This document shows, piece after piece, positions 1 through 42,435 of a DNA stretch of 42,435 nt (positions are counted from its first letter, which is position 1; each line of letters starts with the position of its first letter). This stretch comes from Fragilaria crotonensis. Taxonomy: Eukaryota; Bacillariophyta; Fragilariophyceae; Fragilariales; Fragilariaceae. The position numbers and the translations under genes are program-made. Below the pieces are notes generated by a model. That model worked only from the letters and a program-made list of their open reading frames with translations, was not told the origin of the DNA and ran no database searches. The stretch covers positions 1 through 42,435 of the forward strand of contig JAKSYS010000546.1 of assembly GCA_022925895.1 (NCBI GenBank), written 5' to 3'.

Positions 1-154
1 CCTCTAACATTCGCTACGTCAACGTTCGGCCCGTGTGTAGATAGGTAGATGTTTTTGGTCCTATAGAGTAGTACTAGTAGGTTGTGGTGGCGATTGCAGT
101 TTTACTGAGTACCGTTCACCCTGCAACCGTAGGCGGACCTAGGGTCCGCTTCTG
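1..154 (-). repeat. Split direct repeat B2 (terminal)
   Basis: This 154-bp stretch recurs at 423-576 with no difference that I could see. It is the distal terminal repeat of the tyrosine-recombinase element. A 16-bp spacer (155-170) separates it from repeat A2. Confidence 0.9.
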
Positions 155-170
155 GCGTGGGCGGGCGGGT

Positions 171-411
171 TTTAACTAACAAGTTCCTGACCCCTCACAG
201 TGCGTTCGGGCTCGCGAAGATCGAGCGTGTGAACACAGAGGTATCAGCTGCTGGGTGATCGTAACCGATGTTGCGATGCTTCGTCCCAAACAATGGACGA
301 TTGCTTGTCTCTTCTGTTCAAGCTGCCGAGAAGAATTCTTTGGTGCGCACGTGTTCAGTGGAACGTTCTGTACGCTTGGCCGATCTCTTGTCTGCGCATC
401 TGCTATCAGCG
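171..411 (-). repeat. Split direct repeat A2 (internal)
   Basis: About 241 bp, starting TTTAACTAAC and ending CTATCAGCG, matching 6106-6346 with roughly a dozen substitutions or indels. It lies between B1 and B2, as expected for PAT/Ngaro elements. A GGGC-TTC-GCCC hairpin sequence sits at the A2/B1 junction (411-421). Confidence 0.88.
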
Positions 412-422
412 GGCTTCGCCCG

Positions 423-576
423 CCTCTAACATTCGCTACGTCAACGTTCGGCCCGTGTGTAGATAGGTAGATGTTTTTGGTCCTATAGAGTAGTACTAGT
501 AGGTTGTGGTGGCGATTGCAGTTTTACTGAGTACCGTTCACCCTGCAACCGTAGGCGGACCTAGGGTCCGCTTCTG
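423..576 (-). repeat. Split direct repeat B1 (internal)
   Basis: Second copy of the 154-bp B repeat, located about 20 bp beyond the stop codon of the recombinase frame. Together with A2 and B2 it forms the B1-A2-B2 3' terminus of the element. Confidence 0.88.
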
Positions 577-596
577 CCCCCATGGGCCCGAAGGAA

Positions 597-1786
597 TTAG
601 AAGGGTGGGGCGCCGGCAAGGAGTGCCGCCGCCGGAAGGGTGGGTGCGTCACCAGGGGTGAAGCTGAACGTACCGCCACGGAACATGGCCGCGGCGATGC
701 CGTTCATAACGGGTTGTGCCTGGACATGAAGGTACCGGTACATCTCATCGGAGCGCCAGCGCCCGATGAGGCGTATGCGGTCGCCATCAATGCCAGCACA
801 CAGGAGAGCCATGGCGCCCCCGGAGCGGGTGGAGCGTGCCGAGACGTCTTTGGCAGAGAAGCCTAAGCCGGGGGACAAGGCGACAGCGCTGCGAAGGAGA
901 GCAGTGATGCAGGAGGGCGGAACATATTGCCAGCAGGAGGTAGGAGATGTGCGCGACGCATTCAGGGGAGTGGTGGGAAGAGCATTGTGTTGCCGGAGAT
1001 GGAGAGCTCGGGAGGCGAGGCGCAGGACGGGGCAGAGTGTGGGGTGGCCGGAGCGGCCATGACCGACGGTCTCCCCCCGCACACCGTTCTTTTGGGAGGT
1101 GAAAGTCAAGGTGGCGAAGGTAGCGGCGGTCAAGTCGGCCAGCGGACAGGTCGGAACGTCCAACTTGCGGCCACCGATCCAGAGACCCAAGTCTTGGAGG
1201 CGGAACAAATCGTCAGCGTCCGTCTTGGGGGCTCCCGCATACTCGCCAGGACGTAGCAGGAAGTAGAAGGCAACCACCATGCAGTCCGCTGCCGCAAGGG
1301 CCAAGGGAGTGCCACTGAGAAGAGCTAATTGGGAGGCGCCATGAACGACTTGGAGTGGGAGCGGTTTGACCCGTGTAGGCGGGGGGTCCGCCTTCTTCCA
1401 GGCCTGAAACAGGGAGGAGAGACGAACATCCACGACGCCGAAGGCATTCAGGCGAGGTCAATGGCCCCCACCCCGGCGAACGCCTGCCCCACGCCTCGTA
1501 GGGCGTCCTCCACCGTGCGAGATCGGACGGGCCGGCCGCAGGGCGACAGGAGGCCGGTGCGGTAGCGGTGTGCAAAGTTGGAGTACAGGTATTTTGTCGC
1601 GAGGGTGTCCGTGAGGTCGGTAGCGACCCCGAGATCGGAACAAAAGGTCTCCCACAGTTGCCAGGCGGCTCGAGCTGAGCGATCTCGCTGAGGAGACACT
1701 CGGGCACGCATCGTTGCTTGGATAAGGCACCATTCAAAGCGGAGAGCATGGTGGGCGTCGGGTGGTGTAGTGTCCAAGAGGTGCAC
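597..1786 (-). pseudogene. Tyrosine recombinase (DIRS/PAT/Ngaro-like), frame-broken
   Basis: The N-terminal core-binding part (1448-1786) shows the family pattern around YRTG and PVRSRTV. The catalytic part (597-about 1445) contains LLRPGEY (first Arg box), the SARSTRSGGAM box, GRWRSDEM and RYLH with the presumed nucleophilic Tyr. The two parts lie in different frames, meeting at about 1448-1460 with a single-base break. The box-II position usually occupied by His in this family reads Arg (SARST). The recombinase would excise and insert the circular cDNA. The upstream RNase H frame runs into this one near 1680-1790, again out of frame. Family assignment is firm; loss of activity is inferred. 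Confidence 0.85.
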
Positions 1787-3664
1787 TGTGGGTAAGCAGA
1801 ATCAAAATGGGTGAGTAAGTCAGAGTCGCTCAAGTGCCACAAGCGGCTAGCATCATCAGCCATCGAGTTGGCGGTGCCCGCAATGTAATGATGACGGGAG
1901 ACGTAGCGATGAGCCCGTTGGTGGAGGGCATTGAGGCGAAGGAGGTAGGCCCGCGCACGATCGGAGGTTGCCGACCCTTTTGTTGCCCAAGAGAGGGAAG
2001 CCTTATTGTCGCCCGCGATCCAGATGGTGCGTTCGTGGACGTGTCGGGCTTGTGCCAGAACATCCTTGTGGGCGATGGTGCCCACGAGTTCCAAGTCCGA
2101 GATGCTAAGCGTGCCGTGAGGGTGGTCAGCCGTGATGAGCGAGGATTGGACGGAAGCTGGGAAAGGGGCGCGCCACACGATGGGTGGAGCGTCCGGCTGG
2201 AGCAGGTCGAAACACACGCCGCCCATGCCGCGGCGACATGCGTCACACGAGCCCGAATCGGAGGGGGACACCGGAACCAGCTCGCGGAGACGAGTGGGGC
2301 GGTGCGCCAACGAGTCGGCTAGGAGACGAAAGTCAGCCATGGTGTCAAAGACATGGCGATTGAGGCGAATGCGCCCCCGGTCACCGCGACTAAGGGCGTC
2401 TTGGAGAACCGAGAAGAGACCTCCGGAGCCGGGAAGTCCGGGCGCCATGGAGCGCAGTTCCCCGAGCAGCTTATGCCATGCCTTGAGGGGAAGGCGCTTG
2501 CGAGGCGGCTGCACTGCATCCAGGAGCTCATAGAGGCAAGCAATGCGGTGAGGGGGTAAGTTGAGGGTCCCCGCCACAGTGTCGAGTTGCCACCCCAAAA
2601 TCATCTTCCGGGTGTCCCAATGTGCATCACCTTGGAGCATCTTTTTGACGGACGAGGGCTCCTTGCGGTGACTGGGGTCAGCGTCTGATAAAGGCCGTAG
2701 GACGGAGTCGATGGCGTGGAGCGTGGCCCTCAACAATCGGCTTTGATGGCTGCCGACGAGTCTGCGCTGTGAGAAGAAAGTCGTCCACATAGACGTCGGC
2801 GACAGCTACCGGTGGGCGGCGGGAGGCACCAAAGTGTGCGTTTTGGCTCGCCCACGTGTGCTGGCAGGACGCACCACCAAGGGGTGTGCTACGTTTCCAG
2901 ATGGTAGCTGGCCTCGTCGCGTGGGTGTTGTCCTCGTTGGCGGATGGTGGCGTGTTGGCCGCCTGTTCCAACCGATGTGCCCGCATGGGCCCGCCGTGCG
3001 TCATGGCTGCGTTTGCCAGGTCGCAAGCGGTTTCCGTCAACGTCGTAAAGTGCGGAGGGCTCTCGACCCAACCCATTGGGAGCGCCGAAGGGAATGCCAC
3101 CAGTTGGGTGCTCCCCCCATTGCCACTAAATGGTAGCAAGACGCCGAGCTTGGGTATGTCCCGCCACCACAGCCAAACGCGATAAAAGCCATCAGCAATG
3201 TCTATTTTAGCAAGCTTTGGTGGGCCAAACCGCGGGTCAGCATGCACAATCTGCGTTAAGACACGTTGGAGGGCCCGCCCAAATTGCATTGCCTCGGCGG
3301 GGCCCAGCCGGGCGGTGTCTTGATTGACGCCCGAAAAGGTGTAGTCGACAATCAACCTCGGGCGTCGCTCACGTTGGGGCACCACGCCAAGCGGCGAGAG
3401 TCGGAGCTCGGGCCAATGCTGTACAGCGTCCAATGGCAGTACCGTCCAGTATCCTTGGCGACAAAAATCCACGAGTTCCTCGCAGACAAACTCCGTGTGG
3501 TCGCGAGCGGACTTGTGGCATCCGCGCTTGGCCGCGGTCATGATCTGCTCGTGCGTCCAGGGCGCCGTCCGCATTGGCACGGCAGCGCCTTTCCGTCTGA
3601 GATGGTCCAGTAGGCGGCCTGCCTTGTGCGGGATCCACTGGACTTTGTCATCCAAAAGTCCCAC
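1690..3664 (-). pseudogene. Reverse transcriptase-RNase H of the tyrosine-recombinase element
   Basis: The RT part runs from about 3664 and shows LGVVPQRERRPRLIVDY, motif A (KIDIADGFYRV), motif B (LPMGWVESPP) and motif C (VYVDDFLL). Just after motif C (about 2760-2800) the frame changes. It continues as the typical thumb and linker (HAIDSVLRPL, RKEPSSVKKMLQGD, ILGWQLDT) and then RNase H, with acidic positions in SDLELVG, AGDNKAS and NSMADDASRLW. The protein copies genomic RNA into cDNA. No ATG is evident at the RT start; the region between the gag stop (3924) and 3664 is probably part of the same polyprotein or a re-initiation zone. The frame break may be decay, although a programmed shift cannot be excluded from one copy. 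Confidence 0.87.
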
Positions 3665-3923
3665 GGGCGTGCTTCACCAGTTTTTCCCATCCAACGGACG
3701 CCAACTCAACACTAGCCACTGCTGCCCACTTACATAAAGTCGCCTCCGCTGGGGACAATTCTGGCTCGACCTGCTTGCGCCGTTTGTTGCCCCCAAAATT
3801 TGACCACTCGTCCGAATTTCTCAACCTCGTCGCGCCCACCGTTGGTGCCACGACGCCTGCCGTGCAGGGGAGATGGCGTCCGGGCGCAGGTGCTCTGGCT
3901 ATCGCACCCGGAGCCGCCTCATG

Positions 3924-6068
3924 TCATTCCAGGCGCAGGTGGGTTGTGGCGTATGCCAGCAACCGCTCGCGCTCTCCTGGGGACGCAAAGGGGACGTGGG
4001 CGCTGCGCCTCCCGCAGGAGTAGCACCCACCTTTACACCACCATCCCACACAAAATTCGTTTCCCGCGTCGTTGCGGGGCGGCCGATGGGCCCGGGTCAG
4101 CGGACCGAGAGCACCCCGCAGCGCCATGTCATTGAATGTGGGATCGCTGACCGGGTTGGTGCTGCGGGTTTGAGCAACAGCCGTGGTTGCCGCCGTCAAT
4201 GCGGAGACTCCACTGGCTACACTTCCACCTCCCCCGGTCGTCGTCGACGTAGTCGTGATTGTGCCAGCCGAACGTGCGGGCTGTATGGCGATGACCGGGG
4301 CTACAACATAGGCTGATGGAAGGGGCACCCAGCCATTTGAAGTGTGGAAGGTTCCCCGTTGCAAGTCCAACAAAAGTTGAGTAAAATCCGGCGAGGCATC
4401 GACAGCAACTGCAATGTCGTCGGCGGCCGCGATCATGATTCCCCGAAGGTATTCGTACACTTGAATTTGAATGGAGCGAAGGATGCGGGCTGGGTATGCC
4501 TGTTGAATTGCAGGAGACCCTGCAAGCCCATGGTACCGGTCCAGTATGAAGGGGAGTTTGTTCTGGTACCCCGTGGCCAGGGCCCAGATGGAACGCACGA
4601 ACGGATGCACAGGTTCAGCTACTCCCTGAAACAAGGTTTGCACCAGGACGGCGTACCTCTGAAGAGTCGTGCCTACCTGGTGCAGGTCCGTCGGGAAGCG
4701 AATCTTCTCCTTGTCCTTGATCGCCTGAATGTCAGATAGTGTCGCACCGTGCATACCTTGGTCCAGCTGTTGCGACACCCCGGCTGACTCCTGCGCCTGA
4801 TAGTAATCTGTAGCGCCAACATAGGTTACCTGAAACGGGTTGCACCCTGTGCCCAAGTCATCGGGTCCAAAACCGGCAAAATTAAAGCTAACAACCATCT
4901 GCTTAAGTGCCGTTGTGACAACAGGGCAAACAAGCTCCGGGTTCAGCATCCGGTCCGCACACACCTTGGCAAACTCCTGTTGGAGGATGGTTTGCTGCTC
5001 CCCCTTCTGGCAGTTCGCCAAGCGATCCCAGATTTGGGCCACCCCAGTTGCCTCCGTCACTCTGTTGTAGCGAAGGAGAACAGGGTAGGTTTCTTTGTAG
5101 GCTTCCCGAATGGTGCGTGGCTCGCGTGTGTGATCGTCGGTATTGCGTGCCGCTGCTAGAGCTTGTACTACGGTTGCAATCTCAGTGGCGCCCAGTACCC
5201 CGGTACCGCCCACCCCCACGGGGTTGCGCAGTGCTGGCAAATCTGACATGATCTTAGAGACGACATAATCATACACCGCCCCCGGCAAGTGAACAGGGTT
5301 CAATGGGTGGAGCACGATGGAGGAGCCGGCTTGTGGGCCCGCCCCGCCTCGGCAAGTGCAGGCCGTCCGGAGCCAAGTCAAGATGTCCGAGCAGGCAACG
5401 TCATTGCCGTCCGCATGGATTGCCCCAGCAATTTCCTGATAAGCTTGTTTTGGTGTGACGCCTTCGCGATGTACCAACAAGGCAGCGTAGCGACTGGGCA
5501 CGAGTTGCACATTTCGGGGCCTCACTACCTCGGTTAGGAGATCCGGCTCCAAGTATGGGCCCAACGGGGCATCCCCATCCCACGTAGCCAAGATCCCTGC
5601 CATGGCATCATGAGTCGGGATGCGTACCTGGGAGGCAACCAAATAGAGTATCGTTGCCGGGACGTCCACTACTGGATACTGATTGGGGCGTAGGTCGCCA
5701 AGGAGGCCGAGTACTCGATCGCGAAACCCCGTGGTGGGTTCGCCTGGAAGCTCCATGTATCGCATGAAGCGATGGAGGATCCTCACTTCAACCACCTCGT
5801 CCAGACGCGCCACCAAGCATAAAAATGCCATGGGCTGGCGGTCGCAAAAGAGAACAGTCTGGTCACGTAGCGCCCCCGGTGTCGGCACGGGTTGCCCGCC
5901 TCCGTCGACGAAACGGTAGCCAGCTAAGTATGCCGCTGGGTGCCCGAAGACGGCATCGCGGGTACGGTCGGAAAACACTTCACGGTAGGACGTAGGCGCA
6001 GTAGGCGCTCGTACGGCCGGTGCCAGTACGGGAGGAACAGCCTCCGGGACAAGGCCTGGGTGTGCCAT
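3924..6068 (-). CDS. Gag-like protein of the tyrosine-recombinase element (714 aa)
   Basis: Single uninterrupted ORF with an ATG in a good context (ACCATGGC) at 6068, about 40 bp inside repeat A1. The N-terminus is rich in Pro and Ala. The large central part has no domain I recognise. The C-terminus has a Cys-rich cluster (CVGWWCKGGCYSCGRR) that looks like a zinc-binding knuckle, followed by a short amphipathic tail. Its place first in the element, its length and its terminal Cys cluster suit a nucleocapsid/Gag role in packaging element RNA. It is the only intact ORF of the element. Function is inferred from position. Confidence 0.75.
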   Translation of the reverse strand: MAHPGLVPEAVPPVLAPAVRAPTAPTSYREVFSDRTRDAVFGHPAAYLAGYRFVDGGGQPVPTPGALRDQTVLFCDRQPMAFLCLVARLDEVVEVRILHRFMRYMELPGEPTTGFRDRVLGLLGDLRPNQYPVVDVPATILYLVASQVRIPTHDAMAGILATWDGDAPLGPYLEPDLLTEVVRPRNVQLVPSRYAALLVHREGVTPKQAYQEIAGAIHADGNDVACSDILTWLRTACTCRGGAGPQAGSSIVLHPLNPVHLPGAVYDYVVSKIMSDLPALRNPVGVGGTGVLGATEIATVVQALAAARNTDDHTREPRTIREAYKETYPVLLRYNRVTEATGVAQIWDRLANCQKGEQQTILQQEFAKVCADRMLNPELVCPVVTTALKQMVVSFNFAGFGPDDLGTGCNPFQVTYVGATDYYQAQESAGVSQQLDQGMHGATLSDIQAIKDKEKIRFPTDLHQVGTTLQRYAVLVQTLFQGVAEPVHPFVRSIWALATGYQNKLPFILDRYHGLAGSPAIQQAYPARILRSIQIQVYEYLRGIMIAAADDIAVAVDASPDFTQLLLDLQRGTFHTSNGWVPLPSAYVVAPVIAIQPARSAGTITTTSTTTGGGGSVASGVSALTAATTAVAQTRSTNPVSDPTFNDMALRGALGPLTRAHRPPRNDAGNEFCVGWWCKGGCYSCGRRSAHVPFASPGERERLLAYATTHLRLE

Positions 6069-6105
6069 GGTACGATACTTCGTAGGCTGTGCCGCGCAGG
6101 TGTGG

Positions 6106-6346
6106 TTTAACTAACAAGTTCCTGACCCCTCACAATGCGTTCGAGGCTCGCGACGATCGAGCGTGTGAACACAGAGGTATCAGCTGCTGGGTGATTGTAA
6201 CCGATGTTGCGATACTTCGTCCCGAACAATGGATGATTGCTTGTTTCTTCTGTTCAAGCTGCCGAGCGAATTCTTTGGTGCGCACGTGTTCAGTGGAACG
6301 TTCTGTACGCTTGGCCGACCTCTTGTCTGCGCGTCTGCTATCAGCG
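6106..6346 (-). repeat. Split direct repeat A1 (5' terminus)
   Basis: Matches 171-411 and lies directly upstream of the gag-like ORF start at 6068. It defines the right-hand (5' in element orientation) boundary, ending at CAGCG, after which unrelated sequence begins. Confidence 0.87.
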
Positions 6347-6601
6347 TTTGTGTCCCCGCTAAGAACCGGTCTTATTAGCAATTAGCACTCATTGCCGCCG
6401 TATGGGCATACAGCGTATGTACCGATACACCGATACTGACTGAAGCAATGAGTACCGGCGATACTGCAGTACTGAAACAACCACACTACCAGTACAACAA
6501 TAAACTCCGCCAGTAGCCCAGATCAACGCGGCCTTGGGCCGCACATATCCAGTCTGGTATCTAATAATTTATATATGTAGTGCGTATAATATATGTGTTA
6601 A
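6347..6601. other. Short spacer between the two retroelements
   Basis: About 255 bp, AT-rich toward the right, with several GTAC-containing short motifs. No gene, and no clear target-site duplication for either neighbouring element. Confidence 0.5.
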
Positions 6602-7893
6602 AGATGAAACCGCACCCCACAACCAACGTGCTTATTACATCACTGATTCAATTCCATCTCAATCACATGCTTTTTACCATCAAGCATACATTGCATCCTG
6701 CAATGACCAGGGCAACATCAACTGCCCAAATCCAGTTCCTTCATGGCCTGATATTGACACACCTGAGCAAATGGCAATCAACAGAGTATTCCTCAATGAT
6801 TTCTAACCATCAGTTCCAACATCTCCATACAGGCCAACAACAAGACACACTACACATCAACTACACTGAAAACCTTGTGAATCACACTTCACAGACATTC
6901 CCGAAAAAAAACCAAAAAACAAATCTTCAGATCAAAAGATTCTGTATGTTTCCAAAGCAAATGCTACAACATCAGCAATCAACAGAGATTTGATTCAAGA
7001 GGGTGACAGACTTCCAGTATCGCCCTACATATTTTTACATCTATCCCGATCCTAACTGTCGCCTGTGTGCACAGTAAAACGTTACATCCGTGCTCCAGTA
7101 ACCAGTGCGACACTGCACGACTGGAATCAAAACTCTCGTCGTTTGAATTTCATGTTCATCTCATCCCATGAGATTGAACACTCATTTTCAAACGAGACTC
7201 AACGCCTCGTGTACCGACGACCACACCGCGGCACGAAACGACGTCTCCGAGAAGGAGTGTTCCTCATTGTTCCAAGGAACACTCCCCATCTATCAGACCT
7301 CTCACCTCGTGTCACTCCTCACTCTTCTCACAATTGTCGAAATAATTCATTTTTAGTGCCACTTACCTTTTCGTGAATACTGCACATATTTGCACATGAT
7401 GAATGAATTTGACCATGACGAATTTTACCGCCGGTCGTCAAATTGTCAACCTCACCATACTGTACATATATCAGTAGTCAGTACGACGGTACTCACTATT
7501 ACGACAGCACACAGCACGGCAAGCAGTACAACAGTACTTCTTGCACATCACTTCCTCTGCCCGGCCATAGTCCGTGCACGTCTGAGTCTATCGTTACCGT
7601 ACATAACGATAAACTATTAGACAGTGCCCACTATGACCAAAGCGATATTATTACTAGTCAGTCCCTCGCACATTTATGTAGCGATAGACCGACAGATAGT
7701 ATACGTATCGTTGTCTGTAGCGGTAGACAGCATTGTATTGCTGTACCGTTTATAGACACACTAAGCAGTAGTCAGTGTCGTACTAGACACTTACCTACTG
7801 GGGGCGTACCCCGTAATGGTTACGTCCTGGTTCTTAACCCGAACCTTATGCCGACATGCGCGTCGACAGGTTCCGTTAACCCGAACCCTATCA
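6602..7893 (+). repeat. Left terminal repeat (LTR, 1292 bp)
   Basis: Matches 11629-12919 almost throughout, with small indels (for example in A-rich runs near 6905 and around 7254). The first base differs from the right copy (A instead of T). It contains the sequence that in the right copy forms the Gag C-terminus; here that stretch (about 6603-6806) has no upstream Gag. Confidence 0.82.
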
Positions 7894-7945
7894 TGGTTGC
7901 TCGCCAGGTTGCTATCCTGGCTGCTCGCCTGGTTACTCGCCAGGA
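7894..7945 (+). other. Candidate primer-binding site with Gly/Ala-rich hairpin motifs
   Basis: Sequence immediately after the left terminal repeat begins TGG, as a tRNA primer-binding site would. It is followed by repeated GCTCGCCAGG / CCTGG motifs that can pair with each other. I could not match it to a specific tRNA 3' end, so this is a positional suggestion only. Confidence 0.3.
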
Positions 7946-8156
7946 AACCCCGAGCCTACCCAATTTAAATTTGGTGCCTAGCACCAATTTAAATTGTTCT
8001 AACCTTTGTTCTTTTCTATTCCAGCCCTCACCCAATACCAGCAGTACAGCTTCCTACTGCCAGAGAATTGAAATTCTCATTCCTTGTGCTCACTTTTTTT
8101 TGCAAAACTTGTCTAACCCAACTCACCCTTCATCCTCAAACTTTGCAACACTCACC

Positions 8157-10436
8157 ATGGTCAACCCAGCACTAACCCATTTGCCTCCAACTGAGGCCAA
8201 CTGCCCACCCACCCATTGTGTCAAACCAACGACGCACATGGCGAACTATGTCGCCGCCAATGGCGATTTTACAGCTCCTTTTGATGCACTCAAAAATGCT
8301 GTCCTACCTTTCAAGAAGCATTCCTTTTCCTATGTTGCAACAACTAACACTTCTTCTATTGCTGAATCTAACACCTACAGGCCCAAGAAGAGCCCCAAGC
8401 AAGCTCCAGGCCATTTTCAGCACACCGCAACGGCCCTGACTCCTGAGCAAGAGTCCGCCGTCATCTCGCGTTTCCTTGAAACCATCGATCAAGAACGCCT
8501 CCAAGACACCGACACCAACAACAGAGTTAACTACGCCTGCGAACTCTCCTACGAAGCAGGATCTACCGATATGGGTCGCTCCCATTCTCTTTCCATCAAA
8601 CCCGGCGCCATCAACGACATCGCAGCCGCCGAACTCCAAGACATTCAAGACAATTATGCGCGCAATACCTTCGCTTCCACCATCATCCCGCGCCAAGAAG
8701 ACCTCCAACTCGCCTCCTACGAAAGGCCTATCAAGAACCAACGTGTCAGATTCAATTTTAATGTCCAAACCATCAAGATCAAGAACAACAATGAAGTCGC
8801 GAAATGCGACTCTTTCAAGATTCCGGCGACGAACGCCGAAGACCTCCACTACGACAAGAGGGGTATCATCCAAACCGCCTTGAAAAGGGCTCTCCAATGC
8901 ATGTCCTCAATCAAAATTCCGACGAATACTCGAGGAGAAATCGTCCGAACAGTGGACTGCATCAAAGAATTAGCGCAGAACGTACGTTTTACTACGCCGT
9001 GCAAGCGCGAAGCTCGCAAGAGCGATTCTGACGACGGCATCACATCAAGCGAAGCCAGAGCTTCCCACAACATGTCTACTTTCCTTCAATCACCAAGAAT
9101 TGGCGGAGAACAAGCAAAAACAATAATGGCAATAATGGACAAGTTCCAAGTCCAAAATTGCAAATTCTCCTCTGAGTGCCTCTCCAAGTCTCCAGAACTG
9201 CTGAATCCACCTACAAGTGCTACAATGATGCAGCTTCCTATGAGATTGGAAGAACTTCACAGAATTTCTTTCCCAACTTTACCTGAGAAGGTCATTCCAT
9301 TTGTAAGGCACCATAACAAAGCAGTCATACAGCATGACAGCATCCTTATCTTGCCTGTGACCCCTCCGGTTACAACTTCCCATCTAACTGTCAGCACTTC
9401 AATTGCTACTCAGAATGATGAGAACACCCCCGTCCACAGTGACGCCATCAATGGCCCTGTTCCGCACGACGGAATTGGTCCGATGTCTGCACGCGATCCC
9501 GCATTCGAAAATGCCGTTAACCTTAACTTCAACGAAGACATTTCCGATAACGGCCTTGACATAGGTAACATGTCATGCGGCATCCGATGGAAACAAATGA
9601 TGACAGAGATATTCATCAAGACTCCCCGGACGAGAAATCGAAATTCCCTACGTCGAATTCCCTCCCACGCCACCCTACACAGACAAGACTCCCGCGGACA
9701 CCACCTACGAATCTGCGGACATGCTGACGACTACGATTCCAGCACAGCCACAGACTATGTCCGCCTTCCACCATCCGGACACCAAGATCTACCGTGACTC
9801 GGACATCAAGCACAAGAAAACTACCCAATTCTCAGTCACACTTCCACAATTTTTGAACAGAAAGCCTGTAGCTTTTGAAAGCTGCAATCCCTTCAGTTTT
9901 CTGTCAATTGCTGAGAACTCTCACAAGTTGCATCCCACCACCGACAGCGCCTCCGATTGCCTACTATCTACGACTGCAGGCATCACCAACTTGATCAAGA
10001 CAATGTCACAAAATCCCCCAGAATACCCATACACAAACAAGACACCAGAGACACTCCTTCATGTCATTCCTGGTGAGTCTAGTTCTGTGTGTTCAAACGA
10101 TGAAAACAAAGAAAAATCTATTACTTGCAACTCACTTACTCCTCCTGGCCACAGACACAATGATGTGAATGTAGCAACAGAGGATTATTGCAATGTGATA
10201 AGATATGAATTGGAGAAACAACAAAGCCTTTGCAAACACAATGCCCTTGCTGTTCAAACTCCCAGATCATTAATTTTACCGAGAAAAATCCGAAAACACA
10301 GACATCAACAACAACCGCTCCGTCAACCAAAAATGCACCTCCAGAAGTGAATGCTCACCACCAAGAAATGCACCAACTATTTTTCGATGACAATGAGCAT
10401 GACAACAATGATGATGAACTGCCTCAAATTCCTTAA
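8157..10436 (+). pseudogene. Long N-terminal ORF of the gag-only element, frame-broken
   Basis: An ATG in good context (CACCATGGTC) at 8157 opens a frame to 9797. From about 9613 the protein-like reading continues in a second frame (to 10350), and then a third ends at 10436 with an acidic, Asn/His-rich tail. Composition is rich in Thr, Pro and Asn with no recognised domain. Single-base breaks lie near 9600-9650 and 10250-10300. In an intact relative this would probably be one protein of roughly 750 aa preceding, or fused to, the Gag core. Function unknown. Confidence 0.5.
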
Positions 10437-10459
10437 CCTCCCCAGATGGTGCCCTGACA

Positions 10460-11833
10460 TCATCAACCAGAACTGACTTCACATATCCACCGATTGAAGA
10501 CCTCACAAGGACGCTCCTGAAATATGCCAAGATTGCAAACCTTCAGGAACTTAGCTTCCCAACTGACCTTCTCTCACGAAGAAGACAATTCAATGCCTTC
10601 ATGGATAACCTCCGAATCATATGCAGCATATCACCATGGACACGCCAAGTCTTTGACCTTTGGCCGAGACAAATCAATTACTCTCATCCATGTGTTGGTA
10701 TTGCAATTTTCAATCTGATTTTCACCAACATCTGTGAGCCCTGCCAGACACATATTATTGACTGTTCCCAGATGCCAGAACAGCCATTCTGACTCTAAGG
10801 CGTCACTGTGCACCGCTCACCCAAGATCACATTGAGCACGCGCGAATCCTTCTACTCCATCAAGCAAGGACATCAAGAAGTTGCAACATCCTACTTGAAT
10901 CGCATTCGGACATTATCGCGCGACTGTTATCACGCCGGAATCACAAACACCGATGCTGATATAATCAAACGAGCCATTCATGGCGGCAGCAATCACCACT
11001 TTTACGCTGCTTCCTACCAACGCTTTGATGCCGACATCCGTCGAGCAGAATTACATGACAAAGAACTACCAACTTTTGCGGAACTTGAGAGCCACTTATT
11101 GAATATTGATGATTCCTGTGGACTTACTCTCCCTTCCCAAAACCAGCACAATTACAACCAACATGCAAATTCTGCACACCAACCTTCATCAAGTCTGCCT
11201 TTTCAACATCAAGGCACAACTTATGATGATTTTCCACCACATCAACAGCAAGCCTTCACCAGTTCTTCAATGATGCAACCAAATGCAGCCATAAACAAGA
11301 ACAGGCCACCAAATCATTTTCAAAATCAAACAAACAATCTGGCCTCTGAACATCCAAGGAGACAGACTGATGACAATGATTGCAGTATTGCAATGCAACA
11401 GCCTCAACCTTGTCAAAAGCAACATTGCAACACAAGACCTCATTTCAGACACAATTCTGCAAACAATGCAAATCAAAGGCGTCCTCCAGATAATTTCAGC
11501 TCACCCAATGCTGCAAATATTACATGCTACAATTGTGGACAACTTGGCCACTATGCTAATCGATGCATAACCGTCAACAGATCACAAAACAGCAACCACG
11601 GAGGACTCCCAAACACAAATCCAAACAATGATGAAACTGCACCCCACAACCAACGTGCTTATTACATCACTGATTCAATTCCATCTCAATCACATGCTTT
11701 TTACCATCAAGCATACATTGCATCCTGCAATGACCAGGGCAACATCAACTGCCCAAATCCAGTTCCTTCATGGCCTGATATTGACACACCTGAGCAAATG
11801 GCAATCAACAGAGTATTCCTCAATGATTTCTAA
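10460..11833 (+). pseudogene. Gag core with CCHC zinc knuckle, frame-broken
   Basis: The capsid-like part starts near 10540 (SISPWTRQVFDLWPRQINYS) and crosses two single-base breaks at about 10770 and 10850. It then continues as an open frame to 11833 containing RESFYSIKQG, YLNRIRTLSRDCYHAGI and DADIRRAE, a retrotransposon Gag-like helical region. Next comes a Gln/Asn/His-rich linker and one zinc knuckle, CYNCGQLGHYANRC (C-x2-C-x4-H-x4-C), at about 11524-11566. The stop lies 205 bp inside the right terminal repeat, so the Gag C-terminus is LTR-encoded. It would coat the element RNA. The knuckle makes the Gag call firm. Confidence 0.78.
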
Positions 11834-12919
11834 CCATCAGTTCCAATATCTCCATACAGGCCAACAACAAGACACACTACACATCAACTACACTGAAAAC
11901 CTTGTGAATCACACTTCACAGACATTCCCAAAAAAACAAAAAACAAATCTTCAGATCAAAAGATTCTGTATGTTTCCAAAGCAAATGCTACAACATCAGA
12001 AATCAACAGAGATTTGATTCAAGAGGGGTGACAGACTTCCAGTATCGCCCTACATATTTTTACATCTATCCCGATCCCTAACTGTCGCCTGTGTGCACAG
12101 TAAAACGTTACATCCGTGCTCCAGTAACCAGTGCGACACTGCACGACTGGAATCAAATCTCTCGTCGTTTGAATTTCATGTTCATCTCATCCCATGAGAT
12201 TGAACACTCATTTTCAAACGAGACTCAACGCCTCGTGTACCGACGACCACACCGCGGCACGAAACGACGTCTCCGAGAAACGAGGAGTGTTCCTCATTGT
12301 TCCAAAGGAACACTCCCCATCTATCAGACCTCTCACCTCGTGTCACTCCTCACTCTTCTCACAATTGTCGAAATAATTCATTTTTAGTGCCACTTACCTT
12401 TTCGTGAATACTGCACATATTTGCACATGATGAATGAATTTGACCATGACGAATTTTTACCGCCGGTCGTCAAATTGTCAACCTCACCATACTGTACATA
12501 TATCAGTAGTCAGTACGACGGTACTCACTATTACGACAGCACACAGCACGGCAAGCAGTACAACAGTACTTCTTGCACATCACTTCTGCCCGGCCATAGT
12601 CCGTGCACGTCTGAGTCTATCGTTACCGTACATAACGATAAACTATTAGACAGTGCCCACTATGACAAGCGATATTATTACTAGTCAGTCCTCGCACATT
12701 TATGTAGCGATAGACCGACAGATAGTATACGTATCGTTGTCTGTAGCGGTAGACAGCATTGTATTGCTGTACCGTTTATAGGCACACTAAGCAGTAGTCA
12801 GTGTCGTACTAGACACTTACCTACTGGGGGCGTACCCCGTAATGGTTACGTCCTGGTTCTTAACCCGAACCTTATGCCAACATGCGCGTCGACAGGTTCC
12901 GTTAACCCGAACCCTATCA
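11629..12919 (+). repeat. Right terminal repeat (LTR, 1291 bp)
   Basis: Right copy of the 1.29 kb terminal repeat, beginning TGATGAAAC and ending CCCTATCA. It starts inside the Gag reading frame and carries its last 68 codons. Confidence 0.83.
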
Positions 12920-13285
12920 AAAGAATACTCCAGTACCATGTACTATGAGGTCTACGGTACCATACCGGTACTCAACTTGGTGAGTATCGGCTCACTTAAC
13001 ATAGGATTGCATTTTAACAAACCCCTTATAAATCGTGTCATCATCTTATGTTGCGTCTCGTCATCTCGTCCCTCGATCGTTCCACAGGAACAACCCGAAT
13101 CAAAAAATGAGAACACTTCATCATGAACACGAATCAAAAAATGAGAACACGACTTCATCATGAACGTTGCAACAAGTTCACAACCAGATCGCGAACATAT
13201 TCAACTTGAATTGAATTGACTTCGCTTTTGCGTAAAGCCAACATTTCGTTTCAATCGTCACTTATGGCGTCAGAAGCTAATAATT
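12920..13285. other. Upstream region of the ankyrin gene with a short tandem duplication
   Basis: The left part is rich in GTAC motifs. At 13096-13165 a 33-36 bp unit (CGAATCAAAAAATGAGAACAC then CTTCATCATGAAC) occurs twice in tandem. A 12-codon upstream ORF (ATG at 13264) overlaps the ankyrin ATG out of frame; both ATGs share the context ATGGCGTCA. Confidence 0.5.
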
Positions 13286-14032
13286 ATGGCGTCATTCATT
13301 GAATCCAAACAAACGATATTGATTGAGAATGCCCAAAAGGGTAATCTTGACGAGGTTCTTGAGCTCTTGAAAGAGGGGGCAAACGTGAATGCCACAAATA
13401 CCTCGAGTGAAACAGCTCTCATTTTGGCAAGCCGTAATGGCTTTGCGGACGTCGTTAAAGCTTTGCTGAATCACCATGGGGTGAATGTGGATATCAAGAG
13501 TAAAAATGGAAACACAGCTCTCATCAACGCAAGCTATAAGGGCAATTTGGACGTCGTTCATGCTCTGCTGAATCACGACAGGGTTGAGGTGAATATCAAG
13601 GGTGAACATGGCAGCACAGCTCTCATTGCGGCAAGCTGGCACGGCCATTTGGAAGTCGTACGTGCTTTGCTGAATCACCGCAGGGTGGATGTGAACATCC
13701 TGAATAATGTTGGCAACACAGCTCTCATCACCGCTAGCTATAGGGGCCATTTGGGCGTCGTTCATGCTTTGCTGAATCACGACAGGGTTGAGGTGAATAT
13801 CAAGGGTGAACATGGCAGCACAGCTCTCATTGCGGCAAGCTGGCATGGCCATTTGGACGTCGTGCGTGCTTTGCTGAATAAAGACGGGATTGATGTGAAT
13901 ATCCGGAATAATGATGGTGCCACAGCTCTTGAATCTGCTCGCAAAATGGCGAACGACAAAGTTGTGCGTCTCTTGGAGGAACACATGGCGCATGGAGAGT
14001 GCCTAATGCGCTTAGAATTAATGCGCTTATAA
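13286..14032 (+). CDS. Ankyrin-repeat region of an ankyrin-kinase gene (248 aa as it stands)
   Basis: The ORF is almost entirely ankyrin repeats of 34-35 aa (about seven), with repeated TALI-A-S--GH--VV-ALLNH cores. Ankyrin repeats bind protein partners. Two repeat pairs 204 bp (68 codons) apart are nearly identical in DNA, marking recent internal duplication. The native sequence ends at about 13994 (LLEEHMAH). The final dozen codons and stop come from an inserted inverted-repeat element (13995-14642). Beyond that element the frame resumes exactly in phase as AHAEGRN and leads into a kinase domain. So the ankyrin block was very probably the N-terminal half of a single ankyrin-kinase protein. 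Whether a truncated ankyrin protein or a spliced fusion is now made cannot be told from DNA. Confidence 0.85.
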   Translation: MASFIESKQTILIENAQKGNLDEVLELLKEGANVNATNTSSETALILASRNGFADVVKALLNHHGVNVDIKSKNGNTALINASYKGNLDVVHALLNHDRVEVNIKGEHGSTALIAASWHGHLEVVRALLNHRRVDVNILNNVGNTALITASYRGHLGVVHALLNHDRVEVNIKGEHGSTALIAASWHGHLDVVRALLNKDGIDVNIRNNDGATALESARKMANDKVVRLLEEHMAHGECLMRLELMRL

Positions 14033-14642
14033 AGCACTTGCACCCATCAAAATCGTCCAAAACGTCATCGTTGCAATTTCGAAGTCAATAATTCTGTTAC
14101 ACCCCCTGCCTAAGTATGAAGGTCACTTTTAACGCTCATGACCACAAGATCAAACATGTAACATGTAACACGAATTCTGTGTACTTGTATAGTACCGTAG
14201 CTGAACTACCTTGCACCACACCATGTCTACTCAGTGCTTTTTTGAATAGATCAACCAAATTAGCAGTCTTCGCCGCACTTCGCAACACTCGGAATACTCG
14301 TGTTTTTACCAAGAGATCGTAAAAAGAACCAATAGAAGACCGTCACGCACACGATCTTCGTGCCTGCGATCAACGTACGATACACGCCATTTATGTCACA
14401 CATACAAGACCCACTACGCCCAGCACCAACGCCATCGCCATACATTTTCAATGCAAGAGAAATTAAGATATATAACCTCTCAACTGGTGTTGCTTGCAAC
14501 CTGACTTGAACCGTTATTGATATTTTCAGAAAAGGTAGATGACTCTTTCGGGGAAGGGCAACCCCAACAGAAATTTGGACGATTTTGATTGGTGCAAGTG
14601 CTTTTTATAAGCGCATCAATTCTAAGCGCATTAGGCATATTC
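13995..14642. mobile_element. 648-bp MULE-like inverted-repeat element (MITE) with 9-bp TSD
   Basis: The ends are inverted repeats of about 67 bp (13995-14061 against 14574-14642), matching except for a few substitutions and a 2-base indel. The element is flanked by direct 9-bp copies of TGGCGCATG (13986-13994 and 14643-14651). Long terminal inverted repeats with a 9-bp duplication are typical of Mutator-like elements. There is no transposase ORF, so it is non-autonomous. It interrupts a coding sequence: element plus one duplication copy is 657 bp, a multiple of three, and the host frame reads through on both sides. A GT at 13999 and an AG at 14633-14634, both in the terminal repeats, would allow in-frame removal as a 636-nt intron. 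Confidence 0.85.
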
Positions 14643-15922
14643 TGGCGCATGCGGAGGGTCGCAACGCTACTGAACAGAAGAGGGCTTTAGAAGAAACACA
14701 CCGTCTACAAGAGGAGCCACGCCCTCCAAGATTTGACATGACGTTGGATACGGACCAAAAGCTGCTTCTCAAAGTAATGAACACAACCTCCGCTGATCCT
14801 GTGGAACTATCAGCGGAGTATATCCAGCGTTGCATCACCGACTGCAAAATTGGATCGGGTGCCTTTGGCGATGTTTTACTGGCCGAGGATAATCATCTCC
14901 CCAAAAAGTTTGCTGTCAAGAGGATCAACCTTGAGCGTTGTGACGAAGGCACCGTTAACAATATTCGGGACAGCTTCCAGAAGGAACTTTCGGTACGTTC
15001 TGTACTCTGCTTAGTCTTGTTTGGAACATTGGGACCCTTCAGATGCCAGGTCAAGTTCTAACAAGTTTGCATACACTCAATTCCGCCAGACATTGAAGAG
15101 ATTTCATCATCCTAATATCATTGTCTTGTACGGCTACAATTTAAACGTCAGTCTTAAAGATAAGTTCTTGGTGTATGAATATGCTGCCAACGGCTCCCTC
15201 GATGGCTTCCTCCGGGACGACGGCAATCGAGCCCGCCTGCCTGCAGATACTCGACTGTCTATTATGTTCGAAATGGCGAGAGCAGTGCACTTCTTGCACA
15301 CTGGGGGCTGCAGTGGATGGAAAGTGTTCCATCGCGATATCAAGAGTGCCAACATTTGTCTGGCTGAAGATTTCACAGCTCGCCTTATTGATTGCGGGCT
15401 GGCCAAGTTTGTACCTGATGAGAATTCCAATATCATACCTGGGTCGGTTGCACCGTCTGTTTGGAGCACAAGTGGGTTACCTGCATTTGGAACCCCCGGT
15501 TATATGTGCCCTGAGTATGCAAGAGACAAGTCAGAGGGCATTCCGTGTCCCTATATTGCTGCCTTCGACGTGTTCTCTATTGGTGTTGTCCTGGTTGAGC
15601 TGATCTTGGGATGCTTGATTGGTGGGCAGTCGACAAGGAATGGAATGAAATTTGAGAATGCGTTTCGTAGATACGTCAGGGATAATCGTTATAAGTTAAT
15701 AAAGGATGGGTGTGAAAAGCTCAAGCGTGATGCCGATCCCGCGATCATCTGGAATCCAGAAGCACTTGGCCTCGTTTGCAAAACAGCGATTCGGTGCATG
15801 GCTCCTTTTTTCCCGAGGAAAGGTTGAGCACGGACGACCTCCCAATCAAGCTAAGCCGTGCCGTCCAGTTACAAGCCGGTATACGGAATGCCGAGCCGGA
15901 GGTTCCTGCTGGTTTGGATTAG
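14643..15922 (+). CDS. Protein kinase domain (TKL/IRAK-like) of the ankyrin-kinase gene
   Basis: A charged linker precedes a complete kinase domain. It has the Gly loop (IGSGAFGDV), Lys in FAVKRI, a presumed helix-C Glu in FQKELS, HRDIKSAN and GTPGYMCPEYA. The metal-binding motif reads DCG instead of DFG. A 97-nt GT-AG intron (14993-15089) joins ELS to TLKRFHHPNI in phase. The annotated frame stops at 15827, but the natural kinase end (PEERLSTDDL...) continues in another frame to the TAG at 15920-15922. The break is at a T6C3 run (15807-15815), so it is either a sequence error or a real truncation. The kinase would phosphorylate Ser/Thr or Tyr; the ankyrin block upstream would supply targeting. 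Substrate unknown. Confidence 0.85.
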
Positions 15923-17821
15923 TATTTTCTTTATACTGTATGCACACGCAGAACTACAGTACTCTATGATATGATGATACTATGATATGTTATCTTTTAT
16001 AGGTGAGGAGTGAGGACTACTGTACACGGTACCAGTGAGCGTGTACCACTCCAAGTACTCCAGTACATTGTAAGGTGTTCCTCGTACTCAGTACTGTAGA
16101 ATACAGGTGATGATACTGGAGTACGACACTATCAGAATCACCAGCTTGTGTGGGAATGCGTATGACGTATTACATATGACCATGTACAGTACTCCAGTAC
16201 CAGGAAAAAGGCAGCACAGTTAAAAAAAATTGGGATTCTTTTTGGAAATGCAACTCGGAGTATTACGTGTAAAAAAATTGCTACCACATAAAAATGGCTT
16301 GGAACCAATAGTTTCACAAGAGTTTTAAATTACTATATCTCCGTAGAAACATGAATGTTCAATGAACAGTTCTTATTTTTGTCATTGATCCTTCATCTGG
16401 TTGTCAACAGCTATGAGGAATGATCAAAGTACTGGAGCAAGATCCGAATTGCCTATCGATGATATACAAGTCTTCGTTTTTCATTTACTGGTTCATTGTC
16501 ATGCATAAATATAAATACATATATAGATAATATTTTATATTCCGTTCTTAATATTTTTCACAAGAGTTTGATGAGTGAATCGTCAATCAAAATTCGTATT
16601 GGTACAGGGTTTTGTACGAGCTGTGTGTACCACACAGTGTAGAACGAACGCCAAGTGGAATTCTCTCACACGTATGAAAATATTCAGAACTGTAGCTTAG
16701 AAATTGGGAGGGCATCCTCGACATGTGAAAAATGGTCGTGCAACAATGTTTTGACGCCTCATCTGCAGTATGCATTTTTCAGAGAATTGAGTAATTAAAA
16801 TGCTTTTCTATCAGCAGAACATATCTCTATATGTTGACTAATGAGAGCTTTATGATAGGTCACGGTGTGAAATTATGGAAAATGGATTGTTTTTGTGTAG
16901 AGTTCCTTGAATTTCACAAGAGATTGGTTCAAAGCCATTTTATTGGGCCAAGGCCATTTTTATGTGGTAGTATGTCATATGCATACATACCACAGCTTTG
17001 GATGCGCATCATATGAAGTATGATATGAACTCTGAAGTAACAGGTGGGATTGGTATTGATGGAAGGACATTCTACAGAAATGAAACATGGCACTGGCATG
17101 CATCCAGAAATTGCGCTGTTTTCAATGTACGAGTACCAGGCACCTTAATATTCCTCACGAACACAAACTTGTTCGTATGCTGGTATCATTTTATTTCACG
17201 GTTTCGTGCGTTTCTGGATGACCCCATCTCGGTTGTGCACGATTATTGGTTCTTCGTTGTGCTACTGTACCACCTACCACATGTACCAGGTACTGGTACA
17301 GTCCTCTAGTACCGTAGTACCAGCAAGTGAGCGCCGTGCGCGCAAGGAAGGGTCATCTTTGAGAACTTCGAACGTCGGTCAACTATGTCTTCACGATCCC
17401 AAAACCAATGTTACAGGCGTATGAGACGTGCAATTCACGCTATAACATACGACGCCGAGCATCCCAGTTATGATTTTCCATAATCCGCGATGATTGGTGC
17501 ATATTGGATTGATGTCCGAATACTCTCGACTCTATGACGTATGCTATTCTTTAGTTGCTAAGTAATCGAGAACAACCGGGTAGACAGTGTCGTCGAGTAC
17601 GGGTATCATACTTCTACTTGTACATCACCAGTTTCAGCAGACGAGGGTATCAAACAAGATTTCGTTTCGTGACATGTCACGTTTTGAAAATTCACGATGA
17701 TGTGTGATATGTTCGATACAGAAGCTCCTCGCTCGCTGTGATGCAACGTCGATTCAAACACCAACGTGTTGCTGGTCTGGTCCTAATAATGTTACATAAA
17801 TGCTGGAGGCACTGATCAACT
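15923..17821. other. Gene-poor 1.9-kb intergenic region
   Basis: AT-rich, without a convincing coding sequence. Near 15960-16210 and 17120-17330 there are clusters of GTAC-centred motifs (such as GTACTCCAGTAC and CCAGGTACTGGTAC). Short chance ORFs do not resemble known proteins. The last 100-200 bp presumably hold the promoter of the kinase-like gene at 17822. Confidence 0.5.
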
Positions 17822-19045
17822 ATGGAGCAGGAACAGGACGTCAAGCGCCACCACCACAAGTTGAGATTGCATCCTGTCGGCTGGATTGTGCTGTGCATGA
17901 CAGCGACATCATATCTTGCTCTCCCGTCATCGACCATTGAGTTATTTTCCATTGAATCATCTCCGTTGCAAGTAACAAAGACCTTCTTCCTGTACGAAGA
18001 TCCTTTTGATTCAGTGTGGGGTCGTCACATTTCCTCGTATCCAGCGATTCCGACAGATGTGACGCAAGTTTACGACGATGTGGACTCGGAGGACTATGAA
18101 GATGTCATGGAAAAAGCGGAGGCTCATTGCCGACCATCATACTATCAGATTCATCCAACGTGCAATGACGTCCATACCTTGGACTTGGCGCGTGATATGT
18201 TGCCCTCCAACCGTACGTCCATCCTCTCCATCAAGGGCTATTGGAGACACGCATGGGAATTCGAGGAACAGAACACTGCATTGATATTCAAGACATTTCG
18301 TTTGGAGCACGCCTTTGAAGAAGCATATTACGAACATCAACAAGTTGACGCCTTCGTCATGGAAAGATTTACCTCTTCGCCGAACATTTTGGACATGTAC
18401 AGCAATTGTGGTCTCACAGTAGTTACTGAGTTTGCAGGGCTGCAACTATCTCACGTTGTAGACAAGCTGAAGCGACCAGATCGGCTCAAATTGGCAAAGC
18501 AGGTGACGAAGGGTGTTGCGACTCTACACGAAGCGGGCGTCATTCACAATGATCTTAATCAAGCCAACGTCGGGTATTCCGAACTCAAGAGGGCGCCCGT
18601 CTTGTTTGATTTCAACATAGCTGTACTTGGAAAGGAGTGCCCCTTTGAGTCCAAGTATCCTAATCCTCAATGGCGTGCTCCAGAAGAACAGGTGCTGGGT
18701 GCATTGCTGACGGAAAAGGTAGACATCTATGCCTTGGGTAATATTCTATTTCGCTTCGCCGTCGGTTCCACCCCATGGGGCCCGAAGCTATCCAATGAGG
18801 AAAAAGTGACGATCGCTGACGGCAAAGTCCGTCATGGACTGCTTCCACCCTTTCCGCGTGAACCCGCAAACGACACTGCAACTCAAGCACTCCTGCACAT
18901 CATGTACCAATGCTTTGCATATGATCCTAGCAGTCGGCCATCTGCTAAACGTGTCTTGGCAATGCTGCACTCGGCCATTCACGATGTGGCGAATGAGACG
19001 GTGACAAAGCATCGTGCTCACCATCACCGTCGTAATGTTAGTTAG
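17822..19045 (+). CDS. Membrane-anchored protein kinase-like protein (407 aa)
   Basis: Intact single-exon ORF. A basic, His-rich N-terminus is followed by one hydrophobic segment at about residues 19-37 (PVGWIVLCMTATSYLAL), suggesting a type II membrane anchor. The kinase fold then shows a Lys in ALIFKTFRL, HNDLNQANVGY in place of HRD-x4-N, LFDFNIAVL (DFN in place of DFG), RAPEEQ and DIYALGNILF. The catalytic Asp, the Asn and the metal-binding Asp are kept, so activity is possible, but the Gly-rich loop is poor. The topology would place the kinase domain in the secretory lumen or outside the cell, or in the cytoplasm if the anchor is reversed. It lies tail-to-tail with SDS22, about 110 bp between stops. 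Substrate unknown. Confidence 0.82.
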   Translation: MEQEQDVKRHHHKLRLHPVGWIVLCMTATSYLALPSSTIELFSIESSPLQVTKTFFLYEDPFDSVWGRHISSYPAIPTDVTQVYDDVDSEDYEDVMEKAEAHCRPSYYQIHPTCNDVHTLDLARDMLPSNRTSILSIKGYWRHAWEFEEQNTALIFKTFRLEHAFEEAYYEHQQVDAFVMERFTSSPNILDMYSNCGLTVVTEFAGLQLSHVVDKLKRPDRLKLAKQVTKGVATLHEAGVIHNDLNQANVGYSELKRAPVLFDFNIAVLGKECPFESKYPNPQWRAPEEQVLGALLTEKVDIYALGNILFRFAVGSTPWGPKLSNEEKVTIADGKVRHGLLPPFPREPANDTATQALLHIMYQCFAYDPSSRPSAKRVLAMLHSAIHDVANETVTKHRAHHHRRNVS

Positions 19046-19156
19046 AAGTTGGTTGCCATGATATCCCCCGAATGCACCTCAACTGTACACACTTAACCCC
19101 ACGCCAATGATATAAACAGCAAATATTGAATCTCTAATTCATGATTTGGCGCATGG

Positions 19157-20445
19157 CTATACTTTATCATTACCGAGCTGCTGCTCTCTGTGAAGTCGGG
19201 CAGTTTCAGCCTGTGCTTTGCGGACCACAATGTCCTGCAGGCGCCGCATTTCCTCCTCGTGGGTTTCAGCAGCTCCACCTTGAGTGAACGACTTCATGCC
19301 ATGCGCCGCCACACCGCCGACCAGGGTGGCATCAATCTGGTTGAGACTAGGCATGATCTCCTTCAACTTCTTGCGGTACTCAAATTCGCCTGCCACAGGA
19401 TTGTACTCGAGGTAGATGCATCCAGCACCGTCAAGGTGGACAGATGCGAAATTTGGTCAAAGGTTACAATCTTGTTTCCCGACAACCACAAGTCGTTCAG
19501 TCCAACAAGATGCGCCAGGGGCTCAGTGGAAGTTAAAAAGTTGCGGCTCAAATCGAGAGTAAGGAGTTGCGTGAAATTGAGTGCCAATCCAGTTGGATCC
19601 GACGCGCCCTCATTCGTGATACCGTTGTGTCCCAGATACAGCTCTTCCAAAGTATCCTTCTGACTTTCCAAATTAGTTACCACCGTCAGACGGTTCGACT
19701 GAACATCGAGACGTCTCAACTTCGTTAGTTTTTCAATACCCTGGATCATCTCAATCTTGTTCTTTCCCAACCAAAGTTCCTCTAGATTGACCAGCCCATG
19801 GAATCCCTCCATCACTCGAATCTTGTTCGCTCCCAGATCAATCTTGACCAGGCTCTTGAGTTCGCTCAAACCGTCAATGGTCCTGAGCTTGTTGTTGGCC
19901 AAATAGAGTTCGCGCAAGTTGCGACACAAGCTCACTGGCCTCATGTCGCGAATGACGTTGTAGCTCATATCAAGTACTTGCAAAGTATTTCCGGGAGCAC
20001 CATTGGGACCCTCATCGAGAGCCGAAAGAGCATCGACCATGTTATCGTACAGCTCCAACAATTCGAGTTCTTCGAAATCTCCAAGACCTTCCATAGTCTT
20101 AACCAAGTTACTTCTCAGAATTAGCTTTTTGAGCTTCGGGTTGCAGTGCTCTCCCAATTTACCCATGTTTGTAACTTTCTTGCCCGCGGTCCCTACTATG
20201 CAAAGCTCGTCGTCCTCAATATCGATATCCGACACCGTCCAGGGATAGCGAACAACTTTCTCCTCAGTCTCCCGTTCCTTGTTAATCCTCGTCCAATCCA
20301 ATGGCAAGGGTGCTGTGACGGTGCGACGGTCCGCTGTTTCCGGTTCTACGACTCCCGCGTCATCCTCACTCGCTCCTCGTTCTTGCTCTCCCTCGCCATT
20401 ATTGATTTCTTGTTCATCTTCTAATACCTCTGGAGGAGATGACAT
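19157..20445 (-). CDS. SDS22: SDS22-type regulatory subunit of protein phosphatase 1
   Basis: The ATG at 20445 opens an acidic N-terminus followed by about eleven 22-residue SDS22-class leucine-rich repeats (LxxLELYDNMV, LRELYLANNKLRTIDGL, LEELWLGKNKIEMI, LRRLDVQSNRLT). The protein ends with the characteristic LRR cap YLEYNPVAGEFEYRKKL..LPSLNQIDA, close to the SDS22/PPP1R7 cap. SDS22 binds the PP1 catalytic subunit and controls its maturation and nuclear or mitotic activity. The cap lies in a different frame from the repeats; the switch is within about 19415-19440 with no GT-AG intron. Because the cap is highly conserved, a single-base consensus error is the simplest explanation. It shares an upstream region with VPS25 on the other strand. 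Confidence 0.93.
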
Positions 20446-21095
20446 GATGAGGACGACGGCTTTTGTGTGTGAATTACAAGTTTGGTGGCTCTAGTAACGA
20501 TGGAGTTCACAATTGTTTTGTTGTGAATACAATTGATTGAAAATGCGGTGACGAGAACACAGTGGGCACAGTACTACCGGTAGTCGTAGTACACAAGTGT
20601 ACGATAGTGCCGTGGGCACTTCTGTGCTTGTGTTACTTGTGTCGTGGCAGGTGCAAGTAGGATGCATATGCATATTCTCATATACGACCAAGGCACCAAG
20701 GCTATACCCACGGAAACAGAATCCAATCCTTGGAATCTTGATTCACTCCACAGACAAAGAAAAGGGTGGAGTTTCGTACTGTAGGACGACAGTAGAAAGT
20801 AGAAACTGTCCCAAAAACTGCTGACACTCTGTGCTCTCTACTAGATAGAACTACTAGCCGTACAGTACTGGAGTACGGGAGTAGAGCAAGCAGAGTACTT
20901 GAACTGAAGCGCTGCACGGAGTAGTAGCGTAGTAGGACTGTTTGTGACTGTAGACTGTAGACTGTAGACAAGGAGGAAGAGGACACAACAAGGGCGCATT
21001 CCACTTACGCTCTCACTCATTCATGTACATGCGCCTTCACTCCCTCACCTCTCCTTCAATCGTTCTCAGCACTCAGCACATCAGCGTTTCCCAAC
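20446..21095. promoter_or_regulatory. Shared divergent upstream region of SDS22 and VPS25
   Basis: 650 bp between two divergent start codons. It contains GTACAGTACTGGAGTAC at about 20861-20877 and short GACTGTAGACTGTAG direct repeats at 20945-20969. A CT-rich stretch precedes the VPS25 ATG (21025-21075). No TATA box is obvious. A bidirectional promoter is inferred from arrangement only. Confidence 0.45.
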
Positions 21096-21713
21096 ATGTC
21101 GGCAAGTGCAAAGTTTGAGGTAAGTTGCTAGGCATTTAAGGACAAGGAGGCTGTGGCAAACGCAAACTTCTAATTTCATGTCGTTGGTCGATCTCTCCAG
21201 TTTCCTGAATTCTATTCCTTCCCTCCTTTCTTTACTGTCCAACCCGTCCTGGAAACAAGAGAAAAGCAAATGGCACTGTGGCGTGAACTAATTCTGAAGT
21301 ATCACGCTTCCAAAAAGATTAAGACACTCGTCGTGCACGATTGTCCTCTGTGGAGCAATGCCGAGATTGGAAGATCGCTCAGCCAAGACGATGTACAACA
21401 AGTCATGGCAGATTTCTGCAAGCACGGACACGGTGAATGGCAGGACCCAGCGACCAAGACAAGATGTCGTATTCTGTGGCGGAAACCCGAACAACTGGCG
21501 TCGGATATTTACGACTGGGCAGACGCCAATGGATTTGTCGGTTCGGTATGTACGCTATATGAATTGCATTCGGGAGAAGATGTCAATGGTATGAGCTTTC
21601 AAGGTGCCGATGAGGAATTGCTGCGACGGGCATTGGAAATTCTGCAGTCGCAAGGGAAGTGTGCTATCTTTAAAGGTGACACGAGTTCAGAAGATGGAAT
21701 TAAGTTTTTCTAG
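21096..21713 (+). CDS. VPS25: ESCRT-II subunit VPS25
   Basis: Exon 1 is 21096-21119 (8 codons). An 81-nt intron 21120-21200 with donor GTAAGT and acceptor CTCTCCAG follows, then exon 2 to the stop at 21713. The product is 178 aa, the usual VPS25 length. It shows the family N-terminus (FPEFYSFPPFFTVQP...TREKQMALW), with two winged-helix domains following. The PPFF-type motif is the contact with VPS22/VPS36 in known structures. ESCRT-II sorts ubiquitinated cargo on endosomes and helps recruit ESCRT-III. The second winged helix, residues about 100-178, would contact VPS20. The frame is intact. Initiation at 21096 rather than the internal ATG at 21270 restores the conserved N-terminal motif. Confidence 0.93.
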
Positions 21714-22161
21714 TTTGTAGGCGGAGGATGGACCGACGCATTAGAAGATTGCCGGACTCCAGGTGCGAGAAGCGCTGGGATCCTCACTTGGTGTTGAAGG
21801 ATGCAAGTCAAGTAATAGAGTCCAAAGTCTGAATCACATTTGTACCAGATTGAAAGCTATTGTGGCTACAGTTCGCAAATTTGCTGAGACAGCCTATCAG
21901 TAGATAATGAAGTCTACAACCTGTTCAAGTGCTTGGAGTTTTATTCGTATTTTCTCCTACAGTAGTTGTACTCTACTGTCTACTGTGAGCACCGAGTCAG
22001 CCTCCTGCCTCGACGACTGGTTGCCGACGATGCATCCCCGCATCGGTTTATCATTGATGGGAGATGGGACTGGTTGAACCTCTTTGCAAGGGCATAGACA
22101 GAGCATTCATGACACGTCGTAGTGAAGGCTACCGGTAGTACATAGAATTAAAAGGAAAGCC
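21714..22161. other. Intergenic region between VPS25 and the transporter gene
   Basis: About 450 bp holding the VPS25 3' end and the presumed transporter promoter. No RNA gene or repeat recognised. Confidence 0.4.
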
Positions 22162-23736
22162 ATGGGGAGCGAAATTGGGTCAGTAATTCTTGCATCAGCT
22201 CAAAGTGTGGGGAAGGTTTATGTGATCGGTTCCGTTGGATTCTTGGCAGTGAAGTGTACGTATTGACAGGATGATGGCGTTTGTGCGGTGAGCTTGGACG
22301 GCGTATCGTGAACCCTCCCACATTAGTGGCCTCATACTAAACCTTGTGACTCCTCATTAACGCAGTCCCAAGAAATGCTCCCTTGTTGCCTGCCAATTCC
22401 ATTGGTGCACTCGCCAGATTCTCCTTCAATGTGCTTACTATGTGCCTGATTTACGGGACTATTGCTCGAACCACGTCGGCAGCAACAATTGGTTCATACT
22501 GGTTCGAGATAATTGGGAATGTCGTCGTTGTGGGAATATCCTACCTCACAGCAACTCTGTTGGGACTCATCATCAAGATCAAAAATCCTGTTGACTTTGA
22601 TTCCCTCCGAATAGCTGCATCGTTTCCGAATATTGTGGCACTTCCAATTCTTATATTTCCAGCCCTATGCGAATATCCAGTAGTCTATGAAGCCTTTGGT
22701 GGTTCCTACGCACGATGCGTGGATGAATCGACGAGCAAAATTTTTGCATATTTCTTTTCCTGGAGTTTTCTGTTTTGGACATTTGGACAATCGAAACTTA
22801 TGGCGGCCGCGAACCAGAGATTGAAAGACTCGACGTTGGCGACAACAACGGCGCAGCCGTCTGCGGAGGAAACTGTGCAAGGTACCGAGCAATCTGCAGA
22901 CGCAGTTGGGGTCGAAATTGAACACAACGACAATGGGACCTCTCCCGACGTACCAACTACCGCGCTTCGGGCGTTTTGCTCGAGAACACGAGATTCGATG
23001 GCAAAAACTTTTTTATCAGCAGGATTTCTAGCAACGATGTTCGGATTTATCACAGGCTGCATACCTCTGCTGCAGGAAGCATTGTTTTCGCAAGGTGGTG
23101 CTCTTCGTTTTATCGGTGCCGCTATCGATACCATGGGGACAGCATCATCGTCCATATCGACTATTGTTGTCGCGGCAAGTTTGGTTCCCTGCAGTGGTAC
23201 TGTCGCGAACGAGGCAGCAGTTATGGAGGACGACAGAGTTGCGGCGGAGTCGGGCTTCATGATCCTGACCCCATTGAGTCGCCCATCATGTCAGACCCAA
23301 ACTTTGGCCCAAGGCGCAGGACGGCTGCAATCAGGAATGTAACCTCGGCTGTACGGCGTCGATCAAGTCTAATACTGAGCATTCGAAGATCCGATCGAGA
23401 TATGATGCGACTACATGTGTGGTTCTTTTTATCACGCCTCATCCTTACTCAGCCATTGTCAGTGGTGGCTTAGTAGCACTTGAGTGCGCTGGTGCACTTG
23501 GAGCAGTGTCGAATCTTAGCAAGTTAGTGATTATCATCAATTCCGCTCTACCTGGCGCGTTGATTGTTGTGGTATTGCTCAAGTCTCAGCCAGCACTCTC
23601 GGAAAGTGCAGCTGTTGTGGCCAAGATTTACTTTTCGAGTTACCTGCTCTCCATCATCCCCATCGCAGCATGGACCTCCATCGGACTCTATTTGTCAATC
23701 CCTCGAGAAGATGGTACGTCGTTTTGTGGACGATGA
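22162..23736 (+). CDS. Auxin efflux carrier (AEC) family transporter
   Basis: Exon 1 (22162-22255) encodes 31 residues ending VGFLAVK. A 110-nt intron (donor GTACGT at 22256, acceptor CGCAG at 22361-22365) leads in phase to FPRNAPLLPANSIGALARFSFNVLT, typical of AEC/PIN-like proteins. The N-terminal helices are followed by an Asn/Pro-containing helix (ASFPNIVALPILIFP). A hydrophilic loop with Thr/Glu-rich sequence comes next, then C-terminal helices (LVIIINSALPGALIVVVLLKS). The family exports small organic anions or auxin-like compounds across the plasma or ER membrane; the substrate here is unknown. Two single-base breaks occur, one at a C4 run (23269-23272) and one near 23447-23452, with family-like sequence on both sides. 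Either errors or a recently broken gene. Confidence 0.85.
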
Positions 23737-24728
23737 TTGATCGTCTCGATGGACTATCGCTTGGAGTTCGGATTAGCTAAAGTATTTGGATGGCTGGCCA
23801 AGGAATGCTATCTCTTGAGGGGATCAGGAGGCCTCATTTCAATGCGTCAAGATTCTGCGATCAGCGTCGACATTCCACATGAGTCGCTATAGAATATTGT
23901 TGGTAGCATTGATAATTAACGAAACCAAGGGGACACGTACAATCATATGATGACCACCACGATGCTTCAAATCGTTCCCAGTCACGTAGGCGGCCTCAAG
24001 TCCACGTAAAGCTGAAAGAATCTGAGTGCTTCATTGTAACACCATTACTTGCAGCTGAGCGACATACAAAGGGTCCTGATGTCCTGATGCCTAACCAGTT
24101 CATCGGAAATCACAATTTAGATCCCGAAGGAGGCAAGAACTATATTTATTTAGCCAGGTTATGGATTAATGTGGACATCAACTTGGACTTCGGTTGCCTG
24201 ATTCTCGTGAATTTTTAGTTCCTGCTTTAGAAAGAAGGATGAAACTGTCATCTCTGCAGTGCTCCTGGACAGGCAACTACCGCTTGAAAGAGAAGATATG
24301 CCAATTATGCATTTCAAGAATCCTGCAGTTTGGCTTTTGTGGCACAATTCCGGCAAGAACTCCTTGTGCCTTGATTGAATGGAATCAGGCACACGAAGGA
24401 AGGTTCTGGAAGGATTGTGCCATCTGAGACTTGACTGTTAAATCATGATGCTTTCGTTGAGCATGGATTCATTGAAGAAGTCACAATACCACACATTTTC
24501 CTTCACAGTTTGCAATGTCAACAATGACTTACTGACTGCAACTTGAACTTTACCATCCAGCAAACATTTTGCTTCATCATAACATCATCAGCCACATGTG
24601 GCTTCTACAAATATATCAATTTTAAATATTTTTCTCACTAGTAGAATGCCTCTTAAAGCCAGCATTGCCTGTTTCCCACAGATAGTGCGGAATCATGAGG
24701 AGTGGCAAATGATTGCAATGGTCTCTTG
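23737..24728. other. Intergenic region, no gene recognised
   Basis: About 1 kb downstream of the transporter. Short chance ORFs on both strands (for example 24194-24427) show no recognisable domain. It reads like old, decayed repetitive DNA, but I cannot assign a family. Confidence 0.35.
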
Positions 24729-25402
24729 GTTTCTTTGATTTCATTGCCAACCCTTTGAATTCCAAACCATCATCTCCTTGGAACTTCATTACAACTCAAC
24801 CTTCATAATGGTCATAATTTGTTCGAGCAATAGTCCTTCACATTTTTCAACCTTGATTGCAAGGGCAGGTCTTGGTGACAAGCGTCTTATACTTCATCAG
24901 GGGAAATAATGCTATTGTGGCACACACTTTCTTGCATGTATTGCAACACCCATTGGAATTTCCTTTCCCAAACACCTGATTGGTTATTGAAGTTTGCCAA
25001 TACAGCATAAAATTTTCTGAAAAGTCTAGGTTTTATGTTGACAATTGTATGACTTATTCAGCATCGTTTCTTTGATTTCATTGCCAACCCTTTGAATTCC
25101 AAACCATCATCTCCTTGGAACTTCATTACAACTCAACCTTTATAATGGACATAATTTGTTTGAGCAATATTCCTTCACATTTTTCAACCTTGATTGCAAG
25201 GGCAGGTCTTGGTGACAAGCGTCTTATACTTCATAAGGGGAAATATTGCTTTTGTGGCACATAATTTCTTGCATGTATTGCAACACCCATTGGAATTTCC
25301 TTTCCCAAACACCTGATTGGTTATTGAAGTTTGCCAGTACAGCATAAAATATTCTGAAAAGTCTAGGTTTTATGTTGACAATTGTATGACTTATTCAGCA
25401 TC
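24729..25402. repeat. Tandem duplication of a 337-bp unit
   Basis: 24729-25065 and 25066-25402 are head-to-tail copies of exactly the same length, each beginning GTTTCTTTGATTTC and ending TTATTCAGCATC, with about ten substitutions between them. There is no ORF spanning the unit. The low divergence indicates a fairly recent duplication. Confidence 0.9.
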
Positions 25403-27680
25403 ATACAGTTAGTCACTTTAGAAACACATGATCAAAGTATGAAGTACGACGCAACGTTGCTTGGACAGGTACTTAGACACAGTGTGCCATGGGTTTGATG
25501 ACAATGACACCACCAAACTAGTAGTCAAAAACAATGTTTTAAGGATTCTAGACTATAGACATCCAAAACTTTCTCTCTCTACCTTCTGGTAGTTAGCCTC
25601 TATCATTTAAGTATTATCCGAGTAAGGCTTCTACTATACCTTTCCATCACCTGAATGAAAGAATACTGGAGTACTCAAGGACTGTACTTGTAGAAGATGT
25701 ACGTTCTGTTCTCTTTGGATAAAAAATTCTGGATTCGCCCTTCCTTAGACAGCAGGTCAAAAACAGCAAAACAAAAATGGATGATTACTCCGCTTGTTCC
25801 CCCATTTTGTGGCTTTCTTTACCCTCCTCATATACAACAAAGAAAAACAATTCTACATTCTTTGATACCAAGATCTTTCATGAGTACCGCAACTGCAAAG
25901 TTGAAGGGTGCATAAACATCTTTTCTTTTCAGCACTTATAACATACTAAGGAAGATACGTGCAATAATAATAGAAATTTATTTCTGTAATCTAAGACTAT
26001 TTGCTACTGCCGGGTCGTTGCAATGTTGATGCTCCATTGTCGTCTTCAATTTCAAATAGTGGTGATACCTTGTGCTTGCATTGAATGGCCACCGCTATCA
26101 TTGCTGGCAATGCACATGATGTTGTTCATGCTGCACTAGTTGTTTCATCTCCTCTTTGTCAATCATTGACTTTGTGATATATGGCTGCATGCATGTGTTG
26201 ATGTAATAATGAATGGACAACGGTTGAGTGACCGTGGCAAAAACAAATTGAGCCAAAATCTGTGTGTCAGCATTTTTGTCCACAGAATTTTGTGCAAGGA
26301 ATGGCCTACTAGCTAGTGCCAAATCTGTGAGAGTTCAGATCCAAAACCGAGGACTATTCATGTACTATGCAGAGGTGTTCAGCTCAATCTGGCTGGTGCA
26401 TTGTCCAATGCCTTAATTAGTTCATAAAGTTGCAAAGCTTGGCTTTTGAAGAGGCGCTGAGGTTAGGGGTATGGAAACCTTAGGGTTTTGTGGGGTCATG
26501 GTAGTAGAATACAACAATAGACTTCAACAGTGCTGTGGAATCTCGATTGTACAGTGTTATTCTCATACTGTACAGTATAGGATGAGAAGTACTAAAATCT
26601 CCGTTTGTTTGATACGTCCAATTTCTACACTCATATGCAGACTACGTTTGCCCACGTGACATCGCAAGGCATAATTTTGAGGTCTGAAAAGGGGTTTGAT
26701 GGTGGGTGCTGGGCCAAAAAAGCCGCGGGCGTAAATACTAGTACAAGTACTCTGGAATATCATCTGGGAAATGCAACCCAAGAATTGTTGTTGCATGGGT
26801 TTTTGTGGACGAGGCAAGAAATTCAATACTGCCAAAATGTGTACTAGTATCTAATACATAGATTTGTGCAGCTTGTATCAGGCTTGGGATAACATCTTTA
26901 TGCAACCCTGATGCACCATGGTCATACTTATTTACATCCGATGCAACCAGGCATCATGCATACCAGAAAAGAACAATATGATTGTTGATATGGAAGCGGA
27001 GATTTCTTTTTGTATTTGACACCATTCAAGACATGGATTGCCATGAGAGGTCAGAAGGTTAGAGAAAATATTGGAAAGTTTGATGTCCAGTGTTAATCAG
27101 TTGGGCCCTGGAGAGCAATTTGAAGATGTGGCAGACAATGGCAGAATGGAGTTTCAACACATGCCTTAAGTTTTGAAGACATTCCATGGATGTCACAATT
27201 CAGTGATTTGGAAGCTTGGAATGCCAGGGCTTATTAACTTTTAGTTTCATGTTATTGCGAGAATTGACAACATGACACAGATGATTCTACTCTCTAGAGG
27301 GTTGTATCATGCCCCGTGCGCCATACTATCATACAGCTTGATATTGTGAAGCATGAAGCACGAAATCCTTTTCTTGCGTACGGCAGCCATTCGTATGCAT
27401 AGTATCACTCGTTCTCACTTCACTCGGAGGCTCGGAGGTACAATATCATACTTGTACATACACCTCTGGCCGTGTATCATATATTTATATATCACTAGTG
27501 GGTACCATCACATTTGATCGGAGTGTGTCTACTACAGGAAACTGGACGTACAGTACCCCCAACCTGGTCGTACTCCGTACCACTACTTTTTACTGTACTG
27601 CGTATTGCGCACAGTGAAAAAATTCAGACAGTATTCATTTGGTCCAGTACCCCAGAGTGGTCATACTCCGTAACAGACGC
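25403..27680. other. Long intergenic region without a recognised gene
   Basis: AT-rich, with scattered GTAC motifs (for example ATACTGGAGTACTC near 25662). Short ORFs at 25697-25915, 26098-26322 (minus) and 26563-26847 have no domain I recognise. They may be remnants of mobile DNA or chance. Confidence 0.35.
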
Positions 27681-27705
27681 ACGCACACACACACACACAC
27701 ACACA
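27681..27705. repeat. (CA)n microsatellite
   Basis: About eleven CA dinucleotides in a row, preceded by ACGCACG, within a region of GTAC motifs upstream of the G8 gene. Confidence 0.85.
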
Positions 27706-27889
27706 ATTAATTTATAATATAGTAGGATATATCCATATATGCAATGCACTCGGAGTACCAGGTATCAATTCATGCGCCTATAAAAAAGCATTTACTCCAA
27801 TCAGACTCCGCTGAGACGTCAATGTTTTTCTGAGATTTTAAATCATCAATCTCAGCCAGCATCCAGTCCATAATGAAGTCATCATCAAT

Positions 27890-28330
27890 AGTAGAACGAG
27901 AAGGCCGATCGATGTGCTTCGCGCTTCGAAACAAAACGAGAAGGCTGGGTATCACTCCCCAAACATCGTGCGGACCACATGTACTCCACTGCTCTGAGCA
28001 CCGTGGCAGGTTATTTTTTATTTTTTATTTACTCACGATTCCAAGTTGAGCATTGAAGTTTCGACCTTGGAACGAGTGCCAGAAATGTGAGTATTCCTCG
28101 TGCAATCTTCTTGGAAGCAAAAATGAAGCATTCAAGAAGAGCGGTACCAGGTTGGTAGTCCAGAGTACAAGACTAACTGGGAAGATCCAGAAAGCCAAAA
28201 TTTCAATTTGAAGATTGAAGGTCTCTGGGTGCACAGCTGAAAACGAGAACCAGAAATGTGATCTATCCTCTATCCTCATATTCTTGGAAGCAAAACGAGA
28301 AGGCTGGCAGTCACTACCTACCCAAAATAT
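27890..28330. repeat. Degenerate repeats upstream of the G8-domain gene
   Basis: AAAACGAGAAGGCTGG followed by TATCACTCC or CAGTCACTACC occurs near 27935 and 28298. The stretch CCAGAAATGTGA...TCTTGGAAGCAAAA occurs near 28078-28124 and 28249-28295, about 172 bp apart. This suggests an old imperfect tandem duplication in the promoter or 5' leader. A T-rich run (28014-28030) lies between. Confidence 0.5.
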
Positions 28331-28352
28331 TTCTTCAAGAAAATTTTCCAAC

Positions 28353-31300
28353 ATGGTACTGAGAGTCCTTGTTCTAGCCCTTGGCTTTCCTTTCTTGCTT
28401 GCCCGTCAAGGCGACCATGAGCTTGACAAGCGCAGCAAGCTTCTACGAGGATATCCAGTCCCACCAAGTGTGACTAACTTATCGGCTATTCAAGAACCAA
28501 GCAACCGCCTTGTGACAGGAGGTGCGCGGGGTCTACACGAAGCTCTCATCCAGCATCGATCTTTCGAGATTCCGACCAAGACAGCAAGGACTCAGACACA
28601 GTCTGGAACTGGAGTGCGTCGAGCCGCCGCCCTACCGACCTCCGCTCCAGTTGGCATCCCCTCGGGGCCATTCATTTATGCAACATCTGCCAATGAGGTT
28701 GTCGTCATTCCAGACCCTCCTCGACCTAGCTTTCCTTCGCGATCGAGTTGCCCTCATCTCGACAACGACCTGCTTGATTGGCATAAACCATCTACGTGGG
28801 GTGGTCCGATCCCAAAAGCTGGGACGAATGTGACACTGCCAACGAATTCCAGAGTCGTGGTCCGACGGCCGGTCGTTGGGAAACTCTCATTTGTCAACAT
28901 TCCGGCGTCATCAGAGCTCATTTTCGGAGAGAATATCACTGGCATTACGTTTGATGTAAGTGGAATTGCTGTCAAGGGAAAGTTGACCGCGGGGTCTGAG
29001 ACTTGTCGCATAAGGACCCCTGTGACAATCACCCTCCATGGCGCACGACCCAACAGCGCAGTCACAAATGTTCCTCCACCAGAGTACAAGGGAATCTCAG
29101 TCACTGGGGAGATCAGTATCCACGGACAGCGGTTCTTCCGCATCTGGACCCGTCTTGCATTGACGATCAATCCTGGTGGTTCTGTCCTGATGCTGCAGCA
29201 CGGCGTCAACTGGGAACCCGGACAGAAGATTGTGCTCGTGACAACGGCAATGAAAGACTCGCGCGAGTGGCATAGAAACGAAGTAGCATCGGTGAAGAAG
29301 GTGATTCTTAGTCCGAGAACAGGTGTTGGGGCGGCTGTATTTCTTGAAAAGCCCGTGCTCTATCAACACATCGCCAACAGTGGATACCAAGGGGAAGTAG
29401 GGCTTCTGACTCGAACCGTGAAAATTCAAGGAAGCCAGACATCGGAGCCAACAGATCCCGATCCACTGAATTGTGTTCAAAGTTCTTCAAACTACGGCGA
29501 CGCAGCGAAACCTTGTCCAAACAAATCTTTGACTGGATACGGCGGGCACATTATAGTTCATCAAGGTGGCAAAGGTTACGTCGAGGGCGTTGAGCTGTAT
29601 CGAATGGGACAGACCAACGTCATGGGTCGATACCCTATGCATTTTCATCTCCTTGGAGAAAGTTGTTCCGATTGCTACTTCCGCGATTCTTCTGTGCACA
29701 GATCATTCTATCGCTGTATATCCGTTCATGCCACACATTTCATCGAGGTATCAGAAAATGTTGCGTACGATGTTTCCGGTTACTGCTTCTATCTCGAGGA
29801 TGGAATTGAGCATGACAACAGGATAGAGTACAATTTGGGCGCTCACATCCACATTATTGGTCCCGATCCAGCGAAGGGCACTGGTCTGATCACTTCCTTG
29901 TACACGCCAAGCAGCAGTCTCAACTTTCCTGCTGATGTTACCGCATCCGCATTCTACATAACGAATGTCCATAACTTCATAATTGGGAATGCTGCGTCGG
30001 GTGGGTGGGCGGGATTTGCGTTTCCCAATCTACTAACACCAACAGGCCTGAGTCGTGACGTGAACCTTCGACCGTCCAGTGTCAGGGAGTTGGTGATCGA
30101 CGGCAATACTGCACATTCGACTGGTTGGTGGTGGAACCGTGCAGCAGCTTTCTACTTCGGTGGGTCTCTGTATTACAACGCCGAAGGGATTCTTGAATAC
30201 CAGGCTGGGAGAGATTTGAACAACCAACGGAGTACATGCCTGCTTGATAAATGCCAGTCGTCCGCTGGATGTGGTTCGTTTTGTACTCAATGGCAACAAG
30301 CGTGGATGAGGGTATCGAATAATAAAGCTTTCCTGACGCCCAGCATTGGACTTAACTCTTGGGGTGGAAGACTGGATGTCGTTGGCTTCGAATGCCACGA
30401 CTGCGGCCTCTGCATGCAAGCGCAAGCGACAGATGGTTTCTCAGCTCACGACGTGTTGGTCGCATGTCGAAGTCGAACCCCAATCGTTCTACCAAGTTCT
30501 GCCAGCGCCAGTAAAATCCCAGCAGTTGGATTCTCGTGGTACGATACTAACCAGGAGCACATCATTTACGATATAACCTTCAGAAACTGTGGCTATCGGT
30601 CCGCAAGCTATGCACAGTATGACCAGGGCTTGACCAGAGGTTGTGGCGATGAACGTGACATCGGGTGTGATCCAAATTCTTCGGTTTGGTCGATGGAGGC
30701 CTTCAGTGACCAGAATGTACCAGAAGTGATGCATGCGACAAGAGGTGTCAAGTTTGAGAAATGCGGACGACGATTCAGAATGCACGACTTCAGGCCGATC
30801 AGTCTTCCGAATTCAAATTCTGGACGATTGCAAAACTGGTATGACATTGATGGTTCGGTCACAGGCTTGGGGGAGCGGTCTGTTATTGCGTCTGGGTTTG
30901 CTGACGCAGGCATGTGGTGGAAAGTTGACGATGAAGGTACGAACATCTTGATGGATTTGTGCTTTCCATGGTAGTTCGTATCATAGAAACATTGACTGAC
31001 AAGTGACCTTCCTCGAAATAGTTGTATTTGACCAGCAAGGTCCACTTTGGTTCTTCAAGCTGGACAGTGGGCCTCAGCGAGGACTTGGCAGCGTCACGAT
31101 GAAGTGGGACAGCACACTTGACGCACAGGTCGGCGTGTCCCATTGCGGAAACGGCAATAGTTTTCCATGCGATGCTGTGGGTCGTATCAAGCATTTGGGA
31201 GGAAAGTACAAAAACGATGCAGGCCTTCCGGTTACGGCAAATGCGCAGATTGTAGGTCCGGTGGGGGGCTTTGGCTGGAAGCTGCAGCTTTATAAAGGCG

Positions 31301-31865
31301 CTCCGAAGTCAATTCGCTTTAGCGAGATCGAAGTTGACCCTGCCACTCCAATGCTCCTGAGTATCGCCTATCCACCTGGAACCAAATTCACTATCACTGC
31401 GAGCTCCAGTTATTGTAAACCTTCTGTTCAGTACACGTGCCAGGACACCTTTCGCCAAGTCGCATCAGTGGCCGCGGTGCGCAAATCCATCGGGAACACG
31501 TACCACGTCAGCACAAATGGCGTCTTAACGCTTCGTTTGATCCAGACGCCAAAGACGTTTGTGGGTCGACCCGACTTCTTCCTCCCTAAATACACGGATG
31601 AAGGCAGGGATGGCAACGGTGTAGCTTTGGAACGATTTGAACGCGATGGAATTCGGCTCCTGTGTTCACAGATGGTAACTCGTTGCTGGTAGAAGCAGAT
31701 TGTCCTTCAGTAGGGGCATATTGCTCGGAGAAGCCGCAGTCATTTGATACCGTCGTATGTCCCACAGGATACTTTCAGACTGGATACGATACCTGCAGCT
31801 TGATTGCCAACCCGAAGTTGAGTAAGATATACGCCGATGGGAGTTCTAGCGAGGGCAGGTTGTAG
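28353..31865 (+). CDS. Secreted G8-domain / parallel beta-helix protein
   Basis: The ATG at 28353 gives a signal peptide (MVLRVLVLALGFPFLLA); an upstream in-frame Met would bury it. A G8 domain lies at about residues 133-260 (HLDNDLLDWHKPSTWGG, then SRVVV, and repeated beta strands). Parallel beta-helix repeats follow at about 450-680, including NVMGRYPMHFHLLGE. The architecture resembles CEMIP/TMEM2 and PKHD1L1. An 85-nt intron (30937-31021) joins DDE to VVFDQQGPLWFF. Exon 2 reads to 31655, where a single-base break moves the frame; the end (VFTDGNSLLVEADC...) continues to 31865. It is probably extracellular or cell-surface and likely acts on or binds polysaccharide, but catalysis is not established for protist members. 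Total about 1,140 aa. Confidence 0.87.
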
Positions 31866-32210
31866 AGTCGTGCAACTTCTCCTCATTTATTCAGAACCAT
31901 CAGCCTTTGTGTGTAATTATATAATTGATAATAAGTACGAGACAGTTCCCAGATTTGATATCCTATTTGCAATCAGCTCATCAGGGACCTTAGGATTTCT
32001 TGGGTAGCGGCTGAACTGTAGTGTACTGTACCTACGCTGGCTTCCTCACTGGAATGTTGCAGGGGTGATGGTTTTCTTCAGGACAATCCACTGCCTCTGG
32101 GCTGCTGGACATTCGTTACGCGATGACCTCGAGGGACCGAGCAGGCAGAAAAAGAAACAATCTAGCATAAACCATGAGTGCAAGAGGTTGTTGTTCGGTG
32201 GTTGTTTCGA
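31866..32210. other. Convergent 3' region between the G8 gene and ALG14
   Basis: About 345 bp with AT-rich sequence following the G8 stop. No gene or RNA recognised; it must hold both transcription ends. Confidence 0.45.
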
Positions 32211-32857
32211 TCAACTCCCTCTTGATGTATTGGGGACAAAAGTCGAGACGGTTTGCGATCTAGGGAATTTGGCATGCAGCTCATCCCAGTGCACCAGAAA
32301 CATGTCTGCGATAGGATAAAGTATCCTACCGGTGAGCGAAAGCGATTCGACCCGACAGAAGCTCTCCACAAACACAACGTTGCCTTCACAGAGTCCGAAA
32401 ACTCGAGCCAGCAGTGTAGCTGCAGCAACTGGAATGCAGGTTCCCGGGCCGTTGCAGAGGAGCAAGGCAGGACGTGTCTTGAAAACAATCCACAAGGAGA
32501 ATATCATGGCGTACAGCGTGGACGCAATTGAGGTTACATAAGACTGGCCAACCTCTCGACTTCTGGGTATGAAATAGGTTTCAGAAGGCAACCTCCTCCA
32601 AACGCGTTGATTCGTCGTTCGCTCGTGTCATCGGTTGTAGCGACAATATAAACCAAGGGTCGTAAGTTTGTGGATTCAATTGTTGGATCATTTGAAGCAT
32701 TTCCGTCGTGTGGCCACCGGATCAAGGACGACTAACGTCTTTAGGGTAGTTTCGTTCTCACGGGTCGTTCTTTTGTATCACGGTGGTTCTGAATTGAACT
32801 CAGCACCTGATACGTTCGAACGAGGAAGGCCACGATGACGAGGAAAAGAAACAACAT
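32211..32857 (-). CDS. ALG14: ALG14, membrane anchor of the UDP-GlcNAc transferase, several frame breaks
   Basis: The ATG at 32857 starts a hydrophobic N-terminus (MLFLFLVIVAFLV), the membrane anchor. The conserved order then follows: TLKTLVVL, SGGHTTEML, VYIVATTDDTSERR, IPRSREVGQSY, LLCNGPGTCIP, FVESFCRVESLSLTGRILY and FLVHWDEL. ALG14 anchors ALG13 at the ER face, together adding the second GlcNAc to dolichol-linked oligosaccharide. The pieces lie in different frames with about four single-base switches (near 32755-32765, 32720-32725, 32650-32660 and 32587-32597). The protein-level conservation of every segment argues for sequence errors or very recent decay. The C-terminus ends a few residues after the usual WDEL region, slightly unlike animal ALG14. 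Confidence 0.88.
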
Positions 32858-33259
32858 CGTATACCCGCTGTTTGCTTTCACCGTTACTACCGATAGAGAG
32901 CAGTGGAGCAAACAGGGTAAAGAAGATGTAGTAAATGCGGTTGCGGTCGGCTCGAAGATCGACGGTATGCATACTGGTATTGCATGCTCTCTACAAGTAC
33001 TCTATTGTACAGTGCAAGTAGCCCCCAAGGAGTTCACCATACAGAAGATACTACTACAGTGTACAAGCTCTCAAAACGCATGTCCTCAAAGCACCAACTG
33101 ACGAAGAAGCCGTAGCGCAATTAGACTCTACAAACTACTCCGGTACTGAACACCATTCAAGCCGAATCGAATAACCTGTATCCTGTTGCACTCCACACAG
33201 GACGTAATCTAGTAAGAACAGACAGCGTCTGTCATTGAACATCAACTAAGCGGCGGAGA
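32858..33259. other. Spacer between ALG14 start and the plastid repeat gene end
   Basis: About 400 bp with GTAC/TACAAGTACT-type motifs near 32985-33060. It contains the ALG14 promoter and the 3' end of the plastid gene. No gene recognised. Confidence 0.4.
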
Positions 33260-33922
33260 CTATGCGAAAAACTCGTCATGTTGACGGATGCCCTTTCCTG
33301 GGATAAAGTTTCCCTTTGTGTGCTTCGCCCCCTTAAAGGTCTCGGCAGCAGGATTTTTCAAGCCAGCGAGCAAGAAGTCGTCATGTTGACGGATGCCCTT
33401 TCCTGGGATAAAGTTTCCCTTTGTCTGCTTCGCTCCCTTGAAGGTCGCGGCAGCGGGATTTTTCAAGCCAGCTAGCAAGAAGTCGTCATGTTGACGAAGG
33501 CCCTTTCCTGGGATAAAGTTTCCCTTCGTGTGCTTCGCTCCCTTAAAGGTCTCGGCAGCAGGATTTTTCAAGCCAGCTAGCAAGAAGTCGTCATGTTGGC
33601 GAAGGCCCTTGCCTGGGATAAAGTTTCCCTTAGTCTGCTTCGCTCCCTTGAAGGTCTCGGCAGCAGGATTTTTCAAGCCAGCCATCAACATTTCATCGTG
33701 TTGACGAATTCCCTTCCCGGGGATGAAATTTCCCTTTGTCTTGGGTCTCGCCTTGAATGTTTCAGCAGCAGGATTCTTCAAGCCGGCCAAAAGGATGCCA
33801 CCAAGAGCCAAAATCTCGCGGCGGTCGGCGGCAAGCTGAGTCGAGACACGAACTTGCTGCGGAATGGGAGCGAATGCACTGGCAATAGCCAGGCTGGACA
33901 AAAGAAGAACGGCAACTTTCAT
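33260..33922 (-). CDS. Plastid-targeted protein of five 35-residue repeats
   Basis: Starting at the Met at 33922 gives a signal peptide (MKVAVLLLSSLAIASA) followed directly by FAP. The ASA-FAP junction is the established diatom/red-plastid import motif. A short stromal-type segment contains an RR pair followed by a hydrophobic stretch (DRREILALGGILLAG). The rest is five 35-aa units, consensus [LM]LAGLKNPAAETFKG then AK[QH]TKGNFIPGKG then [IL]RQHDDF, and a final FA. The first unit differs (FKARPKTKG). Each unit is Lys-rich and contains NPAAET. The frame is intact and the DNA repeats (105 bp) are very similar, indicating recent expansion or homogenisation. The role is unknown. The architecture resembles pyrenoid Rubisco linkers (EPYC1, PYCO1), but no sequence match to them is claimed. 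Confidence 0.85.
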   Translation of the reverse strand: MKVAVLLLSSLAIASAFAPIPQQVRVSTQLAADRREILALGGILLAGLKNPAAETFKARPKTKGNFIPGKGIRQHDEMLMAGLKNPAAETFKGAKQTKGNFIPGKGLRQHDDFLLAGLKNPAAETFKGAKHTKGNFIPGKGLRQHDDFLLAGLKNPAAATFKGAKQTKGNFIPGKGIRQHDDFLLAGLKNPAAETFKGAKHTKGNFIPGKGIRQHDEFFA

Positions 33923-34190
33923 CATCGTCAAAAAAATATGGTAGCCGACTGACTTCGATGTCATCGACCATCAAAGCCAGAAGGTACTGTCCTCCAGTAT
34001 TCACTTTACGTACGTTTCGACACCACCTCATTGAAGGCAAATCTTAAATCAACTGGTAGGTATTTTCTAAATTAGAGTTATGGTTCCCAATTCCCCAAAA
34101 TGGGATTCGATGTCTACGGTCTACTACAGTACCTGGTACCAGTACAAGGTACAAACACCCTGTGCTAGTAGATATCAATACGCGATCGGC

Positions 34191-34949
34191 GATGGTGCGA
34201 TGGTGCGATGGTGCGCGACGGACAATGGGCACTGCTATATTTATTGCTATTGCTATTGCTATTGCTATTGCTATTGCTATTGCTATTGCTATTGCTATTG
34301 CTATTGCTATTGCTATTACTTTATTGCTATTGCTATTGCTATTGCTATTACTATTATTATTGCTATTGCTATTGCTTTATTGCTATTGCTATTTTATTGC
34401 TATTGCTATTGCTATTGCTATTGCTATTGCTATTGCTATTGCTATTGCTATTAAGCTATTGCTATTGCTATTGCTATTGCTATTATATTGCTATTGCTAT
34501 TGCTATTATATTGCTATTTATTGCTATTGCTATTATATTGCTATTGCTATTGCTATTGCTATTAAGCTATTGCTATTGCTTATTGCTATTGCTATTGCTA
34601 TTATTTATTGCTATTGCTATTGCTTTATTGCTATTGCTATTGCTATTGCTATTGCTATTGCTATTGCTATTGCTATTATTTATTGCTATTGCTATTGCTA
34701 TTGCTATTATATTGCTATTGCTATTGCTATTGCTATTATATATTGCTATTGCTATTGCTATTGCTATTGCTATTGCTATTGCTATTGCTATTGCTATTAT
34801 ATTGCTATTGCTATTGCTATTGCTATTGCTATTGCTATTGCTATTACTATTGCTATTACTTTATTATATTGCTATTGCTATTGCTATTGCTATTGCTATT
34901 GCTATTGCTATTGCTATTGCTATTGCTATTGCTATTGCTATTGCTATTA
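34191..34949. repeat. 0.7-kb hexanucleotide (ATTGCT)n microsatellite array
   Basis: From about 34241 to 34949 the sequence is almost only ATTGCT units with occasional interruptions (ATTACT, TTTATTGCT, ATTAAGCT, ATTATATTGCT). A short GATGGTGC minisatellite (34191-34215) precedes it. All three plus-strand frames are largely open because ATTGCT reads as Ile-Ala, Leu-Leu or Tyr-Cys. GATATC sequences lie near both edges (34171 and 34950). Confidence 0.93.
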
Positions 34950-36533
34950 TGATATCGCCTATCGCACAGCGGAAAGCAGAAGATGATGCGGAATCCGGAG
35001 AGCGTTACCAGGTACCATGTACCGTACACGCTTTAATAGCAGTACAATACCATTGGTACTGTCAGTATGTATATTAATGGTAGATGGACTACCGGTAGTG
35101 TGTGAACTTGCTACAGTATCACCAGGCAGAGGAAGAAGTGCAGTGCAAGCAATATTGTTGTTAATGGTTGCAGTATTGTGTGTTGTTGTTGTAGTGTGTC
35201 CTGTTGTAATGGCTTCTCCTGCTGACACATGTCCAGAGTGCTGCTGGAGCTAAAGTGACATCATGCAAAGGCAGGTAATATTCGTCATGGTCAATTTTCA
35301 ACATGACATGCAGAACATGTAATTATGTTCAGATCAGAAAGAGTGTGTGGCACCAGTAAAACATGTAAAATTGGCAATTGAAAATTTGGGATAAAGCGCA
35401 GGGCATGAAATGAGGAGTGCAAAGTCACTTGAAGAACACTCCTCACACGTCCTCTCTGGTGTTGTTGATAGTATCTCTGCAAAGTTTTCCAAAACCCAGT
35501 GTTGACTCTAATTCCAAAATGGTCCTAATGGATGCACAATCTGATGGGATAACATGAACTTGATTTGAATTGACAGGAACTGTGATTCCAGTTGTACAGT
35601 GTTGCACTCGTTACTGGAGCAAGTCCACCACATAAATGAAGAAATGCCTGTGTGTTGTGCAACCAATGTACATTTAGTAGGCCTTTCCTTTCAGAACAAC
35701 AAAACAGGAATGAAACTATGCTCCTGTTTTATTCCTGTCAAAAATGTGTCCTTACTGGGTTAAAGAAGTCTGTCATATTTTGACCTCAGCAAAAAACTAT
35801 CCTTTCAAAATTGTGGGATGCCAAACCAATGTCGGGCAGATTTATGTTCTGTATGTATGACGAAGTTTTGAATACGAGCGTCTTGAAAAATAGCTCCGGT
35901 GAAGTGAGAAAATCAAGATTCCAAAAACTCAAGTTCTGTGACAAAAATGTTGACGTCATTTCCTTGCATTCTAATCGCTTCCGTATGCATACAGTATAGT
36001 AGTAGAACTCCCAAATCCGGTACTGTACCGGGTACCGGCAGTCTTAGTTGCTCGTGAAACAGCCAACAACGAACGTGAATCCGACAAAAGTTAATTCGCT
36101 CTTGAATGACTTTCTGAGTGTCGTATGACGTAAACTACGACAATCGATTCCACTGGAGCTTGAAGGATTACCCTTCTGCAAAACGTGTCTCCTTCTCCCG
36201 GAGAGCTATGTACACTTACGATTCTAATGAACTGCTCTGCATTTATACTTTTAGGCTTTGAGCACTCGAGGGCATATTTGTTCAAAGGTCAAAGTCATTG
36301 GGGAATAGATGTTTGAAGTTTGAAGACTCAGCGTCCTATTCCGATTCGTGAATAATCACATTGATCAGACATTATCCCCTTTCTCTCGAGATCAGTATAA
36401 ATCAATCGGTATGTCCTTTTACGGTCCAAACAAGGCCGCCATATGCACATAGCAGACCAATGTTATTGCAAGGCTCACTTTTCTGCATTCTCGCTTCTCG
36501 TGTGTCGCCCTTATCAAGCTACTGTCAGTGACG
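34950..36533. other. 1.6-kb intergenic region without a recognised gene
   Basis: Begins with GTACC-rich sequence (35008-35100) and continues AT-rich with no convincing ORF. A second GTACCGGTACC-type cluster lies at 36018-36040. The final 120 bp presumably contain the promoter of the secreted-protein gene at 36534. Confidence 0.4.
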
Positions 36534-37268
36534 ATGAAGGCCTTTCTATACCCTCTCGCCACAATGCTCATGGTTGCATCAGCGTCGAACCTCCGCCATG
36601 GTAACAGGAATCTGGTAGGAACAGGACCTTGGAGCTCTTGTCCGTATGGCGGGGTGCTGTCTTTTCAACGTTGAAACTTCCGTCATTCCTGGGACTGGTG
36701 CTACAGAATGCAGCGCTGCAACACTGGACAGTATTGGCGAAATGATCAATGCGACACTTATCTCCGCCGGGATGAGTAGCATGCCGGATTCGAAATTCGT
36801 CTCTGGCGTTTGTGATGAGCCCATTTCCGTTTCGACCACCACGACTGGTACAACTGGTGGAGATAATTGGATTCGCAGAAGATTGCAGACTGGATACATC
36901 TGGAAGGGTGGCGGAGTAAGTCACTTGGCGATCACGTTTTTGTTCGTTTCGTATCGCAATTCTGACTCAGAAACAACTTTTCCTCTCAGGCCTGCAGAGG
37001 GTGCAACGGTGACAATGGTGATGGAAGGAAGTTGGCGCAAACCTCCTCAGTTCTAGCCGCACAGCAGCTATTGTACGAAACCACGTTTATCGAAACGAGC
37101 AACACCATCGAAGCAGATGTTGCGGCCGCCGTCACTCAAGGCCTCGCGAGCTTTCCATGCGTCGGGACTAGTCCGCACGTTACTGTCACAATTGATGTTG
37201 TCAAGCTTTGGCAACTGGATCTATCATGCGGAAGTTCATCTCTCATCTCACAAATCCAATGGATTTAG
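36534..37268 (+). CDS. Small secreted protein, family unknown
   Basis: The ATG at 36534 gives a signal peptide (MKAFLYPLATMLMVASA). The frame breaks at a G4 run (36651-36654) and continues as AGCCLFNVETS through a Thr/Gly-rich stretch to RRRLQTGYIWKGGG. There a 74-nt intron (36916-36989, GTAAGT to CTCAG) joins in phase to ACRGCNGDNGDGRKLAQ. The remainder, ending at 37268, has a C-G-S pattern (LDLSCGSSS). Cys-containing, Asp/Arg-rich segments like CRGCNGDNGDGRK are seen in diatom predicted secreted proteins. I recognise no catalytic domain. It is likely exported or cell-wall associated; function unknown. The single-base break at the G run is probably the same kind of consensus indel seen in neighbouring genes. 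Confidence 0.7.
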
Positions 37269-38178
37269 CTGATCGAGAAAATGTTAATCGACACGGGGAT
37301 TTCAACTTCCAAAAAGTCTATTTCATCTGCATGCGGTTCATGTGGATGGTATCAGGACGAACATATCATTTCTTACGAGATGCATTTAGAATTCGAAGGA
37401 TAAACGAACATTTGTGTCATCTTGATGTCTTTCAGCATCACCTGCAGCTGATGTATGATAGCAGCTATGGCATAGAACCTCGACCAGCTAATTGCGTAGG
37501 TGTATTCGGAGTTGTACGTCGTACTCCGGGTCCGGAGGGTCCCAGTATAAAATCATGCGTACACTTGGAGATTTTCACATGATAGAAATGAGAAGTACTC
37601 TGTCCGAGCTCTGAATGCTTCATGTTAGCTCTACAAGTAGTCTCTCTCTCTAGACTACCGGTAGAGTAATAGTGTATTCGAAGGACAAGCAACCTCATAT
37701 GATCTTTGGTGCTATGGTCACATCTGTCGTATGTCATATCAGACATGATGACATGATGGATCCAAGACCGAAGAATGATATCATGATATCATATACTGGT
37801 ACTGGTACCAGTACCTGGTAGTATGAAACAACAAGTATCATACTGTACGCGCGGTCGCGCGGGCCACAGATCAGTGTACATAAGATGTAGTAGTAGGAGT
37901 ACAAGTACATGTACCGGGTACGAATCGGAGTACAGGAGTATGATATGGAAAGTGGAAACCACTGAATACTCCCTATGTCATACTGGAATAGTACGTTGTA
38001 CTAGAGAGGTGCTACGAGGACCGCAACCTTCGTCCATAAATTTGTCCACAGTCCCGCCGCCAGTCTTGTCGTAGTTTGTCGACCTACGTTGTACCGATGA
38101 TCGCATGATTGATCCAATTGAAGCCTCCCCGCATCTACTGTAGTACTTGTAGCATATTTGACACCAATAGACTCTGAG
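37269..38178. other. Intergenic region with dense palindromes
   Basis: It holds a perfect 14-bp palindrome GATATCATGATATC (37778-37791) and a perfect 16-bp palindrome GTACTGGTACCAGTAC (37799-37814), surrounded by further GTAC motifs to 37950. No gene recognised. The right part is the presumed promoter of the helicase gene. Confidence 0.5.
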
Positions 38179-39711
38179 ATGGGAAAGCGGGGCAAGAGGA
38201 ATCGATCCTTGCGAAAGGAACCCATTATAACAACAGGTGAGGAGGGCCACAATCGCCATGAGAAGGCAGCGTCTCTGGTGGTTACTTACACTGGTGATGA
38301 CACGTCCTTCGTCATCCCGCCTCCTTTCGTCGCATCGGATCTGAACGAACAAGAATTGCTGGCACCACTTCAAAGATTATGGACTGTCGTGGAGAATCGA
38401 GGCAAGAAGGCTGGTTCGACCACGACCTGGAGTCCTACTCCGATACAATTGCAAACGTGGTCGATTTTGCTGAGATCAACAATTGATATGATTGGAATTG
38501 CTCCTACTGGAAGTGGCAAGACATATGCCTACGGTTTGCCGCTGTTGAATCAGATTGACGTGGCGTCAGATACTGGTATTCAAGGAATTGTTTTGGTGCC
38601 AACCAGAGAGTTGGCACTTCAGGCTGAGAAAGATTTGAAACGAACGAAATGCAGAAACGTGTCTATCGTAGCGGTCTATGGTGGGGTTGATCGTGACACC
38701 CAACTTCAAGCGCTCTCTCCGTGGACTCGCCATTGGTGGTGACTGGTACCCCAGGACGACTGGGAGATTTGCTCAAGGTCGTAAAGGGCAGCTTGTCAAA
38801 TCTCAAGTGGGTTGTAATGGACGAAGCCGATCGTATGGCGACTCAAGTCGACATGTCGAAGCAAGTTGACGATATCATGGCGATTCTGGGCAAAGATGAG
38901 AATCGAAGAATATGCTTGTTCTCAGCAACTTTCCCAGAAGCTGCTTCCAAATGGAATGACTGGATTAGCGAAAAACATGTCGTTGTCAAGGTCAACATTG
39001 TCACAGTGGGCCAGACCCAAGTGACAGCGACCGAGGAAAGTCAGGCTGTGGTGCCGGCCTCGTCATCAGTAAACGAGGAGAATCAAGCCAATGAAAATGA
39101 AATCGATGAGCACCCCAAGAAGAAACACCATAGTCCGCTTGATCTTGCTAGGATTCCATCGAATGTTACTCAGATACTGCATGTGTGCTCGGCGCACAAG
39201 AAACCCAGGAAGTTAGTGACAACACTACAAAGGTGCGATCGGACAAGGAAAGTCGGACACAATCCTTATGCCTAGTTTTTTTGCCAGGATCAAGACCCTT
39301 CAGTACGTATCAAAGCTGCTTCAAAAGGACGGATTCGCAAGTGCGGAACTGCACAGCCACTTGAGTCAGAAGGATCGTGAACGCGTGCTCTTCAACTTTC
39401 AATGTGGAAAGGTTCAAACATTACTTGCGACGGATGTTGCGGCAAGAGGTATTCACGTCCCCAACGTCGACTCGGTCATTAACTACGACTTTCCAATCTC
39501 ACTCGAGCAGTACGTCCATCGATGTGGTCGAGCTGGAAGGTCGGGAAACAAACCAGCAACAGTGTATAGCTTCTTCACTCGTGAACTGCAGCCAATGGCA
39601 AAGGATGCTGTGACGCTGCTGACAGAAACCAACGCATGGATCGATCCCAATTTATCGGAACTGGCGGCTGAAAAGCGCAGGAGGGCAGGCGGTCCAAGAA
39701 ACGAAAACTGA
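38179..39711 (+). CDS. DEAD-box ATP-dependent RNA helicase
   Basis: The ATG at 38179 starts a basic N-terminus. All main motifs are present in order: Q motif (TWSPTPIQLQ), I (APTGSGKT), Ia (PTRELA), Ib (TPGRLG), II (DEAD), III (SAT), V (ATDVAARGIHV) and VI (HRCGRAGR). The insertion between III and IV is long and acidic. The protein unwinds RNA or remodels RNPs; the subfamily cannot be fixed by eye, though the basic, short tails suggest ribosome biogenesis or a similar nuclear role. The frame breaks in a CTCTCTCC run (38712-38720), near 39230-39236, and at a T7 run (39276-39282), with intact helicase sequence on every side. A C-terminal frame change near 39690 could add an acidic tail to about 39796. 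Confidence 0.92.
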
Positions 39712-39796
39712 CGACGCAGCGAAATATCCAGCTCACGCAGAGGAAAAGGTCGACAGCGACAATGACGACGCTTTGGAGGATCAATTTGCCTTTTGA

Positions 39797-40030
39797 ATCC
39801 GGAACCGGATCGTTCTTAAGAGAGCAAGTCATGTGAGCGACGCCTCTTCCGAATCGGAAGCAGAGGAGGATACTTGACCGTGAATGAAAACGAGGATTTC
39901 TTGGGGACCCGCCTCGCAAAGCAATAATGGGGACTAATTTCCTCCATAGCAAACATGTACCACGCAGATTTGTGCGCGTAGCACTGTCCAAGTAGCACAA
40001 GACATTTGACGAAACGTGACCTGTTAAGGA
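39797..40030. other. Convergent 3' region between helicase and CK2 beta
   Basis: About 230 bp between the two tail-to-tail genes. No gene recognised. Confidence 0.4.
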
Positions 40031-40880
40031 TCAATGCTCGTGGAGCCTTCGTAGTGCAGCCGAGTGGACCTGAAAACCAAAAATAGTCGGCACGGTGGCA
40101 GTAGGGTTCTGTTGTGGCATACTTCCAACGCCACCCAACAAACCTTTGCCGTACGTCAATAAATACAAATGACACAGAGACGGACCCCACGCACTCCCAT
40201 CGACCTTTGAGTCCCACCACTCCCACACTTGACCGCACGAAAACAGTAGCGCTGTGCATTTCGACCTGGGATGCTGTCGCCGTGTGGAAGCATAGGCATT
40301 CCCGACATGACGGTCGCGGGCACTTGCCAAAGATTTCCTTGTGGTGCATCAAGGTGCGTCGAAGGGTGTCAAGACCTCGGGGAGACGTAACGAAACGGCC
40401 GTGGATAAGTGCGTACAAAATTTCTGCGGCTTGTTGCACCAATGGAGGGATGTCAGAAAGTTGCTCGTTACTGAGAATGAGACGGAGAGCAGCTTTGTAC
40501 AGCGGAAAGGACAAGTCCACACTGCCGACGAATCGCTCCACGAGTGGTGGAAGGTGTACTAGATTAAATCCATCGCCGAGGAAGTCACGAGGGACTGCCA
40601 GAAGTGCATCGTTGGGGCGTGACTGCAAGAAGTCAATAACCCATGGAGTAGTATAAGACAGCATTGCCGCACGCTGTTCCAGCATGCTCAATTTGTGCGT
40701 CTTTGTAGCCTTGGTTGTGGATTGTGGTGCGAAAACGTTGGCGATTGGGGCAAGTAGGGCAGAATTCTCATGGCGCAAGGGCTGTTCTATGGGTTGCTGC
40801 ACCTCAGGACTATCCAACCTTTGCTGCACAATCGGTTGAGTGATCCTGTCTCCTGTGTCAAGAATACGCTGTATTGACAT
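40031..40880 (-). CDS. CSNK2B: Casein kinase II regulatory (beta) subunit
   Basis: From the ATG at 40880 an extended N-terminus leads into WVIDFLQSRPNDALLAVPRDFLGDGFNLVHL. Then come YKAALRLILSNEQLSD, VQQAAEILYALIHGRFVTSPRGLDTL and GKCPRPSC, all matching CK2 beta, including the first zinc Cys pair (CPRPSC). The frame breaks at an A4/T4 run (about 40238-40244). The second half then reads SCGQVWEWWDSKVDGSAWGPSLCHLYLL to the stop at 40031. In known CK2 beta the second Cys pair is CPKC; here only one Cys is clear at that place, although the break falls right beside it. The subunit dimerises through the zinc finger and regulates the CK2 kinase. An upstream open stretch (to about 41149) may be further N-terminal sequence in another frame. 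Confidence 0.88.
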
Positions 40881-42090
40881 CGGAATCTGCCTTCGATCTC
40901 ATCTTGCCCTTCCGCAACACTGACGCTCCGAGACGATTCTGTGACAATCTTAGTGTCCTCAACGATATGCAGCTCCTTCTTTGGGTCGGCGTGTCCTGTC
41001 GATGAGGAATTCAGGTCTGCACGGCCTGGCGAGGCGTCGAGCGGGCTAGATTGCAATTGAGGATTCAACGGCATCTCGAAGCTGGTGGTAACATTAACTG
41101 CTCTTTCGATCGCGGGGTGTGGCGGGTCGTTTGTTGGACGATTCTGCATCAGTGCAACTGACTCCCTCGTTTGACTCTGTTTTCTCTTTTCATGGTCTTC
41201 TTAGATTTTTCTTCTCTGAGACAATTTTAACTTCTTCCCTGTCGATACTTTCAAGAAGAGAAAGAAGCCTCCTCCTCTTCGTTGTCCATGATGTCAATAG
41301 GGTCAAAGTCAGAAAGGTCAATCAAGACTTGTTGTCGTCGTTGCTTCTTTCAGAAACGTTTCGCATGCCCTTTCGCTGCCCCGATTGTCTTGCAGGTGCG
41401 CGGGAATAATCCGATGAAGCGTCGGCATTCGATAGAAAGAACCAAGTCGCCACAAAAGCTATGGCAAGGCATGAGAAACGGGTTGTCATTGACAAATCAC
41501 GTTCCGTTCGAAAATACAGGCGATGTCAAGTTTTTTGGCAGGAAACCGGAAAATATGAAGACAAAACGTGTGCTCCGTATCAGAATCTGTCATATTATAA
41601 CGGCTTATTACCGCTCTTGTGGTACCGAGCTACCGAGCTACAATGGTACCGATTGGACGGTGGACGGTGCCCTGGAGACAGAGCATTCTGTCGGCATCGT
41701 TATTCCCACATAGCTGCAGGAAGCTAGTCCGATCTACAATGTACGATAGGTAACACGAGCAAATGAATAAACCAGATGCAACAAAGGGTACAATCTATTG
41801 GATAACATTGGAGTACTAACGTGGAACCAATATCGAGATGCTATCTGGATTACTTACGAAGTAATGCAAGCATGTCTGGATGTGAGATCACCATTAGTGA
41901 ATGAGACCAAGATTAGCTTCGGAGTGGAGACTTGTTTTGGGAAATAAATTGGGCTTACAACACAAGAAAAGAGGATGTAGCGAGTATAGGGTAACTGCCT
42001 ACTCAAGGCGTAGCAGCTGGATATATTTACTTGTTGGCAAATAAGGGAGTATTTGCAACAACGGTGATTAGGATGGGCCACTAATCGTCT
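40881..42090. other. Upstream of CK2 beta, no firm gene
   Basis: On the minus strand 40900-41149 stays open and is Ser/Pro-rich, compatible with a longer CK2 beta N-terminus after one more frame change. An acidic stretch (MDNEEEEASFSS) lies on the minus strand near 41255-41291. From 41400 to 42090 I see no gene. None of these can be called reliably. Confidence 0.35.
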
Positions 42091-42435
42091 TCAGTCTTCT
42101 TCTTCCCTCTCAAAATTGAATAAAGTTGATACCAAAAACGTTTCCCTTTTGGCTTCCAACTCGGTGAAGACGTCGGAGCAACGGTTGCACCCGACAAGAA
42201 ATCGAACAAAGACTTCCTGATTCGTCGGGATGAGATTCCTTGAACGAGACGAGTGAAGGAAAATTGTTTGGCGCACTTGCTGGGAGTCCTTTATCGGAGG
42301 AGTCGTCGGCAGATGGTTTTGATGGAACCGATACCGACGATAGAATAATCGCTGGCGGAAGCGTTGGTGGTTGTATGCTGAGAGACACGGATGGCTTATT
42401 GGTGGAGACAGTGATGGGCCAAGACCTGGCCCTTC
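42091..42435 (-). CDS. 3' end of an unidentified gene, cut by the window edge
   Basis: A minus-strand frame is open from the window edge to 42110 and is Ser/Pro-rich (IQPPTLPPAIILSS, SKPSADDSSDK). An overlapping frame ending at 42091 has a more protein-like end (FLVGCNRCSDVFTELEAKRETF). The true end may use both frames with a single-base break, as in neighbouring genes. No family recognised. Confidence 0.35.
   Translation of the reverse strand, partial: EGPGLGPSLSPPISHPCLSAYNHQRFRQRLFYRRYRFHQNHLPTTPPIKDSQQVRQTIFLHSSRSRNLIPTNQEVFVRFLVGCNRCSDVFTELEAKRETFLVSTLFNFEREEED

Follow-up and report, generated by a model that had tools for sequence, protein, structure and literature searches.

What a diatom plastid might do with a protein made largely of five copies of one basic unit is the question raised by a small gene of Fragilaria crotonensis. 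The gene lies on a 42,435-nt stretch of DNA (hereafter, the window), which is contig C499 of the 62.1-Mb, 881-contig assembly searched here. The initial annotation, made from the letters of the window, had put it forward as a candidate pyrenoid linker, that is, a plastid-targeted protein that might condense Rubisco through its repeats. Based on the sequence and structure predictions described below, we rate its product as a probable plastid multivalent repeat protein with a unit of its own and an unusual thylakoid-like leader.

According to the translated open reading frames of the window, the repeat gene occupies an intact frame on the minus strand (33925-33260), with a product of 221 aa. It starts with two adjacent Met codons, the first at 33925 and the second, from which MKVAV is read, at 33922. 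The previously given span of 33260-33922 is thus correct when counted from the second of them, while a start at an upstream Met in the same frame (33964) would lengthen the product by 13 residues, to 234 aa. The precursor consists, in this order, of a signal peptide ending in ASA, FAPIPQQVRVSTQLA, ADRREILALGGILLA, five units of the type GLKNPAAETFKGAKQTKGNFIPGKGLRQHDDFLLA and the stop codon (Table 1). Translation bore out the intact frame, the signal peptide, the ASA-FAP junction (ASAFAP is literally present) and the five basic 35-aa units described initially. The accompanying statement that there is almost no other sequence needs qualification: the repeats do dominate, but 30 residues, FAP included, lead from FAP to the repeats, and they contain a twin-arginine/hydrophobic segment that went unmentioned there.

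Table 1. Features of the repeat gene, in positions of the window
Feature	Position	Strand	Basis or remark
Coding sequence (221 aa, counted from the earlier of the two Met codons)	33263..33925	-	stop 33262-33260
Predicted ER signal peptide, residues 1-17, ending in ASA	33875..33925	-	sequence and ASA-FAP rule (available text of PMC3774753)
Segment resembling a transit peptide, FAPIPQQVRVSTQLA, residues 18-32; stromal cut predicted at QLA|ADRRE, with Leu at -2	33830..33874	-	sequence compared with the rules in the available text of PMC3774753
Twin-arginine and hydrophobic stretch ADRREILALGGILLA, residues 33-47; thylakoid-transfer-like, without A-x-A cut site	33785..33829	-	sequence; weak PsbQ match
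Repeat unit 1, most diverged (GLKNPAAETFKARPKTKGNFIPGKGIRQHDEMLMA)	33680..33784	-	
Repeat unit 2	33575..33679	-	
Repeat unit 3	33470..33574	-	
Repeat unit 4	33365..33469	-	
Repeat unit 5, 34 aa, terminal RQHDEFFA being the protein end	33263..33364	-	

Units 1-4 are each 35 aa long and unit 5 has 34 aa. When the repeats were compared with themselves at a lag of 35, 122 of 139 residues were identical, whereas shuffling these residues 5000 times gave 11.6 on average and never more than 25. Tandem Repeats Finder reported a period of 105 with 4.9 copies and 89% matches for the gene. The repeat region is strongly basic (pI 10.24; 31 Lys+Arg versus 14 Asp+Glu), each unit carrying a net charge of +3 or +4, and Trp, Tyr and Cys are missing from the whole repeat protein. 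Between unit 1 and units 2, 3 and 4, we counted differences at 16 of about 23 synonymous sites, which is close to saturation (dS about 2), and at 12-13 of about 82 nonsynonymous sites. The resulting dN/dS of 0.08-0.09 at near-saturated dS indicates that the unit has long been kept at the protein level. Among themselves, units 2-4 are separated by 4-6 synonymous changes and by 1-3 nonsynonymous ones (ratio 0.07-0.15), and the pairs involving unit 5 are less clean (dN/dS 0.19-0.32, one undefined), because this unit is one residue shorter and the alignment was ungapped. The repeat gene is a real protein gene under purifying selection and no chance open frame, and units 2-5 look like younger copies. 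In a codon-use test in which each FCP was removed from its own reference, the repeat gene scored -0.06, between the three FCPs, which are antenna genes (0.19, 0.26 and 0.27), and seven neighbouring or background genes (-0.28 to -0.44). Since seven other plastid-type genes spread as widely as -0.34 to 0.17 (PsbP control, -0.20; PsbQ-like control, -0.34), the score would point to fair expression at most.

Searches with the full protein, a 61-aa piece and a degenerate GNFIPGKG pattern found the unit elsewhere in the assembly on contig C162 only, although such searches may miss copies; the pattern, which allowed one mismatch, matched five times on each of the two contigs. We considered a second gene copy on C162 and rejected it, since the coding stretch differs from that of the window by one silent base plus single-base gaps, and the flanks agree, as in a second contig of the same locus; identity is 95.3% over 3.4 kb, with a simple-repeat array included. 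The repeat gene appears to be single-copy in the assembly, with five units on both contigs. On C162 it is out of frame owing to single-base gaps, mostly at G or A runs, and the neighbouring ALG14 is a single open frame there (L002:390-1040; Pfam 201.7 bits) and is broken in the window (32211-32900, approximate). As ALG14 is broken in one contig and the repeat gene in the other, both contigs seem to carry indel errors, and we read these frame breaks as errors of the assembly.

The simple-repeat array consists of about 117 copies of TATTGC (34242-34948) and ends about 317 bp ahead of the start codon of the repeat gene; on C162 its counterpart (L002, about 2404-3238) is seemingly longer. The array may belong to the promoter region and vary between alleles, or it may be misassembled. 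Further away in the window, long minus-strand ORFs at 597-6110 fall in a GC-rich stretch (GC 0.59-0.62 over 1-6000 versus 0.37-0.50 elsewhere). By eye, one of them has a YVDD reverse-transcriptase-like motif and another is tyrosine-recombinase-like, a pair that we take to be as in DIRS-type elements; Pfam gave no match for the ORFs 2681-3673 and 1216-2805. The window also contains a 337-bp unit in two tandem copies (24729-25402; 96% matches), an ankyrin-repeat ORF whose repeats lie within a 102-bp/204-bp tandem array (13220-14029), and an ORF with a G8 domain and a CEMIP beta-helix (28212-30971), a combination known mainly from animal proteins.

The ASA-FAP rule for diatom plastid import is given in PMC3774753, according to the available text of which the measured transit peptides of T. 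pseudonana are 12-42 residues long (mean 20), have Leu at position -2 and hydroxylated residues at positions -3 to -6, and are almost free of acidic residues; the cut is followed by Ala, Ser or Met, and the 5-6 residues past it are net negative as a rule. Judged by these rules, a cut at FAPIPQQVRVSTQLA|A fits in length (15 residues), in Leu at -2, and in Ser and Thr at -5 and -4. It departs from them in having Gln at -3 instead of the usual Ala or Ser, and the sequence after the predicted cut has a net charge of zero where the rule is negative. As far as sequence can tell, the presence of a plastid import signal in the repeat protein, and with it the original claim of plastid targeting, is supported by the hydrophobic presequence, by ASAFAP and by a transit-peptide cut in line with the published rules. 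The ASA-FAP codon pattern matches the genome 48 times, and 17 times when read backwards. In a control sample of 30 of the 48 matches, 19 had a Met at a distance of 9-45 residues upstream, and a hydrophobic presequence was present in 17 of the 19; 13 of the 30 were without a signal-like presequence, some of them possibly because it is hidden behind an intron. One of the 17 sites is the C162 copy of the repeat gene, and the other 16 amount to 12 distinct ones, four near-identical pairs being among them. The diatom origin of the assembly shows in its numerous antenna-protein matches, of which those inspected carry leaders of the ASA-F type, and in the rbcL of its plastid contig C881 (see below).

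The first residues past the predicted transit-peptide cut, ADRREILALGGILLAG, combine a twin arginine with a hydrophobic stretch. We scored this feature as an RR with an 11-mer whose mean hydropathy is at least 2.0 no more than a few residues behind it, all inside 45 residues of FAP, and found it at none of the 16 other signal-bearing ASA-FAP sites, five of whose frames stop before 45 residues; one of them (L026) has the RR without the hydrophobic stretch. Because the PsbP control reaches a maximum of 1.89, which is below the threshold, this count was not tuned on luminal proteins. Of six PsbP/PsbQ matches in the genome that could serve as luminal controls, two have a readable N-terminus. In the PsbP (L011), the segment is NRRHALESAAASASMFIVAAPALA within SAFGIGVNRRHALESAAASASMFIVAAPALA, with the RR shortly past the leader, and in the PsbQ-like protein (L014) it is DRREALFAMLGSLVASMSVPVAASA within DMDRREALFAMLGSLVASMSVPVAASA, with the RR about 50 residues past the leader and behind an acidic stretch, hence in a position unlike that in the repeat protein. 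Thus, the repeat protein shares with these lumen proteins of the Tat route a twin arginine followed by a hydrophobic stretch, and it aligned to the photosystem II extrinsic chain 6jlu_Q at E 0.8. However, its hydrophobic stretch is shorter (12 residues versus 20 in both controls), it has no PsbQ domain (Pfam PF05757 scored 12.5 bits over residues 23-93, under the cut-off of 26.9), and no A-x-A thylakoidal peptidase site was found after the hydrophobic stretch. The loose -3/-1 rule picks out only ALGG|ILL, ILLA|GLK and LLAG|LKN, and, as LLAGLKNPAA comes back in the units, with LAGLKNPAA at their boundaries, the 'signal' in part belongs to the first repeat.

Pfam and NCBIfam profiles called no Tat signal in the repeat protein; as they missed the PsbP and PsbQ controls too, this result is uninformative. 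FBPase, our stromal control, is present at five loci, and its N-terminus is readable only in L019 and in L020 (the latter is uncertain, since its frame differs from that of the FBPase match), with a twin arginine in neither. TatC is encoded on the plastid contig that also carries rbcL (C881), and a second, weaker match is found on C880. A further ASA-FAP protein (L033), with GLFGLGAPELVVIAIAAAFLLGPQKL, resembles by eye a nuclear-encoded plastid TatA; this 89-aa fragment has no Pfam match, and a near-identical frame (L042) ends earlier. Altogether, the leader leads us to rank thylakoid targeting of the repeat protein somewhat above stromal. Rubisco is a stromal enzyme, and a luminal location would therefore exclude a Rubisco linker. 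The rbcL gene on C881 is closest to chains 7yk5 (presumably the P. tricornutum complex), 5n9z and 5mz2, and identical to none of the three; 5MZ2 is the Rubisco of Thalassiosira antarctica in the available text of PMC10288592.

AlphaFold2, run on the single sequence, returned a mean pLDDT of 43.2, with zero residues at or above 70. At that confidence, it placed short helices at residues 73-84, 108-120, 143-155 and 178-190, which are 35 residues apart and cover the RQHDDFLLAGL junctions, along with a four-residue helix at 157-160 and one at 29-49 over the RR segment, and none in the last unit. The highest helical moments (0.57-0.60) belong to stretches of the GKGLRQHDDFL type. With low confidence, the prediction agrees with short amphipathic helices strung along a coil rich in Lys, Gly and Pro, and we infer from it that the mature protein is mostly disordered.

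How far does this architecture resemble that of known linkers? As described in the accessible part of PMC10288592, PYCO1 of Phaeodactylum tricornutum (Phatr3_J49957) carries six tandem repeats, each about 80 aa long except for a half one, with the motifs KWSPR/Q, GTGYNP and AAEWGSMNQ and stickers that depend on Trp and Tyr, and BLAST returned no homologue of it outside this species. The repeat protein is likewise a basic tandem-repeat protein of a diatom, predicted to be plastid-targeted and mostly disordered, but it differs in its 35-aa unit, in the lack of Trp and Tyr and in the Tat-like segment that precedes the repeats. None of the three motifs occurs in it, as its composition already implies, and, having neither Trp nor Tyr, it carries no PYCO1 sticker. 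Genome-wide, a single KWSP-type sticker codon pattern had no match, although it covered only TCN serine codons with a limited residue set and Gly after them and thus leaves room for a PYCO1 relative. Linkers of different lineages have no common sequence, as far as the available text of PMC13159521 and PMC10473226 goes, and together with the failure of BLAST to find PYCO1 beyond P. tricornutum this means that another diatom may use something else. EPYC1 is described in the parts of PMC10473226 and PMC11570498 available to us as a disordered chain with evenly spaced short helices and five Rubisco-binding sites. The evenly spaced short helices predicted here recall EPYC1 of Chlamydomonas and CsLinker of Chlorella, and the five units the five sites of EPYC1. 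However, these two proteins belong to the green lineage, with its Form IB Rubisco, and a PDB sequence search with the repeat protein gave no linker match. The FLIPPer criteria (disorder, repeated structured elements and a spacing of 20-120 residues) returned 13 Chlorella proteins, of which one was pulled down with Rubisco as well and turned out to be the linker (PMC11570498, available text), so such features are permissive.

Database searches assigned the protein to no family. The Pfam match to SPO11_like (25.1 bits, cut-off 24, residues 108-129) passes by 1.1 bits over 22 repeated residues and was treated as chance, and we regard as composition or repeat artefacts the Pfam DM9 and PsbQ matches (below cut-off), eight PHROGs matches to pieces of 10-23 residues (E 3e-4 to 0.09) and three NCBIfam matches far below cut-off. 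No relative was confirmed in viral contigs (two pattern scans gave 14 and 6 matches, of which tblastn confirmed none), in bacterial and archaeal genome contigs (49 pattern matches, none confirmed, and none in a second scan) or in a phage search (two matches, E 3 and 6). Of two PDB sequence searches, one returned nothing and the other four matches at E 0.7-1.9, of which two covered just the leader; none of four peptide words from the unit matched the literature text. Given that the searched collections hold few or no algae, these negatives say little about diatoms, and we do not claim orphan status for the protein. For comparison, among 14 functionally uncharacterised plastid proteins of diatoms in the available text of PMC3774753, a homologue from some other diatom was known for 12.

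Our leading, albeit tentative, reading is that of a plastid-imported, thylakoid-directed multivalent binder of five units. The nuclear gene would give rise to a precursor that passes through the ER by means of its signal peptide and ASA-FAP and is then imported into the plastid, where removal of the transit peptide at about QLA|ADRRE would expose ADRREILALGGILLAG. This segment would most likely hand the protein to the thylakoid Tat route and thereby to the lumen or the thylakoid membrane. In its mature form, the protein would be a basic and largely disordered chain in which five equal units follow one another, with the amphipathic helix GKGLRQHDDFLLAGL at the junctions and Lys/Gly-rich coil between them, so that one weak docking motif, kept near-identical by selection, would be presented five times at 35-residue spacing. 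The five sites may cross-link or cluster copies of an abundant, probably acidic thylakoid partner, our guess being a photosystem, an antenna complex or a protein of the lumen. Plastid import, thylakoid transfer and multivalent binding are all steps that we infer from the leader and the repeats. The identity of the partner depends on the compartment, since the lumen or thylakoid would point to a photosystem, an antenna or a luminal protein, and the stroma to several candidates, Rubisco among them. We think it unlikely that the protein is a disordered linker working in the lumen, where five near-identical, Tat-delivered basic stickers would cross-link photosystem or antenna complexes from their luminal side, or else an acidic protein of the lumen. 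Were that so, the EPYC1/PYCO1 principle would have a luminal counterpart of unrelated sequence; on a speculative note, the His residues of the unit might let binding follow the lumen pH.

The reading that competes most seriously with a thylakoid-directed binder keeps the protein in the stroma or on the thylakoid surface, where it would be a multivalent binder of a partner other than Rubisco, be it the stromal face of an antenna or photosystem, the ribosome, or nucleoid DNA or RNA, with ADRREILALGGILLAG being a mere N-terminal flank of repeat 1. The strong net positive charge, the lack of a canonical thylakoid cut site and the fact that the hydrophobic stretch is partly common to the units all speak for it. 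We nevertheless hold it to be doubtful, because the RR adjoins the predicted transit-peptide cut and is absent from the 16 other ASA-FAP sites in that form. Less probable still is a lineage-specific linker of the pyrenoid matrix, that is, a stromal protein whose five weak helical stickers condense Form ID Rubisco. Plastid targeting and the basic, repeat-only, multivalent design of the original linker proposal stand, the 35-aa spacing falls inside the FLIPPer range, and disorder and recurrent helices are a weak fit; the unrelated sequences of EPYC1, PYCO1 and CsLinker (PMC13159521, available text) and the empty, if narrow, search for a KWSP-type pattern are likewise compatible with a new linker. 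What the proposal lacks is a PYCO1 Rubisco-binding motif, as neither Trp nor Tyr is present, and the Tat-like segment past the transit peptide and the FLIPPer base rate of one proved linker among 13 candidates in one genome (PMC11570498, available text) also count against it. Given the Tat-like segment and the missing Trp and Tyr, the fallback of the initial annotation, namely a thylakoid protein or the linker of some other complex, fits better than its title.

Two further explanations dispense with a multivalent plastid binder. A secreted or endomembrane repeat protein that has ASA-FAP by chance would be in keeping with the number of reversed-pattern matches and of sampled sites without a signal-like presequence, but the combination of ASA-FAP with a hydrophobic presequence and a suitable transit-peptide cut in this one gene renders it highly improbable. 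We give the least credence to a polyprotein, in which the five imported units would be cut at a repeated site (LLA|GLKN or NPAA|ETF) into 35-aa peptides. It would account for the near-identity of the units and for a mature part with almost nothing else in it, and LLA|G at the unit boundary agrees with a loose small-residue cut rule; however, the boundaries of units 2-5 are preceded by RQHDDF or RQHDE and no hydrophobic signal, and we know of no diatom precedent.

Diatoms are responsible for a large share of marine CO2 fixation, and the organisers of their pyrenoids and thylakoids are known in few species. If the repeat protein is stromal and has no multimeric partner, it would be of minor importance. 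As a small single-copy gene with five near-identical units held by selection, it nonetheless offers an easy handle on whether this lineage has a Rubisco linker of its own or a multivalent scaffold on the thylakoid side, of which we tentatively favour the latter.
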